Positions 1 to 64,000 of a stretch of 64,000 nucleotides of DNA are shown here, piece after piece (position 1 is the first letter of the stretch; each line of letters starts with the position of its first letter). The position numbers and the translations under genes were made by a program. The stretch covers positions 1 to 64,000 of the forward strand of contig NZ_QBAW01000007.1 in NCBI RefSeq assembly GCF_009689985.1, written 5' to 3'. This DNA comes from Helicobacter pylori. Lineage in GTDB: Bacteria > Campylobacterota > Campylobacteria > Campylobacterales > Helicobacteraceae. The notes under the pieces are model-generated. The model made no database searches and was not told the origin of the DNA. It saw only the letters and a list, made by a program, of their open reading frames with translations.

Positions 1-4
1 TTAT

Positions 5-88
5 AAGGGATTGGTATTTCATATTGAAACAAAATTTTAAAAATTTGTTTTAGGGCTAATTTAGCATTAATTAGGCTATGTTAATAAA
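5..88. repeat. Intergenic direct repeat, copy 1
   Basis: This AT-rich stretch closely resembles 1174-1267. Both copies hold AAGGGATT, then an ATTTC/TATTGAAACA block, AATTTTAAA, and end in TAATTAGGCT. The two copies flank the SAM hydroxide adenosyltransferase-like gene, and each lies just past a minus-strand stop codon. The function is unknown. A duplicated 3' region is one reading. Confidence 0.55.
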
Positions 89-138
89 AGTTTGATGGTT
101 AAAAATCTCTAACTCCCCTTAATTTTCTAAAAAGCGCT

Positions 139-1041
139 TTACTTAGCACACTTCTTTATGTCAATATTCCAATCAGCACCGGATTTGATTTGATGTTTTT
201 GCGCGAAATTATCCATATTCAGCGCCACGGAAACATTCAACAAGCTGTTTAAATAAACCAACGGCTGGCCTTCTGGCACATTGCCAAAGCTCGCAACATA
301 CGGCATTTTCCCTTCGTATTGTTTCTTAGAACCTTTAAAAATCGTTACACACAGCGTGTCATTGAGTTTGATTTTTGCTTGATTGAGTAATTTATCGCTG
401 ATATTGCTCCAAACATTGCCATATTGAATATCCAAAATCGGGATATTGCCTTTCACTTCCCCTTTTGTGGCTTTCGCTTTTTGGTAAGGAATTTCAACGA
501 CTTTTGGGGGAAGCTCTGGCCCGACCTGCTCGAATGTGATCGCCCCAGAAGCCAAACGCGCACCGGTGTAAGCATACACATCACGGCCATGGAAAGTATA
601 AGATTTTTCAGAACCTTTCAAGCGGTTAGTTTTTTCATCAATTTCACGCACGCTATCAATCCCCAAAGTTTGTGCCACCAAAGTCAGCGTGCCGTTATCC
701 GGCGAGACGAAATACTGGCCGTTTTTAGTTTTTAGCACCACCGATTTACGCTTAGTGCCTACGCCCGGATCCACTACGCTCACAAATACCGAACCTTTTG
801 GCCAATAACTAGCGGTCTGATACAAGCGGTAAGCGCCTTCCCAAATATTATACGGGGGGATTTCGTGCGTTAAATCAAAGATTTTAAGATTGGAATCAAC
901 GCTGAAAGCGACGCCTTTCATCGCCGAGACAGCTCCATCTTTTAGGCTAAAATCTGTTTGTAAAATCAAAGCGTTACTCGCATAAACAGGCGATAACCCT
1001 ATACACGCTGATAAAAACAACGCTAAAATCGTTTTTTTCAT
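139..1041 (-). CDS. Exported SAM hydroxide adenosyltransferase family protein (DUF62)
   Basis: The family (DUF62, related to fluorinase and chlorinase) hydrolyses S-adenosylmethionine to adenosine and methionine. Family motifs are visible: LQTDFSLKDGAVSAMKG near residue 27, VFVSVVDPGVG near 85 and FVSPDNGTLTL near 110. At 300 residues it exceeds the usual 260 or so, because it begins with a Sec-type signal peptide (MKKTILALFLSACIGLSPVYA). That predicts a periplasmic protein, which is odd for an enzyme using a cytoplasmic cofactor. The ATG start is supported by AGGAAAT upstream on the minus strand. It stands alone between the two intergenic repeats. The family call is firm; the activity and location are inferred. 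Confidence 0.85.
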   Translation of the reverse strand: MKKTILALFLSACIGLSPVYASNALILQTDFSLKDGAVSAMKGVAFSVDSNLKIFDLTHEIPPYNIWEGAYRLYQTASYWPKGSVFVSVVDPGVGTKRKSVVLKTKNGQYFVSPDNGTLTLVAQTLGIDSVREIDEKTNRLKGSEKSYTFHGRDVYAYTGARLASGAITFEQVGPELPPKVVEIPYQKAKATKGEVKGNIPILDIQYGNVWSNISDKLLNQAKIKLNDTLCVTIFKGSKKQYEGKMPYVASFGNVPEGQPLVYLNSLLNVSVALNMDNFAQKHQIKSGADWNIDIKKCAK

Positions 1042-1173
1042 CTGTATTATTTCCTAAATAACAAAAGCGGAGTGAAGCGTTTTCTCATGGTTATCCTTTG
1101 TTGGATTAAAGTGTTTTTATTATACAATTTAAGGGGATTGTTTGTTTGTTTTTTTGAAGTTTAAAGTTTTTAC

Positions 1174-1267
1174 AAGGGATTAAAATTTCGTATTGAAACA
1201 GAATTTTAAAATAAGTCTTTATGTTAAAATAATTTAAAATGATTTACCGCTAATTAGGCTTTCTTAA
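1174..1267. repeat. Intergenic direct repeat, copy 2
   Basis: Second diverged copy of the segment at 5-88. It shares AAGGGATT, TATTGAAACA, AATTTTAAA and TAATTAGGCT in the same order. It sits between the stop of the FtsL-like gene and the start of the DUF62 gene. Confidence 0.55.
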
Positions 1268-1283
1268 GGATAGGGGGTTTTAT

Positions 1284-1628
1284 TTAAAACGCAATATCGC
1301 CAATATTTTCACTATTTTCTATATAGTATTTAAAGCGCTCTTTTTCTAATTCGTTTTTTAGGATTTGTTGTTCTTCTAAAAGCAGGCGTTTTTGATCTTC
1401 TAGGGTGTTGATTTTACGGCTAATATAATAAATATTATTGCTTAAATAGATTTTAGGCGCTAATAAGGCTAAAAACGCGCCCCCAAAAACCAATACCCCT
1501 ATTAAATTCATTAAAGAAAGACCATGCGAATTTTCATTTGCAGTTCCAGCGAACAATTCCTTTTTTTCGTCCTCTTCTATGCGTACAAAGCGTTCTTTTT
1601 CATTTGAAGAATGGGTTTTGATATTCAT
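1284..1628 (-). CDS. Small bitopic membrane protein, FtsL/DivIC-like candidate
   Basis: A 114-residue protein with an acidic N-terminal cytoplasmic part, one membrane segment at about residues 40-60 (MNLIGVLVFGGAFLALLAP) and a coiled-coil-prone tail rich in E, K and L (about residues 68-102). Its position directly downstream of rsmH (mraW) is where many bacteria carry ftsL, and the topology fits the FtsL/FtsB/DivIC class of divisome proteins. Sequence conservation in that family is low, so the call rests on topology and neighbourhood. The ATG lies inside the second unit of a 13-bp tandem repeat that separates it from rsmH. Confidence 0.6.
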   Translation of the reverse strand: MNIKTHSSNEKERFVRIEEDEKKELFAGTANENSHGLSLMNLIGVLVFGGAFLALLAPKIYLSNNIYYISRKINTLEDQKRLLLEEQQILKNELEKERFKYYIENSENIGDIAF

Positions 1629-1652
1629 GGCTTACTCATATGGCTTACTCAT
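1627..1652. repeat. 13-bp exact tandem repeat at the rsmH/ftsL-like junction
   Basis: The unit ATGGCTTACTCAT occurs twice back to back. On the minus strand it reads ATGAGTAAGCCAT. The first unit overlaps the rsmH stop as ATGA and opens a six-codon frame ending in TAA three bases before the ATG of the next gene. This could act as a coupling leader. Confidence 0.8.
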
Positions 1653-2575
1653 GGTTTGAATTGAAACACCCTCATTTTAGCGCTTCGTGAGCGCCTGTTG
1701 TTTTTAATTTCTTCTGGGCTTGGAGTGATGGGCTTTTTGGTTAAAATTGCGCCTAAAGCGTGATTGTTAGAGCAAGCGCATTTGAAACTTGAAGGATCAC
1801 AAATGCAATTTTTAGCGTAATCTTTGAAAGCGTTTTTCACTAACGCGTCTTCTAAAGAATGGAAAGAAATCACGCACAAAATCGCTCCCTTAAGGTTTCT
1901 AGCGCATTGTAAAAACTCTTTTAACTCTTCTAATTCGCTATTGACTTCTATGCGGATGGCTTGAAACACTAGTGTCGCTGGGTGGATTTTTTTATTTTTA
2001 GAAAAAGAGCTTAAAAAATCGCTCAAATCTTTAGCGTCTTTAAAGGATTTTTTAGCACGCCTTTCTGCAATTTTGTGGGCGATTTTTTTGTATTCTTTGA
2101 TTTCGCCATAGTCTCTAAAGATTTTTTCTAACGCTATTACAGGATAAGAGTTGATGACTTTTTGAGCGTTCAAATCACTCTCTAAATCCATGCGCATATC
2201 CAAAGCGTGCGAGTGGAAATTAAACCCTCTGTTATCGTCATCAAGCTGCAAGGAGCTCACCCCTAAATCCACTAAAACCCCCTTGATTCGCTCACCATGA
2301 ATTTCTAGGGCTTCTTTAAAGCGTTTGGCAAAACCTCCGCTTAAGAGATTATAACGCCCTTCAAATTCTTTCAATCGTTCTTTAGCGATTTCTTGAGCGA
2401 ACTTATCTTTATCAATGCCAATGAGTTTCAGGTGTGGTTTTTGGGATAAAAGGGCTTTAGAATGCCCCCCTAACCCTAAAGTGCAATCAATCAAAACCCC
2501 TTCTTCTAAAGGCGTGAACGCTTGCAAAACTTCTTGCAACAAAACGCTTTGGTGCAGATTTTCTATTTCTTGCAA
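1649..2575 (-). CDS. rsmH: 16S rRNA (cytosine(1402)-N(4))-methyltransferase RsmH
   Basis: RsmH (MraW) methylates N4 of C1402 in 16S rRNA with S-adenosylmethionine. The 308-residue product has the family N-terminus [16 protein letters not shown] motif [14 protein letters not shown] (about residues 30-43), [14 protein letters not shown] (about 100), and a C-terminus with [17 protein letters not shown] and [11 protein letters not shown]. The start is TTG, with AGGGG five bases upstream. A cysteine cluster near residue 260 ([12 protein letters not shown]) is extra to the core. It is followed by the FtsL-like gene, the usual rsmH neighbourhood. Confidence 0.95.
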
Positions 2576-2737
2576 ACAATCCCCCTAAAACCCCTAGATG
2601 AATTTTCCAAATGCCTACTCAATGGTATTGGTTTTGTTGGTTACGCCCAAAAGTTTCTTTATCAATTTTAGCTTTTTAAGATGCGAAAATTCAAGCTAAT
2701 AATCCTTTTTAATAAAGATTAAAAAGAGCTTAAAGAC

Positions 2738-2752
2738 ACCCTTTTAAAGGGT
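2738..2752 (-). terminator. Candidate terminator after hopE
   Basis: Inverted repeat ACCCTTT-T-AAAGGGT immediately after the hopE stop codon. On the minus strand it is followed by T-rich DNA (TCTTTAAGCTCTTTTTAATC). Confidence 0.5.
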
Positions 2753-3565
2753 TTAAAAAGTGTAGTTATACCCTAAATAAAGCGAATAATCCCGTTTCAA
2801 ATGGTAATAAAGATTAGTAGCGTTAGGACCCGCACTCAAAAATTTATTGATGAGTAGCGGCACTCTCACGCCAAACTCTACGCCATTATGCTTATAGATA
2901 TTGGCTCTCACCCCAAAATTCAACCATACTTGAAAAGCGACGGTTGAAGTATTGGTGCTATAAGGGGCGTTAGGGTTACAATAAGTGGGGGTACAAACAT
3001 CAGGACCCTTAGCTTCAATGATTTGCTCTTTCCAATAGTTTGCCGCTGAGCTTTTCCAAGTGTTACCGCCGATAGCGACCCCACCAAAAATACCAAAAGA
3101 AGCGTTGTCTCTATCAATAATATCAGCTAACAAATCGCTCCCCACACCCCAAGAAACCATATCCAACTGGATTTTATTAGGTGCATAAACTTGCTTACCC
3201 AAATCGGCATGCCCGTAATCAAAAAGCCCATACACTCTAAAACCAAACCATTTGCTTGTCATATCTAGCGACTTGAATTGGAAAAATTTCTTATAACCCA
3301 CATTCAACCCAAGACCATTCAAAGCCCCATTAGCGTATTTAGCATGCCAGTTGATATTGGTGCCTCCTGGATTATGCTTATTAGCGGTAAGACCTGGGGG
3401 GCAACCTACAACACTCCCTGTGCAATCCCCTGTATTATAAATATTACTATTCAAACGGGCCTGTCCAAGCTGATAATTAGCCCCTATATAAACACCATCA
3501 CCTTCGGCTAACAACGAAGAGCTTAAAACTGCGGATAGAAGCCCTAAAGCTACAAACTTTTTCAT
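2753..3565 (-). CDS. hopE: Outer membrane porin HopE
   Basis: A 270-residue member of the Helicobacter outer membrane protein family and a porin of about 31 kDa. It has a signal peptide (MKKFVALGLLSAVLSSSLLA), the family start EGDGVYIGANYQLGQ after cleavage, alternating beta-strand sequence, and a C-terminal SLYLGYNYTF ending in Phe for BAM insertion. I place the start at the ATG of MKKFVAL, because AAGGA sits nine bases upstream. An ATG three codons earlier touches that Shine-Dalgarno directly. It is transcribed divergently from uvrA. No CT dinucleotide repeat is present in the signal sequence, so it is not slip-regulated like oipA. Confidence 0.88.
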   Translation of the reverse strand: MKKFVALGLLSAVLSSSLLAEGDGVYIGANYQLGQARLNSNIYNTGDCTGSVVGCPPGLTANKHNPGGTNINWHAKYANGALNGLGLNVGYKKFFQFKSLDMTSKWFGFRVYGLFDYGHADLGKQVYAPNKIQLDMVSWGVGSDLLADIIDRDNASFGIFGGVAIGGNTWKSSAANYWKEQIIEAKGPDVCTPTYCNPNAPYSTNTSTVAFQVWLNFGVRANIYKHNGVEFGVRVPLLINKFLSAGPNATNLYYHLKRDYSLYLGYNYTF

Positions 3566-3694
3566 AAATTCCATTCCTTTACATTCCTATCTTTAAAATT
3601 GTCTCATAAAATAATAGCATGTTTATCCTTAATCAAGCAAATATTTTTAACTCTTATGAATAAGAAATGATAATAAAACCATTCTTTTTTGAAG

Positions 3695-3700
3695 TATAAT
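3695..3700 (+). promoter_or_regulatory. -10 box of uvrA
   Basis: A perfect TATAAT lies 39 bases before the uvrA TTG start, inside the divergent hopE-uvrA intergenic region. No clear -35 is seen, which is usual for this species. Confidence 0.6.
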
Positions 3701-3738
3701 AGCTCCTTTTAATCCATTTTCTTATTTTAAGGAAACTC

Positions 3739-6564
3739 TTGCAACATAAAACCATTATGGATAAGATCATTATTCAAGGGGCTAGGGAAAATAATCTCAA
3801 AAATATCTTTTTAGAAATCCCTAAAAACCAGTTTGTTGTTTTTACCGGATTAAGCGGTTCGGGTAAATCCACTCTGGCGTTTGACACTTTATACGCTGAA
3901 GGCCAAAGGCGTTATTTAGAGAGTTTGTCCAGCTATGCGAGGCAATTTTTAGATAAAGTGGGTAAGCCTAATGTGGATAAAATTGAAGGCCTAACCCCTG
4001 CGATCGCTATCGATCAAAAAACCACTTCTAAAAACCCTAGATCCACTGTGGGGACGATCACTGAGATTTATGATTATTTAAGGTTGTTGTTTGCAAGGGT
4101 TGGGGAGCAATTTTGCCCCACATGTCTAGAGCCTATTAGTTCTATGAGCGCGAGCGATATTATTTCTCAAATCTGTCATTTAGAAGAAAATTCTAAAATC
4201 ATTATTCTCGCCCCCATTATTAAAGATAAAAAAGGTTCGTTTAACGATAAATTAGAGAGCTTGCGTTTGAAGGGGTATGTGAGGGCTTTTGTTGATGGGG
4301 TGATGGTGCGTTTAGATGAAGAAATCCATTTGCACAAAACCAAAAAACACACCATTGAAGCGGTGGTGGATAGGGTAGTCATTAATAGCGAAAATTCTTC
4401 ACGGATCGCTAGCGCGGTAGAAAAAGCCCTTAAAGAAAGCTATGGGGAATTAGAAGTGGAAATCTTGCAAGACAACGCGCCAGGCATTAGGAAGCATTAC
4501 AGCGAGCATAAGGCATGTTTTAAGTGTAAGATGAGTTTTGAAGAATTAGAGCCTTTGAGTTTTTCCTTCAATTCGCCTAAAGGGGCGTGCGAGAGCTGTT
4601 TGGGTTTGGGGACAAAATTTAGCTTAGATATTAGTAAGATTTTAGATCCTAACACGCCTTTAAATCAAGGAGCGATTAAAGTGATTTTTGGGTATAACCG
4701 CAGTTATTACGCTCAAATGTTTGAAGGCTTTTGCGAATACAATGGTATTGACAGCGCGCTTTGTTTTAATGAATTGAATAAAGAGCAACAAGACGCTCTT
4801 TTGTATGGGAATGGCACTGAAATCAGCTTTCATTTTAAAAATAGCCCCTTAAAACGCCCTTGGAAAGGCATTATCCAAATCGCTTATGACATGTTTAAAG
4901 AGCAAAAGGATTTGAGCGATTACATGAGCGAAAAAACCTGTTCTTCATGCAAGGGGCATCGTTTGAAAGCCTCAAGTTTGAGCGTCCAAGTCGCTGGCTT
5001 GAAAATGGCGGATTTTTTAACTAAGCCCATTGAAGAAGTCTATCACTTTTTTAATGATCCCACGCATTTTAGCTATCTTAACGAGCAAGAAAAAAAGATC
5101 GCTGAACCGATTTTAAAAGAGATTTTAGAAAGGGTGTTTTTTTTATACGATGTGGGGCTAGGATATTTGACTTTAGGGCGGGATGCACGAACGATTAGCG
5201 GAGGGGAGAGCCAAAGGATACGAATCGCTAGTCAAATCGGGAGTGGTTTGACAGGGGTTTTGTATGTTTTAGACGAGCCTAGCATTGGCTTGCATGAAAA
5301 AGACACGCTCAAACTTATTAACACCCTTAGGAATTTACAAAAAAAGGGGAACACGCTCATTGTCGTAGAGCATGATAAAGAGACGATTAAGCATGCGGAT
5401 TTTGTTGTGGATATTGGGCCAAAGGCTGGAAGACATGGAGGCGAGGTGGTTTTTAGCGGGAGCGTGGAAGAGTTATTGCAAAATAACCATTCTACCGCCT
5501 TGTATCTCAACGGCACTAAAAAGATTGAGCGCCCTAAATTTGAACTCCCTAAAGAAAAGCATTTTTTAGAAATTAAAAATGTCAATATCAATAACATTAA
5601 GAATTTGAGCGTTCAAATCCCTTTAAAACAATTGGTGTGCATTACTGGGGTGAGCGGGAGCGGTAAAAGTTCGCTGATTTTACAAACCCTTTTACCCACC
5701 GCTCAAACCCTTTTAAACCATGCTAAAAAAGCTCAAAGTTTGAATGGGGTGGAGATTGTAGGGTTGGAGCATTTGGATAAAGTGATTTATTTAGATCAAG
5801 CCCCCATAGGCAAAACCCCACGAAGCAACCCCGCCACTTACACGGGAGTGATGGATGAAATCAGGATTTTATTTGCCGAGCAAAAAGAAGCTAAAATTTT
5901 AGGCTATAGCGCGAGCCGTTTTAGCTTTAATGTTAAAGGGGGGCGGTGCGAGAAATGCCAAGGCGATGGGGACATTAAAATAGAAATGCACTTTTTGCCT
6001 GATGTGTTAGTCCAATGCGATAGCTGTAAGGGTGCTAAATACAACCCCCAAACTTTAGAAATCAAGGTGAAAGGCAAATCCATTGCTGATGTGTTGAACA
6101 TGAGCGTGGAAGAAGCTTATGAATTTTTTGCTAAATTCCCTAAAATCGCCGTGAAGTTAAAAACACTTATAGATGTGGGCTTAGGCTATATCACTTTAGG
6201 GCAAAACGCTACGACTTTAAGCGGGGGGGAGGCTCAAAGGATCAAATTGGCTAAAGAATTGAGTAAAAAAGACACAGGCAAAACCCTTTATATTTTAGAT
6301 GAGCCTACTACCGGTTTGCATTTTGAAGACGTGAATCACCTTTTACAGGTTTTGCACTCTTTAGTGGCGTTAGGCAATTCCATGCTAGTGATTGAGCATA
6401 ATTTAGACATTATCAAAAACGCTGACTACATTATAGACATGGGGCCTGATGGGGGGGATAAGGGCGGGAGGGTCATTGCGAGCGGCACGCCTTTAGAAGT
6501 GGCACAAAATTGCGAAAAAACCCAAAGCTATACGGGAAAATTTTTAGCTTTGGAATTGAAATAG
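3739..6564 (+). CDS. uvrA: Excinuclease ABC subunit A
   Basis: UvrA is the damage-sensing ATPase of nucleotide excision repair. All landmarks are present in 941 residues: Walker A GLSGSGKST (about 37-45) and GVSGSGKSS (about 637), ABC signatures TISGGESQRI (about 485) and TLSGGEAQRI (about 827), and zinc-binding CxxC pairs including CFKC/CESC, CSSC and CEKC/CDSC. The start is taken as TTG at 3739, since AAGGA lies five bases before it. The internal ATG at 3757 gives the more usual N-terminus MDKIIIQGARENNL but has its Shine-Dalgarno 23 bases away. Monocistronic. Confidence 0.97.
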   Translation: MQHKTIMDKIIIQGARENNLKNIFLEIPKNQFVVFTGLSGSGKSTLAFDTLYAEGQRRYLESLSSYARQFLDKVGKPNVDKIEGLTPAIAIDQKTTSKNPRSTVGTITEIYDYLRLLFARVGEQFCPTCLEPISSMSASDIISQICHLEENSKIIILAPIIKDKKGSFNDKLESLRLKGYVRAFVDGVMVRLDEEIHLHKTKKHTIEAVVDRVVINSENSSRIASAVEKALKESYGELEVEILQDNAPGIRKHYSEHKACFKCKMSFEELEPLSFSFNSPKGACESCLGLGTKFSLDISKILDPNTPLNQGAIKVIFGYNRSYYAQMFEGFCEYNGIDSALCFNELNKEQQDALLYGNGTEISFHFKNSPLKRPWKGIIQIAYDMFKEQKDLSDYMSEKTCSSCKGHRLKASSLSVQVAGLKMADFLTKPIEEVYHFFNDPTHFSYLNEQEKKIAEPILKEILERVFFLYDVGLGYLTLGRDARTISGGESQRIRIASQIGSGLTGVLYVLDEPSIGLHEKDTLKLINTLRNLQKKGNTLIVVEHDKETIKHADFVVDIGPKAGRHGGEVVFSGSVEELLQNNHSTALYLNGTKKIERPKFELPKEKHFLEIKNVNINNIKNLSVQIPLKQLVCITGVSGSGKSSLILQTLLPTAQTLLNHAKKAQSLNGVEIVGLEHLDKVIYLDQAPIGKTPRSNPATYTGVMDEIRILFAEQKEAKILGYSASRFSFNVKGGRCEKCQGDGDIKIEMHFLPDVLVQCDSCKGAKYNPQTLEIKVKGKSIADVLNMSVEEAYEFFAKFPKIAVKLKTLIDVGLGYITLGQNATTLSGGEAQRIKLAKELSKKDTGKTLYILDEPTTGLHFEDVNHLLQVLHSLVALGNSMLVIEHNLDIIKNADYIIDMGPDGGDKGGRVIASGTPLEVAQNCEKTQSYTGKFLALELK

Positions 6565-7457
6565 CTTGCATGGGGTTTGTTAAAACGATGTAGGGCTGAA
6601 TAAAATAACAGACAGCCAAATATTAGAGAGCAGAAAAATTACAAGGCTAACGGCAATAATAGCCGCTTAATCATGCAAGAGTTAGCAAGGAAACCATGCC
6701 TTTAAAATCCATCGCATGAGAGTTTGAAAAATGAGAAAATACTAAGGAAAATAGAGACCAAGCCGACACTTTCTAATCATTGCAAAAACGGCAATAGCGT
6801 TTCAAACCTTAATGGGAATAATCCCACCACAAACGAATTTAAAACACAAGAGCCACAACGAATGAAGCAAGAAAAATGCGCCATAGTTAAATCCATGCTA
6901 GAGATTATAAAAAGCTTGAAATAAGTAGGTTATCAGCCATTAAAAAATCGTGAGAGTGGGTACTATTATTTTCGCCCTATAGCCCAAATTACAAGGGGTA
7001 GGGTTAAAAACCCCCTAAACTCACTATTTTTAGTCCCACACAAAAACTACTAATAAGGCTTTATTACCATTAAGTGTTAATCATAAACTATAAAAAATGC
7101 TAAAAAACATTTTTCATAATCAATAGTAAAGAGTTTGATTTTAATTTTAATTGCACGATAATTTTTGTAGCGCGGTCTTAGGGGTTAAAAAATGACTTTT
7201 AATTTAAAAAACTAATTAAGACCCAACAAGATTTTATTTATTATTGTTTTTTCGTCCGCATTATAATCGCTTGAATGGGATCTTTGCCAAGGAGGTTGCC
7301 AAACAAAGGCCCCCTCAACAACTCCTAAAACACCTTGCTTGTCATTTTAACGGCCTCCTCTTTGAGTCTTAAGGTATTTGGGGAATTGCCTTTTAGCTTC
7401 TCTATCAATCATAGACCCCCACTTTTTATAGTAGAATTTGATCGCAAATTCCGTTCC
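6565..7457. other. 893-base poorly coding, probably decayed region
   Basis: No convincing full gene. On the plus strand a frame at 6724-6924 (66 codons, TTG start, no good Shine-Dalgarno) reads a polar, Asn- and Lys-rich peptide with no family I recognise. Short frames before it (for example TDSQILESRKITRLTAIIAA and MQELARKPCL) look like pieces of a broken gene. Around 6993-7016 AGGGGTAGGG and CCCCCT could form a weak hairpin. On the minus strand, from 7457 down to about 7206, the frame of the interrupted gene at 7458-8054 stays open apart from isolated stops. A separate small ORF lies at 7241-7345. Confidence 0.5.
7241..7345 (-). pseudogene. Possible small ORF with perfect Shine-Dalgarno, interrupted by TAG
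   Basis: A full AGGAGG (plus-strand CCTCCT, 7354-7359) lies eight bases before an ATG at 7345. The frame reads MTSKVF, then TAG, then 27 more codons beginning ELLRGPLFGNLLGKDP and ending KKQ before TAA. Such a complete Shine-Dalgarno is uncommon in this genome. It may be a small protein gene with a nonsense mutation, or chance. No family is recognised. Confidence 0.3.
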
Positions 7458-8054
7458 TTATATCCGCTCTATTTTGTAACTCCTAAATCCAACTTCCAAA
7501 TACTTTCTCACCAACCACTCAATGTTGTAAGGCCCTCTATCCAAAAAACGCTTGATATTTGCAGAATTGGTTTCATAATATATTGCAGGCTCGCCATTTT
7601 CAAGCAAATCAGCAAGAGTGGTGTTGTTATTATCAATCACAGGGGGTGTATAAAACCCTAAACACTCATCAACCCCTAATTCCTTAACGATAAACAATCA
7701 GCAATTGATAAAATCACCATTCTTATCGTTAAGAACATCAATGATTTTATAAGAGCTGCCATACCCATAATAGATCGAGTTAGGTTTCTGTGGTTCTTTA
7801 TTAGCCTTTAATCCATTAAATTCATCAAAAATACCCGCCATGAAATCATCATCATTTGCTAAAGCGGTCTTGCTACTCAATCTAACAATCTTTTTCTCAC
7901 TCAATTGAACAATCACTTCGTTAGTCTCTTGATCCGCTCCAACACCAATCACTCTATAGCCAAATCTATCCACTCTTTTACTCAATTTGTTACACAACAA
8001 ACCATGCAATTCCTTGTTTTTTAATTTCTTAACCATAAAATCATTCGCTAACAT
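7458..8054 (-). pseudogene. Hypothetical gene interrupted by an in-frame TGA
   Basis: From the ATG at 8054 (GGGGAG five bases upstream) the frame runs 118 codons to TGA at 7698-7700. It then continues in the same frame, without a new Shine-Dalgarno, for about 80 codons to TAA at 7458-7460. The context is ...GDFINC-TGA-LFIVKELGVDECLG..., which looks like a continuous protein of about 199 residues split by one nonsense change. After the TAA the same frame again reads protein-like sequence (GTEFAIKFYYKKWG). The product family is not recognised. A translated 118-residue fragment remains possible. Confidence 0.55.
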
Positions 8055-8224
8055 AAAAACTCCCCATTAATTGAACCCCAATCTTTAAACCCCTTTGAGC
8101 AAAAATCCCAAATTAAGCGTTTCTAATAAACGCTTTTTCTAATGACCCTATGAAATTATAGCGTGATCACTAAAACTTATTAAACTTATCTGGTTGCAGA
8201 TGGTTTATAAAGAAGCCCTACAAA

Positions 8225-9370
8225 CTACCTTTCCAAAAACAAATCTTTCTCTTGGATTTCCGTTTCTTCGCTTAAAATCGCCGCTCTTTCCACGACGCCT
8301 AAAAGCTCTCGCACATTCCCATGCCAAGAATATTCTAAAAGGCGTTTTGCGGCGTTTTTTGAAAAAGATTTTGGCCCCAAATGATAAGCGTCGCACACTT
8401 CTTTAAGCTTGATTTCAGCAATGGGTAGAATCTCTTCTACTCTCTCTCTTAAAGGCGCGATAGTTATAGGCACGATTTGCAAGCGGAAAAACAAATCTTC
8501 TCTGAATTCTTTTGAAGCGATTTTTTCTTTCATGTTAGCGTTGGTGGCGGAAATGAAACGAACATCAATTTTAACGCTCTTATTATCCCCAAGGCGTGTG
8601 ATTTCTTTTTCTTGAACCACTCTTAAAAGTTTGCTTTGCAATTGAATGGGCATTTCAGCGATTTCATCTAAAAAGATCGTGCCTTTATTCGCACTTTCAA
8701 AAAGCCCCATTTTAGGCGCTGTGGCGTCCGTGAACGCCCCTTTTTGATACCCAAAAAGCTCGCTTTCTAATAAATGCTCTGGGATTGCGGACATGTTGAT
8801 TGCGATAAAAGGGTGTTTGGAGCGCTGAGAATGCTGGTGGATGAAATGAGCAAAAACTTCCTTACCCACCCCGCTTTCGCCTAATAGCATGACATTAGCG
8901 TCCGTGCTTGCGACTTTTAAGGCCTGCCGTTTGCTCTCTTCTAAAGCTTTTGAAGTGGCTAAAAAGCTGTGTTTGTGTGGTTTTTTTAAAGGTTTTTCTA
9001 AAGGGTGTTTTTTTTGAAATTCTAAAACTTTTTTAGTGCGATAGATAGATTCTAAAAGCAATTCTGGTTTAAAAGGCTTTTGGAAAAAGTCTTTCACGCC
9101 TAAACGAATGGAATCAATGGCTTTATTCAAGGTCGCATTACCGGTAATCACAATGGATTCATACTTGCCTTCTAAAAGGCGTAAAAATTCCAAGCCGTCC
9201 ATATGGGGCATGTTAATATCCGTGATGACTAAATCAAAGCTTTCATCTAATTTGGCTAAAGCGTCTTTAGGGTTTTTAAAACTCACAATCTCTAAATCGT
9301 CTTGAAGCTCAAAAAAAAGCTCCAGGCTTTTACGCATGTTAATATCGTCTTCTACAATGGCGATTTTCAT
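8225..9370 (-). CDS. flgR: Sigma-54-dependent response regulator FlgR
   Basis: FlgR activates RpoN-dependent middle flagellar genes (rod, hook, flaB) after phosphorylation by FlgS. The 381 residues hold a receiver domain (1-115, phosphoacceptor D51 in VITDINMPHMDG) and an AAA+ domain with Walker A LLGESGVGKE and the sigma-54 contact loop GAFTDA. The protein ends just after the AAA+ C-domain, with no Fis-type helix-turn-helix. The missing DNA-binding domain is a known trait of H. pylori FlgR. Its start overlaps the preceding gene by four bases, in an operon with gyrA. An A8 run (minus strand, 9008-9015) lies in the linker. Confidence 0.95.
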   Translation of the reverse strand: MKIAIVEDDINMRKSLELFFELQDDLEIVSFKNPKDALAKLDESFDLVITDINMPHMDGLEFLRLLEGKYESIVITGNATLNKAIDSIRLGVKDFFQKPFKPELLLESIYRTKKVLEFQKKHPLEKPLKKPHKHSFLATSKALEESKRQALKVASTDANVMLLGESGVGKEVFAHFIHQHSQRSKHPFIAINMSAIPEHLLESELFGYQKGAFTDATAPKMGLFESANKGTIFLDEIAEMPIQLQSKLLRVVQEKEITRLGDNKSVKIDVRFISATNANMKEKIASKEFREDLFFRLQIVPITIAPLRERVEEILPIAEIKLKEVCDAYHLGPKSFSKNAAKRLLEYSWHGNVRELLGVVERAAILSEETEIQEKDLFLER

Positions 9371-9843
9371 TCTTCTTCCTTTCTAAAAATATCTAACAAT
9401 AACGCATCTCCCACCAAACTCGCTCTAACGCTTAAGGCTTTGAGGTTGAGAATGCTCGTGGTAGTGGTGCCGTTTTTATAGCTGTGATCATAATGCGTGA
9501 TAGCGACTTGGCTTTTTAAAATGCAGTCTATGACTCGCTCTTTTTCTTTTTTTAACGCTATTTCTAAAAGGAAGCGTTCTAGTTTGGTTTGGAACAAGGG
9601 GTTTTTCAAATCGGGTAAGTTGCTAGTAATAATATAGCAATGATAGTCTAAAACATAGGGGGCTGTTTTAATGCGGCTGACGATAGGCTTAGAGACAGAA
9701 TACTCTTCGCCCATCACTCTAGAATCAACGATTTTCAAGCGGTATGAAATTAAAAATTCTTGATCTTCTAGGGGGCTGAGAGCTTGCAAAGAAACCCCTA
9801 AAAAATAAAATAAAAAATAACAGAATGAAAAGAAACGCATCAC
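9367..9843 (-). CDS. Secreted hypothetical protein between gyrA and flgR
   Basis: A 158-residue protein starting with a hydrophobic signal peptide ([21 protein letters not shown]), followed by a soluble part with no recognised domain. Two cysteines (DYHCYIIT and RVIDCIL) could pair in the periplasm. It overlaps gyrA upstream and flgR downstream by four bases each (ATGA type), so it is almost certainly cotranslated with both. The flgR link makes a flagellar role thinkable, but nothing in the sequence proves it. Confidence 0.75.
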
Positions 9844-12326
9844 TCAAACAAATTTTGCGCCGAAGAGGTTTCTAAATTTTCTGGCTCTTCTTCTTTAGGG
9901 CAAGAATTGACATACACGACTTTATCAGCGGTGTTTATGAGTTTTACCCCACTGGCATTTCTTCCAGTTTCTCTAATGTCTTTAATGGAAACTCTAATCA
10001 TTTTCGCGCTCACAGTAAGGATCATCAAATCCAGGTTCTCATCATCTACGCTGATAACGCCCACTAGATTACCGGTTTTTTGAGTGAGCTTCATGCCAAT
10101 GACCCCCTTGCCTCCACGAGATTGCTCCCTATACGCTTCGGCTAGAGTTTGCTTGCCAAGCCCGTTCTCGCTCACGCTCAAAAGCTTGTTGCTATCATCG
10201 CTAATGACGACCGCGCCGACAACAAAATCATTTTCATTCAATTTAATCCCTCTAACCCCACGAGTAGTTCTTCCGATCTCGCGCACATCTTCTAAAGGGA
10301 ATTTAATGAAAATACCCAAATGCGATGCGATGAGCAAATGCTTGGCGTTGTTATCCACAACTTTTGCGCCCACTAATTCATCGCCTTCATCTAAAACAAT
10401 CGCTCTGATACCGCTATAACTCCTATTACCGCCAAATTCGCTCAAATTGGTGCGCTTCACCACGCCATTTTTTGTAAAGAAAGCTAAAGAGCGTTCATCG
10501 CTAAAGTCTTTAGTGCTTAGAGTCGCCATGATCTTTTCATCTGGAGTGAGTGAGATTAAATTCACAATGGCTTTACCCATAGCGATCCGGCTCGCTTCTG
10601 GGATTTTATAGACTTTCAAATGATATAATTGCCCCTTATTGGTGATAAAGAGCAAAATATCATGCGTGTTAGCCACAAAAAAGTTTTCAATAAAATCGTC
10701 TTCATAAGTGTTGCCTGAAAGCTTGCCCTTACCGCCACGATTTTGCCTTTCATAAGCTTTTAAATCCACTCTTTTCACATAGCCTTTATAGCTCATGCTC
10801 ACCACCATAGGCTCATTAGCGATCAAATCTTCTGTGTCAATACTTTCGTAAGATTCTTGAATTTCAGTGCGCCTTGGAGAAGAAAACTGCTCTTTGACTT
10901 CTAAAAGCTCTGTTTTGACGACTTCATTCAAGCGATCTTCGCTCTTTAAAATGCCATTGAGATCACTAATAAGCTCCAACAAGTTTTGGTATTCTTCTTT
11001 GATCTTATCCCTTTCAAGGCCTGTTAAGCGTTGCAAACGCATTTCTAAAATGGCTTTGCTTTGGATTTCGCTCAAAGTGAAACGCTCCATTAAGGCGTTT
11101 TTAGCCGCTTCTGGGCTTGGGCTTGTTTTAATGAGCTGCACGATTTCATCAATATTGTCCAAGGCGATCAAATAGCCTTCTAAAATATGCGCTCTAGCCT
11201 TAGCCTTTTCTAATTCAAAAATCGTGCGTCTTATAATAATGGTTTTTCTGTGGTTTAAGAAAAGGCGCAACAACTCTAAAAGCGTGAAAATCTTAGGCTC
11301 TTTATTGTAAATAGCGAGTAAAATGATGCTAAAAGTGGTCTCCATGGTGGTGAGTTTGTAAAGGTGGTTTAAGACAATTTCACTCATTGCGTCTCTTTTT
11401 AATTCAATCACCACTCTAATGCCCTCTCTATCGCTCTCATCGCGAACTTCGCTAATGCCTTCAATTTGCTTTTCTCGCACTAAATCGCTGATTTGTTCCA
11501 CTAATTTGGCTTTATTGGTTTGGAAAGGCATTTCATCTAAAACGATGATTTCTTTATTTTTTGTTTTTTCCACATGCACTTTGGCCCGCACTTTCACACG
11601 CCCTCGCCCCGTTTTATAGGCTTCAACAATGCCCGCCTTGCCATAAATGATCCCACCGGTGGGAAAATCAGGCCCTTTGACAAATTCCAAAATTTCATCT
11701 AATTCAGCGTTAGGGTTTTCTAAGACATGCGCTAAAGCGTCTATGATTTCATCAATCCTATGAGGGGGGATAGAAGTCGCCATCCCTACGGCGATCCCAT
11801 TAGCCCCATTGACTAAAAGGTTAGGCAGACGGCTTGGTAGAATATCTGGCTCTTTTAAGGTGTCATCGTAATTAGGCACAAAATCAATGGTGTCTTTATC
11901 AATATCCCTTAAAATTTCTTCACTCGCCTTAGTCATTCTGGCTTCAGTGTAACGCATCGCTGCAGCGTTATCGCCATCAATAGAACCAAAGTTGCCCTGC
12001 CCATCCACTAATTCCAAACGCATGGAAAAATCTTGCGCCATTCTCACTAGCGCATTATAAACCGCGTTATCGCCATGGGGGTGGTATTTACCAATCACAT
12101 CACCCACGATCCTAGCGCTTTTTTTGTAAGCGACTTTGGAAGTAAGGCCTAATTCATGCATCGCATACAAAATACGCCTATGCACAGGCTTTAAGCCATC
12201 TCTAGCGTCCGGTAAAGCACGCCCTATGATCACGCTCATGGAATAGGCTAAATAGCTCTCTTCAATAGAAGAATCAATCCCCACTTCTACAATATTTTTT
12301 GTTTCATTGACTAAATTACCTTGCAT
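9840..12326 (-). CDS. gyrA: DNA gyrase subunit A, codon 91 Asn
   Basis: GyrA is the breakage-reunion subunit of type II topoisomerase. The 828 residues contain the catalytic-tyrosine segment [11 protein letters not shown] and the C-terminal beta-pinwheel with the GyrA box QRGGKGK. The quinolone-resistance region reads [16 protein letters not shown]. Numbering from the ATG gives N87 (AAC, wild type) and N91 (AAT, bases 12054-12056). H. pylori wild type has Asp at 91, and D91N is an established fluoroquinolone-resistance substitution. The gene heads the gyrA-hypothetical-flgR operon. Confidence 0.98.
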
Positions 12327-12341
12327 GTGTCTCCCTAAAAT

Positions 12342-12728
12342 TTAATTAAAATAAAGCGTTAAAAGATAACGCCCCCAAATCAAAACCCAAAAAATAAGCC
12401 CTATCAGTTGGGCTGCACTGGCCATGTCTTTAGCCTTTTTGGCTAAGGGGTGGAACTCAGTGCCAGTAAAATCCACAGCCTTTTCAATGGAGCTGTTGAT
12501 CAATTCAATGACCACCGATAAAAAACAAGGTGCAATCAATAGCCCCCATTCTAAAAAATCTTTAGCTAGATAGATCGCTAGAGTGATACAAAAAAGAGCC
12601 AAGATAATAATTTGCCTGAACGCGCTCTCTTCAGCCCATGCGCATTTAAGTCCGTCTTTAGAATAAAAAAGGGCTTTAAAAAGGCGTTTAAACCCTTTAG
12701 CTTTGGGGGGGACTTTGAAATCACTCAT
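12342..12728 (-). CDS. dgkA: Diacylglycerol kinase
   Basis: This small trimeric inner-membrane enzyme phosphorylates diacylglycerol to phosphatidic acid. The 128-residue product shows the family motifs EESAFRQ (about residues 34-40) and ELINSSIEKAVDF followed by HPLAKKAKDMASAAQ. The expected three hydrophobic segments follow (FCITLAIYLA, LLIAPCFLSVV, LIGLIFWVLIW). Its start overlaps the end of the preceding membrane-anchored gene by eight bases. It lies upstream of gyrA, separated by 15 bases. Confidence 0.93.
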   Translation of the reverse strand: MSDFKVPPKAKGFKRLFKALFYSKDGLKCAWAEESAFRQIIILALFCITLAIYLAKDFLEWGLLIAPCFLSVVIELINSSIEKAVDFTGTEFHPLAKKAKDMASAAQLIGLIFWVLIWGRYLLTLYFN

Positions 12729-13749
12729 GGCTTATTTTGTAAGATTGAAAGAAATTCACGCTAAGGCTATCCAACAAGGCGTTAAAAGTCAGCTTGGCGT
12801 TGTCTTTAGCTTGGGCGTTAAGAGTGATCTGGGATCGTTTGTCTTTAGCCATAGAAACAAGGGCTTGCAACAATCCCTTAAAATTTTGTTGGAGCGTGGT
12901 ATCGTCTTTAAAATGGGATTGGAACAAGGCCATAAAATAGTTTTCTAAAGAAGCTAACGCGCTTTCATAAGAGACGCTAGGGGTTTGAGAACGCAAGCTA
13001 AAATAAGGGGAAAAAAAGCCCAAACTCTCTTTATGTTGGTGGTAAAAGGACTCTAAAACATTTTTAAGATGGCGCACTTGGATAGAAACGCTCAACTTTG
13101 GCGCTAAAAAACGCAGTTTGTCTTGCAGCTCTTCTATGGCTTTAGCGTCTTTAGAACTCAAGGTTTTAAAAATATTTTTAAGGGAAAGATTTTCTTGCGT
13201 CTCCATTAAACCCTCTTGAAAAAAAGTGTAAGCAAGGATATTTTCCGCATTAGTCAAATCGCATTTTAAATTATCGTTTAAGGTTTTTTCATCTAGAGCG
13301 TTGAATGTTAAAGAGCAATTCAAGCGTGTGGGTTTCATTTTTTCTAATAAGGTATTCAAGTCTTTTAGGGGGATTTGGCTGATTTTTTGCTGAATGGATT
13401 GCTCTAAAATAGGGGATTTGATTTGAGAATGGACAGAAAGGGTAAGAGAGCTTTTATCTAAAGAATGGAGCTTGATATTTAAATTTTTAAAATCCATAAT
13501 AGGGGAGTTTTGAGAGTCTAAAAAACTCAGCTCTTTAGAAACGCATGCAATTTTAAAAAACCCTTCGCATTCAAAAGGAGCTCCTACAATCCCCATGCCC
13601 TTAATTTTAGGGCGTTGATCCAAATAAGCGTTAAGATAAGCGCTTAAAGATTTTTTAACCGACATGCTAGTAAAGAAGATAAACACCCCTAAAAGCACGC
13701 AAATTAAAGCCCCAATAACCACCATCCAAGACATGAATTTTTTAGTCAA
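12721..13749 (-). CDS. Membrane-anchored periplasmic hypothetical protein
   Basis: A 342-residue protein with an N-terminal membrane anchor (about residues 8-30, MVVIGALICVLLGVFIFFTS) and a long polar, Lys- and Ser-rich periplasmic part. Four cysteines (CEGFFKIAC and, further on, LNCSL and LKCDL) could form disulfides. The repeated phrasing SxTLxxxxL suggests beta-rich folding, as in AsmA- or DUF945-like proteins, but I cannot assign it. It overlaps dgkA, so the two are probably cotranscribed. Confidence 0.7.
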   Translation of the reverse strand: MTKKFMSWMVVIGALICVLLGVFIFFTSMSVKKSLSAYLNAYLDQRPKIKGMGIVGAPFECEGFFKIACVSKELSFLDSQNSPIMDFKNLNIKLHSLDKSSLTLSVHSQIKSPILEQSIQQKISQIPLKDLNTLLEKMKPTRLNCSLTFNALDEKTLNDNLKCDLTNAENILAYTFFQEGLMETQENLSLKNIFKTLSSKDAKAIEELQDKLRFLAPKLSVSIQVRHLKNVLESFYHQHKESLGFFSPYFSLRSQTPSVSYESALASLENYFMALFQSHFKDDTTLQQNFKGLLQALVSMAKDKRSQITLNAQAKDNAKLTFNALLDSLSVNFFQSYKISHE

Positions 13750-13759
13750 AAAACACCCT

Positions 13760-13951
13760 TTATTTTATTGAAAGCATAGTGATAGGACCCATAAAATACA
13801 TTTTCTTATTTTTAGAGATATTGACAATATCTTGCAGTAATTTTTTACAATTTTCTTCTTCCCAAGTGTGGTTTCGCTGGTGTACAAGGATAGAAAATAT
13901 CGTGTTTGTTAGGGCAAAAAAGTCGTTAGCAATGCCTTGTGTTACTTTCAT
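13760..13951 (-). CDS. Small hypothetical protein (63 aa)
   Basis: The 63-residue frame starts at ATG with AAGGA six bases upstream, and TATAAT (13979-13984) lies 27 bases before it. Both signals support expression. It contains a helix-prone core and a WEEENCKKLLQDIV segment. No family is recognised. It could be a real small gene or the start of a longer one lost in this lineage. Confidence 0.5.
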   Translation of the reverse strand: MKVTQGIANDFFALTNTIFSILVHQRNHTWEEENCKKLLQDIVNISKNKKMYFMGPITMLSIK

Positions 13952-13978
13952 AGCTTTTCCTTGTTAGGTGGAATTAAA

Positions 13979-14007
13979 ATTATACCTAGTATTAAATCAA
14001 AAAAAAA
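13979..14007 (-). promoter_or_regulatory. Promoter with T9 tract before the 63-aa gene
   Basis: On the minus strand, T9 (13999-14007) is followed by 14 bases and then TATAAT (13979-13984). The homopolymer falls in the -35 to -28 region, where length change could alter promoter strength. Confidence 0.45.
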
Positions 14008-14076
14008 GAAAAAGAGCTTAAAATTTTGAAAAAGTCCTAATTTGTGGCTGAATTTATTAGGATTGAAGAAAAATCC

Positions 14077-14132
14077 GCTTGAGTTGAATTAACCCAAGCT
14101 TTTTAATGCACCAAAGAGGCATAAAGCCTCTT
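14077..14132 (-). terminator. Candidate terminators after acxC
   Basis: Two hairpins follow the acx operon. AAGAGGC-ATAAA-GCCTCTT (14114-14132) has a 7-bp perfect stem. GCTTGAGTT-GAATT-AACCCAAGC (14077-14099) has one mismatch and is followed on the minus strand by GGATTTTTC. Confidence 0.55.
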
Positions 14133-14153
14133 CATAAAAAGGATTGAGCGATT

Positions 14154-14654
14154 TTAGCGTCTTTCTGGGGGCTGTATGCCTAGCCAATCTTTATAAAACA
14201 CCTCTATATCAGGCTCAAAATCATGGATCACAGGATACCAAGGAGTTGGGGCTTCAACATCTAAAAGGATGCCGCAATCCGGGCAAATATACTCCCGATA
14301 CACTTGCCAGTGAGTATCACTGGCTAAGAGTTTAGGATACACCTCTTCCATTTTTTCTGCTGTATCGCGCACATAGATGTTTGCATGCAATTTCCAATTC
14401 TCCTCTGGAGCGCAAAACGCATGACCGCATGAACACTTAATAACCCACTTCTTTTGAGGATCTTGCACCACAAACAAATGCGGCCCCAAGGGTAAGACGA
14501 TCTTATCATCAAAACCTACCTTATCTTGCAACACCTTCAAATACATTTGGAACCTTTCATGATCTTTAGGCATGCTCAGCATTTTTAAGACAGTGTTCCA
14601 ATCCAAGTTCCCCTCTACTAAATTTTTAATTTGTTCTTGTGTGTATTTTGACAT
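14154..14654 (-). CDS. acxC: Acetone carboxylase gamma subunit
   Basis: This is the small subunit of the ATP-dependent enzyme that carboxylates acetone to acetoacetate. The 166-residue product has two cysteine pairs suited to metal binding, CSCGHAFC and CPDCG, matching the family. I start at the second ATG (MSKYTQEQ), because AAGGAG is eight bases upstream of it. The first ATG, two codons earlier, almost touches that site. It is the last gene of acxA-acxB-acxC, 23 bases after acxB. In H. pylori this enzyme is linked to gastric colonisation. Confidence 0.9.
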   Translation of the reverse strand: MSKYTQEQIKNLVEGNLDWNTVLKMLSMPKDHERFQMYLKVLQDKVGFDDKIVLPLGPHLFVVQDPQKKWVIKCSCGHAFCAPEENWKLHANIYVRDTAEKMEEVYPKLLASDTHWQVYREYICPDCGILLDVEAPTPWYPVIHDFEPDIEVFYKDWLGIQPPERR

Positions 14655-14677
14655 AACCATTCTCCTTCACAAAAATC

Positions 14678-16975
14678 TTATTTCTCATCAACCAACACAA
14701 CCGTGCGCACATCAGGCAATTTGCTCAAATCCATCCTGTATTTAGATCCATAGGTGAATACGCCAAGCTCATCTTCTTTCACAGTCCAATTCTTTGGCAA
14801 GTTCCAGAATGTTTTAAAATCATTCAAAAACTTAGGCGAGAGATCAAAGCTAGTCGCATACATGTGCTTAACTTGTTTGGAAGCCTCTTTTTCAAGAATA
14901 GCGTTTCTTTCTTGCTCCATCCATTCTTTTACAGGGATGGATCTAGCCTTTCTGTTTTCAAGAATTTCTTTTCTTCTGGCTTTCGTTTTGGCTTCATCTC
15001 CTACCCAAATGCCGTCTTTATTCTGGCTCACAATCGCACCATAAACCTTGTAAGCGTATTCTGGCAATAGCTGTTTGCTGTTTAGATCTTCTAAAATCGC
15101 ATCCAAATCCCTTTCAATAGGATCGCCAAATCCAGGACCGCCTTTGATGTAGTTCAAATACAAGTCGTAATTGTCAAAGCAGTTCTCAGTGGTGATGCAT
15201 TGCTTATCCCTTTTGACTTGAGACGCATGAGAAATGTGCTTTTCATAATCTCGATCAGTTGGGTTAAAATCGCCCCCCAAAGGCAAGCTAGCGTTATTTT
15301 TAATCCTGTTTTTTAAATCGGTGTTGTGCGCTTCAAACCTATAACCACTAGCCGCTGGATAGCCTCCCATCATACCCCAATCGCTATTCATATAGCCATT
15401 ACCCATAAAGAACATGGTCCAATCATGCGCGCCCCACACCATTCTTAAGGTTTCAAACCCGTTACCGCCTCGATATTTCCCATACCCACCGGTATTGGCT
15501 TTGACATTCCTGCCTAAATAAAGAAGAGGCTCTGCCATTTCCCAAATTTCAACATCGCCCATATCGCCTTCTGGATTCCAAATAGCCGCTGCGTGATTTA
15601 GGCCGTCTTTTATCGCGCAAGCTCCAGTCCCACAAGAACTCGTCTCAAAGCTATTCACCGCATGGATTTCTCCATCCTGGTTGATACCACCGCCTTGCAG
15701 CCAATTGGAAGTGTTAGCGTTTCCAGAATTGACTTCTTCTAAATACCCTCGGCTGTAATACGCTTGAGACAAACCTCTCCACAAAGCGCTCCAGCCTGAT
15801 ACCAAGAAATGCCACGCATAAGCATGCCCAGTGCGCCTGTCATCTGGATTCATCCAAGTCCCTTTTTTGAGTCTGAATTGAGTCGCAAAATAAGCACCAT
15901 CGTTGATGCGGGAAGTGGGGATCAGCGTTTGAGTCATCATCACCCAAATACCGCTAGTAAAAGACACTTGGTTGCAATTGAAAGAGTGCCATCCCCACCT
16001 AGACGCACCATCAAAATCCAATTTCCATGTAGCGTCCTTATTGATAGTGATTTCCACAGGAGAGTGCATGATTGTGTCTAGTTTAGCAAATTCAGAACAC
16101 ACGCCAATATCCTTATGCGCATAAGGCACATCCACAAACGCTACCTTTCTATACTTGCCCGGTATGGTCATGGATTTGATCCTAGAGATAAGGCCTCTTC
16201 TCCCCTCTTCAATCACCTCATCAATAAATCGCATGTAAGAATCAATGCCGTCTTCTTTAATGACTTCCATCACTAAATCCCTAATCATATGGCATCCTGC
16301 AATCCTAGTCCTTTCATCCAAAATCCAATATTTAGGCGTTCTTACCGATCTTTGAGATTCATGCAACCAATCTTTAAAGCTCTCATCATTCGCCCCTGTC
16401 TTACGGCAAGTGATCATGTATCCATCCCCAAATCTTTGAACCTGCCCGGTGCTCATCGATCCTGGAGTAACTGATCCGGTATCAATCACATGCGTAACAC
16501 CGCCTACCCAACCAATCAATTTTTCATCGTGAAAAATAGGCACAAGAGTCATAATATCGCATGGGTGCACATTCCCAATCGCGCAGTCATTATTGGTGAA
16601 AATATCCTTGTCGTTGATACCAGGGCTATCTTCCCAATTATTCTCTACCATGTATTTAATAGCCGATCCCATAGTGCCTACATGGATAATGATGCCCGTA
16701 GAAGTCAGCACGCTATCGCCCACAGCGTTATAAAGCGTGAAGCACAATTCCCCCTCTTGCTCAACAATAGGGCTAGCCGCAATCCTTTTAGCCGTTTCTC
16801 TGGCATGCACGATACCACCTCTTAATTTAGAGAACATTTTCTCATAACCAATCGGATCTCTTTCTTTAAACTCTAGTTTTTTGAGACCATTATAATGCCC
16901 TGTTTTTTCTGTCCTGGCTAGGATTTCATCTCTAGCTTGTTTTAAAGTTTTGCCGTTTTTCAATAAATTTGCCAT
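14678..16975 (-). CDS. acxB: Acetone carboxylase large subunit, HyuB (hydantoinase B/oxoprolinase) family
   Basis: A 765-residue member of the HyuB family. With AcxA it catalyses acetone + CO2 + ATP to acetoacetate. The family segment GGIVHARETAKRIA lies near the N-terminus. Metal-site style motifs follow: FTNNDCAIGNVHPCDIM, GWVGGVTHVIDTGS and ETSSCGTGACAIKDG. The length is typical. It lies 11 bases after acxA with a clear AGGAG. Together with thl-scoAB-atoE it places acetone and acetoacetate metabolism in one block. Confidence 0.93.
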   Translation of the reverse strand: MANLLKNGKTLKQARDEILARTEKTGHYNGLKKLEFKERDPIGYEKMFSKLRGGIVHARETAKRIAASPIVEQEGELCFTLYNAVGDSVLTSTGIIIHVGTMGSAIKYMVENNWEDSPGINDKDIFTNNDCAIGNVHPCDIMTLVPIFHDEKLIGWVGGVTHVIDTGSVTPGSMSTGQVQRFGDGYMITCRKTGANDESFKDWLHESQRSVRTPKYWILDERTRIAGCHMIRDLVMEVIKEDGIDSYMRFIDEVIEEGRRGLISRIKSMTIPGKYRKVAFVDVPYAHKDIGVCSEFAKLDTIMHSPVEITINKDATWKLDFDGASRWGWHSFNCNQVSFTSGIWVMMTQTLIPTSRINDGAYFATQFRLKKGTWMNPDDRRTGHAYAWHFLVSGWSALWRGLSQAYYSRGYLEEVNSGNANTSNWLQGGGINQDGEIHAVNSFETSSCGTGACAIKDGLNHAAAIWNPEGDMGDVEIWEMAEPLLYLGRNVKANTGGYGKYRGGNGFETLRMVWGAHDWTMFFMGNGYMNSDWGMMGGYPAASGYRFEAHNTDLKNRIKNNASLPLGGDFNPTDRDYEKHISHASQVKRDKQCITTENCFDNYDLYLNYIKGGPGFGDPIERDLDAILEDLNSKQLLPEYAYKVYGAIVSQNKDGIWVGDEAKTKARRKEILENRKARSIPVKEWMEQERNAILEKEASKQVKHMYATSFDLSPKFLNDFKTFWNLPKNWTVKEDELGVFTYGSKYRMDLSKLPDVRTVVLVDEK

Positions 16976-16986
16976 TTTGAACTCCT

Positions 16987-19128
16987 TTATTTAATTTCTT
17001 TTAAGTGGAACAATCGGTGTTTGTCTAGTCTTGTCGCAAAGCCTTTGGGTATCACGAAAGTGGTCGCATCTGATTCCACGATCGCAGGCCCTATGACTTC
17101 ATTTCCAGGCAGTAATTTTTCCATTTGCCACACATCTGCATCCACCCATTTCTTATGACGATAGAATTTTCTAACGCCTATTTTGGCTTCTTTTGGAGGC
17201 GTGGCACCATGCTCTTTTTCAACCGGAATCACAGGTTTTTGCGTAGCCACAACACCACGCATGATCACGCCGGTCACGCTAAAACCAAGCTCTGGAGAAC
17301 ACGCTGATTCAGAATAAACACGAGCGTAGGTTTTTTCATATTCTTTAACAATCTCTTCCCAATCAGCCACGCTTGCAGCTTTTGACACAGGAGAAGTGAT
17401 CTCTAAATCATTCAATTGCCCCATATACTGCATCCTGTATCCAGGTCTTAAAATCACATCTTTTTGAGAAAATCCATTGATCTTAAACTCTTCAATCACT
17501 TTGAGAGTCAATTCATCCCATGCGTCTTGAATGATTTTGCATGCTTCTACTTTTGACTTGTCTGAAGAATACTGCGGAATGGCAATATCCACGCTCTTAT
17601 CGTATCTGTATTCAAAATCAGCGCAAGCGCAACCAAAAGCGCTAAATCCAGCCGCCCACGCAGGCACTACCACATCCTTAAACCCTAAACCTTCTGTATA
17701 GCCATAGGTATGCACAGGCCCCGCACCACCATATGAAAAGCACACAAAATCAGACGGGCTATACCCTTTAGCGCTAATATTGGATCGCAAGTATTCTTTA
17801 AGCTCCAAATCAAGCAACTCAATCACACCCGCAGCCGCATCTTCTACGCTAATGCCTAGCGGATCAGCGATTTGCTCTTTAATGTGTTTTTTAGCCCTAT
17901 CCACATCTAATTTAATCAAACCGCCTAAGAAATTATCCGGGTTCAAATAGCCTAAAACAATATGGCAATCAGTTACTGAAACCGTGTCTAACCCGCTGTC
18001 TTTCCAACAAGTGCCAACTCTATACCCCGCGCTGTCAGGTCCTAGTTTGACAGATCGGCTGTGCGGATCAATGCGCACAAAACTCCCCGCACCTGCACCA
18101 ACAGAATCCATAGCCACAAGCGGTAGAGATAAAACAAGGCGCGCCATATCAGGGTCAGAAGCGATGTTGAAATTGCTCTTAACGATAAGCGCCATATCAA
18201 AGCTCGTGCCGCCAATATCGCTGCATGCAATATTGTCATAACCAAGCGTTTCGCCTAGCAATTTAGATCCAATCACGCCTCCAATAGGACCGCTCACGAT
18301 CGTTCTAGCGAGCTCTTTAGCTTTCCAACTGATAGTGCCTCCATGCGTTGCCATCACACGAAGATCAAATTTAGCGCCATGCTCTTTGAAGCGGTTACTG
18401 ACTTTAGAGAGAGTTTGTCTGCTTGGCTCAGCCGCATAAGCTTCTAAGATAGTGGTGTTCATTCTGTGGCTTTCTTTTCTTTGAGGGTAGTAATCCACCG
18501 AAGCGAATACAGGAACATTTTTACCCAATTTTTCAATCTGTTCTAACGCTATATCTCTAACGATCCGTTCGCTTTCAGCGTTTTTATGAGATTGCAACAA
18601 GCAAATCACAATAGCCTTTGCGCCTGCTTCTAAAAGCTCCTTAACAGCAACTTTAACCTCTTCTTGGCGCACTGGGATAACCACTTGCCCCTTGACATCG
18701 GTTCTTTCTGTAACGCCTCTAATCCTTTTTAAAGGAATCAGCGGATCATCATACTTGTGCGTGTTGATATGCAACCTTTCTTCTAGCGCATACCCCAAGT
18801 AGGATTGCAACGCCCTGCCCATAGAATGCATTTGCTCAAAACCCTTATTGCAAATCAGGCCCACTTCCATCCCACGCCTTTGGACGACCCGATTGAGCAT
18901 CGCCGTGCCTGAGTACACGCAAGTGACCAACTCTGGATAAACCTTATTCACATCTGATTGCCAATGCGATAAAGCGTCTTGTGAGCTATTGTAAATAGCT
19001 AAGCTCTCATCTTCTGGGTTGCTTTGGGCTTTACCAACTACGAAACTGCCATTTTCTTTCACAAAAAATGTGTCTGTCATGGTGCCACCGGCATCAATAC
19101 CCATCACCTGAACTCTTGCGTCTTTCAT
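16987..19128 (-). CDS. acxA: Acetone carboxylase HyuA-type ATP-binding subunit
   Basis: A 713-residue member of the HyuA family with the actin-like ATPase fold. It shows phosphate loop MGIDAGGTMTDTFFV (about residues 9-23), SGPIGGVIGSKLLGETLGYDNIACSDIGGTSFD (a long family block split here only by description, about 280-312), and FSYGGAGPVHTYGY near 470. It is the first gene of acxABC. Its promoter carries TATAAT at 19190-19195 preceded by a 16-base T/A homopolymer. Between the -10 box and the gene lie two exact 13-bp repeats. Expression may therefore be both phase-varied and repressor-controlled. Confidence 0.93.
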   Translation of the reverse strand: MKDARVQVMGIDAGGTMTDTFFVKENGSFVVGKAQSNPEDESLAIYNSSQDALSHWQSDVNKVYPELVTCVYSGTAMLNRVVQRRGMEVGLICNKGFEQMHSMGRALQSYLGYALEERLHINTHKYDDPLIPLKRIRGVTERTDVKGQVVIPVRQEEVKVAVKELLEAGAKAIVICLLQSHKNAESERIVRDIALEQIEKLGKNVPVFASVDYYPQRKESHRMNTTILEAYAAEPSRQTLSKVSNRFKEHGAKFDLRVMATHGGTISWKAKELARTIVSGPIGGVIGSKLLGETLGYDNIACSDIGGTSFDMALIVKSNFNIASDPDMARLVLSLPLVAMDSVGAGAGSFVRIDPHSRSVKLGPDSAGYRVGTCWKDSGLDTVSVTDCHIVLGYLNPDNFLGGLIKLDVDRAKKHIKEQIADPLGISVEDAAAGVIELLDLELKEYLRSNISAKGYSPSDFVCFSYGGAGPVHTYGYTEGLGFKDVVVPAWAAGFSAFGCACADFEYRYDKSVDIAIPQYSSDKSKVEACKIIQDAWDELTLKVIEEFKINGFSQKDVILRPGYRMQYMGQLNDLEITSPVSKAASVADWEEIVKEYEKTYARVYSESACSPELGFSVTGVIMRGVVATQKPVIPVEKEHGATPPKEAKIGVRKFYRHKKWVDADVWQMEKLLPGNEVIGPAIVESDATTFVIPKGFATRLDKHRLFHLKEIK

Positions 19129-19159
19129 TTTTTAGACTCCTTAGTATTAAAGTGTTGCT

Positions 19160-19185
19160 CAAGGTAACCTATCAAGGTAACCTAT
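19160..19185. repeat. Tandem 13-bp operator-like repeat upstream of acxA
   Basis: CAAGGTAACCTAT occurs twice with no gap. Each copy contains AGGTAACCT, palindromic except at its centre. It sits at about +1 to +25 of the predicted acxA transcript, a typical repressor position. Confidence 0.6.
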
Positions 19186-19189
19186 TTGA

Positions 19190-19235
19190 ATTATAGGACA
19201 AATTTTAAAATGGAAATCGTTTTTTTTTTTTTTTT
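19190..19235 (-). promoter_or_regulatory. acxABC promoter with 16-base homopolymer
   Basis: On the minus strand, A16 (plus-strand T16, 19220-19235) lies 24 bases upstream of a perfect TATAAT (19190-19195). The tract spans about -37 to -52, the place where T/A tracts tune promoters such as sabA in this species. A tract of 16 is slippage-prone. Confidence 0.65.
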
Positions 19236-19336
19236 AAAGCCAATCAGTGAAAATTTAGTGTGTGAAGTGAATAATAGTAATAAGTTCATTCAAAAAAATA
19301 TCATATAGGAAGAAAAATATTAAACCTAATATTAAA

Positions 19337-20338
19337 TCAAAAGGCAAAATTCAATTCTAAAGTGCCGATTTGGTGGTGTTTAGGCTGGGATTGAAAGGTT
19401 TTACTAATATCAGTGATCGTAAAAGCCACCCTAAAGCTACGCCACATCATAGCCGCTCCTATTTCACTGGCATAAACAAAGTATTCCAAATTAGCAATGC
19501 CCCTAGTTTCAGGGCTATTGCCTTGAATGAAGATGTTAAGGGGTTGGAAGCGCCCAAAAGCCCCTACAAAAAAATAGACGGAAAATTTATCGCTATAAGG
19601 CATGCCTCCATCAAAAGCGGTATTGACCTTATTGACCCCATAATCAGCGTCTAGGTTATACCCAGCCCTAAAGAGCGAGCCGAGTTGGAAATAATCCCTC
19701 GCATTACCCAATTCCACATTAAACCCAGGCATTAACTCCATAGAAAAAAAACGAGTCTTTAAAAGGGGGACTTTTTTGAGCAATTGGTAGTGCAATTCAA
19801 AGATAAATTCGTTTTTGAGCTGTGTGTTCCAGCCATAAAATTGGGGGTCATGGCCCCATTTATGAATGAGATGCTGCGTTTGAGCGGCCAAAGAATCTTG
19901 CCCTGTCGTGCCTAAAGAAAGCGTGAATAACTCCATGAAAGTTTGATGGCGGTTATACACATTCAAATTCACCCTCAAATACCCCCCATAAGGGTGGTTG
20001 TCATGCAAATGCACCAGTTTTCTGTTTTCAAGTGAAGGGGTATACATGTCTTGGGCGAGAGAAATGCCAAAACGAGTAACCCTAGGGCTTTTATTGAAAA
20101 ACCCTAAATACGAAGTCCATTTCATCGCTTTATTTTTAGAAAAATCAAACTCTTTAGTAGAAAAACCTATTTGGTTGCCTGCGGTATAATACTCATCAAT
20201 GTAAGGGTTGATATAACCATCATTTTCAGTCATCAAATTGATAGAATAGCGTTTAGAGGGCGTTAATGGGGTAAGAATATCCTCTTTTGCCCATGCAAAC
20301 ATTCCTAATGATAAACATAAAATAAATTTGAAAAACAA
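19337..20338 (-). CDS. lpxR: Lipid A 3'-O-deacylase LpxR
   Basis: This outer-membrane barrel removes the 3'-O-linked acyl chains of lipid A, lowering TLR4 recognition. The 333-residue protein has a signal peptide (FILCLSLGMFAWA). The family motif TENDGYINPYIDEYYTAGNQ follows, corresponding to the catalytic Asn/Asp region and the YT-G motif. Next comes the His-containing segment LIHKWGHDPQFYGWNTQ, and the C-terminus is GTLELNFAF. The start is TTG with AAGGA six bases upstream. The H. pylori homologue was shown to act as LpxR. Alone between acxA and atoE. Confidence 0.9.
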   Translation of the reverse strand: MFFKFILCLSLGMFAWAKEDILTPLTPSKRYSINLMTENDGYINPYIDEYYTAGNQIGFSTKEFDFSKNKAMKWTSYLGFFNKSPRVTRFGISLAQDMYTPSLENRKLVHLHDNHPYGGYLRVNLNVYNRHQTFMELFTLSLGTTGQDSLAAQTQHLIHKWGHDPQFYGWNTQLKNEFIFELHYQLLKKVPLLKTRFFSMELMPGFNVELGNARDYFQLGSLFRAGYNLDADYGVNKVNTAFDGGMPYSDKFSVYFFVGAFGRFQPLNIFIQGNSPETRGIANLEYFVYASEIGAAMMWRSFRVAFTITDISKTFQSQPKHHQIGTLELNFAF

Positions 20339-20465
20339 AACACTTCCTTAGGTTATTATGGGGTTGGTTATTGTAACGAAATAAGGCTTAATTACAAGAG
20401 CGTTTAAAGGGTAAAAAGAGAAAACTTTACCCATTGGAAAGAGCGTGGTTTTAGGCATAAAAAAC

Positions 20466-21836
20466 TCACACTAAAAAATAAAATACCCCACACACGACTA
20501 AGCCTACAAAAATTAAAGTCAAAACGCAATAGCCCATAATGTCTTTAGCGCCCAAACCGGCAATGGCTAACGCAGGCAAAGCCCAAAAAGGCTGTATCAT
20601 ATTCGTCCAAGCGTCTCCCCAAGCGATAGCCATAGAAACCACGCCCGGATCCACCCCCAAGCTTTGGCCAGCTGGGAGCATGATAGGAGCTTGAATCGCC
20701 CATTGCCCTCCGCCTGATGGAATAAAAATATTGACAACCCCTGCGCTCAAAAAAGTCATGAGCGCGAAAGTTTTTTCATTAGCGATGTGCGTGAAGGCTA
20801 AAGAAAGCATTTGCGCTAAAGAATGCCCCCCCACGCTATGGCTTGCCATCATCCCCATAATCCCGGCATAAAAAGGGAATTGCAATAAAATCCCAGCCAC
20901 GCTCCTAGCGGAATGATTGATCGCTTTCACATAAGCCAAAGGGGTTTTATGCAGTAAAATCCCTAAAAAAAGGAAAATCGTATTGACAATGTTTAAACTA
21001 ATCCCTCCCCCTTTAAAAAAATAAACACCAAGATACCCAAAACCCAAAAAAACCAAAAGATAAGAAAGCAAAGCACTGTTTTCTAAAAAATGCGCGATCG
21101 TTTTGTCTTGTTGGTGGTCAATGAGTTCAATTTCTTTGTATTTGTCTTTTAAAAGCTTTGAATCAATTTCAACGATTTCTTCTTTTTTAGGGTGGATCAT
21201 TGCCATTAAAAAGGGTAACCCTACAAGAATGATCCCTATAATGATTAAATTATATGCAGAAAAAATCGTCTGACTGATAGGAATGGCTTTTTCAATCACC
21301 CCAGCGCTCATTTTGGATAGATTTTCATTTTGGGTGGCAACGCTTAAAGGGATAGAGCCTGATAAACCCCCATGCCAGATGACAAAACCCGAATAAGCGC
21401 TAGCGATAAGTAGCCTGTAATCCACCCCTTTAACATTTTTGGCGATCTCTTTTGCAAAAATCGCGCTGATCACCAAGCCAAAACCCCAGTTGATCCAATT
21501 AGCGATTAACGATAAAAAAGTAACTAACCATAAAGCCGTGTAATACCCTTTAGGTAAAGACGCCAAGTATTTTAAAAGTTTTTGGACTAATTTAGCGCTA
21601 GCTAAAGCCTGACCTAGCACCAAAATAAGAGCCATTTGCATAGAAAAACCTAAAAGCGTCCAAGCGCCATTCCCCCAACTGGAAATGACAGACGAAGCGT
21701 CTTGCCCTGTCAAGCAATAAACAAGAACAAACACGACAAACGATAAAAGAGCGACCAAGACAAAAGAGTCCGGCAAACATTTAGACGCTAAAAACACGCA
21801 CGCTGAAGTCAAATGCCTTAATAAAAACATAAACAC
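20466..21836 (-). CDS. atoE: Short-chain fatty acid / acetoacetate transporter AtoE
   Basis: A 456-residue inner-membrane permease with about 12 hydrophobic segments, of the AtoE family. Conserved loops include LVTFLSLIANWINWGFGLV, SAYSGFVIWHGGLSGSIPL and NIFIPSGGGQWAIQAP. It is the last gene of thl-scoA-scoB-atoE, 13 bases after scoB. That context makes acetoacetate or butyrate uptake its likely role. Confidence 0.92.
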   Translation of the reverse strand: MFMFLLRHLTSACVFLASKCLPDSFVLVALLSFVVFVLVYCLTGQDASSVISSWGNGAWTLLGFSMQMALILVLGQALASAKLVQKLLKYLASLPKGYYTALWLVTFLSLIANWINWGFGLVISAIFAKEIAKNVKGVDYRLLIASAYSGFVIWHGGLSGSIPLSVATQNENLSKMSAGVIEKAIPISQTIFSAYNLIIIGIILVGLPFLMAMIHPKKEEIVEIDSKLLKDKYKEIELIDHQQDKTIAHFLENSALLSYLLVFLGFGYLGVYFFKGGGISLNIVNTIFLFLGILLHKTPLAYVKAINHSARSVAGILLQFPFYAGIMGMMASHSVGGHSLAQMLSLAFTHIANEKTFALMTFLSAGVVNIFIPSGGGQWAIQAPIMLPAGQSLGVDPGVVSMAIAWGDAWTNMIQPFWALPALAIAGLGAKDIMGYCVLTLIFVGLVVCGVFYFLV

Positions 21837-21849
21837 CCCCTTTTATAAG

Positions 21850-22473
21850 CTATAGATGCACTTCAAATTCAGCTTCTGTTTTTTCTTTCACTTGATCAAG
21901 GCTGACCCCCTCTTGCAATTCCACTAATTTCATGGCGTTATTGGAAAACTCAAACACCGCTAAATCCGTTATCAATTGATGCACCACGCCTTTTCCCGTT
22001 AAGGGCAATGAGCATTCTTTTTTCACTTTAGACTCCCCGTATTTGTTGCAATGCTCCATGATGACAATCACTTTTTTAGCGCCATGCACCAAATCCATAG
22101 CCCCTCCCATGCCTTTTATGAGTTTTTTAGGGATCATCCAATTAGCCAAATCCCCATTTTGCGAGACTTCCATTCCCCCTAAAATCGCTAGATCAATATG
22201 CCCCCCACGAATCATCGCAAACGAATCCGCGCTATTGAAAAACGAAGCGCCCGGCACCACGGTTACGGTTTCCTTTCCTGCATTGATGAGATCCGCATCA
22301 ACGCCCCCTTCTAAAGGGTAAGCACCAATCCCTAATAGCCCGTTCTCGCTTTGGAAAACGATATTCATCCCGCTCACTTCATTAGCCACCAGCGTGGGCA
22401 ATCCTATCCCTAAATTCACATACATGCCCTCTTTTAATTCCTTTGCCGCTCTTTTAATGATGGCCTCTCTCAT
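21850..22473 (-). CDS. scoB: Succinyl-CoA:3-ketoacid CoA-transferase subunit B
   Basis: SCOT transfers CoA from succinyl-CoA to acetoacetate. The 207-residue beta subunit has the family I motif [13 protein letters not shown] and the catalytic glutamate motif SENGLLG (about residues 42-48). [14 protein letters not shown] and [16 protein letters not shown] follow. ATG start with AAGGAG six bases upstream. It overlaps scoA by four bases, so equimolar coupled translation is likely. Confidence 0.95.
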
Positions 22474-23168
22474 TTCGTGCTCCTTGTGGTGGTTTTTTCT
22501 ATCCGTTTTTCAAATTTCTCGCCCTTATAGATGTGTTGCACATAGATTCCTGGCAAGTGTATTTCATCTGGGTCTAATTCCCCGGCCGGGACAATTTCTT
22601 CCACTTCAGCGACGCATATTTTTGACGCCATCGCACACAAGGGGTTGAAATTTCGGGCCGTTTTTCTAAACACCAAGTTCCCAAGAGTGTCGCTTTTATA
22701 GGCTTTGATAAGCCCATAATCGCCCGTTATGGCTCTTTCTAAAATATACTCCTTGCCGTTAAACTCCCTTGATTCCTTGCCTTGAGCGATTAAAGTCCCA
22801 ACCCCTGTTGGGGTGTAGTAAGCGGGTATCCCAGCCCCTCCAGCGCGTAAGTTTTCAGCCAGCGTGCCTTGCGGTGTCAAAACGACTTCAATTTCTCCGT
22901 TCAACATTTGCGATTCAAAAATCTTATTCTCCCCCACATAGGAAGCGATAATCTTTTTAATCTGCTTTTTTTCCAAAAGAATACCAAGCCCAAAGTCATC
23001 AACGCCGCAATTATTGCTCACGACAACCAAATCCTTAATGCCTTTCTTATAAATGTAATCAATGGCGTATTCGGGTATCCCGCACAGCCCAAAACCGCCC
23101 ACTAAAATAGTATCCCCATCTTTTAACCCGCTCAACGCTTTGTCTAAATCGGTTATAACCTTATTCAT
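22470..23168 (-). CDS. scoA: Succinyl-CoA:3-ketoacid CoA-transferase subunit A
   Basis: The alpha subunit of SCOT, 232 residues, with [20 protein letters not shown] near the N-terminus and [23 protein letters not shown] sequence later (here starting LVFRKT). The start is placed at [12 protein letters not shown], because AAGGAG lies six bases before that ATG. The longer frame would overlap thl and has no ribosome site. It lies between thl and scoB in the acetoacetate operon. Confidence 0.95.
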
Positions 23169-23178
23169 CTCATTCTCC

Positions 23179-24354
23179 TTATTTTTGTTCAACTACCACT
23201 GATAGCCCTTGACCGCCACCCACGCACAACGACGCGCAACCCACGCCATGCCCGCTCCTTTTCATTTCATGCAATAAAGTCACTAATATCCTAGCGCCGC
23301 TCGCGCCAATAGGGTGGCCAATCGCTATCGCGCCTCCATTCACATTCACGATATTAGGGTTTAATTCAAGCTCTTTTAACACGGCGATGCTTTGTGCGGC
23401 AAAAGCTTCATTGAGTTCAAAAAGATTGATGTCGTTGAGATTCATTTTGACATTTTTAAGGTTGTTTTTAATAGCGATGCTAGGGCATATACCCATTATA
23501 TCCGGACTGCAACCACCCAAACCAAACCCCTTGATAGTGGCCATGGCTTTTAACCCCAATGTTTGGGCTTTTTTAGCGCTGCATAAAATGATAATACTCG
23601 CGCCATCATTGATCCCTGATGAATTCCCTGCCGTTACCGATCCGTCTTTTTTGAAAGCGGGTTTGAGCTTTGCAAGGGATTCTAGCGTCGTGTCTCTAGG
23701 GTATTCGTCTTCTTTAAAAACCACCACGCCTTTTTTATTCGCTATTTCAATAGGCGTGATTTCTTCTTGGAATTTCCCTGCATTGATGGCGGTTCTTGCT
23801 TTGAGTTGCGATTGGAGCGCGAAATTATCTTGATCTTCTCGGCTTATGTGGTATGCTTGAGCGACATTATCAGCGGTGATCCCCATGTGGTAATCATTGA
23901 ACGCATCCCATAGCCCGTCATGTATCATGGAATCTATCATGTTCGCATTCCCCATTCTTTTCCCCTCTCGCATATCAAACGACAGATAGGGCGCTGCGCT
24001 CATGTTCTCCACGCCACCGCACACCACCACCTCATCGCGCCCAAGCATGATGCTGTCATGCGCTAATTGAATGGCTTTCATAGACGATCCACAAACCATA
24101 TTGACGCTAAAAGCGTTTTTGTCATTAGGGATACCGGCGTCTAGTTGGATCTGTCTGGCGATATTTTGACCCAAACCAGCACCTAAAACATTGCCTAAAA
24201 TGACGGAATCCACATCGCTAGGCTTAAGAGAGATCGCATTCAAAGCATCTTTAAGCACGCAAACACCCATTTCTCTAGCGCCTACATTCTTTAGAGAGCC
24301 TAAAAAACTCCCTACAGCGCTACGCTTTGCCGCCACTATAACCACTTCATTCAT
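23179..24354 (-). CDS. thl: Acetyl-CoA acetyltransferase (thiolase)
   Basis: Thiolase II condenses or cleaves acetyl-CoA and acetoacetyl-CoA. The 391 residues include the nucleophile C88 in [29 protein letters not shown] with the catalytic His, and the second active Cys in [16 protein letters not shown] start with AAAGG six bases upstream. It is first in thl-scoA-scoB-atoE: AtoE imports acetoacetate, ScoAB activates it, and Thl cleaves it to acetyl-CoA. Confidence 0.96.
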
Positions 24355-24734
24355 GTTTTGCCTTTAAGTTGATTTACTCATCATAGTATCACTTTTAAGT
24401 GATTGAAACCCTAATAAGTTTTATTCTGTTTTAGGTTTTGTTTTAGATTGAGAGCGATCCGTTTATTTTTTTCACAAAAATATTATTCTTATCGTTCAAT
24501 GATTATTGCACAATTTTTCATTCAACACAAATTAGTTTAAAACTATAATTATTAGTTGTTAAGCTATAGCCTGTCTTAATGATAGACTATATTATTTATT
24601 AAAAACTAAAAGTTTTATTAGCGCATAAATTAGTATAAATACATATATTTTCATCTTTATATTCTAGTAATAAATGATAATGGCTTTGCTAACACTTGGT
24701 TTTATACTGATTGGTTTTGATTATCCAATAAGGT
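24355..24734. other. 380-base AT-rich intergenic region before thl
   Basis: No coding frame seen. A perfect inverted repeat TCACTT-TT-AAGTGA (24389-24402) abuts a possible minus-strand -10 TACTAT (24383-24388) for thl. Another imperfect inverted repeat (TATAGCCTGTC / GATAGACTATA, 24565-24591) and several TAAT/ATTA runs of Fur-box flavour lie further in. It may hold regulatory sites or a small RNA. Confidence 0.5.
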
Positions 24735-25547
24735 TTAAGCAAACTCCCTAATTTCTTTCTCTAAAGCGTTAATAAAAACGCTTGAATAGGATTTTTCTTT
24801 AGGGAATTTTTCTAAAAAATCATTCAATAGCCCAAGGTATTGCTCCTTATTTAAAGCCCCTTTTAACACTTCGTATTTTAAAAAAAGCCAGTAAGTGTTA
24901 AGCACATCGCTTTGGCAATAGCCATCAATAATGCCTTTTTTCTCCTTTTGGCTTAAATGGGGATTGTAATAAATCGCATGCACTAAATCCCCGCTCACAT
25001 CAAATTTACCAGGAATATTCATCATAGAGCAAATGCCATTCAAATTCAACCCCCTAACGGATCCATAATGGCTCAAGCTATCCATTAAATCCAAATGAAA
25101 CTGCTCGCTATAACGCGCGCGGTAATTTTCCCATTTGTTTTCTTGGCTGTAAAAAGCGTCTAAGGTTAAATTGTATTTAAGGGCTTTGAGCGTGAGTAGA
25201 GGCATATCAAAACCTCTGCCATTGAAGCTTATTAGGCGCGGTTGTTTTTCGTTAAAGTATCTAAAAAAGTCTTCTAAAAGCTCTTTTTCGCTTGTAAAAC
25301 CCTCTTTATTCTCGTGTTTTTGACCAAAATTCCCCACTTTGACAAACTGCCCGTAATCATCGCCAATGACCGCTGCAATAGAGATAATTTCATGCAAATA
25401 AAGGGGTAAAAACTCGCTCCCGCTTTTTTCTTTTTGTTTTTCAAAACTCCATTCACAGATTTTTAGCGCATCGTCTTCTTTTAATTGAAAATGCTCTTTA
25501 CACAAGCTCACGCTAGGAATGGTTTCTATATCAAACACGCACAACAT
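24735..25547 (-). CDS. Predicted 3'-5' exonuclease, DEDDy / PolB-like family
   Basis: A 270-residue protein with the three exonuclease motifs in order: CVFDIETIP (Exo I, D and E, about residue 5), ISFNGRGFDMPLL (Exo II, about 120) and YCQSDVLNTYWLF (Exo III, Y and D, about 215). This matches the PolB-like predicted exonuclease family. The start is set at MLCVFDIETIP, where GAGG lies six bases upstream; the longer frame adds six basic residues without support. Single gene; substrate unknown. Confidence 0.8.
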   Translation of the reverse strand: MLCVFDIETIPSVSLCKEHFQLKEDDALKICEWSFEKQKEKSGSEFLPLYLHEIISIAAVIGDDYGQFVKVGNFGQKHENKEGFTSEKELLEDFFRYFNEKQPRLISFNGRGFDMPLLTLKALKYNLTLDAFYSQENKWENYRARYSEQFHLDLMDSLSHYGSVRGLNLNGICSMMNIPGKFDVSGDLVHAIYYNPHLSQKEKKGIIDGYCQSDVLNTYWLFLKYEVLKGALNKEQYLGLLNDFLEKFPKEKSYSSVFINALEKEIREFA

Positions 25548-25689
25548 CACACGCCTCTTTCGCATTTTAATATTCTTGTCTCGCTTTTATTATATAACAA
25601 TTAGTCTTATAGCGCTATAGTGCTGACTTTTAATCTAAAAACGATATAACCAAAAATTAAAAAACTTTAATGCGGAGCATTCAAACCCA

Positions 25690-27618
25690 ATGAAAGAAAT
25701 CACTATCGCCCTTGTGGGCCAGCCTAATGTGGGGAAATCGTCCCTCATCAACGCTTTGAGTAACGCCCATTTGAAAGTGGGGAATTTTGCTGGGGTTACC
25801 GTGGATAAAATGGAAGTGAGTTTGATCCATAAAGAGCATCAAATCACTATCATTGATCTACCTGGCACTTACGCGCTCAATGACTTCACCACTGAAGAGA
25901 AGGTTACTAAAGATTTTTTAGAAAAAGGGCAATACGATCTCATTCTTAATGTGGTGGATTCCACCAATTTAGAGCGTAATTTAGCCTTAAGCGCGCAGCT
26001 ATTAGACACGAATAAAAAAATGCTTCTTGCGCTCAACATGTGGGATGAGGCGCAAAAAGAGGGCATTAAAATCAATACAGAAAAGCTTTCTCAAGAATTA
26101 GGGGTTGTGTGCGTGCCAACAAGCGCAAGATCCAAAGAAGATCGCTTGAACACCGAGCTTTTATTAGATGAAATTGTCAGGCTTTATTCTCAAAACGCTA
26201 CAAACAACGAAAGCATAAAAGTCCCATCTCAAAGCTTTAAGGAGTCTTTAAAATACAGCCAGAGCGCTCAAAGAATCGCTCAATCAGTGATCAGTGAAAA
26301 CAAACAAAATGCGAGTTTTGAACACACTTATAAGATTGATAAGATTTTAATGCACCCGCGTTATGGGATTTTCATTTTTTTAGGGTTTATGTTTGTCATT
26401 TTTTCCTTGAGCTTTTTAATAGGGGGGGGAGTGCAAAAAGCGCTTGAAGAGGGGTTCAAGTTTTTGAGCGATAGTATTAAAGAAAATGTGGCTAATGAAG
26501 ATTTAGCGTCTTTGGTGGGCGATGGCATTATTGGGGGAGTGGGAGCGACGGTTTCATTCTTGCCTTTAATTGTGGTGTTGTATTTTGGGATTTCTTTACT
26601 AGAGACGACAGGCTATATGAGTAGGGTAGCGTTTTTACTGGATGGAATCTTGCATAAATTTGGCTTGCATGGGAAGAGTTTTATCCCTTTAATCACCGGT
26701 TTTGGCTGCTCAGTACCCGCTTACATGGCGACAAGAACCTTACAAAATTATAACGAACGATTGATCACGCTTTTTGTGATCGGCTTTATGAGTTGCTCGG
26801 CAAGGTTGCCTATTTATGTGCTGTTTGTAGGCTCGTTTTTCCCTTCTTCAAGCGCGGGGTTTGTGCTGTTTTGTATTTATATTTTGGGGGCGGTTGTAGC
26901 ATTAGTGATGGCCAAATTACTCAAATTAAGCGTGTTTAAAGGACAGACCGAATCTTTCATTATGGAAATGCCCAAATACCGCTTGCCCAGTTGGAGAATG
27001 GTCTATTTCAGTATCTATACCAAATCGCTTTCTTACCTTAAAAAGGCCGGGACTTATATTTTAGTGGGAGCGATTTTAATCTGGTTTATGTCTCAATACC
27101 CTAAAAGCGATGCGGCTATGAAAACTTATAAACAAGAAAGCTTATTAGTGGATAAAGACACCACCCTTTCAAGCGAAGTTAAAGAAGAAAAATTAAAAGA
27201 ATTAAAAGCCAAACTGGATCAAAAGAATTTAAAAAATAGCATCGTAGGAAGAGGCGGGGCGTATTTGGAAAAAGTCTTTAGCCCTATGGATTTTGATTGG
27301 CGTTTGAGCGTCTCGCTTGTAACCGGATTTATGGCTAAAGAGGTGGTGGTTTCTACTTTGGGGGTGTTGTTTTCTCTAGGGGATCAAAATGAAAAATCTG
27401 ACGCTTTTAGAGAGATCTTAAGAAAAGAAGTCAGCGTGCCTAGCGGGATCGCTTTTATCGTGTTTGTGATGTTTTATATCCCTTGTTTTGCAGCGACCAT
27501 TACTTTTGGTAGGGAAGCTGGGGGGATCAAGTTTGTAGCGTATTTATTCATCTTCACAACCGTTGTAGCGTATGCGTTTTCCTTGATAGCTTTTTATGCA
27601 ACTCAAATTTTGGTTTAA
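25690..27618 (+). CDS. feoB: Ferrous iron transporter FeoB
   Basis: FeoB is the main Fe2+ importer. The 642-residue protein has an N-terminal G-protein domain with G1 GQPNVGKS (about 10-17), G3 DLPGTYAL (about 58-65) and G4 NMWDE. Gate motifs GFGCSVPAYMATRTL and IPCFAATITF lie in the membrane domain. No feoA is adjacent, as usual for this species. A G8 run at 26422-26429 encodes Gly-Gly-Gly and is a possible slippage site. Shine-Dalgarno GGAG is 11 bases upstream of the ATG. Known to be iron-responsive through Fur. Confidence 0.97.
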   Translation: MKEITIALVGQPNVGKSSLINALSNAHLKVGNFAGVTVDKMEVSLIHKEHQITIIDLPGTYALNDFTTEEKVTKDFLEKGQYDLILNVVDSTNLERNLALSAQLLDTNKKMLLALNMWDEAQKEGIKINTEKLSQELGVVCVPTSARSKEDRLNTELLLDEIVRLYSQNATNNESIKVPSQSFKESLKYSQSAQRIAQSVISENKQNASFEHTYKIDKILMHPRYGIFIFLGFMFVIFSLSFLIGGGVQKALEEGFKFLSDSIKENVANEDLASLVGDGIIGGVGATVSFLPLIVVLYFGISLLETTGYMSRVAFLLDGILHKFGLHGKSFIPLITGFGCSVPAYMATRTLQNYNERLITLFVIGFMSCSARLPIYVLFVGSFFPSSSAGFVLFCIYILGAVVALVMAKLLKLSVFKGQTESFIMEMPKYRLPSWRMVYFSIYTKSLSYLKKAGTYILVGAILIWFMSQYPKSDAAMKTYKQESLLVDKDTTLSSEVKEEKLKELKAKLDQKNLKNSIVGRGGAYLEKVFSPMDFDWRLSVSLVTGFMAKEVVVSTLGVLFSLGDQNEKSDAFREILRKEVSVPSGIAFIVFVMFYIPCFAATITFGREAGGIKFVAYLFIFTTVVAYAFSLIAFYATQILV

Positions 27619-27624
27619 GGGCTA

Positions 27625-27644
27625 AAAGGGTTTAAAAACCCTTT
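27625..27644 (+). terminator. feoB terminator
   Basis: Perfect 9-bp stem AAAGGGTTT-AA-AAACCCTTT just after the feoB stop, followed by the short T-containing tail ATTGGTTT. Confidence 0.65.
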
Positions 27645-27801
27645 ATTGGTTTAAAATTCACCCCATTAGAAATATTAAAAAATTTTTATTTTTATTTTTC
27701 TCCCAATCTTTTCTATAAACATTCGCATTAATCGGCATTTTTAATAAAAAAAGCTATTAATTTAATTTAAATAATAATTGTCTCAAAATTTAAGCTAAAA
27801 C

Positions 27802-27816
27802 TAATAATGGTTATTA
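27802..27816. promoter_or_regulatory. Candidate Fur box in the fecA1 promoter
   Basis: A perfect palindrome TAATAA-TGG-TTATTA overlaps a TATAAA -10-like element 50 bases before the fecA start. This fits Fur repression, as reported for H. pylori iron-uptake genes. A second AT-rich half-site (AATAATAATTG) lies upstream. Confidence 0.55.
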
Positions 27817-27865
27817 TAAATTACACCTTGTTGTAAAAATGAACATTTTTCATAAAAGGTGGTAA

Positions 27866-30169
27866 ATGAAAAGAATTTTAGTCTCTTTGGTTGTTTTGAG
27901 TCATAGCGCGCATGCTGTCAAAACTCATAATTTGGAAAGGGTAGAAGCTTCAGGGGTGGCTAACGATAAAGAAGCGCCTTTAAGCTGGAGGAGTAAGGAA
28001 GTTAGAAACTATATGGGTTCTCGCACGGTGATTTCTAACAAGCAACTCACTAAAAGCGCCAATCAGAGCATTGAAGAAGCTTTGCAAAATGTGCCAGGCG
28101 TGCATATTAGAAACGCTACCGGTATTGGAGCTGTGCCTAGCTTTTCTGTTAGGGGCTTTGGTGGGGGGAGTTCAGGGCATTCCAATACGGCTATGGTTTT
28201 AGTCAATGGGATCCCCATTTATGTCGCGCCCTATGTTGATATTAGCATTCCTATTTTCCCTGTAACCTTTCAATCTGTAGATAGAATCAGCGTAACCAAG
28301 GGCGGGGAGAGCGTGCGTTATGGCCCTAATGTTTTTGGCGGTGTGATTAATGTGATCACTAAGGGCATTCCTACCAAGTGGGAAAGTCAGGTGAGCGAGA
28401 GGGCCACTTTTTGGGGCAAATCTGAAAATGGGGGCTTTTTCAATCAAAATTCTAAAAACCTTGACAAGAGCTTAGCCAATAACATGCTTTTTGACACTTA
28501 CTTAAGAACAGGGGGCATGATGAATAAGCATTTTGGAATCCAAGCTCAAGTCAATTGGCTCAAAGGGCAAGGGTTTAGATACAACAGCCCTACCAACATT
28601 CAAAACTACATGTTAGATTCATTGTATCAAATCAATGATAGCAATAAGATCACCGCTTTTTTCCAATACTATAATTATTTTATGGCAGACCCCGGATCTT
28701 TAGGCATAGAAGCGTATAATCAAAATCGTTTTCAAAACAACCGCCCTAATAACAATAAAAGCGGGAGAGCAAAGCGATGGGGGGCTGTGTATCAAAACTT
28801 TTTTGGGGACACGGATAGGGTAGGTGGGGATTTCACTTTCAGTTACTATGGGCATGACATGTCAAGGGATTTTCAATTTGATTCTAATTTTTTGAATGTC
28901 AACACCAATCCTAAATTAGGCCCTGTTTATACCAATCAAAATTATGCAGGATTTTTCATCTTTGATCATTTAAGGCGTTACATAATGAACGCTTTTGAGC
29001 CTAATTTGAACTTAGTCGTCAATACCAATAAAGTTAAGCAAACTTTTAATGTGGGCATGCGTTTTATGACAATGGATATGTATTTCAGATTGGATCAAAG
29101 CACATGCGAAAAAACAGATATTTTTAATGGGGTGTGCCACATGCCCCCATATGTTCTTTCTAAAAAACCCAGCAACAATCAAAACCTGTTTAACAACTAT
29201 ACAGCGGTATGGTTGAGCGATAAAATAGAGCTTTTTGATTCTAAATTGGTGATAACTCCAGGGCTTAGATACACTTTTTTGAACTATAACAACAAAGAGC
29301 CAGAAAAGCATGATTTTTCTGTATGGAAGACTACAAAAAAGCGTCAAAACGAATGGAGTCCCGCCCTTAACATTGGCTATAAACCTATGGAAAATTGGAT
29401 ATGGTATGCGAACTACCGCCGCAGTTTTATCCCCCCACAACATACAATGCTAGGCATTACTAGGACTAATTACAACCAAATTTTCAATGAAATTGAAGTG
29501 GGGCAACGCTATAGTTATAAAAATCTGTTGAGCTTTAATACCAATTATTTTGTGATTTTTGCCAATCGTTACTATGCGGGAGGCTATAGCCCACAGCCTA
29601 TTAACGCTAGGAGTCAAGGGGTGGAATTGGAATTGTATTACGCTCCGATTAGGGGTTTGCAATTCCATGTGGCTTACACTTACATTGATGCGCGCATCAC
29701 TTCTAACGCTGATGATATTGCTTATTATTTTACAGGCATTGTCAATAAACCCTTTGACATTAAAGGGAAGCGTTTGCCTTATGTGAGTCCTAACCAATTC
29801 ATATTTGACATGATGTATACTTACAAGCACACGACTTTTGGAATCAGCAGTTATTTTTATAGCCGCGCTTATAGTTCCATGCTCAATCAAGCTAAAGATC
29901 AAACCGTGTGCCTGCCCTTAAACCCAGAATACACAGGGGGGTTAGAGTATGGTTGTAATTCAGTGGGGTTATTGCCCTTGTATTTTGTGTTGAATGTCCA
30001 AGTAAGCTCAATCTTATGGCAAAGCGGTAGGCATAAAATCACCGGGAGTTTGCAAATCAATAACCTTTTCAACATGAAGTATTATTTTAGGGGAATTGGC
30101 ACAAGCCCTACAGGAAGAGAGCCCGCACCAGGGAGATCCATTACAGCGTATTTGAATTATGAGTTTTAA
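27866..30169 (+). CDS. fecA: TonB-dependent outer-membrane receptor FecA1
   Basis: A 767-residue TonB-dependent receptor of the FecA group, imported-ligand type iron(III)-dicitrate. It has a short signal peptide (MKRILVSLVVLSHSAHA) and a plug domain with ALQNVPGVHIRNATG, PSFSVRGFGGG and VTKGGESVRYGPNVFGGVI. The barrel ends with TAYLNYEF. ATG start with AAGGTGG upstream. The candidate Fur box overlaps its promoter, and the adjacent feoB suggests joint iron control although each has its own promoter. Ligand specificity cannot be read from sequence alone. Confidence 0.9.
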   Translation: MKRILVSLVVLSHSAHAVKTHNLERVEASGVANDKEAPLSWRSKEVRNYMGSRTVISNKQLTKSANQSIEEALQNVPGVHIRNATGIGAVPSFSVRGFGGGSSGHSNTAMVLVNGIPIYVAPYVDISIPIFPVTFQSVDRISVTKGGESVRYGPNVFGGVINVITKGIPTKWESQVSERATFWGKSENGGFFNQNSKNLDKSLANNMLFDTYLRTGGMMNKHFGIQAQVNWLKGQGFRYNSPTNIQNYMLDSLYQINDSNKITAFFQYYNYFMADPGSLGIEAYNQNRFQNNRPNNNKSGRAKRWGAVYQNFFGDTDRVGGDFTFSYYGHDMSRDFQFDSNFLNVNTNPKLGPVYTNQNYAGFFIFDHLRRYIMNAFEPNLNLVVNTNKVKQTFNVGMRFMTMDMYFRLDQSTCEKTDIFNGVCHMPPYVLSKKPSNNQNLFNNYTAVWLSDKIELFDSKLVITPGLRYTFLNYNNKEPEKHDFSVWKTTKKRQNEWSPALNIGYKPMENWIWYANYRRSFIPPQHTMLGITRTNYNQIFNEIEVGQRYSYKNLLSFNTNYFVIFANRYYAGGYSPQPINARSQGVELELYYAPIRGLQFHVAYTYIDARITSNADDIAYYFTGIVNKPFDIKGKRLPYVSPNQFIFDMMYTYKHTTFGISSYFYSRAYSSMLNQAKDQTVCLPLNPEYTGGLEYGCNSVGLLPLYFVLNVQVSSILWQSGRHKITGSLQINNLFNMKYYFRGIGTSPTGREPAPGRSITAYLNYEF

Positions 30170-30208
30170 ACTAGCTTCAAGCTTTCATCGCTTGAATGCT
30201 TGTTAATA

Positions 30209-30955
30209 TTAAACCATTTTAAAACTCGTCACTAAATTCTCGGTCAATAAATTAAACCCATCTACCAGAATAAACACTAAAATTTTAAAAGGCAGAGAAA
30301 TCATTACAGGCGGGAGCATCATCATGCCCATCGCCATTAAAATAGAGCTGATAACCATATCAATCACCAAAAAAGGCAAGTAGAGTAAAAAGCCGATTTG
30401 AAACGCTGTTTTCAACTCGCTTATCATGAATGCCGGGATTAAAACGCTCAAACTCACCTCATCAGGGGTTTTAGGGTTAGGGAGATTTCTAATCCTAAAA
30501 AAAAGGGCTAGATCCTTTTCTCGTGTGTTTTTAAGCATGAATTCTTTGAAAGGCAGAGCGCTTTTTTCAAACGCTTCGGTGTAAGAAATCTTTTTATCCA
30601 TATAAGGCTTAATCCCTGTGTCATAAGCCTTTTTCAAGCTAGGTTCCATGATGAAAAAAGTCAATATCAAAGAGAGCGAGACTAAAATTTGAGTGGGTGG
30701 GGTTTGTTGCGTGCCTAAAGCGGTCCTTAAAAAAGAAAACACCACGATCAAACGGGTGAAACTCGTCATCACTAAAATCAATGATGGGGCTAAAACTAAC
30801 AGCGTGAGTAGGGCGATGACATTAAGGGTGGTTACAAGCTGTTTAGGATCATTAGGAGCGTTTAAAGAGAGATTGACGCTGGGCAATGCACTATCAGCGC
30901 TCATTAAAGGGCATATTAAAGGGCAAATGAGGATTAAAAAAATGAAAAAACGCAA
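30209..30955 (-). CDS. fliP: Flagellar export apparatus protein FliP
   Basis: FliP forms the core export gate with FliQ and FliR. The frame encodes 248 residues from a TTG at 30955 (LRFFIFLILIC), with AAGG about eight bases upstream. The longer frame to 30991 also starts TTG but lacks a good ribosome site. It has a cleavable signal (ending near LMSADSA), then family motifs SLILVMTSFTRLIVVFSFLR and IGFLLYLPFLVIDMVISSIL. Frame intact. Length variation of a short C tract in fliP switches motility in some strains; here the C-rich segment is broken (CCCCACCC), so slippage looks less likely. Confidence 0.94.
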   Translation of the reverse strand: MRFFIFLILICPLICPLMSADSALPSVNLSLNAPNDPKQLVTTLNVIALLTLLVLAPSLILVMTSFTRLIVVFSFLRTALGTQQTPPTQILVSLSLILTFFIMEPSLKKAYDTGIKPYMDKKISYTEAFEKSALPFKEFMLKNTREKDLALFFRIRNLPNPKTPDEVSLSVLIPAFMISELKTAFQIGFLLYLPFLVIDMVISSILMAMGMMMLPPVMISLPFKILVFILVDGFNLLTENLVTSFKMV

Positions 30956-31036
30956 AATTCTAGCCTTAAATCTTTGATGAAACGAAGCCAAATTATAAGA
31001 TAAGGCATGTTAAAATTCCCTAAAAAAAGGATTTTA

Positions 31037-32338
31037 ATGCTTTCTGTCATCATACTGGCCGCTGGTAAAGGCACTCGCATGCATTCTAGCCTGCCTAAAA
31101 CTTTACACACGATTTGCGGGGAGCCTATGTTGTTTTACATTTTAGAAACAGCCTTTTCAATCAGCGATGATGTGCATCTCATCTTGCACCACCAACAAGA
31201 ACGCATTAAAGAAGCGGTGTTGAAGCGTTTTAAGGGCGTAATTTTCCACACTCAAATCGTGGAAAAATATTCAGGGACGGGTGGGGCTATCATGCAAGAA
31301 GATAAAACGCCTATTCCCACGAAACATGAGCGGGTTTTGATTTTGAATGCGGACATGCCCTTAATCACTAAAGACGCTCTCGCCCCCTTATTAAAAAGCC
31401 ATAATAACGCTATAGGCTTACTCCATTTGGCTGACCCTAAAGGTTATGGGCGCGTTATTTTAGAAGATTATCAGGTTAAAAAGATTGTAGAAGAAAAGGA
31501 CGCTAATGATGGAGAAAAAACCATTAAAAGCGTGAATGCTGGCGTGTATGGGTTTGAAAGGGAGTTTTTAGAAAAATACTTACCCAAGCTCCATGACCAA
31601 AACGCCCAAAAAGAATACTACCTCACGGATTTAATCGCCCTAGGAATCAACGAAAACGAAACCATTGACGCTATTTTCTTAGAAGAAGAGTGCTTTTTAG
31701 GGGTGAATAGCCAAACAGAAAGGGCGAAAGCTGAAGAAATCATGCTAGAAAGACTGCGAAAAAACGCCATGGACTTGGGGGTAGCGATGCAATTGCCTAA
31801 TAGCATTTATTTAGAAAAAGGCGTGAGTTTTAAGGGGGAGTGCGTTTTAGAGCAAGGGGTGCGTTTGATTGGGAATTGCTTAATAGAAAATGCGCATATT
31901 AAGGCTTATAGCGTGATAGAAGAGAGCCAGATCATTAATAGCAGTGTGGGGCCGTTTGCCCATGCGCGCCCTAAAAGTGTGATTTGCAATAGCCATGTGG
32001 GGAATTTTGTAGAAACTAAGAACGCTAAACTTCAAGGCGCTAAAGCAGGGCATTTGAGCTATTTAGGGGATTGTGAGATAGGGAAAAACACAAATGTAGG
32101 GGCTGGCGTGATCACTTGCAATTACGATGGCAAAAAGAAGCACCAAACGATCATCGGTGAAAATGTCTTTATAGGGAGCGATAGCCAGCTAGTCGCCCCT
32201 ATAAACATCGGCTCTAATGTCTTAATCGGCAGCGGCACCACCATCACTAAAGACATTCCTAGCGGTTCGTTAAGCCTTTCACGCGCCCCTCAAACTAACA
32301 TTGAAAACGGGTATTTTAAGTTTTTTAAGAAGCCTTAA
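31037..32338 (+). CDS. glmU: Bifunctional N-acetylglucosamine-1-phosphate uridyltransferase / acetyltransferase GlmU
   Basis: GlmU acetylates glucosamine-1-phosphate and then makes UDP-GlcNAc for peptidoglycan and LPS. The start at ATG 31037 gives [17 protein letters not shown] with AAAAGG seven bases upstream and 433 residues; a frame ten codons longer lacks support. The N-terminal pyrophosphorylase has the LAAGKGTRM loop and NADMPL. The C-terminal left-handed beta-helix contains hexapeptide repeats, with [17 protein letters not shown] as the acetyltransferase signature. Divergent from fliP. Confidence 0.96.
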
Positions 32339-32559
32339 AGAGCTTGAAAAGAATTGCTGTTTTAAAACCTTATTAAGCGTATTTTTAATGGATTAAAAAG
32401 TTCTCTTTTTATCCTTTTAAATTTGCTTCAATAATGAAAAATCCAAAAACCACTATAATCATTTATTTTAATCCTGTAATTTGTGTATAAACAAAACACT
32501 TATTGAGCTTCTTGTGATCTTTTGCTGATCTGTAACAACGCTTTTAAATAGGGTTGTGG

Positions 32560-32565
32560 TATAAA
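32560..32565 (+). promoter_or_regulatory. Possible -10 of the glycine-zipper gene pair
   Basis: TATAAA lies 60 bases before the ATG at 32625, in a 286-base intergenic region after glmU with no other visible feature. Confidence 0.3.
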
Positions 32566-32624
32566 TATTCTTATCAGGGTGTGCCAAACATGCCTTGAAT
32601 CTCAATTTTATGAAAGGATTTGTT

Positions 32625-32945
32625 ATGAGTGGATTAAAAGCATTTAGTTGTGTAGTGGTTTTATGCGGTGCAATGGCTAATGCGGCTGTAGCTAGTCCTA
32701 AAATAGAGGCAAGGGGTGAATTAGGCAAATTTATAGGGGGTGGTGTTGGGGGTTTTGTTGGTGATAAAATGGGCGGATTTGTTGGTAGTGCAATAGGAGG
32801 ATATATTGGGTCTGAAGTAGGCGATAGGGTAGAAGATTATATCCGTGGCGTTGATAGAGAGCCTCAAACTAAAGAACCACAAGCCCCAAGAGAACCTATC
32901 CGTGATCTTTATGATTACGGCTATAGTTTTGGGCATGCTTGGTGA
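32625..32945 (+). CDS. Small secreted glycine-zipper protein
   Basis: A 106-residue product. The start is ATG 32625 (MSGLKAFS), with AAAGGA six bases upstream. A signal peptide ends near ANAAVAS. A glycine-zipper block (GGGVGGFVGDKMGGFVGSAI, about residues 40-60) with GxxxG periodicity follows, then a Pro/Glu-rich tail and an aromatic end (YDYGYSFGHAW). Such zippers insert into membranes, as in 2TM outer-membrane proteins, pore-forming peptides and some bacteriocins. Function not known. It sits just upstream of a multi-pass membrane protein, which may be a partner. Confidence 0.65.
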   Translation: MSGLKAFSCVVVLCGAMANAAVASPKIEARGELGKFIGGGVGGFVGDKMGGFVGSAIGGYIGSEVGDRVEDYIRGVDREPQTKEPQAPREPIRDLYDYGYSFGHAW

Positions 32946-32984
32946 TCTTAAATGAGCCAAGGTGATGAGGGGAAAGGAAATAGC

Positions 32985-33488
32985 ATGGATACTACAAAAG
33001 AGAATTTGAATGGCTCAAAAGAGCGTTTGAATCATACTGAATACAGTGTGGCAACGGTTTTGGTTATTATAATTTGTTACTCCATAGTTTTTAGAACAGC
33101 TCTTTATCGCTCAGATGTTGGTGATCCGATTTTCAACCCTAAAGATAGTTACTATGTGTGGCTAACGATTCTAATAGCGGCTTTATTGTCTAATCTTTTG
33201 TTCAACCCAAAAGGCAGGTCGGTAGGTTATTTCATTATTGAAACTTGGCAAGGGTTCCCCAAGTTTTTTAAAGCCATTTTTAAGGCTAGGCTTTTTGGTG
33301 CGTTTTATGACGCTGTGTTAGGAGCAAGACTGAGGGATTTTTATATGGTGCTTTCAATAATGCCCTTTATTATCGCTATCCATGAGATTTCGGCGTATTG
33401 TGGGCATCCTAGCAACTTTCTTGTAGAGGGTTTGGTCATTTTGGGGTTTCAAGGTTTTCTTAAGCTTTGCGCTAAATGGGGGTGGTGA
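32985..33488 (+). CDS. Multi-pass inner-membrane hypothetical protein
   Basis: The frame begins at ATG 32952, but the best ribosome site (AAAGGA, six bases away) serves ATG 32985, giving MDTTKENLNGSKERLN and 167 residues. Three or four hydrophobic segments are visible (ATVLVIIICYSIVF, VWLTILIAALLSNLLF, VLSIMPFIIAIHEI, LVEGLVILGFQGFL), separated by Lys/Arg-rich loops. No family recognised. It follows the glycine-zipper gene by 39 bases, so the two are probably one transcript. Confidence 0.6.
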   Translation: MDTTKENLNGSKERLNHTEYSVATVLVIIICYSIVFRTALYRSDVGDPIFNPKDSYYVWLTILIAALLSNLLFNPKGRSVGYFIIETWQGFPKFFKAIFKARLFGAFYDAVLGARLRDFYMVLSIMPFIIAIHEISAYCGHPSNFLVEGLVILGFQGFLKLCAKWGW

Positions 33489-33597
33489 TTTAACCCAAAC
33501 AGCATTAAATGGAGGGGGGAATAAAAACATTAAAACTTATTCTCATTAATAGAACAGATCCAACTTGAACTTTTCTTTTTCTTAAGTTTTTTATTGA

Positions 33598-33603
33598 TAC
33601 AAT
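33598..33603 (+). promoter_or_regulatory. -10 box of nrdA
   Basis: TACAAT preceded by TTGA forms an extended -10-like element 43 bases before the nrdA start. Confidence 0.45.
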
Positions 33604-33645
33604 TCCAAATTTAAAAAACAAACGATTTAATTCAAAGGAAAAATT

Positions 33646-36012
33646 TTGATTACGGTGGTTAAACGAAACGGGCGCATTGAGCCTTTAGACATTACAAAAA
33701 TCCAAAAATACACTAAGGACGCTACGGACAATTTAGAGGGCGTGAGCCAAAGTGAGCTGGAAGTGGATGCGAGGTTGCAATTCAGGGATAAGATCACTAC
33801 TGAAGAAATCCAACAAACTCTGATTAAAACCGCTGTGGATAAGATAGATATTGACACGCCTAATTGGAGCTTTGTCGCTTCAAGGCTTTTTTTGTATGAT
33901 TTATACCATAAAGTAAGTGGTTTTACAGGGTATAGGCATTTGAAAGAGTATTTTGAAAACGCTGAAGAAAAGGGCCGCATCCTTAAGGGCTTTAAGGAAA
34001 AATTTGATTTAGAGTTTTTAAATAGCCAGATCAAGCCTGAAAGGGATTTCCAGTTCAATTATTTAGGGATTAAAACCTTGTATGATCGCTATTTGTTAAA
34101 AGACGCCAACAACAACCCTATTGAATTGCCCCAACACATGTTTATGAGCATTGCGATGTTTTTAGCGCAAAACGAACAAGAACCCAATAAAATCGCTTTA
34201 GAATTTTATGAAGTTTTAAGCAAGTTTGAAGCGATGTGTGCGACTCCCACTCTAGCGAACGCTCGCACCACCAAGCACCAGCTAAGCTCATGCTATATTG
34301 GCAGCACGCCGGATAATATTGAGGGGATTTTTGACAGCTATAAGGAAATGGCACTGTTGTCCAAATACGGCGGAGGGATTGGCTGGGATTTTTCTTTGGT
34401 GCGTTCTATTGGGAGTTATATTGATGGGCATAAAAATGCGAGCGCTGGCACGATCCCTTTTTTAAAAATCGCTAATGATGTGGCGATTGCGGTGGATCAA
34501 TTAGGCACACGAAAGGGCGCGATTGCGGTGTATTTAGAAATTTGGCACATTGATGTGATGGAGTTCATTGATTTAAGGAAAAATAGCGGCGATGAAAGGC
34601 GAAGAGCGCATGATTTATTCCCGGCTCTTTGGGTGTGCGATTTGTTTATGAAAAGGGTTTTAGAAGATGCGATGTGGACTTTGTTTGACCCTTATGAGTG
34701 TAAGGATTTGACTGAGCTTTATGGGCAGGATTTTGAAAAACGCTACTTAGAGTATGAAAAAGATCCTAAAATCATTAAAGAATACATTAACGCTAAAGAT
34801 TTATGGAAAAAAATCTTAATGAATTATTTTGAAGCTGGCTTGCCTTTCTTAGCCTTTAAAGATAACGCCAATCGGTGCAATCCAAACGCTCATGCAGGCA
34901 TTATTCGATCCAGCAATCTGTGCACAGAGATTTTTCAAAATACCGCGCCTAACCACTACTACATGCAAATAGAATACACCGATGGCGCCATAGAGTTTTT
35001 TGAAGAAAAGCAGTTGGTAACGACAGATAATCATATCACTAAATGCGCCAACAAGCTCACTAGCACGGATATTCTTAAGGGCAAGCAAATCTATATCGCT
35101 ACTAAAGTCGCTAAAGACGGGCAAACAGCGGTGTGTAATCTAGCAAGCATCAATTTAAGCAAGATCAACACTGAAGAAGACATTAAAAGGGTTGTGCCGA
35201 TCATAGTTAGGCTATTAGACAATGTGATTGATTTGAATTTCTACCCCAACCGCAAAGTCAAAGCCACTAATTTGCAAAATAGAGCTATAGGGTTAGGGGT
35301 TATGGGTGAAGCGCAAATGCTCGCAGAACATCAAATCGCTTGGGGGTCTAAAGAGCATTTAGAAAAAATTGACGCTTTAATGGAGCAAATCAGCTACCAT
35401 GCGATTGACACGAGCGCGAATTTAGCGAAAGAAAAAGGGGTTTATAAGGATTTTGAAAATTCAGAATGGAGTAAGGGGGTTTTCCCCATTGATAAAGCCA
35501 ATAATGAAGCCTTAAAGCTCACCGAAAAAGGGCTTTTTAACCACGCTTGCGATTGGCAAGGTTTGAGGGAAAAAGTCAAAGCCAATGGCATGCGTAATGG
35601 CTATTTAATGGCGATCGCTCCCACAAGCTCTATTTCTATTTTAGTAGGCACAACCCAAACGATTGAACCCATTTATAAGAAAAAATGGTTTGAAGAAAAT
35701 TTGAGCGGGCTAATTCCAGTTGTAGTGCCTAATTTGAGCACAGAAACCTGGAATTTTTACACATCAGCTTATGATATTGACGCTAAAGATTTGATTAAAG
35801 CAGCGGCCGTGCGCCAAAAATGGATCGATCAAGGCCAAAGCATTAATGTGTTTTTACGCATAGAAAACGCCAGCGGTAAAACCTTGCATGAAATCTACAC
35901 GCTCGCTTGGAAATTAGGGCTAAAATCCACTTATTATTTGCGTAGCGAAAGCCCTAGCATAGATGAAAAAAGCGTGTTGGATCGATCGGTGGAGTGTTTT
36001 AATTGCCAATAA
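33646..36012 (+). CDS. nrdA: Ribonucleoside-diphosphate reductase alpha chain
   Basis: The class Ia reductase large subunit makes dNDPs from NDPs. The 788 residues include an N-terminal ATP-cone (RNGRIEPLDITKIQKY), active-site SSCYIG and NLASINLSK, the radical cysteine segment RSSNLCTEI, and the C-terminal thioredoxin-accepting pair ECFNCQ. The start is TTG with AAAGGA six bases upstream. The nrdB partner is not in this window. Confidence 0.96.
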   Translation: MITVVKRNGRIEPLDITKIQKYTKDATDNLEGVSQSELEVDARLQFRDKITTEEIQQTLIKTAVDKIDIDTPNWSFVASRLFLYDLYHKVSGFTGYRHLKEYFENAEEKGRILKGFKEKFDLEFLNSQIKPERDFQFNYLGIKTLYDRYLLKDANNNPIELPQHMFMSIAMFLAQNEQEPNKIALEFYEVLSKFEAMCATPTLANARTTKHQLSSCYIGSTPDNIEGIFDSYKEMALLSKYGGGIGWDFSLVRSIGSYIDGHKNASAGTIPFLKIANDVAIAVDQLGTRKGAIAVYLEIWHIDVMEFIDLRKNSGDERRRAHDLFPALWVCDLFMKRVLEDAMWTLFDPYECKDLTELYGQDFEKRYLEYEKDPKIIKEYINAKDLWKKILMNYFEAGLPFLAFKDNANRCNPNAHAGIIRSSNLCTEIFQNTAPNHYYMQIEYTDGAIEFFEEKQLVTTDNHITKCANKLTSTDILKGKQIYIATKVAKDGQTAVCNLASINLSKINTEEDIKRVVPIIVRLLDNVIDLNFYPNRKVKATNLQNRAIGLGVMGEAQMLAEHQIAWGSKEHLEKIDALMEQISYHAIDTSANLAKEKGVYKDFENSEWSKGVFPIDKANNEALKLTEKGLFNHACDWQGLREKVKANGMRNGYLMAIAPTSSISILVGTTQTIEPIYKKKWFEENLSGLIPVVVPNLSTETWNFYTSAYDIDAKDLIKAAAVRQKWIDQGQSINVFLRIENASGKTLHEIYTLAWKLGLKSTYYLRSESPSIDEKSVLDRSVECFNCQ

Positions 36013-36073
36013 TATAAGCTTAAATAAGCTAATCTTTGCTAAAATGAGATTCAAAATTATTTAAGGAAGATGA

Positions 36074-37021
36074 ATGCTTTTTGCTATGATTGGTTCAGGG
36101 GGGTTTATCGCTCCCAAGCACTTGCAAGCGATTAGAGATACAGGGCATTTTTTGGATTGCTCTTTTGATATTCATGATAGTGTGGGGGTTTTAGATGAGT
36201 ATTTCGCGCAATCAGAGTTTTTTACCAATATTGAAGATTTTGAAAAGCATTTAGAGCAATCTAGGGCTATGGGTAAAGAAATCAGCTATTTGAGTGTTTG
36301 CACGCCCACGCACACGCATTTTGATCACATCCGTTTCGGGTTAAGAAACGGCATGCATGTGATTTGTGAAAAACCCTTAGTTTTAGACCCTAGCGAAATA
36401 CAAGAATTGAAAGATTTAGAGGTGAAATACCAAAAAAGGGTGTTTAGTCTTTTGCCCTTGCGTTTGCATTGCGACACGCTGGCCTTAAAAGAAAAAATTA
36501 AAAGCGAATTAGAAAAAAACCCTAGCAAGGTGTTTGACATCACGCTCACTTATATCAGCGTTCAAGGGAAATGGTATTTTTCTTCATGGCGAGCGGATGT
36601 GAATAAGAGCGGAGGGTTAGCCACTCAAATGGGAATGAATATTTTTGACACTTTATTATATTTGTTTGGAGGCGTTAAAGATAAGGTTATCAATAAAGAA
36701 GAGCCTGATTGCGTAGGGGGGATACTCTTTTTAGAGCATGCTAAAATAAGATGGTTTTTTTCCATCAATCCAGAACACATGGGAGTGGCTAAAGAGAAAG
36801 TTTATCATAAAATGATCCTAGAGGGCGAAGAAGTCAATCTCACGCAGGGCTTTGATAATCTGTATATAGAAAGCTACAAACAGATTTTAGCTCAAGGGGG
36901 GTTTGGTTTAGATGACGCTATGGCGTCTATTAAACTGGCTTATGAATTAAGAAACCTCCCAGTCAGCGAACCCAATGAAGATTCGCATACTTTGTGTTGC
37001 AAAAACAAAACAGACCAATAA
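36074..37021 (+). CDS. wbpB: Gfo/Idh/MocA oxidoreductase, WbpB/WlbA-like sugar dehydrogenase
   Basis: A 315-residue NAD-dependent sugar dehydrogenase. It has a dinucleotide motif (MLFAMIGSGGFIAPKHLQAI) and the family block SVCTPTHTHFDHIRFGLRNG, followed by CEKPLVL with the catalytic Lys. It resembles WbpB/WlbA, which oxidise UDP-GlcNAcA at C3 in O-antigen sugar synthesis. Other pathway genes are not adjacent, so the substrate is inferred. A -10-like TAAAAT is at 36040-36045 and AAGGA precedes the ATG. Confidence 0.8.
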   Translation: MLFAMIGSGGFIAPKHLQAIRDTGHFLDCSFDIHDSVGVLDEYFAQSEFFTNIEDFEKHLEQSRAMGKEISYLSVCTPTHTHFDHIRFGLRNGMHVICEKPLVLDPSEIQELKDLEVKYQKRVFSLLPLRLHCDTLALKEKIKSELEKNPSKVFDITLTYISVQGKWYFSSWRADVNKSGGLATQMGMNIFDTLLYLFGGVKDKVINKEEPDCVGGILFLEHAKIRWFFSINPEHMGVAKEKVYHKMILEGEEVNLTQGFDNLYIESYKQILAQGGFGLDDAMASIKLAYELRNLPVSEPNEDSHTLCCKNKTDQ

Positions 37022-37118
37022 AAGCGTTGTTTAGGGGGTTTTGGTTATTGGTGTTTGATTAAAATAGGGTTGTTTTTAATTTTCTTTTAAGAGGGTTTTT
37101 ACTTTTTTAAGGGTTTTT

Positions 37119-37886
37119 ATGGGTATTTATGCGTTATACATAGCGATAGGGCTTTTTACTGGCATTCTATCAGGGATTTTTGGCATTGGTGGGGGGATGA
37201 TCATTGTCCCTATCATGCTCGCAACCGGGCATTCTTTTGAAGAATCCATTGGCATTTCCATTTTGCAAATGGCGCTTTCATCGTTCGTTGGCTCTGTTTT
37301 GAATTTCAAAAAAAAATCGCTTGATTTTTCTTTAGGCTTGTTGATAGGGGCAGGGGGGCTGATAGGGGCGAGTTTTAGCGGATTCATTTTAAAAATCGTT
37401 TCCAGTAAAATTTTAATGGTTATTTTCGCACTTTTAGTCGTGTATTCTATGATCCAATTTGTTTTAAAACCCAAAAAAAAAGATTTGATAACGGACACTA
37501 AACGCTACCATTTGCAAGGTTTAAAATTATTTTTAATTGGCGCGCTCACAGGGTTTTTTGCTATCACTTTAGGGATTGGTGGGGGGATGCTCATGGTGCC
37601 TTTGATGCATTATTTTTTAGGGTATGATTCTAAAAAATGCGTGGCGTTGGGGTTATTTTTTATTCTGTTTTCTTCTATTTCAGGAGCTTTTTCTTTAATA
37701 TATCACCACATCATCAATAAAGAAGTGCTAGTAGCAGGAGCGATTGTGGGCTTAGGATCAGTTATGGGCGTGAGCATTGGGATTAAATGGATCATGGGGC
37801 TTTTGAATGAAAAAATGCATAAAGCTTTGATTTTAGGGGTGTATGGCTTGTCATTATTGATTATTTTATACAAACTCTTTTTTTAA
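37119..37886 (+). CDS. TSUP-family membrane permease (TauE/SafE)
   Basis: A 255-residue protein with about eight hydrophobic segments and the internal duplication typical of TauE/SafE proteins. The motif GIFGIGGGMIIVPIML (about residues 20-35) returns as ITLGIGGGMLMVPLM near 155. The family exports sulfur-containing anions or related solutes; the substrate here is unknown. Two A9 runs in the coding sequence (37308-37316, 37473-37481) are possible slippage sites. It ends three bases before the ATG of ogt. Confidence 0.85.
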   Translation: MGIYALYIAIGLFTGILSGIFGIGGGMIIVPIMLATGHSFEESIGISILQMALSSFVGSVLNFKKKSLDFSLGLLIGAGGLIGASFSGFILKIVSSKILMVIFALLVVYSMIQFVLKPKKKDLITDTKRYHLQGLKLFLIGALTGFFAITLGIGGGMLMVPLMHYFLGYDSKKCVALGLFFILFSSISGAFSLIYHHIINKEVLVAGAIVGLGSVMGVSIGIKWIMGLLNEKMHKALILGVYGLSLLIILYKLFF

Positions 37887-37889
37887 TTG

Positions 37890-38396
37890 ATGGTTTTATA
37901 CCACTACTATTTTAAGACCCCTAAGAGCTTCCCTTTAGAGTATTTGCATTTGTGCGCTAATGAGAGCCATTTATTGAGATTGGATTTTGATACGGCCAAT
38001 TTTTCTCATAACACCCCTATGAATACCCCATTAAAACTCAGCGTTCAAGCCTTAGAGCGTTATTTCTTGGGACAACTTTTTGAATTTGATGCGCCTTTAG
38101 ATTTGATAGGGACTTCTTTTCAAAAACAAGTTTGGTCTGCGTTATTAACTATCCCTTATGGCAAGACAAAAAGTTACGATGAAATCGCAAAGCTCATTAA
38201 TAACCCTAAATCTTGCAGAGCGATTGGCAACGCTAATCATAATAACCCTATTTCTTTGATCGTGCCTTGTCATAGAGTGGTGCGTAAAAATGGCACTTTA
38301 GGGGGGTATAATGGGGGCATAGAAGTCAAAAAGTGGCTGTTAGAATTTGAAAGCAAAATTTTAAATGAGCAAGCTAAAAACCCTTTAATTTCTTAA
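37890..38396 (+). CDS. ogt: Methylated-DNA--protein-cysteine methyltransferase
   Basis: This suicide enzyme removes O6-methylguanine adducts. The 168-residue protein has helix-turn-helix segment TIPYGKTKSYDEIA, the Asn hinge and the active-site motif VPCHRVVRKNGTLGGYNGG with acceptor Cys at about residue 127. I use ATG 37890, three bases after the upstream stop. No Shine-Dalgarno is visible, so coupling to the TSUP gene is likely. Confidence 0.95.
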   Translation: MVLYHYYFKTPKSFPLEYLHLCANESHLLRLDFDTANFSHNTPMNTPLKLSVQALERYFLGQLFEFDAPLDLIGTSFQKQVWSALLTIPYGKTKSYDEIAKLINNPKSCRAIGNANHNNPISLIVPCHRVVRKNGTLGGYNGGIEVKKWLLEFESKILNEQAKNPLIS

Positions 38397-38458
38397 AAAA
38401 TGGGGTTGTAGTCGTTTTATGGTAAAAATCATTTTTTTTAAGGGAGTAGGGGGTGTTT

Positions 38459-39529
38459 TTAATCTTCTTCCCAAATGCTCACCGCTTCTTCTAAACGCTC
38501 TTTGTCAAAATGCGTGTAAATCCTGCTCGTATTCAAGCTCGCATGCCCTAGAGCTTCTTGAACTAAAATCAAATCATGGCGTTTTTGATAAAGCAAGGTC
38601 GCAAAAGAATGCCTTAACATGTGCGCCCCATTTTTCTCTCGCCTGAGTCCTGCAAAATTGATGATGCGCTCCACTTGCTTATACAAATAAGCTTGCGTTA
38701 AAGCGCTGCCTTTTTGGTTGCAAAACAATAAATCGTTTTTAACGGGATATAATTCCCTTTCTATGAGCCATTCTTTCAAAAGGCTCTCAATATGGAAAGC
38801 TTTGAGCATCACCGCTCTGTATTTATCGCCCTTGCCTTTAATCAAAATCGTATAACAGCCATTTTCTAAAGTGAAATCCTTTATTTTAAGCTGCAAGGCT
38901 TCATTAGAACGCATGCCTGTAAAAACGATGATTTTAATGAGTAGGCGGTTTCTGGCACGCACTTTAGCGGACATTTCTATTTTATCAATGCTCTCTAAAA
39001 ATTTTTCTAATTCTTCATTATTCAAATGAGTAGGGAGCTTGTTGCCTGCGCTTTGATTGACTCCGCTGATATTTTTAAGCGTGATATTATAGATATAAGA
39101 TTTTTCATTTTCATCTTGATTTTGCTTGTCTATATAGCTAAAAAGCCCTAATAGAGCGATCCGGTAATTTTTCTTAGTGGCTAAACTCAAACCTCCGGTA
39201 TAAATACTCAAAAATTCAGCCAACATGACTTCGTCTATATTTTTGAGCGATTTTAAAGAAAGCTTTTGAGCGTATTCGTAAAATTTGAGTAGGGGCAGTG
39301 CGTAGGTGTTGATACCTAGTAATCCGGCACTGCGGGCTTTTTTGCAAACTTTTTCCAATTGGCTTGAGCTGATGAACGCATGATTGAATTCGTTCAAACA
39401 TTCAAAAACCTTGTTTTGGTCTTTCACTTGGGAATTAGACAGGCTTGTGCATTTGTAACGCAAAAAGCGCCCAATCCACAGCAAAAGATTTTCTATAGGG
39501 TCTTTTAATTCTTCTAGGGGGTGTTTCAT
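38459..39529 (-). CDS. xerH: Tyrosine recombinase XerH
   Basis: XerH is the single chromosome-dimer resolvase of epsilonproteobacteria, acting at difH. The 356 residues hold an N-terminal SAM-like domain and a catalytic domain with the tyrosine-recombinase residues: Arg in FTGMRSNEALQL, His-x-x-Arg in HMLRHSFATLL, His in LGHASLNTSRIYTHF and Tyr in the last of these. A candidate difH lies about 330 bases upstream of the start. No XerD partner is needed in this system. Confidence 0.93.
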   Translation of the reverse strand: MKHPLEELKDPIENLLLWIGRFLRYKCTSLSNSQVKDQNKVFECLNEFNHAFISSSQLEKVCKKARSAGLLGINTYALPLLKFYEYAQKLSLKSLKNIDEVMLAEFLSIYTGGLSLATKKNYRIALLGLFSYIDKQNQDENEKSYIYNITLKNISGVNQSAGNKLPTHLNNEELEKFLESIDKIEMSAKVRARNRLLIKIIVFTGMRSNEALQLKIKDFTLENGCYTILIKGKGDKYRAVMLKAFHIESLLKEWLIERELYPVKNDLLFCNQKGSALTQAYLYKQVERIINFAGLRREKNGAHMLRHSFATLLYQKRHDLILVQEALGHASLNTSRIYTHFDKERLEEAVSIWEED

Positions 39530-39549
39530 TTAGGGTTTAGATTATTCTT

Positions 39550-39834
39550 TCAAACGCCTGTCAGTATATAAGATCCTTCATTGATAGACTGTATCAATAT
39601 ATTTATAAAAATGTTTATATACCATTGATTAACACATATTTCTTTCATGTCAGGTAACTTAATATTTTCTAATGCTACTCTAGGCACTTCAATAGTTAAT
39701 TTTGATTTTCCGCCTAAGAAGTTATTACTAACATTAAAGATAAAATGGAATGTGTTATCACGGACAAGCATTTGTATTTCTTCCATCCATTCAGAGTTAT
39801 TGTTGTTGCTGTTGCTATCAAATCTTATTGTCAT
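39550..39834 (-). CDS. Hypothetical protein between xerH and difH (94 aa)
   Basis: A 94-residue product with ATG start and AAGGA six bases upstream. The N-terminus is Asn/Ser-rich (RFDSNSNNNNSEW), followed by alternating hydrophobic beta-like segments (NTFHFIFNVSNNFLGG, KLTIEVPRVALENIKL). No family recognised. Its start lies only 24 bases from the difH core, so it may have arrived or been retained with the recombination site. Confidence 0.6.
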   Translation of the reverse strand: MTIRFDSNSNNNNSEWMEEIQMLVRDNTFHFIFNVSNNFLGGKSKLTIEVPRVALENIKLPDMKEICVNQWYINIFINILIQSINEGSYILTGV

Positions 39835-39852
39835 AATTATTCCTTAAAATCT

Positions 39853-39892
39853 ATTTTAGTTATGAAAACTGCACTTTTCAAACTTTTAAATC
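39853..39892. other. Candidate difH chromosome-dimer resolution site
   Basis: The core AGTTATGAAAA-CTGCAC-TTTTCAAACT (39858-39884) has two inverted arms around a 6-base centre. Flanking ATTTT and TTTAAAT extend the symmetry. It agrees with my memory of epsilonproteobacterial dif sites and lies next to xerH, where H. pylori difH is known. It would mark the terminus region. Confidence 0.8.
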
Positions 39893-39977
39893 AAACCATT
39901 ATACCACGCTATGCTACTAACTACAATATCAAATTCCAAACAAGATTAAGTCCCCCCTTTTTTAAATACCAATTTTT

Positions 39978-41150
39978 TTATCCCTTTGATTTGACAAAGC
40001 GAGCGATGCGTTCAATCCCCTTTTCAATCTGTTCTTCTGAGCATGCAAAAGACAAACGAACATAGCCTTCCAATCCAAAAGCCTTTCCAGGCACTAACGC
40101 CACGCTTTCTTTTTCTAACAACTCATGGCAAAATCGCATCGAATCCCCCCCACAAAGACTGCCAATATGAATAAACAGATAAAACGCCCCATCAGGTTTT
40201 AAAGCGTTCAGCCCTTCAATCGCATTGATTTTTGCGTGGGCTAAATTACAGCGCTTCTCAAAAGCCTGACGCATCGTTTCAATTTCTTTATCCACCAATC
40301 CTTTAAGCGCCACAATAGAAGCCATTTGCGTGATAGAATTGATATTGGAAGTGCATTGGCTCTGCAAGTTATTCATCAATTTGACTAATTTTTTATCCTT
40401 GCTCGCCGCATAGCCCATACGCCAGCCTGTCATCGCCACTGACTTGCTCAAGCCATTAATGGTAATGGTGCGTTTTTTCATCTCTTCACTCACCGCCGCG
40501 CAAGAAACAAACTCCCCTTGATAGACAAGCTTTTCATAAATTTCATCGCTAAGCACCCAAATTGGAGTGTCTTTTAAAACTTCGCCTAAAGCCTCTAATT
40601 CCGCCTTACTATAAAGCATGCCGGTAGGGTTTGATGGGGTGGTGAGAATGAGCATTTTTGTTTTGGGGCTTAAGGCGTCTTTAAGCTGCTTGGGGGTGAT
40701 TTTAAAATGGCTTTTTTCATCGGTTTGAATGAATTGACTCACCCCACCGCTGTATTTCACAAGCTCAGGGTAAGTTACCCAAAAAGGCACAGGGATAATT
40801 ACCTCATCGCCCTCCCCTATTAAGGCTTGAATCGCATTGAACAAGCTTTGCTTAGCGCCATTACTCACTAGAATTTCACTCGGCTCATAATCCAAGTTGT
40901 TTTCTTTTTTCAATTTAAAAGCGATCGCTTTGAGTAATTCAGGGATTCCAGCCACTGGAGTGTATTTGGTAAAGCCGTCATTTAGGGCTTTTATAGCCGC
41001 ATCTTTGATCGCTTGCGGGGTGTCAAAATCAGGCTCGCCCGCTGAAAAACTTAAAATATCTTTTCCTTGCGATTTCAATTCTTTAGCGAGCGTGCTGATA
41101 GCGATCGTTGTGGATTCTGAAAGGGATTGGATTTTAGAGGAATATAACAT
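39978..41150 (-). CDS. aspB: Aspartate aminotransferase, class I
   Basis: A PLP enzyme that transfers the amino group between aspartate and 2-oxoglutarate. The 390 residues have SAGEPDFDTP (about 35-44), VSNGAKQSLFNA, LTTPSNPTGMLYSKAEL, VLSDEIYEKLVY and the PLP lysine motif INGLSKSVAMTGWRMGY (about 230-246). The length is typical of the Ib subgroup. Monocistronic in appearance, between difH and horF. Confidence 0.93.
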   Translation of the reverse strand: MLYSSKIQSLSESTTIAISTLAKELKSQGKDILSFSAGEPDFDTPQAIKDAAIKALNDGFTKYTPVAGIPELLKAIAFKLKKENNLDYEPSEILVSNGAKQSLFNAIQALIGEGDEVIIPVPFWVTYPELVKYSGGVSQFIQTDEKSHFKITPKQLKDALSPKTKMLILTTPSNPTGMLYSKAELEALGEVLKDTPIWVLSDEIYEKLVYQGEFVSCAAVSEEMKKRTITINGLSKSVAMTGWRMGYAASKDKKLVKLMNNLQSQCTSNINSITQMASIVALKGLVDKEIETMRQAFEKRCNLAHAKINAIEGLNALKPDGAFYLFIHIGSLCGGDSMRFCHELLEKESVALVPGKAFGLEGYVRLSFACSEEQIEKGIERIARFVKSKG

Positions 41151-41266
41151 GCTTAATCCTTGTTAAATTTTTGGACTATCATAACATGATCAAAAAGATT
41201 TTAATTCTAATTTTCAAAAAACTTTTAAAAATGTTTCAAAAGAAAGCGGTGGTTTATGCAAGAAAA

Positions 41267-41290
41267 CTCTAATTGAAAATCCAATTAGAG
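41267..41290 (-). terminator. horF terminator
   Basis: Perfect 9-bp stem CTCTAATTG-GATTTT-CAATTAGAG (minus strand) followed by TTTTCTT, 18 bases after the horF stop. Confidence 0.8.
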
Positions 41291-41308
41291 AAAAACAAGC
41301 GTTTTAAA

Positions 41309-42121
41309 TCAGAAATTGTAACGATACCCCACATAAAGGCTGTATTGACGGCGGTAAGTGAAGCTCAAATTCCCATGGTTAAAATAATAAACATTGATAG
41401 TAGGAATCTTCACGCCAAAGTCAAATTCTTGATGCTGGCCAATATGGGTGCGGATCCCTAAATTAAAAAGGAACTGGAAAATCGCCGGATCAAGGCTATA
41501 GGAAGTGTGCTTATAAGGGCTTTTAGTTTCCAAAAAGGCCCCTGTCGTATTACCCCAAGAGTTACCCGCAATTTGAGCCCCAAAAAAGAATCCAAAACTT
41601 GCGTCTTCTTTATTAATGACATTGTATAAAGTGTCAATACCCACACCATAAGTGAACATGTCAGACAGATTGCCCATTGTCCCTACTTTGGTCGCGCATG
41701 GCTCATTGAGTTTGCATGCCCCACCATTATCTGATGTCAAAGCGTTCGCTCCAAACACGGCATGCCCATAATCCATAAAGCCGTAATAACGGGCACCAAA
41801 CCACCGCTTAGCCCCAAAAAACTGCTTATAACCCACAGTAAGCCCTAAGCCTTGCATAACGGCTAGATAGTCGGTTTTACCCACAGGGAACTTAGGGTAG
41901 TTAAATTCGCTGCTTTTGGGGGGGTTTTTAACGCTTTGTGAAGCCTGACCGACTTGATAGCTAATCCCCAAATACCAAGCGTTTTTCTCGCCTTTCACTA
42001 CTTTATACTCTTTTGGCTTTTCCAATTGCTTTTGCACTTCTGTGCTACCTTCTGCTGCCACAAGACTATGACCTAACACTACCGATAAACAGAGCGTTTT
42101 AAACACTACAAACTTTTTCAT
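41309..42121 (-). CDS. horF: Outer membrane protein HorF (Hor family)
   Basis: A 270-residue Hop-related protein with a signal peptide (MKKFVVFKTLCLSVVLGHSLVAA) and the family start AWYLGISYQVGQASQS. The middle is shared with HopE (GYKQFFGAKRWFGARYYGFMDYGHA). The C-terminus SLYVGYRYNF ends in Phe. It lacks the long adhesin domain of larger Hops. The resemblance to hopE in this same window is clear across the barrel. ATG start with AAGGAAA upstream. Confidence 0.85.
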   Translation of the reverse strand: MKKFVVFKTLCLSVVLGHSLVAAEGSTEVQKQLEKPKEYKVVKGEKNAWYLGISYQVGQASQSVKNPPKSSEFNYPKFPVGKTDYLAVMQGLGLTVGYKQFFGAKRWFGARYYGFMDYGHAVFGANALTSDNGGACKLNEPCATKVGTMGNLSDMFTYGVGIDTLYNVINKEDASFGFFFGAQIAGNSWGNTTGAFLETKSPYKHTSYSLDPAIFQFLFNLGIRTHIGQHQEFDFGVKIPTINVYYFNHGNLSFTYRRQYSLYVGYRYNF

Positions 42122-42205
42122 ACAACATTTTTCCTTCTAAAAGTCTACATTTCGTATAATAATAACATAATAATCTATAAAAAACCTAAATTCTTAAGAA
42201 AAACA

Positions 42206-42242
42206 CCCCTAAAACTTAAAATTTTAAATTTTCTAGGGGGTT
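42206..42242. terminator. Terminator of the defence operon
   Basis: An inverted repeat with CCCCTA/TAGGGG arms around an AAAATTTTAA core follows the HEPN gene stop. On the minus strand it is followed by TGTTTTTC. Confidence 0.6.
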
Positions 42243-43628
42243 TTAGCGGTTTGGCTCTGCGATTTTTTCTGTTTTTGGGGGGTTTCTTAATTTAACTTTG
42301 TTAAGAAAACCAAAATTGTTTGTAATAAAATCGCTCAATCCTATCTTACCAAAGAAATATTCAATGACAATTTGCTTGAAATCCATAAAAACATGGCTAA
42401 TGTCTGTAGCTTTGTTTGTATCAAGCTTTAAATCATCTCCGTGTGCTAGATTGTTGCGGCAGTCAACAATCTGTTGGATTAGATCTTTTTGATAGTTATC
42501 ATTAAAATAATTTTTTGTTTGATCGCATTTTGTCCTAGATAATGAAATTTTAAAAAATTCAGAGAGTTTTTTACAGAGTTTTGTTCCTTGTGGTTTCTTT
42601 AAAAAACTTTCAATAAAACTTTCAATCATGCTAATCAATACAAACATGTCCAAATACAAGTGAATAATTGGATCTTTTTTGTTGATAATGTCTAAAATAC
42701 TTGCAAGTTGAAAACCTCTATTATCTTTAATATTATCTTTAATATAAAAATCAATCCATTTTTCAAGTATTACAGAAAAATTGTCTATCTGTTGGAAATT
42801 TATAGCAATCCCATAAGAATCTATCTCCATGGACTTTTTGTCTTTTTTGTAAGTGTTTCTTATTGCTGTAATGTTTTTATTAGAAAGTTTGAATTGGATA
42901 TAGTCAATTTGGATGTCAAACTTAGAATGAGCATAAATCAAAACAAAGAAATTTTTAATCGCTTCAGCAATAAGCGCTAATTCTTCAAGGGTTTCAAAAA
43001 TCATATCACATTCCAAAAACAAATCAAATTGATAAGTTAATAAACGATTCTGTCTTTTAGGAACCAAATTAGATTTTGCTTTTATCTTATCTTTTTCATA
43101 TCTTTGGGACAAAAAATCATTTTGAATATAAAATGATTGTAAAATAAAATCCTTATTTTTATCCCCATGATAACTTTCACACACACTTTCATCTACTTTA
43201 AATAATGCATCAGGTAGCAAATGCTTCTTGGTCGTAAAAAAACTTTCTAAATAATTTGTTCTGCAATTAAAACGATCGCCCATAATTTTTTCTGGATCGA
43301 TCCAATCATCAAACAGCCATTCATAATAGAGCGTGATTGGTGCAGAATACCCTAAAGTATGACCTAAAATAATGCGATCATAAAGCTTGTAAAGAGTGTA
43401 TCTTTTTGTGTTATCCACAATATAGAGCGTTTGGTATTGTGGATTGGTATAAAGTGAGTAAATCTCTTTAATTTCTCCTAAAACCAAAAAAGAAAAAGAA
43501 ATTTTGTTTTCTTGATACGAAAACACTCCTGGAATGCATTGCTCATTTTGTGGATTAGTTTGTGGATTTTTTAAGAAAGCAAGACATTGCCTTTCAAAAT
43601 ATTCCACACCTCCAAGCGATGTGATCAC
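42243..43628 (-). CDS. ApeA-like HEPN-domain protein, predicted abortive-infection RNase
   Basis: A 461-residue protein. The N-terminal 130 residues (around CIPGVFSYQENKISFSFLVL and YTLYKLYDRIILG) resemble the ApeA N-terminal domain. The C-terminus is an Apea-like HEPN domain with the catalytic R-x4-H motif VDCRNNLAHGDD, R391 and H396 (bases 42441-42458). HEPN proteins of this type are RNases in antiphage defence. The GTG start overlaps the methyltransferase stop as GTGA, with AGAGG five bases upstream, so it is translationally coupled to the restriction-modification gene. Function is inferred from motif and context. Confidence 0.75.
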   Translation of the reverse strand: MITSLGGVEYFERQCLAFLKNPQTNPQNEQCIPGVFSYQENKISFSFLVLGEIKEIYSLYTNPQYQTLYIVDNTKRYTLYKLYDRIILGHTLGYSAPITLYYEWLFDDWIDPEKIMGDRFNCRTNYLESFFTTKKHLLPDALFKVDESVCESYHGDKNKDFILQSFYIQNDFLSQRYEKDKIKAKSNLVPKRQNRLLTYQFDLFLECDMIFETLEELALIAEAIKNFFVLIYAHSKFDIQIDYIQFKLSNKNITAIRNTYKKDKKSMEIDSYGIAINFQQIDNFSVILEKWIDFYIKDNIKDNRGFQLASILDIINKKDPIIHLYLDMFVLISMIESFIESFLKKPQGTKLCKKLSEFFKISLSRTKCDQTKNYFNDNYQKDLIQQIVDCRNNLAHGDDLKLDTNKATDISHVFMDFKQIVIEYFFGKIGLSDFITNNFGFLNKVKLRNPPKTEKIAEPNR

Positions 43629-46600
43629 TCAAACCTCTTCTTACTAATTTTTTCAATCAAATCCACGCTTTTTTCAGAGAGTTTGATGACCCTACAAAGG
43701 AGTTCAAAAACATATTTTCCGCCGGCATAATCGTTCGAGTTGTTTTCAATCAAGCTGTCTTTATCTTTAGTCTTTTGATAGCGTTCGATCACCCAGTCAA
43801 TCGCGCTTTTGCCATTCACCACATAGTCAAAGGCTTTTTGGGGGATTTTAGTGATGGTGATATGGTGGTTATAAAGGATGCAATCCCCTTTTTTGGTCAT
43901 TTTTTCCACATCATAATAGCCCTCTATTTTGGCGTTCTCTAGTAGGTTGTATTGAACGCTTGCGTGCATTTCCCCGCTCTCATAGTTCAGATGCAACTCG
44001 GCTAATTCTTTGCCAAGAGTAGAGAGTTCTTTAAAATCTTCGCTCAAAGCGATACGAGGCGCTTCTTTGGTGAGAGAATTTTTGTATTTTTCCAAATAAC
44101 CTTTATGGTGGAAAATCGCATAAATGTAGTAAAAAATCTCTTCTTCAGTGATAGCATTATCTTTATAATGCCTCCTGAAGAGATTGAGCGCATAGCCGCT
44201 GATAGCGTTATAGCGGTTCCCCAGATCGTCGTAATAATACAAGGGGTAAGCTTGGGTGTTCGCCATTGTTTGGACATCAGTAATCTCGTTTGCAATCAAG
44301 CAGGAAAAATTTCTTGAAGCCATTGAACTTGTATTAATCACCACATTATTAGCGCTTTTATCCGGGAAAATTTTTGAAAATTGATATTGTTCTTCATTTA
44401 AATTCTTATCAAAATAAAGCCATTGTTTGTTAAAAGGGCGGTATAAGGCTAACCTTACGCGCTCTTCACTACTTGTTGGCAGATTTGTATTTTTAATAAA
44501 TCCTTGTTTCAAACTACGAGTCCAAGCGATTTTCGTTTTATCGGTGGTGATTTCTCTATCGTTTAAGTGCTTATAGAGTTTGTCTGACTTGACGCCTTTA
44601 GTGCGTTGTTTGAAGGCTTCCCTGAAACGCTCATTGAAGCGCTTCAAATCAGCGTTATAGGTGTCAATGCAGTTTTGCACCGATTGCTTTAAAGCGTTTG
44701 GTGAAAAGTTATACACCCAAGGATCACGACCGCTCACCACCCCATTAGAATTGAGATCAAAAATACTATCATTTTTGAGTTTTTTGTCTCTTTTTAAAGG
44801 GATGAGCTTTCCAAAATCGTCATTCCTTTGGTTGATCCAATCGCCTTTGTCATTGGGGGTAATTTCCTTAAAAGGCACAAAATCCAGATTTTCAAAATTG
44901 GCGAGCAAGTTGAGTTTGGCTTCTCTTTTTAAATAATCATCCACTTCATAGTAAAAAATCGTATTATTGGGGGCACTCTCATCTTTCACAAAAAAGATGA
45001 TCGCTACCGTCGCCCTGGATCCGCTATCAAAGATTTTCCCTCCCTCTTTTCTAGACACTTCCCCTGAAGTACGCTGATTCCCCCTCAAATTCAGCACATA
45101 AAGATGCGAAAATTCTTGTGCCACGCATTTTCTGAACCCGTCTGAGCTTTTATTATCAATGAAACTCCCGTTCACCACAAAGCCTAGCACCCCCTTATCG
45201 TTAAGAAGATCGCTCGCCATGCGTATTGACTGAATGAGCGTGTCTCGTGTGGTTGCCCCCGCTTTGGCGGTGGAATTTTTGCCGTATTTTTCATAAACTA
45301 ATTTTTCAAGCTTAGGGTGTGAAAGGTTTTGGTTGTTATCGTTTTCGCTTTTAGCGCCGCTTGAATAAGGCGGGTTGCCGATGATGACTTGGATTTTTTG
45401 GTCGGCTAGAGTGGTTTTGATTTCTTGGTTTTCTTTCAAATCTTCAAAGAAAGGGAATACCCCCTTAACGCTTTTTTCTTCCAAATAATCCAAGCTGTCC
45501 GTGAGCGCGATGTTTTTGAAATTTTTTAACGAGCTGTCCCTATTTTGCGCGGCTTGGGTGATATTGATTAAAGCGATATAATAAGATAAAAGCACGATGT
45601 CAAAAGCGAACAGATTTTTTTGAAATTTCTCTTTTAGGGCTTCATCGCTAATGAGCGCGTTTTCTTTAGAAAGCAAACGAGCGATAAAACTCCCGGTGCC
45701 CGTGAATGGGTCAAAAATCGTGATGTTTTTATCGTTAAAATCCGTGTTGAAATGCTTTTTCAAAATGCCGTTAGTGGCCCTTAAAATGAAATCCACCACC
45801 TCTATAGGCGTATAAACGATCCCTAGTTTTTCGCTTTGCTTTCTAAAGGCTTCTTTAAAGAAAGTGTTGTAGAGGTTTTTAATGAGTTCTTGTTGGCTTT
45901 TTGGGCTTTTGGCATGCGCCGCTTCGGTTTTCACGCTTTCATAGAGGTTTTTAAGATCTTTAGTTTCCCCTTCTAGCCCTAGATCGGAGAGTTTTAAAAC
46001 CATTTTATCCAAGGCTTTAGCGATAGGGTTTTTGATATTGTCCCCAAAAAGCGCATCAAAAATGGGCTTAGTGATGATGTGAGAAACGAGCATATCCAAC
46101 GCTTCCTCATTCTTAATGCCTTGATGGATATTGTCCCTTAAAGAAGTTAAAAAGTTGTCAAAAATTTCATGGTTTTTGCCAAAAAGCTCTTTCAAGCGGT
46201 TATTTAAGGTTCTTGCGATGTTGCCCGTTTTTTTGGCGAAATTTTCCCAATAATTCCTGTCCCCTAATTTAGTGGGCATGACATTATACACAGCGTTCGC
46301 TAGATCTTGCAGCAAGATAGCGTCAAAAAGGGTTTTTTGGGCTTCTTTGGGATCGTTTTGAGCTTGCTCGGTTTTATCTTTTTTTAACTCTTCATCATCG
46401 TCTGTATTGCTTTCATCATTACTTCCAAAGATTTTGATTTTTTCTTTAAAAGTGGCTTCATCAACGAGACTTGAATCATGGCTTCTTAAGGCTTTTAGCA
46501 CTTTCCAAATGTTTTGGAAATTGGTGTTCTTGACGGCTTCATCTAGGTTTTTGATTTCACTCTCTGCTAAAGCGATAGGCAAAATGATATAGCCTCTTTT

Positions 46601-47020
46601 TTTGTTTTTGGCTTTCCGCATCACCCTACCCACCGCTTGGATAATATCCACCATGGCACTCTTGCCATCAAAAAAGATAACGCTATCAAGTGCTGGGACA
46701 TCCACCCCCTCGCTCAAACACCTGGCATTACTCAAAACCTTACAAGTGTTAGGCTCGAATTGGTTCAAGTTTTCTAATTTCTCAAGCCTCTCCTTACAAT
46801 TCATGGTGCCATCAATGTGATCGATGCTGATTTCTAGGTTTTTAAAACTCTTTTTCTTCAGCTCTTCATCATAGCATTCCATGATCGTTTTAAAGGAGTT
46901 GTTGATATTTTTACTCGTTTGTATGCTTTTACAAAAGCTTATGGCTCTTTGAGAAACAAAGGTGTCTTTTTGGCTTTTCAAGTCGTTGTCTTCTTTGTTT
47001 TCATCGTCTAAAGCGATCAA
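43625..47020 (-). CDS. Type ISP-like R-M protein, C-terminal part: helicase C domain, N6-adenine methyltransferase, specificity region
   Basis: This is the downstream fragment of a split gene, 1131 codons from a TTG that overlaps the previous stop. It starts inside the SF2 helicase: LSEGVDVPALDSVIFFDG and QAVGRVMRKAKNKKRG are helicase motifs V and VI. An N6-adenine methyltransferase follows, with SAM motif FDPFTGTGSFIARLL (about residue 434) and catalytic NPPYSSG (about 547). The remaining 450 residues would hold the target-recognition domain. The order matches LlaBIII-like type ISP enzymes. If translated alone it could still methylate DNA. Confidence 0.75.
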   Translation of the reverse strand: MIALDDENKEDNDLKSQKDTFVSQRAISFCKSIQTSKNINNSFKTIMECYDEELKKKSFKNLEISIDHIDGTMNCKERLEKLENLNQFEPNTCKVLSNARCLSEGVDVPALDSVIFFDGKSAMVDIIQAVGRVMRKAKNKKRGYIILPIALAESEIKNLDEAVKNTNFQNIWKVLKALRSHDSSLVDEATFKEKIKIFGSNDESNTDDDEELKKDKTEQAQNDPKEAQKTLFDAILLQDLANAVYNVMPTKLGDRNYWENFAKKTGNIARTLNNRLKELFGKNHEIFDNFLTSLRDNIHQGIKNEEALDMLVSHIITKPIFDALFGDNIKNPIAKALDKMVLKLSDLGLEGETKDLKNLYESVKTEAAHAKSPKSQQELIKNLYNTFFKEAFRKQSEKLGIVYTPIEVVDFILRATNGILKKHFNTDFNDKNITIFDPFTGTGSFIARLLSKENALISDEALKEKFQKNLFAFDIVLLSYYIALINITQAAQNRDSSLKNFKNIALTDSLDYLEEKSVKGVFPFFEDLKENQEIKTTLADQKIQVIIGNPPYSSGAKSENDNNQNLSHPKLEKLVYEKYGKNSTAKAGATTRDTLIQSIRMASDLLNDKGVLGFVVNGSFIDNKSSDGFRKCVAQEFSHLYVLNLRGNQRTSGEVSRKEGGKIFDSGSRATVAIIFFVKDESAPNNTIFYYEVDDYLKREAKLNLLANFENLDFVPFKEITPNDKGDWINQRNDDFGKLIPLKRDKKLKNDSIFDLNSNGVVSGRDPWVYNFSPNALKQSVQNCIDTYNADLKRFNERFREAFKQRTKGVKSDKLYKHLNDREITTDKTKIAWTRSLKQGFIKNTNLPTSSEERVRLALYRPFNKQWLYFDKNLNEEQYQFSKIFPDKSANNVVINTSSMASRNFSCLIANEITDVQTMANTQAYPLYYYDDLGNRYNAISGYALNLFRRHYKDNAITEEEIFYYIYAIFHHKGYLEKYKNSLTKEAPRIALSEDFKELSTLGKELAELHLNYESGEMHASVQYNLLENAKIEGYYDVEKMTKKGDCILYNHHITITKIPQKAFDYVVNGKSAIDWVIERYQKTKDKDSLIENNSNDYAGGKYVFELLCRVIKLSEKSVDLIEKISKKRFE

Positions 47021-48444
47021 ATCCTGTTGGCTAACCCTTTATGCGTGCCAACGATCTTACACACAAATTCGTTATTAATGAGCTTTTTATCTAATTTAGT
47101 GCCTTTGGCTTCAAGCTGGCTGATCTTTTTATTCACGCTGTTAGTAACGCCGCTTAAGTTTTCTGAACGCACCGCTAAAATGATGACTTTATAATCGGTG
47201 AGGAGATCTAAAGCGATCGCTCTTTCAAAATTGAGCGTATAGATTTCTTCGCCAAAAACCTCCGCATCATCCATAGAGTAGATAATATTATCGCTCTCTT
47301 TGGCTTTAGCTTTAGAACTTTCGCTATACACTTTAGGCGTGGCGGTCATATAAAGGCGTTTTGTAGCCTTGATATTTTCATCGCTGTGGCACAGCGTGAA
47401 AGCGTTTTTATCGTCCCTTTCATTCGTGGAATACATAGCCCCTACCGTTCTGTGGGCTTCATCGCAAATAATGAGATCGATTGCACCTAAACCCGCTTCT
47501 TGCGCTTCTTTAATACGCAACGCGCTTTGATAAGTTGAAAAGATAATGAAGCGCTTGTTTTCTTTTTGCGCTTTTTCATAAGTGCTTAAAATGTCTTCAA
47601 GGCGAGTGGAGGGCTTTATAGGGAGCTCAGAAAATTTAATATCGTCATTGTCTTCGTTCTTACTTTGCCCGACTTTATCATCGCTGCACACGATAGAAGC
47701 GTAAAAAGGCTCGCTCTTTTCTTGCGCGTATTCTCTAAAAGTTTGAGAAAGCAAAGCGATGCTTGGCGCTAAAAAAAGCGTGATTTTGGGATCTAAAGCT
47801 TCCATGATTTTTAAAGAAGTGTAGGTTTTGCCTGTCCCGCATGCCATAATGAGCTTGCCTCTAGCGTTTTTAGGATTAGAAAAATACTCTTTGGTGGCTT
47901 TTATCGCTTCTATTTGGTGAGGGCGCGGCTTTTTCTTATCGCATAAGGGGAGTTCGCCTTGAGTTTGCGTGGGATCGAACTTTTCCCAATCAATCTGAGA
48001 ATAGATAAAATCCTCTTCACTGATTTCAACAATATCAATCCCTTTGCTTTTTCTGATTTGTTCAATTTCTTCAAGAGCGTTAGAGCTTAAATTAGAAGTG
48101 GAGATGATGATCCCTTTTTTAAACCCAACCTCCCCTACCCCGCTTTGCAATTTGCTTAAAAAAGTTGAAAGGTCGTTCAGTGAAACGCTGTCTTGATGGA
48201 ATTTGCATTGCACGGCGATGTATTCTTTTGAAGCCGTTGTAATCACCATATCAATCCCGCGATCGCTCTCCTTCCCCCTTAATTCCCAATCGCTCCAAAG
48301 ATCAATAGACTCGTATTCATCAGCGCTGTCATGCTCTTTTAAAAAACGCTTAGAAACTTTTTCAAACCAGCTCCCTTTAAGGCGTTGGTTGGGTATGGCT
48401 TGCAATTTTTCTTTGATGAGTTTATAGGTGCTGATTTCTGACAT
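47017..48444 (-). CDS. Type ISP-like R-M protein, N-terminal part: Mrr-like nuclease and helicase N domain
   Basis: The 475-residue upstream fragment. It holds an Mrr-type nuclease with RGIDMVITTASKEYIAVQCK (Asp and QxK, about residues 58-80). SF2 motifs follow: Walker A MACGTGKTYTS (about 197), DEAH in LIICDEAHRT (about 325) and YMTATPKVY. It stops at TGA just after GTHKGLANRI. In the next frame the reading continues as LIALDDENKED; restoring one G (AGG-GAT) would give NRDLIALDDENK. So a single-base deletion most likely splits one protein of about 1600 residues. ATG start with AAGGA seven bases upstream. Confidence 0.78.
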   Translation of the reverse strand: MSEISTYKLIKEKLQAIPNQRLKGSWFEKVSKRFLKEHDSADEYESIDLWSDWELRGKESDRGIDMVITTASKEYIAVQCKFHQDSVSLNDLSTFLSKLQSGVGEVGFKKGIIISTSNLSSNALEEIEQIRKSKGIDIVEISEEDFIYSQIDWEKFDPTQTQGELPLCDKKKPRPHQIEAIKATKEYFSNPKNARGKLIMACGTGKTYTSLKIMEALDPKITLFLAPSIALLSQTFREYAQEKSEPFYASIVCSDDKVGQSKNEDNDDIKFSELPIKPSTRLEDILSTYEKAQKENKRFIIFSTYQSALRIKEAQEAGLGAIDLIICDEAHRTVGAMYSTNERDDKNAFTLCHSDENIKATKRLYMTATPKVYSESSKAKAKESDNIIYSMDDAEVFGEEIYTLNFERAIALDLLTDYKVIILAVRSENLSGVTNSVNKKISQLEAKGTKLDKKLINNEFVCKIVGTHKGLANRI

Positions 48445-48478
48445 TTTTCATTCCTTAATAGTAGCGTTAAAGTTCTGT

Positions 48479-48484
48479 ATTATA
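48479..48484 (-). promoter_or_regulatory. -10 box of the R-M/HEPN operon
   Basis: A perfect TATAAT (minus strand) 34 bases before the ATG at 48444 lies between the operon and the glpC stop. The defence genes thus have their own promoter. Confidence 0.6.
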
Positions 48485-48521
48485 ATAAAAAGATGTTAGA
48501 AAGTGGGGTTAAAAAGGCTTT

Positions 48522-49811
48522 TTATTCAGCGCTTTTTAAAGCTTTAGCGATGAGTTCTAAAGGGTGCGAAAATTGCGGGGTGTTAGGGTCGTCTAAAGAC
48601 TTTAAGGCGTTGTTTAATTGCATGTGGCATGCCCCGCATTCAGCACTCACAACTTTAGCTTTGGTGTTTATGATTTCTTTAGCCCTAAGAAGACCCACTT
48701 TTAAAGAAAATCCCGCCTTTTCTGTTTGCATCGTAATCCCCCCAAAACCGCAACAATTATCCGGCATTTCTTTAATTTCATAATGCGAATTGAGCAAGTT
48801 GCGCACTTCCTTATGAGCGTTTAGGGTTTTTTTGGCATGGCAAGGGTTATGATAGGTGATAGTCTCTTTTTTCCCCTTAGGGATTTTTTCTAAAAGATGT
48901 TTTAAAGGGGTGTGTTTCTCTAAAAACACGCTCGCCAGATAGATTTTAGGCGTGATTTTTTCTAGGCGCTTCACATACAAATCCCTATCTTTTTCGCCTA
49001 AAAACACCTTGTAATAATCGTTGATGAGCATGCTAGCGCATGTGGCTTCAGGCACAATGATCGCATCCACTTCGTCTAAATAGCTTTCAAACCATTCTAT
49101 GTTTTTTTTCACTAAAAAAAGCGTGGTGTCTTTATCGCCGGTAAAATACGCAGGTGCTGAGCAGCATTCTTGCTTAGGGATGATCGCTTGAATGTTGAGT
49201 TTTTCTAAAATATACAACAAGCTTTCCCCCACTTGCTGGTAATGGTAATTACTCAAGCACCCTATAAAAACCGCCACTTTTTGAATGGGGTTTTCTAAAG
49301 GTTTCATTTCTGCATGCTTTTGTAAAAAACTTTTTTGATTTAAAGGAGGGAGAGCGCTTTTTTTAAAGCGTTTGAATAAGCCTTTAAACGCCATTCTAGG
49401 CTCTAAACTATCCCCTACTTGCTTGAAAACACAAGGGGCTAAAAAATGCGACACCGAAAACACCCTATCCATTTTTTTGCGGTTTTTTAAAAGGGAAAAA
49501 TAGGATTTTTTATACCAAGCAATGCCGTATTTTTGAGCGATTTTTTCTCTGGCTTTTTCTATTAAAGTGTCTATGGGCAAATGAAAGGGGCAAATTTCCA
49601 CGCAAGCGGTGCATAAAAAACAAGTTTCTAAAAGGTGTTTTAAATTCGTGTCTAATTTGAGCTTGTTTTGAGCGTTTAGGCGCATCAAATCTAAAAAGCC
49701 TCTAGGCGAAGTCGTTTCGTCTTTATGAATGCGGTATATGGTGCAACCTGGCACGCATTTAGCGCATTTAACGCAAGCGTCCCCTACTTCTTCAAAAATA
49801 TTCCCGTTCAT
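48522..49811 (-). CDS. glpC: Fe-S oxidoreductase subunit, GlpC/GlcF-like
   Basis: A 429-residue protein with two N-terminal [4Fe-4S] motifs, CVKCAKCVPGC (about 15-25) and CFLCTACVEICP (about 65-76), then two cysteine-rich CCG domains (CCSAPAYF and CCGFGGITMQTEKAG). It is the electron-transfer subunit of a flavin dehydrogenase. Annotated historically as anaerobic glycerol-3-phosphate dehydrogenase C; GlcF of glycolate or lactate oxidation is equally possible. It overlaps hemN by four bases at the end of the long gene train. Confidence 0.85.
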   Translation of the reverse strand: MNGNIFEEVGDACVKCAKCVPGCTIYRIHKDETTSPRGFLDLMRLNAQNKLKLDTNLKHLLETCFLCTACVEICPFHLPIDTLIEKAREKIAQKYGIAWYKKSYFSLLKNRKKMDRVFSVSHFLAPCVFKQVGDSLEPRMAFKGLFKRFKKSALPPLNQKSFLQKHAEMKPLENPIQKVAVFIGCLSNYHYQQVGESLLYILEKLNIQAIIPKQECCSAPAYFTGDKDTTLFLVKKNIEWFESYLDEVDAIIVPEATCASMLINDYYKVFLGEKDRDLYVKRLEKITPKIYLASVFLEKHTPLKHLLEKIPKGKKETITYHNPCHAKKTLNAHKEVRNLLNSHYEIKEMPDNCCGFGGITMQTEKAGFSLKVGLLRAKEIINTKAKVVSAECGACHMQLNNALKSLDDPNTPQFSHPLELIAKALKSAE

Positions 49812-51181
49812 AGCGTTTTACTGAAATGTTTTTCGCCCCCACGCAAATACGCGTCAAATTCCATAGCCATGTTTCTTACGAGCATGCCCCCTGTTTTGGT
49901 CATCTCAAAGCCTTTAGCGTTAAAAGAAAGCAAGCCCGCTTCTTCATAAGGCTTTAATTTTTCTAATTCTTTTCTAAAATGCGCTTTAAAATCAATAGAA
50001 AATCTTTCTTCAATCTTAGAGTAATCCAGTTTTAAATTACTCATCATTTGCATGATCACTTCTTTTCTTAATATGTCTTCTTTGGTGAGTATTACACCCC
50101 TTTCTACCGGTAAATGCCCCAAATCAAGGGTTTTTTCATAGCGGTGCAAGTCTTTATAATTTTGCGTGTAATAATCGCTCCCTTCGCCAATGCTCGTAAC
50201 GCCAATGCCAATGGTTTGAGTGAATTTCTTAGTGGTATAGCCTTGAAAATTACGGCGCAATTGCGCTCTTTGAAGGGCCAGATACAATTCATTATCGCTT
50301 TTAGCGAAATGATCCATGCCTATCATTTGGTAATGGGCTTTCTCTAAAAAACTAATGAGGGATTCTAAAATCTCTAGCTTGTCTCTAGGGCTTGGCAATA
50401 AGGTTTCATCAATTTTACGCATCGTTTTTTTCACCCAAGGCACATGCGCGTAATTGAACACCGCTAATCGGTCCGGATCCAGTTTCAAAACCCATTCCAA
50501 AGTTTTTAAAAAACTCTCTTTAGTCTGGTTGGGTAAGCCATAAATCAAATCAAAATTAATGGATTTGATGCCGTAATCTCTAGCGAGCTTCACGGATTCT
50601 TGAACCATTTCAAAAGGCTGGATTCGATGAATGGCTTTTTGGACTTCAAAATCAAAATCCTGCACCCCAAAACTCAAGCGGTTAAACCCCCTATCAAACA
50701 AGGTTTGCATGTGTTCTTTAGTGAAATGTCTAGGATCAATCTCGCAACTCATTTCAATATCTTTGCTGAAATTGGGGAAAACTTCTTGAATGCTTTGCGT
50801 GATTTCATCTAATTGAATGGGCGAAAAAAAGGTCGGCGTGCCGCCTCCATAGTGGAATTGCACCACTTCTCTGTTGGTATCCATGGCGTTTTTTAAAAGA
50901 GCGAGTTCTTTTTTAAGGTAACTGATATAGCGGACTTTTTTCTCTTCTAAGCTGGTGTAAATGACTGAACAAGCGCAAAAATAACACGCACTCCGGCAAA
51001 AGGGCAAATGCGTATAAAGCGATAAAGGCATGGGGTTTTTGAGGCTGTCATGGTTAAAAAACGCCGTTTTCAAACTCTCTTCATTAAAATTTTCGTTAAA
51101 CTCCACCGCTGTGGGGTAGCTGGTGTATCGTGGGCCGGGCTTGGAATATTGCGAAAATTTTTCAAAATCAATGGTTTGCAT
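49808..51181 (-). CDS. hemN: Oxygen-independent coproporphyrinogen III dehydrogenase
   Basis: This radical-SAM enzyme decarboxylates coproporphyrinogen III in haem synthesis. The 457 residues carry CRSACYFC with cluster cysteines 62, 66 and 69, then FHYGGGTPTFFSP, EIDPRHFTKEH and GFNRLSFGVQDF. All family-defining segments, including the C-terminal substrate domain, are present. It is coupled to the DUF2603 gene by a one-base overlap and to glpC by four. Confidence 0.95.
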   Translation of the reverse strand: MQTIDFEKFSQYSKPGPRYTSYPTAVEFNENFNEESLKTAFFNHDSLKNPMPLSLYTHLPFCRSACYFCACSVIYTSLEEKKVRYISYLKKELALLKNAMDTNREVVQFHYGGGTPTFFSPIQLDEITQSIQEVFPNFSKDIEMSCEIDPRHFTKEHMQTLFDRGFNRLSFGVQDFDFEVQKAIHRIQPFEMVQESVKLARDYGIKSINFDLIYGLPNQTKESFLKTLEWVLKLDPDRLAVFNYAHVPWVKKTMRKIDETLLPSPRDKLEILESLISFLEKAHYQMIGMDHFAKSDNELYLALQRAQLRRNFQGYTTKKFTQTIGIGVTSIGEGSDYYTQNYKDLHRYEKTLDLGHLPVERGVILTKEDILRKEVIMQMMSNLKLDYSKIEERFSIDFKAHFRKELEKLKPYEEAGLLSFNAKGFEMTKTGGMLVRNMAMEFDAYLRGGEKHFSKTL

Positions 51182-51696
51182 TAAAAATTTTCCTCATCGC
51201 TATTGTCAAAATTTTCAAAATTATTCTCATTAAAAGGGGGTTGTTTGAACATGTTGTCAAAATTAAAGAATAAATTAGGGTGTTCTTTTTTGATTTGTTT
51301 GACAAAATTTAAGGTGTTGATATTGGGCAAATTCCCGTCTTTTTGGCGTAAATTTTCCAACAATTGCAAGGAAACTTCGCGCACGTCTTCAAAATCAATC
51401 GGCACTTGGGTGATAATATCCCTTTCTAATTCCGCCCTAAGCCTAGCTTCAAAAGCCTTTCTGGCGTTTTCTGCCAAAAGAGAGATCACATTGTCCGGCA
51501 CTAAAACGTAATTTTTATCTTCTTCATCAGAAATAAAATAAGCTTCATTTTTTTTAAACGCCCCTTTTTCTAATTCTAAAAGCATTTCACTAGCGCTGAT
51601 TTTTTTGAGAAAGGCTCTGTTTTTTTGGGTTGTTAAGCTATTGATAAGTTTTTGTGATTTGGTTTTAGAAACTCGTTTTTTAGGTAATTTTTCCAC
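51181..51696 (-). CDS. DUF2603 / UPF0763 family protein
   Basis: A 171-residue soluble protein with a basic N-terminus ([18 protein letters not shown]), a helical centre with [20 protein letters not shown], and a low-complexity Asn/Phe/Glu tail ([16 protein letters not shown]). It matches my memory of the DUF2603 (UPF0763) family restricted to Campylobacterota. No function known. It lies just upstream of hemN. Confidence 0.7.
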
Positions 51697-51733
51697 TTTA
51701 TATCCTTTTTAAGCTGATTGTATCCAATTTCGT

Positions 51734-52831
51734 TTAATTCTCATTATAAATCGTTTTTAAATACTCTATTTTTGAAGTCAAATTGAGTAATACCATATCA
51801 GCTAACACCAATGAAAGCAAACTCTCGCACACCACGCTCCCTCTAATCGCAATGCAAGGATCATGCCTGCCTTTTAACAAGCATTCGCATTCATTATTAT
51901 TAATATCTATGGTTTGTTGAGGTTGGAAAATGCTTGGCGTGGGTTTGAAATGCACTCTTATAATAATTTCTTCCCCATTGCTCATGCCCCCTAAAACCCC
52001 CCCACTACGATTGCTCAAAAACCCTTTTTGATTTATTAAATCATTATACTCTGAGCCTTTTAATAAAGAGCTTTCTACCCCCTTGCCTATTTCAACCGCT
52101 TTCACCCCATTAAGCCCCATCATCGCTTCAGCGATTTTAGCGTCTAATTTAGCGTATAGCCCTTGACCTAAGCCAATGGGGAGCTTTTGATTTGTTTTTA
52201 CACTCCTTGCTCTAATCAAAGCCACGCCCCCTATGCTATCGTGGTTTTTGATAGCGTTTTGAATGGCTGTTTTTTGCGCTTCTTCTTGTTCTTTGTCTAG
52301 GGCAAAAATCTCGCTTTTTAAGGCGTGATTAAAATCGTAATTTTTGGCTTCAATGCCCCCAATTTTAATAATCCCGCTTTCACAAACAATACCAATTTCT
52401 CTTAAAAGCATTTTAGCAAACGCCCCAGCAGCCACTCTTATAGCGCTCTCTCTGGCCGAACTCCTCCCTCCACCCCTAAAATCTCTGATGCCGTATTTAT
52501 GAAAATAAGTGAAATCCGCATGGCTAGGCCTGAAAAGGTTTTTAATGTTATCGTAATCCTTGCTCCTAGCCCTTTGGTTGTGGATTAAAAACCCTATGGG
52601 CGTCCCTGTGCTAAAATCTTCAAAAACCCCGCTTGTTATTTCCACCTTATCGTCTTCTTTTCGTGGCGTAGTGAAAACATTCCTCCCCCCTTGGCGGCGC
52701 TTCATTTCATTTTCTAATAAGTCATAGTCTATTTTAATCCCGCTAGGCATGCCGTCTAATACCCCCCCTATCATATCCCCATGCGATTCCCCAAAAGTCG
52801 TGAGCCTCAAAAAACGCCCCAAAGTGTTCAT
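51734..52831 (-). CDS. aroC: Chorismate synthase
   Basis: An FMN-dependent enzyme that makes chorismate from EPSP. The 365 residues carry the signatures [21 protein letters not shown] (here cited from its first 20 residues), [15 protein letters not shown], and [13 protein letters not shown] with the family histidine and serine positions. Two C7/G7 runs (one near 52732, one near 51997) encode glycine pairs. It overlaps rnc by four bases. Chorismate does feed the futalosine menaquinone route whose genes lie upstream. Confidence 0.95.
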
Positions 52832-53550
52832 TTGGCTTCCTTAAGTTTTTGAAGCGCTTGATAAGCGCATTGCTGTTCGGCTTCTTTTTTACTCTTGCCT
52901 TTAGCGGTCGCATACATTTTATCTTGAATGTATAGAGCCATTTCAAATTCTTTATGGTGATCGGGGCCTTTTTCTTTGAGTAATTGGTACGAAGGGATCA
53001 CGCAAAATTGCGCTTGGGTCAATTCCTGTAAGGCGGTTTTATAGTCCATAAACAAATGCTCCAAATCCAAACGCTTGTAAGCGCGATTGAGTAATTTTTG
53101 TATGATTTTACGCACCTTAGCTAACCCTGCTTCCAAATACACCCCAGCCATTAAAGCCTCAAAAGCGCTTGACAGAATAGAGGGTTTTTCCCTCCCATTA
53201 GAAATTTCTTCAGAAGAAGAAACGCGCAAATAATCCTGTAAAGCAATCGCTTTCGCTAATTTCGTAAAACCATGCGCACTCACAATAGAAGCCCTTAATT
53301 TAGAGAGTTTGCCCTCATCGTATTGATAGAATTTATGGTATAGCAACTCCCCTATCACCAAGCCCAACACCGCATCGCCCAAAAATTCTAAGCGCTCATT
53401 GTTTAAAGCGAGTTTGCATGATTTATGCGTTAAGGCTTGCTCTAATAAACGCTTGTCTTTAAAAGAATACCCTAAAGCTTTTTCTAGCGTTGTATAAGGG
53501 TTATTAGGCGTTGTATAAGGGCTGTTTTGAGAGCGTTTGTTTTTCATCAT
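52828..53550 (-). CDS. rnc: Ribonuclease III
   Basis: A double-strand-specific endoribonuclease for rRNA and sRNA processing. The 240 residues have signature [19 protein letters not shown] (about 50-68), downstream metal ligands in [19 protein letters not shown], and a C-terminal double-stranded RNA-binding domain (about 165-238) ending [18 protein letters not shown]. It starts with ATG-ATG. rnhA ends seven bases upstream. Confidence 0.96.
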
Positions 53551-53557
53551 TTTCCCT

Positions 53558-53989
53558 TTAAGTGGTCGTTTTGACCCGTTTTTGCGCCTCTAATTTAGCG
53601 AGGCTATCGCATCGTTCATTCTCAGCATGCCCGTTATGCCCCTTGATCCAAACAGCCACAATAGAATGCCCTTTAGAGACTTTTAAAAATTCTTTCCATA
53701 AATCCACATTTTTAACTTTAGAAAAATTCTTTTTTTGCCAGTTAATCAGCCACACATTGATCGCTTGGCACACGTATTGCGAATCGCTATAAAGCGTGAT
53801 ATGGCATGGGCGTTTCAAGATTTTTAACGCTTCATTGAGCGCTCTTAATTCCATGCGGTTATTCGTGGTGAAATGTTCGCCCCCACTGATGATTTTTTCT
53901 TTATCTTTATAGCGTAAAATCGCCGCATAACCGCCTGGCCCAGGATTACCTAAAGAAGAACCATCGCAAAAAATTTCAATTTCTTGCAT
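53558..53989 (-). CDS. rnhA: Ribonuclease HI
   Basis: Degrades the RNA strand of RNA-DNA hybrids. The 143 residues hold the catalytic Asp in FCDGSSLGNPGPGGYA, Glu in TNNRMELRALNEAL, Asp in LYSDSQYVC, and the last Asp with the His loop in IKGHNGHAENERCDSLA. Standard length. It abuts the LapB-like gene with no gap and precedes rnc. Confidence 0.96.
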   Translation of the reverse strand: MQEIEIFCDGSSLGNPGPGGYAAILRYKDKEKIISGGEHFTTNNRMELRALNEALKILKRPCHITLYSDSQYVCQAINVWLINWQKKNFSKVKNVDLWKEFLKVSKGHSIVAVWIKGHNGHAENERCDSLAKLEAQKRVKTTT

Positions 53990-55000
53990 TTAATCCACTC
54001 CCATAGCATGCGTTTCTTTAGAAATTTTAAGCACCATATCCATAAACGCTAACTGGTAACACACAGGGCACCTATGGCTTTCAAAAGGAAAGATTTGTTT
54101 GCAATGCTTGCAGCGGTATTCAAAAGTCAGACGCGCTTTCATAGGGCTATACAATAGAGCGCGTAAAACCTCTAATTCAAAAACTTGGCAAGGTTTGTGA
54201 TCCAAAAGCAGCCCTTGGGATCGCGCGATGTCTTGCAAAAGGGCGTGTTTTTCTAAAATGAAAGCAGGGATATTCATATCCCATAAAAGATCGATCACAT
54301 TTTCTAGCCGTTCGGTTGCATCAATTTCTTGCCAAAAAAGCTTTTCATCATAAGATTTTAAATAATTTAAAGCGATTTTTTTCAAATCTAACGACGCTTT
54401 TGAAACATGCAAGATTTTAGCCGCATCTTCCTTATTCTCTATTAAATGCATGAGATAAAGATAATTTTTAATCGTTTCAATTTCAGGCACTTCTAATTCT
54501 TCCAAACATTCCAAAGTCTCTAAAGCCTTTGAATAGTCTTTTTCTAATTCATACGCATGCAAAAGTTTCAATAACGCTTCCACATTCCTTGGGGAAAAGC
54601 GCAAAATTTCTTTCACGGTGTCTTTTATTTTTTGCAAATACCCCACACTAAAATAATTTTCAGCTAATAAATCTAAAACAGCGATTTTTTCTTCATCTTT
54701 TAAGGGGCGATTCAAAAGCCCCTTTAAAATTTCAATACTCATTTCTATGTCAGCAATTTTAGAATACGCCCTGGCTAAAAACATCAAACTAGAAATTTTA
54801 GCATGCTTTAAAAGCTCGTCTAAATTCTCACTGCTCGCATAGGCGTTTTGATTTTGGGCGAATTTTTGTAAAAATTTTTTGTTTCTCTTTCGGGTGAAAT
54901 ACGCTCTAGCCTGTTCTAATAAAATCACAAGAGCGATAATGAAAGTGAATAAAGCGATAGAAAATAAAGAATCTTTATAGAGGAAATTGAAGTGTTGCAC
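53990..55000 (-). CDS. LapB (YciM)-like membrane-anchored TPR protein with C-terminal zinc ribbon
   Basis: A 336-residue protein with one N-terminal membrane segment (about 9-27), several TPR-like helix pairs (about 55-270), and a C-terminal rubredoxin-type knuckle with C297, C300, C311 and C314 in CKHC and CPVC. This layout, anchor plus TPRs plus metal ribbon, is that of LapB, which in E. coli presents LpxC to FtsH and coordinates LPS synthesis. The assignment is structural; identity is low. Neighbours include bamA and a SurA-like chaperone, supporting an envelope role. Confidence 0.65.
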   Translation of the reverse strand: MQHFNFLYKDSLFSIALFTFIIALVILLEQARAYFTRKRNKKFLQKFAQNQNAYASSENLDELLKHAKISSLMFLARAYSKIADIEMSIEILKGLLNRPLKDEEKIAVLDLLAENYFSVGYLQKIKDTVKEILRFSPRNVEALLKLLHAYELEKDYSKALETLECLEELEVPEIETIKNYLYLMHLIENKEDAAKILHVSKASLDLKKIALNYLKSYDEKLFWQEIDATERLENVIDLLWDMNIPAFILEKHALLQDIARSQGLLLDHKPCQVFELEVLRALLYSPMKARLTFEYRCKHCKQIFPFESHRCPVCYQLAFMDMVLKISKETHAMGVD

Positions 55001-55010
55001 AATCTAAAAA

Positions 55011-56276
55011 TCACTCTCTAATCATCACAATCCTAGACTTAACGCGCAATTTTTCAAAATGCTCTTCTAAAATCTTATCTTTAGATTCTTCCACTAATTT
55101 TTGGGCGATGAATTGCTTGGCTTGACTGAAGCTCACTTCGTTTTTACCCTTTTTTTCCTTGATATAAAAAGTGATGAACTGCCCCCCACCCCCATTCATA
55201 ACGGGCGTGAAAGATCCTTGCTCATGCGAAATAAAGACTTGAGCGATTTGAGGGTTTAAGGTTTTCATCTCTATTTTTTCATTGGCCTTACTCACCCCTG
55301 GAATTTCCAAATTAGGATCTGCCATAGCCCTTTCTAAATCTTCTTGATTGGTGGAAGTGTAGCGCACGGTTTCTATTTCTGTGGGGATACTGAATTGCTC
55401 CTTGTGTTTGTTATAATATTCGCGCATTTTGGTTTCAGAGCTGGTATCCACATTGGTGAGTAAGATATTACGCAACAATTCTTGCATTTCTAAATGCTCC
55501 TTAAGCTGATCTCTATAGAGTTTATAATGCCCCTCAGCCATAAGCATTTGTTTGAAATGGTCTAAATCCATGCCTTGCTGTTGCGCCATCATCGCCATTT
55601 CTTGGTCCAGCTTGTCATCATCTACATGGATTTTTAAGCGCTCAATTTCTTGGTTTTTAATGCGCTCCGCAATCAAACGATCCCTAGCTTGAGCTTTGCT
55701 CACTTTAGATTTTTCTTGCTCTTCTTGGATTTGATACAGCGTGATAGGCGAGCCATTAACGAGCAAAGAAATGCCCCCTACGACCTTATCTTCAAGGGTG
55801 TTGTTAGCAGCGCCATTAGGATTACCAAAAATAGAATTGAATTGAGAGCCAGGGCTTGTCCCCTTATTTTTTTCAAGAGTTTGAGAGGTTGTCTCTTTTT
55901 CTTCAAGTTTTGGCACATTATTTTGAACGCCTTGATTTTGCGTGCCTTGATTTTGAACCCCTTTAGCACCCTCTTTGATTTTAGAAGGCGTTATTTTTTG
56001 AGTGGGATTTTTGGCATCCCCATGATGGACTTCCGCCCTGGGCTTTCTCTTGGCTTTTGTTTCTTTCTTTTCTTCGGGGTTTTTCTTTTCTTCTTTTTTA
56101 TTCTTCAAATCCTTATTCTTCAAATCCTTATTCTTCAATTCTTGGCGGATTTTTTTATCCAAAGAAGACTCTTGCTTCCTCCCTTCTAAGGCTTCCACTT
56201 TAGATTCCGGCTCTGCATAAACGATCCTAATAAACAACAAAGCCTTCAAAACATAAGAAAAAATTTTCCTCATCAA
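55011..56276 (-). CDS. Periplasmic SurA-like chaperone / peptidyl-prolyl isomerase
   Basis: A 421-residue exported protein. A signal peptide ([18 protein letters not shown]) is followed by a 100-residue low-complexity linker rich in Lys/Glu with KNKDL repeats (56100-56144) and NQG repeats (about 55920-55965). Then comes a SurA-type N-domain ([28 protein letters not shown]) and a parvulin-like C-terminal part ([30 protein letters not shown]). It probably escorts outer-membrane proteins to BamA, encoded four genes upstream. Overlaps gatB by four bases. Confidence 0.75.
56100..56144. repeat. 15-bp tandem repeat inside the SurA-like gene
   Basis: ATTCTTCAAATCCTT occurs twice exactly, then a third diverged copy (ATTCTTCAATTCTTG). 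It encodes the repeated pentapeptide KNKDL. Being 15 bp, it can change copy number without frameshift. Confidence 0.75.
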
Positions 56277-57700
56277 CCCAATTTCTCTTTCAAAATAGCA
56301 TTCACCACGCCAGGATTAGCGCCTTTTAGATTTTTCATCGCTTGCCCTACAAAAAACCCAAAAAGCTTGTCCTTACCGCTTTTGTATTCAAGCACCTTAT
56401 CAGCGTTGTTTTTAAGCACCTCTTCTACCACTTTGACAATCGCTTCTGTGTCATTGACTTGAGACAAGCCCATTTGTTCAATGAGCGCATCCACATCGCC
56501 CCCTTGCTCTTCTAAAAGCCTGTCTAACACATCTTTAGCGCTCTTACCCGAAATCTTGCCCTCATCAATGCGTTTGGCTAAAGCGCCTAACGCATGAGCG
56601 CTAACTCCGCAATTTTCTAAAGTGATCTCGGCCTTCAAGCGTCCTAATAATTCCACACAAAGCCATGTCACGCTCGTTTTAGCCTTAACCCCAAGATTGA
56701 GCATGCTTTCAAAATACTCCGCCAATAAAGGATCGCTCACCAATAAATTCGCATCGTCTTCTTTAAGGTTAAAATCTTTCATGTAACGGATTTTTTTCGC
56801 ACCCGGCAATTCATTGATCTTTTGAGATTCTTTTAAAAGTTTTTCATCAATAAAAACAGGATACAAATCCGGATCTTTAAAATAGCGGTAATCCGCTGAC
56901 TCTTCTTTATTGCGCATAGAAAGGGTGATCCCTTTGGCGGTGTCAAAAAGGCGCGTTTCTTGAACCACCTCTTCATTATAACGCCCGCTTTCCCACGCCG
57001 CGCTTTGGCGCTCTATTTCGTATTCAATCGCTTTAGCAATGAATCTAAAGCTATTTAGGTTTTTAATCTCCACTCTCGTGTAAAGCTTTTCATCGCCCTT
57101 AGGTCTAATGGATACATTCGCATCGCACCTGAAATTCCCCTCTTGCATGTTTGCATCAGAAATCCCTATAAAACGCACGATAGCATGGAGCTTTTTCAAA
57201 TACGCTATGGCTTCTTCACTATTTTTCATGTCCGGCTTGCTGACAATCTCTAATAAAGGGGTGCAAGCGCGGTTCAAATCCACCAAAGAATAACTGCCCT
57301 CATGGATATTTTTACCGGCGTCTTCTTCCATGTGGGCTCTTTCAATGCGCACGATTTTTGCGCCCTCTTTGGTGTCAATCTCTAACTTCCCATCGCTCAC
57401 AATGGGGACTTCAAACTGCGAAATTTGATAAGCCTTAGGCAAATCAGGGTAAAAGTAATTTTTCCTCGCAAAAATGGAATACTGGTTGATATTGGCTTCA
57501 ATGGCTGTGCCTAATTGGATGGCTTTTTTAACCACTTCTTTATTCAATACCGGTAAAGCTCCCGGTAAGCCCAAACACACAGGGCAGGTGTTAGAATTGG
57601 GGGTTTCTCCAAAGCTTGTAGAGCAAGAGCAAAAGATTTTGGTTTTGGTGTTGAGTTGGACATGGACTTCTAGCCCGATTACAGCTTCAAATGGCATCAT
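56273..57700 (-). CDS. gatB: Aspartyl/glutamyl-tRNA amidotransferase subunit B
   Basis: GatB of the GatCAB complex, which converts Glu-tRNA(Gln) and Asp-tRNA(Asn) to the amide forms; essential where GlnRS/AsnRS are absent. The 475 residues open with [13 protein letters not shown], hold zinc cysteines CSCS and CPVC, and include [31 protein letters not shown] and the C-terminal YqeY-like domain. Overlaps both neighbours by four bases. Confidence 0.96.
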
Positions 57701-58998
57701 TTGTCCTTACTCTTTTTATTGCTCACAATGGCAAAAGTCAAATCATTGATCTCGGTGTGCGCTTTAATGAAATCATTGATCTCTTTCAAACTCATTTTTT
57801 GGATTTGATCTAAGAGCGTTTGGTTGAAATTTAAAGGCAAACCTAAATAAAAATAATTGTAAGTGGTGTTCAAGCGGCTAGAGATCGTTTCATTCCTTAA
57901 AGGCTCAGAGCCTAGTAAAAACTTTTTAGCGTCGTCTAATTCTTGTTGCGTCATGCCTTTTTCTATAAATTCTTTAACAATTTTTTTAACTAAGGCAACG
58001 CTTTTAGCTTGAGTGCTGAGCTTGGTTTGCAAATACCCGCTCGCAAAATGCGCCACTTTAGAAAAATTAGAGCGGATATACACGCTATAAGCCAAGCCCT
58101 CTTGAACCCTGATTTTTTCCATCAAACGAGAGCCAAACCCCCCCCCAAGCACAAACATCATGACTTTAGATTTCGCTAAATCCTGTTTTAAATCCTTGAT
58201 TTTAAAGGGCGCGCCAAAATACACGAAAGCCTGCTCAGTGTCTTTATAGAGGACTTTTTCGCTTTTTTTATCGCTCGTTTCAAAATAAGGCTCTTCATAC
58301 GCTTTACCTTGCGGCAAGAAATTAAGAGCGTTATCTAAACGCTTAAGGGTTTGATCGATTTTCAAATCGCCCCCAAGCACCACCACGAGCTTATTGAGTT
58401 CAAAGACCTTAGAAAATTGCTGTTTCAAATCCTCTAGCTTGATTTTTTGGAGACTCTCTTTAGTGCCTAAGGCTGCGTTAGCTAAAGGGGTGTTAGCAAA
58501 AAGTTCTTGCTTTAAAGTCAATTTAGCCAAATAGTCAAAATCGCTTTCTTTTTGTAAAAGCACGGCCAACATTTGGGTTTTGACTTTTTCTAAAGCGCTT
58601 TGCGTGAAGTTAGGGGATTTCAAAAGCTCTTTTAAGCGCATGATGGCTTCATCTTCGTATTCTTTTAAAAATTCTAAAGTGATTTGCAAATCTTCTGTGC
58701 TGGTATCCACATTCAAACTGATCGCTTTTTGCTCTAAAAGTTGCGCAAACCCCACCGCACCAAGCTCTTTAGTGCCTTCGTTTAAAACTTGTGCGAATAA
58801 TTTCGCCAAACCCAACTGATCTTTATCGCTTAAGCTCCCACCCCCTCTAAAAGCTAAATGGATAAACCCCATAGGCAATAAATGGTTTTCTTCATAAATC
58901 ACAGGGACTTTAGCTTGATTGATTTCTTGGTGTGTCAAAGCGCTCGCTTGTAACCCCATAAAAACTCCTAATAATAAAGTGATTAAAAATTTTTTCAT
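57697..58998 (-). CDS. M16 peptidase-family protein lacking the zinc motif
   Basis: A 433-residue exported M16 protein with signal peptide ([20 protein letters not shown]). The family layout is kept ([39 protein letters not shown]). However, the inverted zinc motif HxxEH is replaced by K66-L-F-A69-Q70 in [14 protein letters not shown]. So it is likely the non-catalytic partner of another M16 peptidase encoded elsewhere. A G9 run (58138-58146) encodes LGGGF and is long enough to slip. Four-base overlap with gatB. Confidence 0.85.
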
Positions 58999-59003
58999 GC
59001 TCT

Positions 59004-60065
59004 TTATACCTTTGCTTTAGCCGGATAACGCTTTAAAATTTCATAAGCGGTGTTTCGTTTAGCCGCCACGCTCCCAATGTCTTCAATAAGCTCTATCATT
59101 TCCGCTTCATTCATGCAAAAACTCGTCCCGGCCGCTTTCACGACATTTTCTTCCATCATCACACTCCCTAAATCATTCGCTCCAAACAATAAGGCTAACT
59201 GCCCTATCATAGAGCCTTGAGTAACCCATGAACTTTGTATGTTTTGAATGTTATCCAAAAAAATCCTACTGCATGCCAAATAGCGTAAATACCGATTGGA
59301 ACTCGCTTTTTTAATGCTTGGGATTTCTTCTTTTAAGGGGGTGTTGTTGGGCTGAAAACTCCATAAAATAAAAGCCCTAAAGCCGCCGGTTTCATCTTGC
59401 AAATCGCGCACCCTTTGTAGATGCTCTATTACATCTTCTTCATTATCCACGCTCCCAAACATCATGGTAGCCGTGCTTTTAATCCCACAAAGATGCGCCA
59501 TTCTATGCACTTCAATCCACCGATCACTACTCAATTTTTTAGGAGCAATGACATCGCGCACCCTATCGCTTAATATTTCTGCTCCCGCTCCTGGAATGGA
59601 ACTTAACCCGGCGTTTTTCAACCTTTCTAAAACTTCTTTTAAAGACAATTTAGAGATTTTAGAAATGTAATCAATTTCAACCGCGCTAAAACCATGAATG
59701 GTAATGGTGGGGAATTTTTGAGCGATATGGCTGACTAAATTTTCATAATAGTCTATTTTGAGCTGCGGGTGCACCCCCCCTTGAAAAAGGATCTGCGTGC
59801 CGCCAATAGCGAGCAATTCTTCAATCTTTTGATCAATTTCTTCATAGCTCAACACATAGGCGTCTTTTTCTTTTAAGGTGCGTTTGAACGCACAAAACTT
59901 GCAATCCACAAAACAAATATTGGTGTAATTGATATTCCTATCCACAATAAAAGTCGTCAAGTTTTCAGGGTGCAAGCGTTGCTTTACCCTCAAAGCCCTT
60001 TGCCCTAATTCTTTCAAGGGCGCGTTTTTCATTAAATCCAAAATTTCTTCTCTGTTGATGCGCAT
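59004..60065 (-). CDS. mqnC: Cyclic dehypoxanthinyl futalosine synthase MqnC
   Basis: A radical-SAM enzyme of the futalosine menaquinone pathway. The start is ATG 60065 (MRINREEILDLM), with AAGG seven bases upstream and the bamA stop next to it; the longer frame overlaps bamA. The 353 residues carry the cluster motif C51-FVD-C55-KF-C58, QGGVHPQLKIDYYE, SSIPGAGAEILSDRVRD and WVTQGSMIGQLALLFGANDL. MqnE lies two genes upstream. Confidence 0.92.
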   Translation of the reverse strand: MRINREEILDLMKNAPLKELGQRALRVKQRLHPENLTTFIVDRNINYTNICFVDCKFCAFKRTLKEKDAYVLSYEEIDQKIEELLAIGGTQILFQGGVHPQLKIDYYENLVSHIAQKFPTITIHGFSAVEIDYISKISKLSLKEVLERLKNAGLSSIPGAGAEILSDRVRDVIAPKKLSSDRWIEVHRMAHLCGIKSTATMMFGSVDNEEDVIEHLQRVRDLQDETGGFRAFILWSFQPNNTPLKEEIPSIKKASSNRYLRYLACSRIFLDNIQNIQSSWVTQGSMIGQLALLFGANDLGSVMMEENVVKAAGTSFCMNEAEMIELIEDIGSVAAKRNTAYEILKRYPAKAKV

Positions 60066-60066
60066 T

Positions 60067-62802
60067 TTAAAACCTTGTTCCCATAGAAAATTCAAAGTGT
60101 TGCGTGTAATCGTCCATGTTGGGGTTGAAGCATAGCCCTTTACATTTCTTGCCATTGCCATCGCCCCATTGGTTGAAAAACGCTATAGGGAAAATCAACA
60201 CTAAAGGCCCCATGGGCGAAATCCATTCAATCTGTAAGCCTGTAGAAGCCCTCCAAGTCGCTCTTTCAAACCCAGCCCCTATAACGCCATAATCTTTAAA
60301 ATTCGCTGTTGTGAAGGGAGCGTTATAGAAGAAGCTCCCCCTAGTTGGGGTTTTAAAGGTCAAGAAACCAAAGTCAAAAAACCAAGCTAAACGCATTTTA
60401 GCCGCTTTTAACACCCCATAGCTCAATTCTGTAGAAGCGGTGAAGATCCCATCGCCTCCAAGCCACAAGCCAAACTCATCTTTAGGCGTAACCGATCCGT
60501 TCCTAAAGCCTCTCACCGTGGTTACGCCCCCCATGTAGAAGGTGGAGTTTAAGGGCAAGTAATCATCGGTGTTATACCTAAAGATATAGCCTCCTTGCGT
60601 TTTAAAGCGAGCGATCAAATCTATCAATAAATATTTTTGCAAATGGTGGTAAGCGGCAAATTTACCATAGACTTTAGTGTTACGGACATTCCCGCCTAAC
60701 CCGTTCCAAGAATTGAGCGTACCAGAGCTTGGCAAGCCAGACATCGTCGCATAGGAGCTAAAGATAACCCCATTTCTAGGGAAATAATAATCATCGGTGT
60801 TGTCATAGCTCACATCAAGAGTGAAAGAGCTGGTGATAGGCGTATGGTAATCCCTATCCCAAATACCTTTTATTTCTGGTGAAGTGGTGATCGCTCCAGG
60901 GTTAGAACAATTTTCAGGTTGTAAGGGAGTTCTACCGCCTGATAAGCGATTGATAATCACCGATGCGGGGGTAGAACATTGCCTTGGAGCGACCACTTCA
61001 TTAACAGAGGAATAGTAGCGGTTGTATAAAGGGCTACTGAAACCAAGGAGTTTGGTAACATTCAAGTTATACCCTAAGCTCACATGGGTTCTGTTACCCA
61101 GCATGCGCCCGACATTCACCCCAAAGCCCCCGCCTTGTTGGACATATTGGTAGCTTATCCTATAATCCGCATAAAGATTGATCGTAGAGCTATACCAGCT
61201 GTCAAAAATCCTTGGATTAGTCAAGCTCAAATTCCCAGCAAACATACGCCCCGCTCCTCTTGGCATGCCCGGATAAGATCTGCCCCCCCCTGTAGCAATG
61301 TTAGCATACAAACTCATGCTTTGTCCTGTGCCAAAAAGGTTTCTTTCGCTCACGCTCCCATTAAGCATAAGCCCTCCATAAGAGCCATAGCCTAACCCAA
61401 ATTGCAACTGCCCGGTGCGCCCCTCTTCTACACTCACTAACAAATCCATAAGCGAGCTATTCACCCTTTTTTCTTCAATTTTGACTTTAGAGAAGAATCC
61501 TAAACGCCTTAAAGAATTTTCGGAATTTCTCAATTTGGTCAAGTTGTATTTATCCTTAGGCCCTAACAATAACTCCCTTCTGATGATCCTATCGCTTGTG
61601 CGCTGATTTCCTGAAATGATGACATCATTGATATACACCATATCGCCCACTTCAATACGATAAATGACTTTCACAAGCCCGTTTTTTTCATCTTTATCCA
61701 AGTCTGGCTTCACCACCGCAAACGCATAACCCTTATCGGCGATTTCGGTTTTTAAAATTTGCGCATCCGCTCTTAAATGCTCAATATTAAAGACATCTTT
61801 TCTTTTAACTTTAAGCGCTTTTTCTAAGGTTTTTAAGGGGACTACCGGGTTGTCAATCTCTATTAAAATGTCTGAAATCCTGTATTGGATTCCTTCTTTG
61901 ACTTTATAATGAAGCTTAGCGTCATGGGTAGAAAAATCCGTTTTCAAAAAAGGCGAAGAAATATGAGCGTCTAAGTAACCCCTACGCATATACACATCTT
62001 GGATACGCAAAGAATCGTATTCTAATTGATCTAAACGCAATTTCCCATCATTCAAGCCCCACATCCAGCCCATGAAATCTCGTTGCTTGTTTGCGCTCAA
62101 AGATTCAATCATGCGGCGTTTTAATTTCGCGCTTCCCTCATAAATGGATTGTTTGATATAAATACTATCCCCCCTATTCACATCAAACACGATTAATAAC
62201 GCGCCCTCACTGACCTTTTGGGTGCGCACCTCCACCACGCTCCCATAATAGCCCTGCCCCTCTAAAGCGGTTTTTAAAGCCGTTTTAGCATGCTCTAATT
62301 TTTGCTCATCAAAGGTGTCGCCCTTTTTGATCCCCATTTGGGATTTTAAGCCGTCTTTTTCTTTTTCAGTCCCATAACCCTTGATTTCTACCCCGGCAAT
62401 TCTAGCTTTTTCATCAAAATGAAACTCTAATATGCCGCCCTCAAAAGTGGCATAAACATCTTTAAAATACCCTTGATTGAACAAAGCCAAAACAGCGGTG
62501 TCTATTTTTTTAGAATCCACAATATCACCCACACGAATCTTTACAATCTCATTAGCAAGCATGTCAGACATGTAAGAAAGCCCAATATAGGAAACGGACT
62601 TGACTTTCATTTCTTTAGGCGTTTGACTTGATTGAGAGGTTTCGTTTTGAGCCTCATTTCTTTGAGTCTCATTTTTTTGAGATTCTTGAGAGGCTTCTTT
62701 TGGTGGAGTCAAATCGTTTGGTTTAGAGCCGTCATTTTCTAAAGCCTCAACGCTGGTATTGATACATGCGAAAACAAGAGAAGATAGAATTAATTTTTTA
62801 AT
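60067..62802 (-). CDS. bamA: Outer membrane protein assembly factor BamA, apparent ATT start
   Basis: BamA is the essential Omp85 insertase. From 62802 the frame gives 911 residues: a signal peptide ([19 protein letters not shown]), a Glu/Gln-rich linker, POTRA domains (about 70-430) and the barrel with [20 protein letters not shown] and C-terminal FSMGTRF. No ATG, GTG or TTG exists between the upstream in-frame stop (near 62858) and residue 31. A start at TTG 62712 would remove the signal peptide. AAGGA is exactly seven bases before an ATT at 62800-62802. A G8 run is at 61283-61290. Confidence 0.88.
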
Positions 62803-62848
62803 ACTGATTTCCTTAATAGATTTTAGCTTGAGTGTTGTTAGTAGCGTT

Positions 62849-62854
62849 ATTATA
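62849..62854 (-). promoter_or_regulatory. -10 box upstream of bamA
   Basis: TATAAT on the minus strand, 46 bases before the ATT codon, in the 82-base gap after mqnE. bamA may have its own promoter inside the gene train. Confidence 0.55.
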
Positions 62855-62884
62855 ACTAATCATTCTTAAAAACGCTAAAGATTA

Positions 62885-63967
62885 TTAAAATTTTTGTATA
62901 AAATTATACAAACTATCCCTTTCTACCGCAACAAAACCAGCGTCCTTGATTTTAAATATCAAATCTTCTTTTTCTAAACCATGCCGGCTCTTCGCGCCTG
63001 CTGCGCTTTGAATGCTCTCTATCTCTATCGTGCCGTCTAAATCGTTAGCGCCAAATTCTTGAGCCACTAAAGCTAAATTCAAGCCCAAAGTCGCCCAATA
63101 AGCTTTAATGTGGGGGATATTATTTAAAAGAATGCGAGATATGGCGATGGTTTTTAAGATTTCTATCGCGCTAGGGGATTTTTCCACTTTCAAATAATTG
63201 TTTTCTTTTTGATACAATAAAGGGATAAAAGCGTTAAAGCCCCCTTCTTTATTTTCTACTTTATCTTTAGGGCTTTGGATTTTTTTAATTCTTAGCATGT
63301 GATCGATGCGATGGATTTTATTTTCAATATGCCCAAAAAGCATGGTAGCGTTACTCATTTTGCCTAATTTGTGCCAATAAGCATGGATTTCTAACCACCG
63401 AGAAGATCCCACCTTACCATTACAGATTTTACGCCTGATCTCTTCATCAAAAATCTCCGCTCCCCCACCAGGCATGGAATCCACCCCAGCTTTGAGCATG
63501 TCTTCTAGCACCAATTCAAAAGGTTTGTTGAATTTAGCGCTTAAAAAATGCACTTCTGCAGCGGTCATGGCCTTTAAATGCAAATTAGGCATTTCTTGCT
63601 TAATGGTTTCAAACACCTTTAAATACCATTCATAAGAGTAATTAGGGTTATGAGCGCTCACGATATGGACTTCTTTAATCCCCTTATTGTAGGAATTTTT
63701 AACCTTTTCTAGGATTTCTTCTAAGCTCATTTCATAAGGGTTAGGGTTTTTTCTGTGGGCTGAAAAAGCGCAAAATTTGCAAGCGTCCGCGCAAATATTG
63801 CTAGGGTTTAAATGCCTATTGACATTAAAATACACGATTTTTTGGTGCATGTTCTGGCGCATGCGATCCGCTACTTCCCCTAGCGTGTATAAATCATAAT
63901 CATAAAGCCTCACTAATTCCTTACTTTCAGTCACTTGATTGTCTAATACTTTTTCTAAAAAGTCCAT
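62885..63967 (-). CDS. mqnE: Aminodeoxyfutalosine synthase MqnE
   Basis: A radical-SAM enzyme that joins SAM to 3-[(1-carboxyvinyl)oxy]benzoate to form aminodeoxyfutalosine. The 360 residues have cluster motif C59-ADA-C63-KF-C66, VHIVSAHNPNYSYEWYL, DSMPGGGAEIFDEEIRRKI and LVAQEFGANDLDGTIEIE. The ATG at 63967 has AAAGGG about ten bases upstream. First gene visible in the minus-strand train; its promoter is probably at or beyond the window edge. Confidence 0.93.
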   Translation of the reverse strand: MDFLEKVLDNQVTESKELVRLYDYDLYTLGEVADRMRQNMHQKIVYFNVNRHLNPSNICADACKFCAFSAHRKNPNPYEMSLEEILEKVKNSYNKGIKEVHIVSAHNPNYSYEWYLKVFETIKQEMPNLHLKAMTAAEVHFLSAKFNKPFELVLEDMLKAGVDSMPGGGAEIFDEEIRRKICNGKVGSSRWLEIHAYWHKLGKMSNATMLFGHIENKIHRIDHMLRIKKIQSPKDKVENKEGGFNAFIPLLYQKENNYLKVEKSPSAIEILKTIAISRILLNNIPHIKAYWATLGLNLALVAQEFGANDLDGTIEIESIQSAAGAKSRHGLEKEDLIFKIKDAGFVAVERDSLYNFIQKF

Positions 63968-64000
63968 GGTTGAATTGCCCTTTCGTTTTAAAAATAAACA

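What the first reader, a model, noticed from the sequence alone, without database searches (positions are those of the whole stretch)
42243..48444. Type ISP-like R-M gene coupled to an ApeA-like HEPN protein: candidate two-tier defence system
Seen: one promoter (TATAAT at 48479), nuclease-helicase, then methyltransferase, then a protein with R391-NNLA-H396 whose GTG start overlaps the methyltransferase stop. Known: HEPN R-x4-H proteins of the ApeA class act as RNases in abortive infection; PrrC of E. coli is a precedent for an RNase guarded by an R-M system. Inferred: the HEPN protein may be held silent by the R-M complex and fire when a phage blocks restriction. I know of no described pairing of a type ISP enzyme with ApeA-like HEPN.
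Basis: partly seen in the sequence, partly recalled or inferred. Interest (0 to 1): 0.8.

Follow-up and report, generated by a model that had tools for sequence, protein, structure and literature searches.

The report
Swappable defence-gene slot behind restriction gene
In a Helicobacter pylori-type genome, a broken DNA-cutting (restriction) gene ends exactly where a gene for a likely RNA-cutting anti-phage protein begins, and related strains carry unrelated genes of defence-like families in that same spot, so the restriction gene likely serves as a docking bay where back-up defences, predicted to work on their own, are swapped in and out.

Summary
The next gene (42243-43628) is an ApeA-type HEPN protein (profile match to the ApeA family, prob 93.6, E 2.2e-7; R391 and H396 invariant). 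Its GTG start overlaps the R-M stop by 4 bp.

The pairing is not fixed. In 14 H. pylori-type genomes the gap between the R-M stop and a constant flank holds HEPN (6), a KAP-type NTPase (3), SIR2 (1) or no gene (4). All nine slot genes with a readable start begin on the same GTGA. Distant orthologues carry SIR2 (two other genera), two DRT3 genes, or a fused DUF3800 domain.

Slot content does not fit the R-M gene tree (7 changes over 13 tips; shuffles average 6.4). Silent divergence is 0.107 in HEPN and 0.340 in the R-M gene. The R-M frame is broken in 13 of 14 genomes, including 4 of 5 with an open HEPN frame. "HEPN silenced by R-M" is therefore unlikely; a docking slot for self-standing defence genes fits better. 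ApeA HEPN genes in epsilonproteobacterial R-M operons, and a PrrC-like reading of R-M-linked HEPN proteins, were published in 2013. Function is untested.

The parts
47017..48444 (-). 5' part of a frame-broken type ISP R-M gene: Mrr-type nuclease and first helicase half (475 aa)
   Evidence: Pfam Mrr_cat_2 77.8 bits, ResIII 109.8; PDLC03597 positions 11-461
43625..47020 (-). 3' part of the same gene: Helicase_C, ISP_coupler, Eco57I methyltransferase, Type_ISP_C specificity domain (1131 aa)
   Evidence: Pfam PF18135 315.5 bits, PF22240 111.2, PF07669 40.3; PDLC03597 457-1637; one open frame in G023
47017..47020 (-). place where the type ISP frame is broken (the two ORFs overlap by 4 bases in different frames; about residue 472)
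48479..48484 (-). TATAAT, likely -10 element
   Evidence: read; no full sigma-70 match there; untested
43634..43637 (-). GAGG, Shine-Dalgarno-like, inside the last codons of the type ISP gene, 5 nt before the slot gene's GTG
   Evidence: same core and spacing in 11 of 13 H. pylori-type junctions (AAG in G020, AAGG at 7 nt in G017)
43625..43628 (-). GTGA: slot gene start overlapping the type ISP stop
42243..43628 (-). ApeA-type HEPN gene (461 aa), predicted RNase
   Evidence: HEPN_Apea 22.7 bits by hmmscan, cut-off 24.4, 25.8 in the genome scan; ApeA family profile E 2.2e-7
42441..42458 (-). R391-x4-H396 motif
42277..43624 (-). exchange slot: sequence replaced by KAP, SIR2 or remnants in sister genomes; right edge at CCCCCC
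42206..42240 (-). inverted repeat followed by a T run in the flank common to all 14 slots, likely terminator
   Evidence: seen by eye; not listed by the scan, which allows loops of 3-8 only

Best explanation
The window carries a frame-broken type ISP restriction-modification gene whose stop codon overlaps the start of an ApeA-type HEPN gene, in a slot where sister genomes carry a KAP-NTPase or SIR2 gene instead, and the HEPN protein is predicted to be a self-standing abortive-infection RNase that likely borrows only the restriction gene's promoter and ribosome-binding site. Shown: the domains, the 4-base overlap at the junction, the constant flanks, the presence of unrelated genes behind one base-exact left border, and the different histories of slot gene and R-M gene. 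Inferred: one transcript, translational coupling, exchange by natural transformation and recombination in the flanks, and protection from phage by each slot gene on its own trigger. The R-M gene would be the platform and not the guard.
For: 14 genomes share the place glpC-like | type ISP | slot | OMP. Slot: HEPN in G000, G018, G019, G023, G024 (open) and G022 (broken); KAP_NTPase in G021, G027 (open) and G016 (broken); SIR2 in G017; no gene in G020, G025, G026, G028. Three of those four keep a short stretch like the SIR2 start (by eye).

Left border...GTTTGAGTGA in 13 of 13 readable junctions; in G022 it is deleted.

Further orthologues: SIR2 in G117 (in two ORFs) and behind the 3' piece of a split ISP gene in G213; Drt3a/Drt3b (337 and 583 bits) in G169; DUF3800 fused in frame in G405.

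Content does not follow the ISP tree: 7 changes over 13 tips, shuffle mean 6.4. Mean dS: HEPN 0.107 (5 genomes), ISP 3' part 0.340 (6 genomes), neighbours 0.142-0.186 (4 genomes). For the pair G023-G019, dS is 0.051 in HEPN and 0.370 in ISP.

ISP is open in 1 of 14 genomes; HEPN is open in 5 of 6.

SIR2 and KAP relatives stand without ISP among the neighbours shown in other genomes of the family.

HEPN dN/dS 0.54; of 10 possible pairs I tested 5, and non-synonymous change is depleted in 4 (p 0.0008 to 0.03) and not in G023-G019 (p 0.44). The pairs are not independent.
Against: No phage, RNA or expression test exists here. Only 14 genomes, unnamed and one per species cluster, were compared. Type ISP is 3.4 times longer than HEPN, so 5 of 6 open against 1 of 14 open is not by itself evidence of stronger selection on HEPN. 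HEPN dN/dS of 0.54 is weak constraint. The discordant histories could also come from R-M alleles being replaced in front of a resident slot gene. Five type ISP relatives at 51-60% identity have no slot gene (G035, G052, G079, G105, G108), and of 16 plasmid loci inspected only 4 have an annotated same-strand gene within 100 bp. The slot is thus a habit of one branch and not of type ISP genes at large.
Confidence: 0.62

Rival explanations
1. PrrC-like guard: the HEPN RNase is held silent by the type ISP protein and fires when a phage blocks restriction, so the two genes form a two-tier system.
For: Tight coupling. PrrC precedent and the published proposal for R-M-linked HEPN proteins (PMC3710099, passages). 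In G000 and G019 the ORF with methyltransferase and specificity domains is still open, and Krebes 2014 found that HP0669 of strain 26695 alone is an active methyltransferase (PMC3936762, passages), so part of a complex could persist.
Against: Open HEPN with the break in the methyltransferase domain (G018) or the specificity domain (G024). Unrelated genes in the same slot. Discordant histories. No ABC-type NTPase domain found in the HEPN protein.
Confidence: 0.15
2. Chance passenger: the gap between the type ISP gene and the OMP gene is a neutral landing place; slot genes arrive, decay and are lost, and no operon function is selected.
For: Broken HEPN in G022 and broken KAP in G016, no gene in 4 of 14, decaying R-M gene. 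HEPN dN/dS 0.54.
Against: The nine readable slot genes begin on the same overlapping start, most behind a Shine-Dalgarno-like stretch coded by the R-M gene. HEPN, KAP, SIR2 and DRT3 match or resemble defence families; DUF3800 was not tested for this. The arrangement recurs in other genera.
Confidence: 0.15
3. Ancestral type ISP-SIR2 pair: type ISP and SIR2 are a true functional pair, and HEPN and KAP are later replacements that lost the link.
For: SIR2 follows type ISP sequence in three genera (G017, G117, G213), with 65-71% identity over the first 260-270 residues. Three empty slots keep a SIR2-like start.
Against: A SIR2 remnant stays at the same place without ISP in G001, and relatives stand without ISP among the shown neighbours in G002, G011, G014 and others. 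In G017 most of ISP is deleted while SIR2 is open.
Confidence: 0.08

Closest known systems
ApeA (HEPN anti-phage protein; Pfam ApeA_NTD1 + HEPN_Apea; single-gene system is recalled)
   Same: N-terminal part matches at profile level, R-x4-H conserved; model with a strand-rich N-terminal half and a helical C-terminal half
   Different: 18-23% identity to the ApeA proteins aligned; Pfam finds no ApeA_NTD1 in it; sits behind an R-M gene
ApeA/BMEI1217 HEPN genes in R-M operons of epsilonproteobacteria (Anantharaman 2013, PMC3710099, passages read)
   Same: Same HEPN family, same group of bacteria, R-M operon context
   Different: The passages seen name neither type ISP nor an exchange slot nor other occupants
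PrrC with EcoprrI (type IC R-M guarded RNase; PMC12707154 and PMC3710099, passages read)
   Same: HEPN-type RNase gene coupled to an R-M gene
   Different: Here the R-M gene is mostly broken, the partner is replaceable, and no NTPase domain was found in it
HpyAXVIII / HP0667-HP0669 type ISP of strain 26695 and JHP0612-0613 of J99 (Krebes 2014, PMC3936762, passages read)
   Same: H. pylori type ISP system, also frame-broken (two breaks in 26695, one in J99)
   Different: The passages read do not treat the downstream gene; equivalence to the window copy rests on gene order recalled from memory
DRT3 (two reverse transcriptases; PADLOC Drt3a/Drt3b)
   Same: Found 3' of a type ISP orthologue in G169
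   Different: Likely starts about 28 bases after the stop, not on the overlap (my choice of start codon)
LlaBIII-type ISP enzymes (recalled)
   Same: Nuclease, helicase, coupler, methyltransferase and specificity domains in one polypeptide
   Different: The window copy is broken; I recall no slot described for them

Membership tests
ApeA-type HEPN protein | HEPN_Apea domain (PF18739) | tested here: met
   25.8 bits for the window and 28.2 for G018, over the cut-off of 24.4, in the genome scan. Against: 22.7 bits, just under it, by hmmscan; PADLOC gives no hit
ApeA-type HEPN protein | R-x4-6-H motif | tested here: met
   R391, H396 invariant in 16 and in 38 rows
ApeA-type HEPN protein | ApeA N-terminal domain 1 | tested here: met
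   hhalign with 20 ApeA proteins: prob 93.6, E 2.2e-7, residues 70-346; prob 92.4 and residues 70-400 as run, where 40 column-shuffled decoys reach at most 2.9. Against: Pfam PF18862 gives no match at E<=1; with only 3 or 2 ApeA proteins the match is weak (prob 32, 10.8 and 1.5)
ApeA-type HEPN protein | HEPN fold | tested here: inconclusive
ApeA-type HEPN protein | RNase activity and phage-triggered abortive infection | not testable with these tools
   needs assays
Type ISP R-M enzyme | Mrr nuclease, helicase, coupler, methyltransferase and Type_ISP_C domains in order | tested here: met
Type ISP R-M enzyme | one uninterrupted polypeptide | tested here: not met
   frame broken in the window; open in 1 of 14 genomes, G023. 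Described as a frame-broken type ISP gene
PrrC-like R-M guard system | RNase gene coupled to R-M gene | tested here: met
PrrC-like R-M guard system | RNase kept with an intact R-M partner | tested here: not met
   4 of 5 open HEPN genes have a broken partner
PrrC-like R-M guard system | activation when restriction is blocked | not testable with these tools
   needs phage assays

The most novel reading that the evidence does not exclude
The 3' end of this type ISP branch is a dedicated launch bay: the enzyme's last codons have been shaped into a ribosome-binding site plus an overlapping GTGA start, into which unrelated effectors (HEPN RNase, SIR2 NADase, KAP NTPase, and near it DRT3 and DUF3800) are plugged, and the type ISP protein or its translation is their common trigger, so that breaks in the R-M frame tune the back-up effector.
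Probability: 0.15. Interest if true: 0.85.

Novelty: new variant of a known kind. Interest (0 to 1): 0.6.

Why it matters
R-M genes and abortive-infection genes are known neighbours, and a guard relation is easily assumed from adjacency. Here one R-M locus holds unrelated partners on the same start site in close relatives, which separates "next to" from "works with" and gives a natural set of swaps to test it. It also offers a simple rule for finding defence genes: read what starts on the stop codon of type ISP genes of this branch. If the bay is real, H. pylori exchanges whole back-up defences at one locus, much as it is known (recalled) to exchange R-M genes.

Tried and rejected
First structure model, from 16 close sequences, was unusable (pLDDT 32.7); the second, with ApeA relatives, was better (58.9). 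The Desulfuromusa hit of the genome-contig scan is a chance match around one 8-residue word. Weak matches to CodY structures (E 0.0018, residues 181-249) and to an Lsa36 family (E 0.002) were not pursued: they agree with nothing else. Foldseek against the PDB gave nothing at E<=0.001. Promoter-like and terminator-like sites were 23 against 16.1 and 10 against 6.8 in shuffles and decide nothing. Counting open frames alone does not show stronger selection on HEPN, because the genes differ in length; dN/dS was therefore used, and it is only moderate.

Literature: searches for type ISP with HEPN and with SIR2 gave 0 papers in this open-access library; one search gave one paper, unrelated by title; (HP0670) gave one paper, seen in the listing only. 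Searches were seen as listings. Subscription papers and preprint servers were not covered, so this is weak evidence of absence. PMC549213 was read as passages and bears little on the question.

Rows left out of counts: G017 from the ISP tree (most of ISP deleted); G000 from the neighbour-gene dS; G022's HEPN and G016's KAP from dN/dS (broken). For ISP dS only the six genomes with a long open 3' part were used. Of 788 plasmid records with a type ISP match I looked at 16, chosen from the 40 best; their gene table is known to be incomplete. The output was cut, so the 3' sides of the more distant type ISP relatives (39-47% identity, L061-L065) were seen only in part and are not counted. Of the 11 genomes with a SIR2 match, G033 was not resolved.

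Full report
What is there. On the - strand of the window lie three head-to-tail ORFs. The first two are pieces of one type ISP restriction-modification gene. The 475-aa piece has the Mrr-type nuclease and the helicase start; the 1131-aa piece has the helicase end, the ISP coupler, an Eco57I-type methyltransferase and the Type_ISP_C specificity domain. Both match one PADLOC model in order, and G023 has the whole as a single frame of 1587 aa. The window copy is therefore frame-broken near residue 472. The third ORF (461 aa) starts with GTG on the stop codon of the second. The genome is taken to be H. pylori or a very near relative because every named protein among the 120 listed matches of the third ORF (of 136) is from H. 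pylori.

The slot. In 14 genomes with the same neighbours, the stretch between the type ISP stop and a constant flank (CCCCCCAAAAACAG... followed by a terminator-like repeat) differs. HEPN: G000, G018, G019, G023, G024, and broken in G022. KAP-family NTPase (PF07693): G021, G027, and broken in G016. SIR2 (PF13289): G017, where most of the type ISP gene is deleted. No gene: G020, G025, G026, G028; the first three keep about 20 bases like the SIR2 start (by eye). The nine slot genes of this group whose start can be read begin on the same GTGA. Eleven of the 13 readable junctions have GAGG five bases before it, inside the last codons of the type ISP gene. Five type ISP relatives without a slot gene (G035, G052, G079, G105, G108) lack such a core at 5-7 bases.

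Beyond H. pylori. G117 (another genus, type ISP 60% identical) has SIR2, in two ORFs, on an ATGA overlap. In one other genus of the order, 4 of 49 genomes had a match at E<=1e-30 and three of those carry the close orthologue. They show SIR2 (G213, behind the 3' piece of an ISP gene whose other piece lies about 36 kb away), Drt3a and Drt3b (G169; 337 and 583 bits; likely start about 28 bases after the stop), and a DUF3800 domain (21.7 bits, cut-off 21) in frame at the end of the type ISP protein (G405). In G323, of another family, an ApeA-like HEPN ORF starts on the last base of a type IIG R-M gene. On plasmids the habit is rare: 4 of 16 inspected loci have an annotated same-strand gene within 100 bp (SIR2 plus ATP-binding protein, SMEK, TcmP, "abortive infection family protein"), and 12 do not.

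Different histories. Mean silent divergence is 0.107 for HEPN (5 genomes), 0.340 for the type ISP 3' part (6 genomes) and 0.142-0.186 for neighbours (4 genomes). For G023 and G019 it is 0.051 in HEPN and 0.370 in type ISP. Slot content changes 7 times over the 13-tip type ISP tree, no better than shuffled labels (mean 6.4). So either slot genes moved between type ISP alleles, or alleles were replaced in front of them; both separate the two genes. Type ISP is broken in 13 of 14 genomes at different places. HEPN is open in 5 of 6, and 4 of those 5 have a broken type ISP. HEPN dN/dS is 0.54, KAP 0.42 (one pair), type ISP 0.29, neighbours 0.06-0.15. I tested 5 of the 10 HEPN pairs: non-synonymous change is depleted in four (p 0.0008, 0.003, 0.011, 0.03) and not in one (0.44). 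Constraint on HEPN is present but weak.

Partners elsewhere. SIR2 relatives occur in 11 of 121 family genomes. In 2 (G017, G117) they follow type ISP sequence, in 8 no type ISP ORF is among the neighbours shown, and 1 (G033) was not resolved. In G001 a SIR2 remnant sits at the same chromosomal place with no type ISP gene. KAP relatives occur in 9 of 121, six of them outside this slot and without type ISP among the neighbours shown. The HEPN family itself occurs in 7 of 121 family genomes and 7 of 397 phylum genomes, the seventh being a fragment in G098 directly before an open KAP gene and without type ISP. So KAP and SIR2 are not bound to the R-M gene; for this HEPN family the evidence outside the slot is one fragment.

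How it most likely works. One likely promoter (TATAAT at 48484-48479) would drive the R-M gene and the slot gene. Ribosomes ending at the R-M stop, or loading at the GAGG, would start the slot gene. The HEPN protein would wait for its own phage cue and cut RNA, stopping growth of the infected cell. Natural transformation, with crossovers in the R-M 3' end and in the constant right flank, would exchange occupants. All of this paragraph is inference from anatomy. The guard model is left at 0.15 because two open HEPN genes sit behind R-M genes broken in the methyltransferase or specificity domain.

What is known. ApeA HEPN genes in epsilonproteobacterial R-M operons, and the PrrC-like reading of R-M-linked HEPN proteins, are in print (PMC3710099, passages). 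The H. pylori type ISP system, its frame breaks in 26695 and J99, and methylation by the HP0669 piece alone are in print (PMC3936762, passages). I found no account of the exchange slot in the listings of searches of an open-access library, which is limited evidence. That ApeA and DRT3 are self-standing systems is recalled; the start of one abstract speaks of DRT3 immunity from its two reverse transcriptases.

Verdict. A new variant of a known kind: an R-M gene with a base-exact 3' exchange slot for defence-type genes.

Noticed in passing
L060:7494-9929 (G098): A HEPN fragment in two ORFs is followed by an open KAP NTPase overlapping it by 4 bases, without any type ISP gene: both slot kinds side by side.
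   Followed up: partly
L139:4644-8914 (G323): A type IIG R-M gene (PDLC03609, 714 bits) is followed on its last base by an ApeA-like HEPN ORF (374 aa; one search counts one stop inside the domain match): a second R-M and HEPN coupling in another family.
   Followed up: partly
L152:7549-11323 (G169): A two-gene DRT3 system directly behind a type ISP gene.
   Followed up: partly
L151:2593-8454 (G405): A type ISP protein of 1953 aa with a DUF3800 domain at its C-terminus.
   Followed up: partly
L153 and L154 (G213): The type ISP gene is split into two pieces about 36 kb apart; the 3' piece is followed by a 901-aa SIR2 gene.
   Followed up: partly
L094:8489-10231 (G001): A SIR2 gene with an inner deletion directly behind the glpC-like gene, at the place where sister genomes have type ISP: no R-M gene there, a slot gene remnant is.
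   Followed up: partly
L048, after position 8316 (G028): Empty slot with a remnant that does not look like HEPN, KAP or SIR2: perhaps a fourth past occupant.
   Followed up: no
window 43625-48444 and the alignment: Diversity along the type ISP gene is mostly 0.13-0.25 in the methyltransferase and specificity part and 0.07-0.08 in the last 150 bases before the slot, a possible crossover zone.
   Followed up: partly
P0026, P0047, near residue 340: Two of 16 aligned H. pylori HEPN proteins carry an in-frame tandem duplication of about 35-45 residues at the start of the HEPN half.
   Followed up: no
L141:5800-10351 (G248): A HEPN gene lies among DNA methyltransferase-like ORFs and a DUF262-like gene (recognised by eye).
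   Followed up: no
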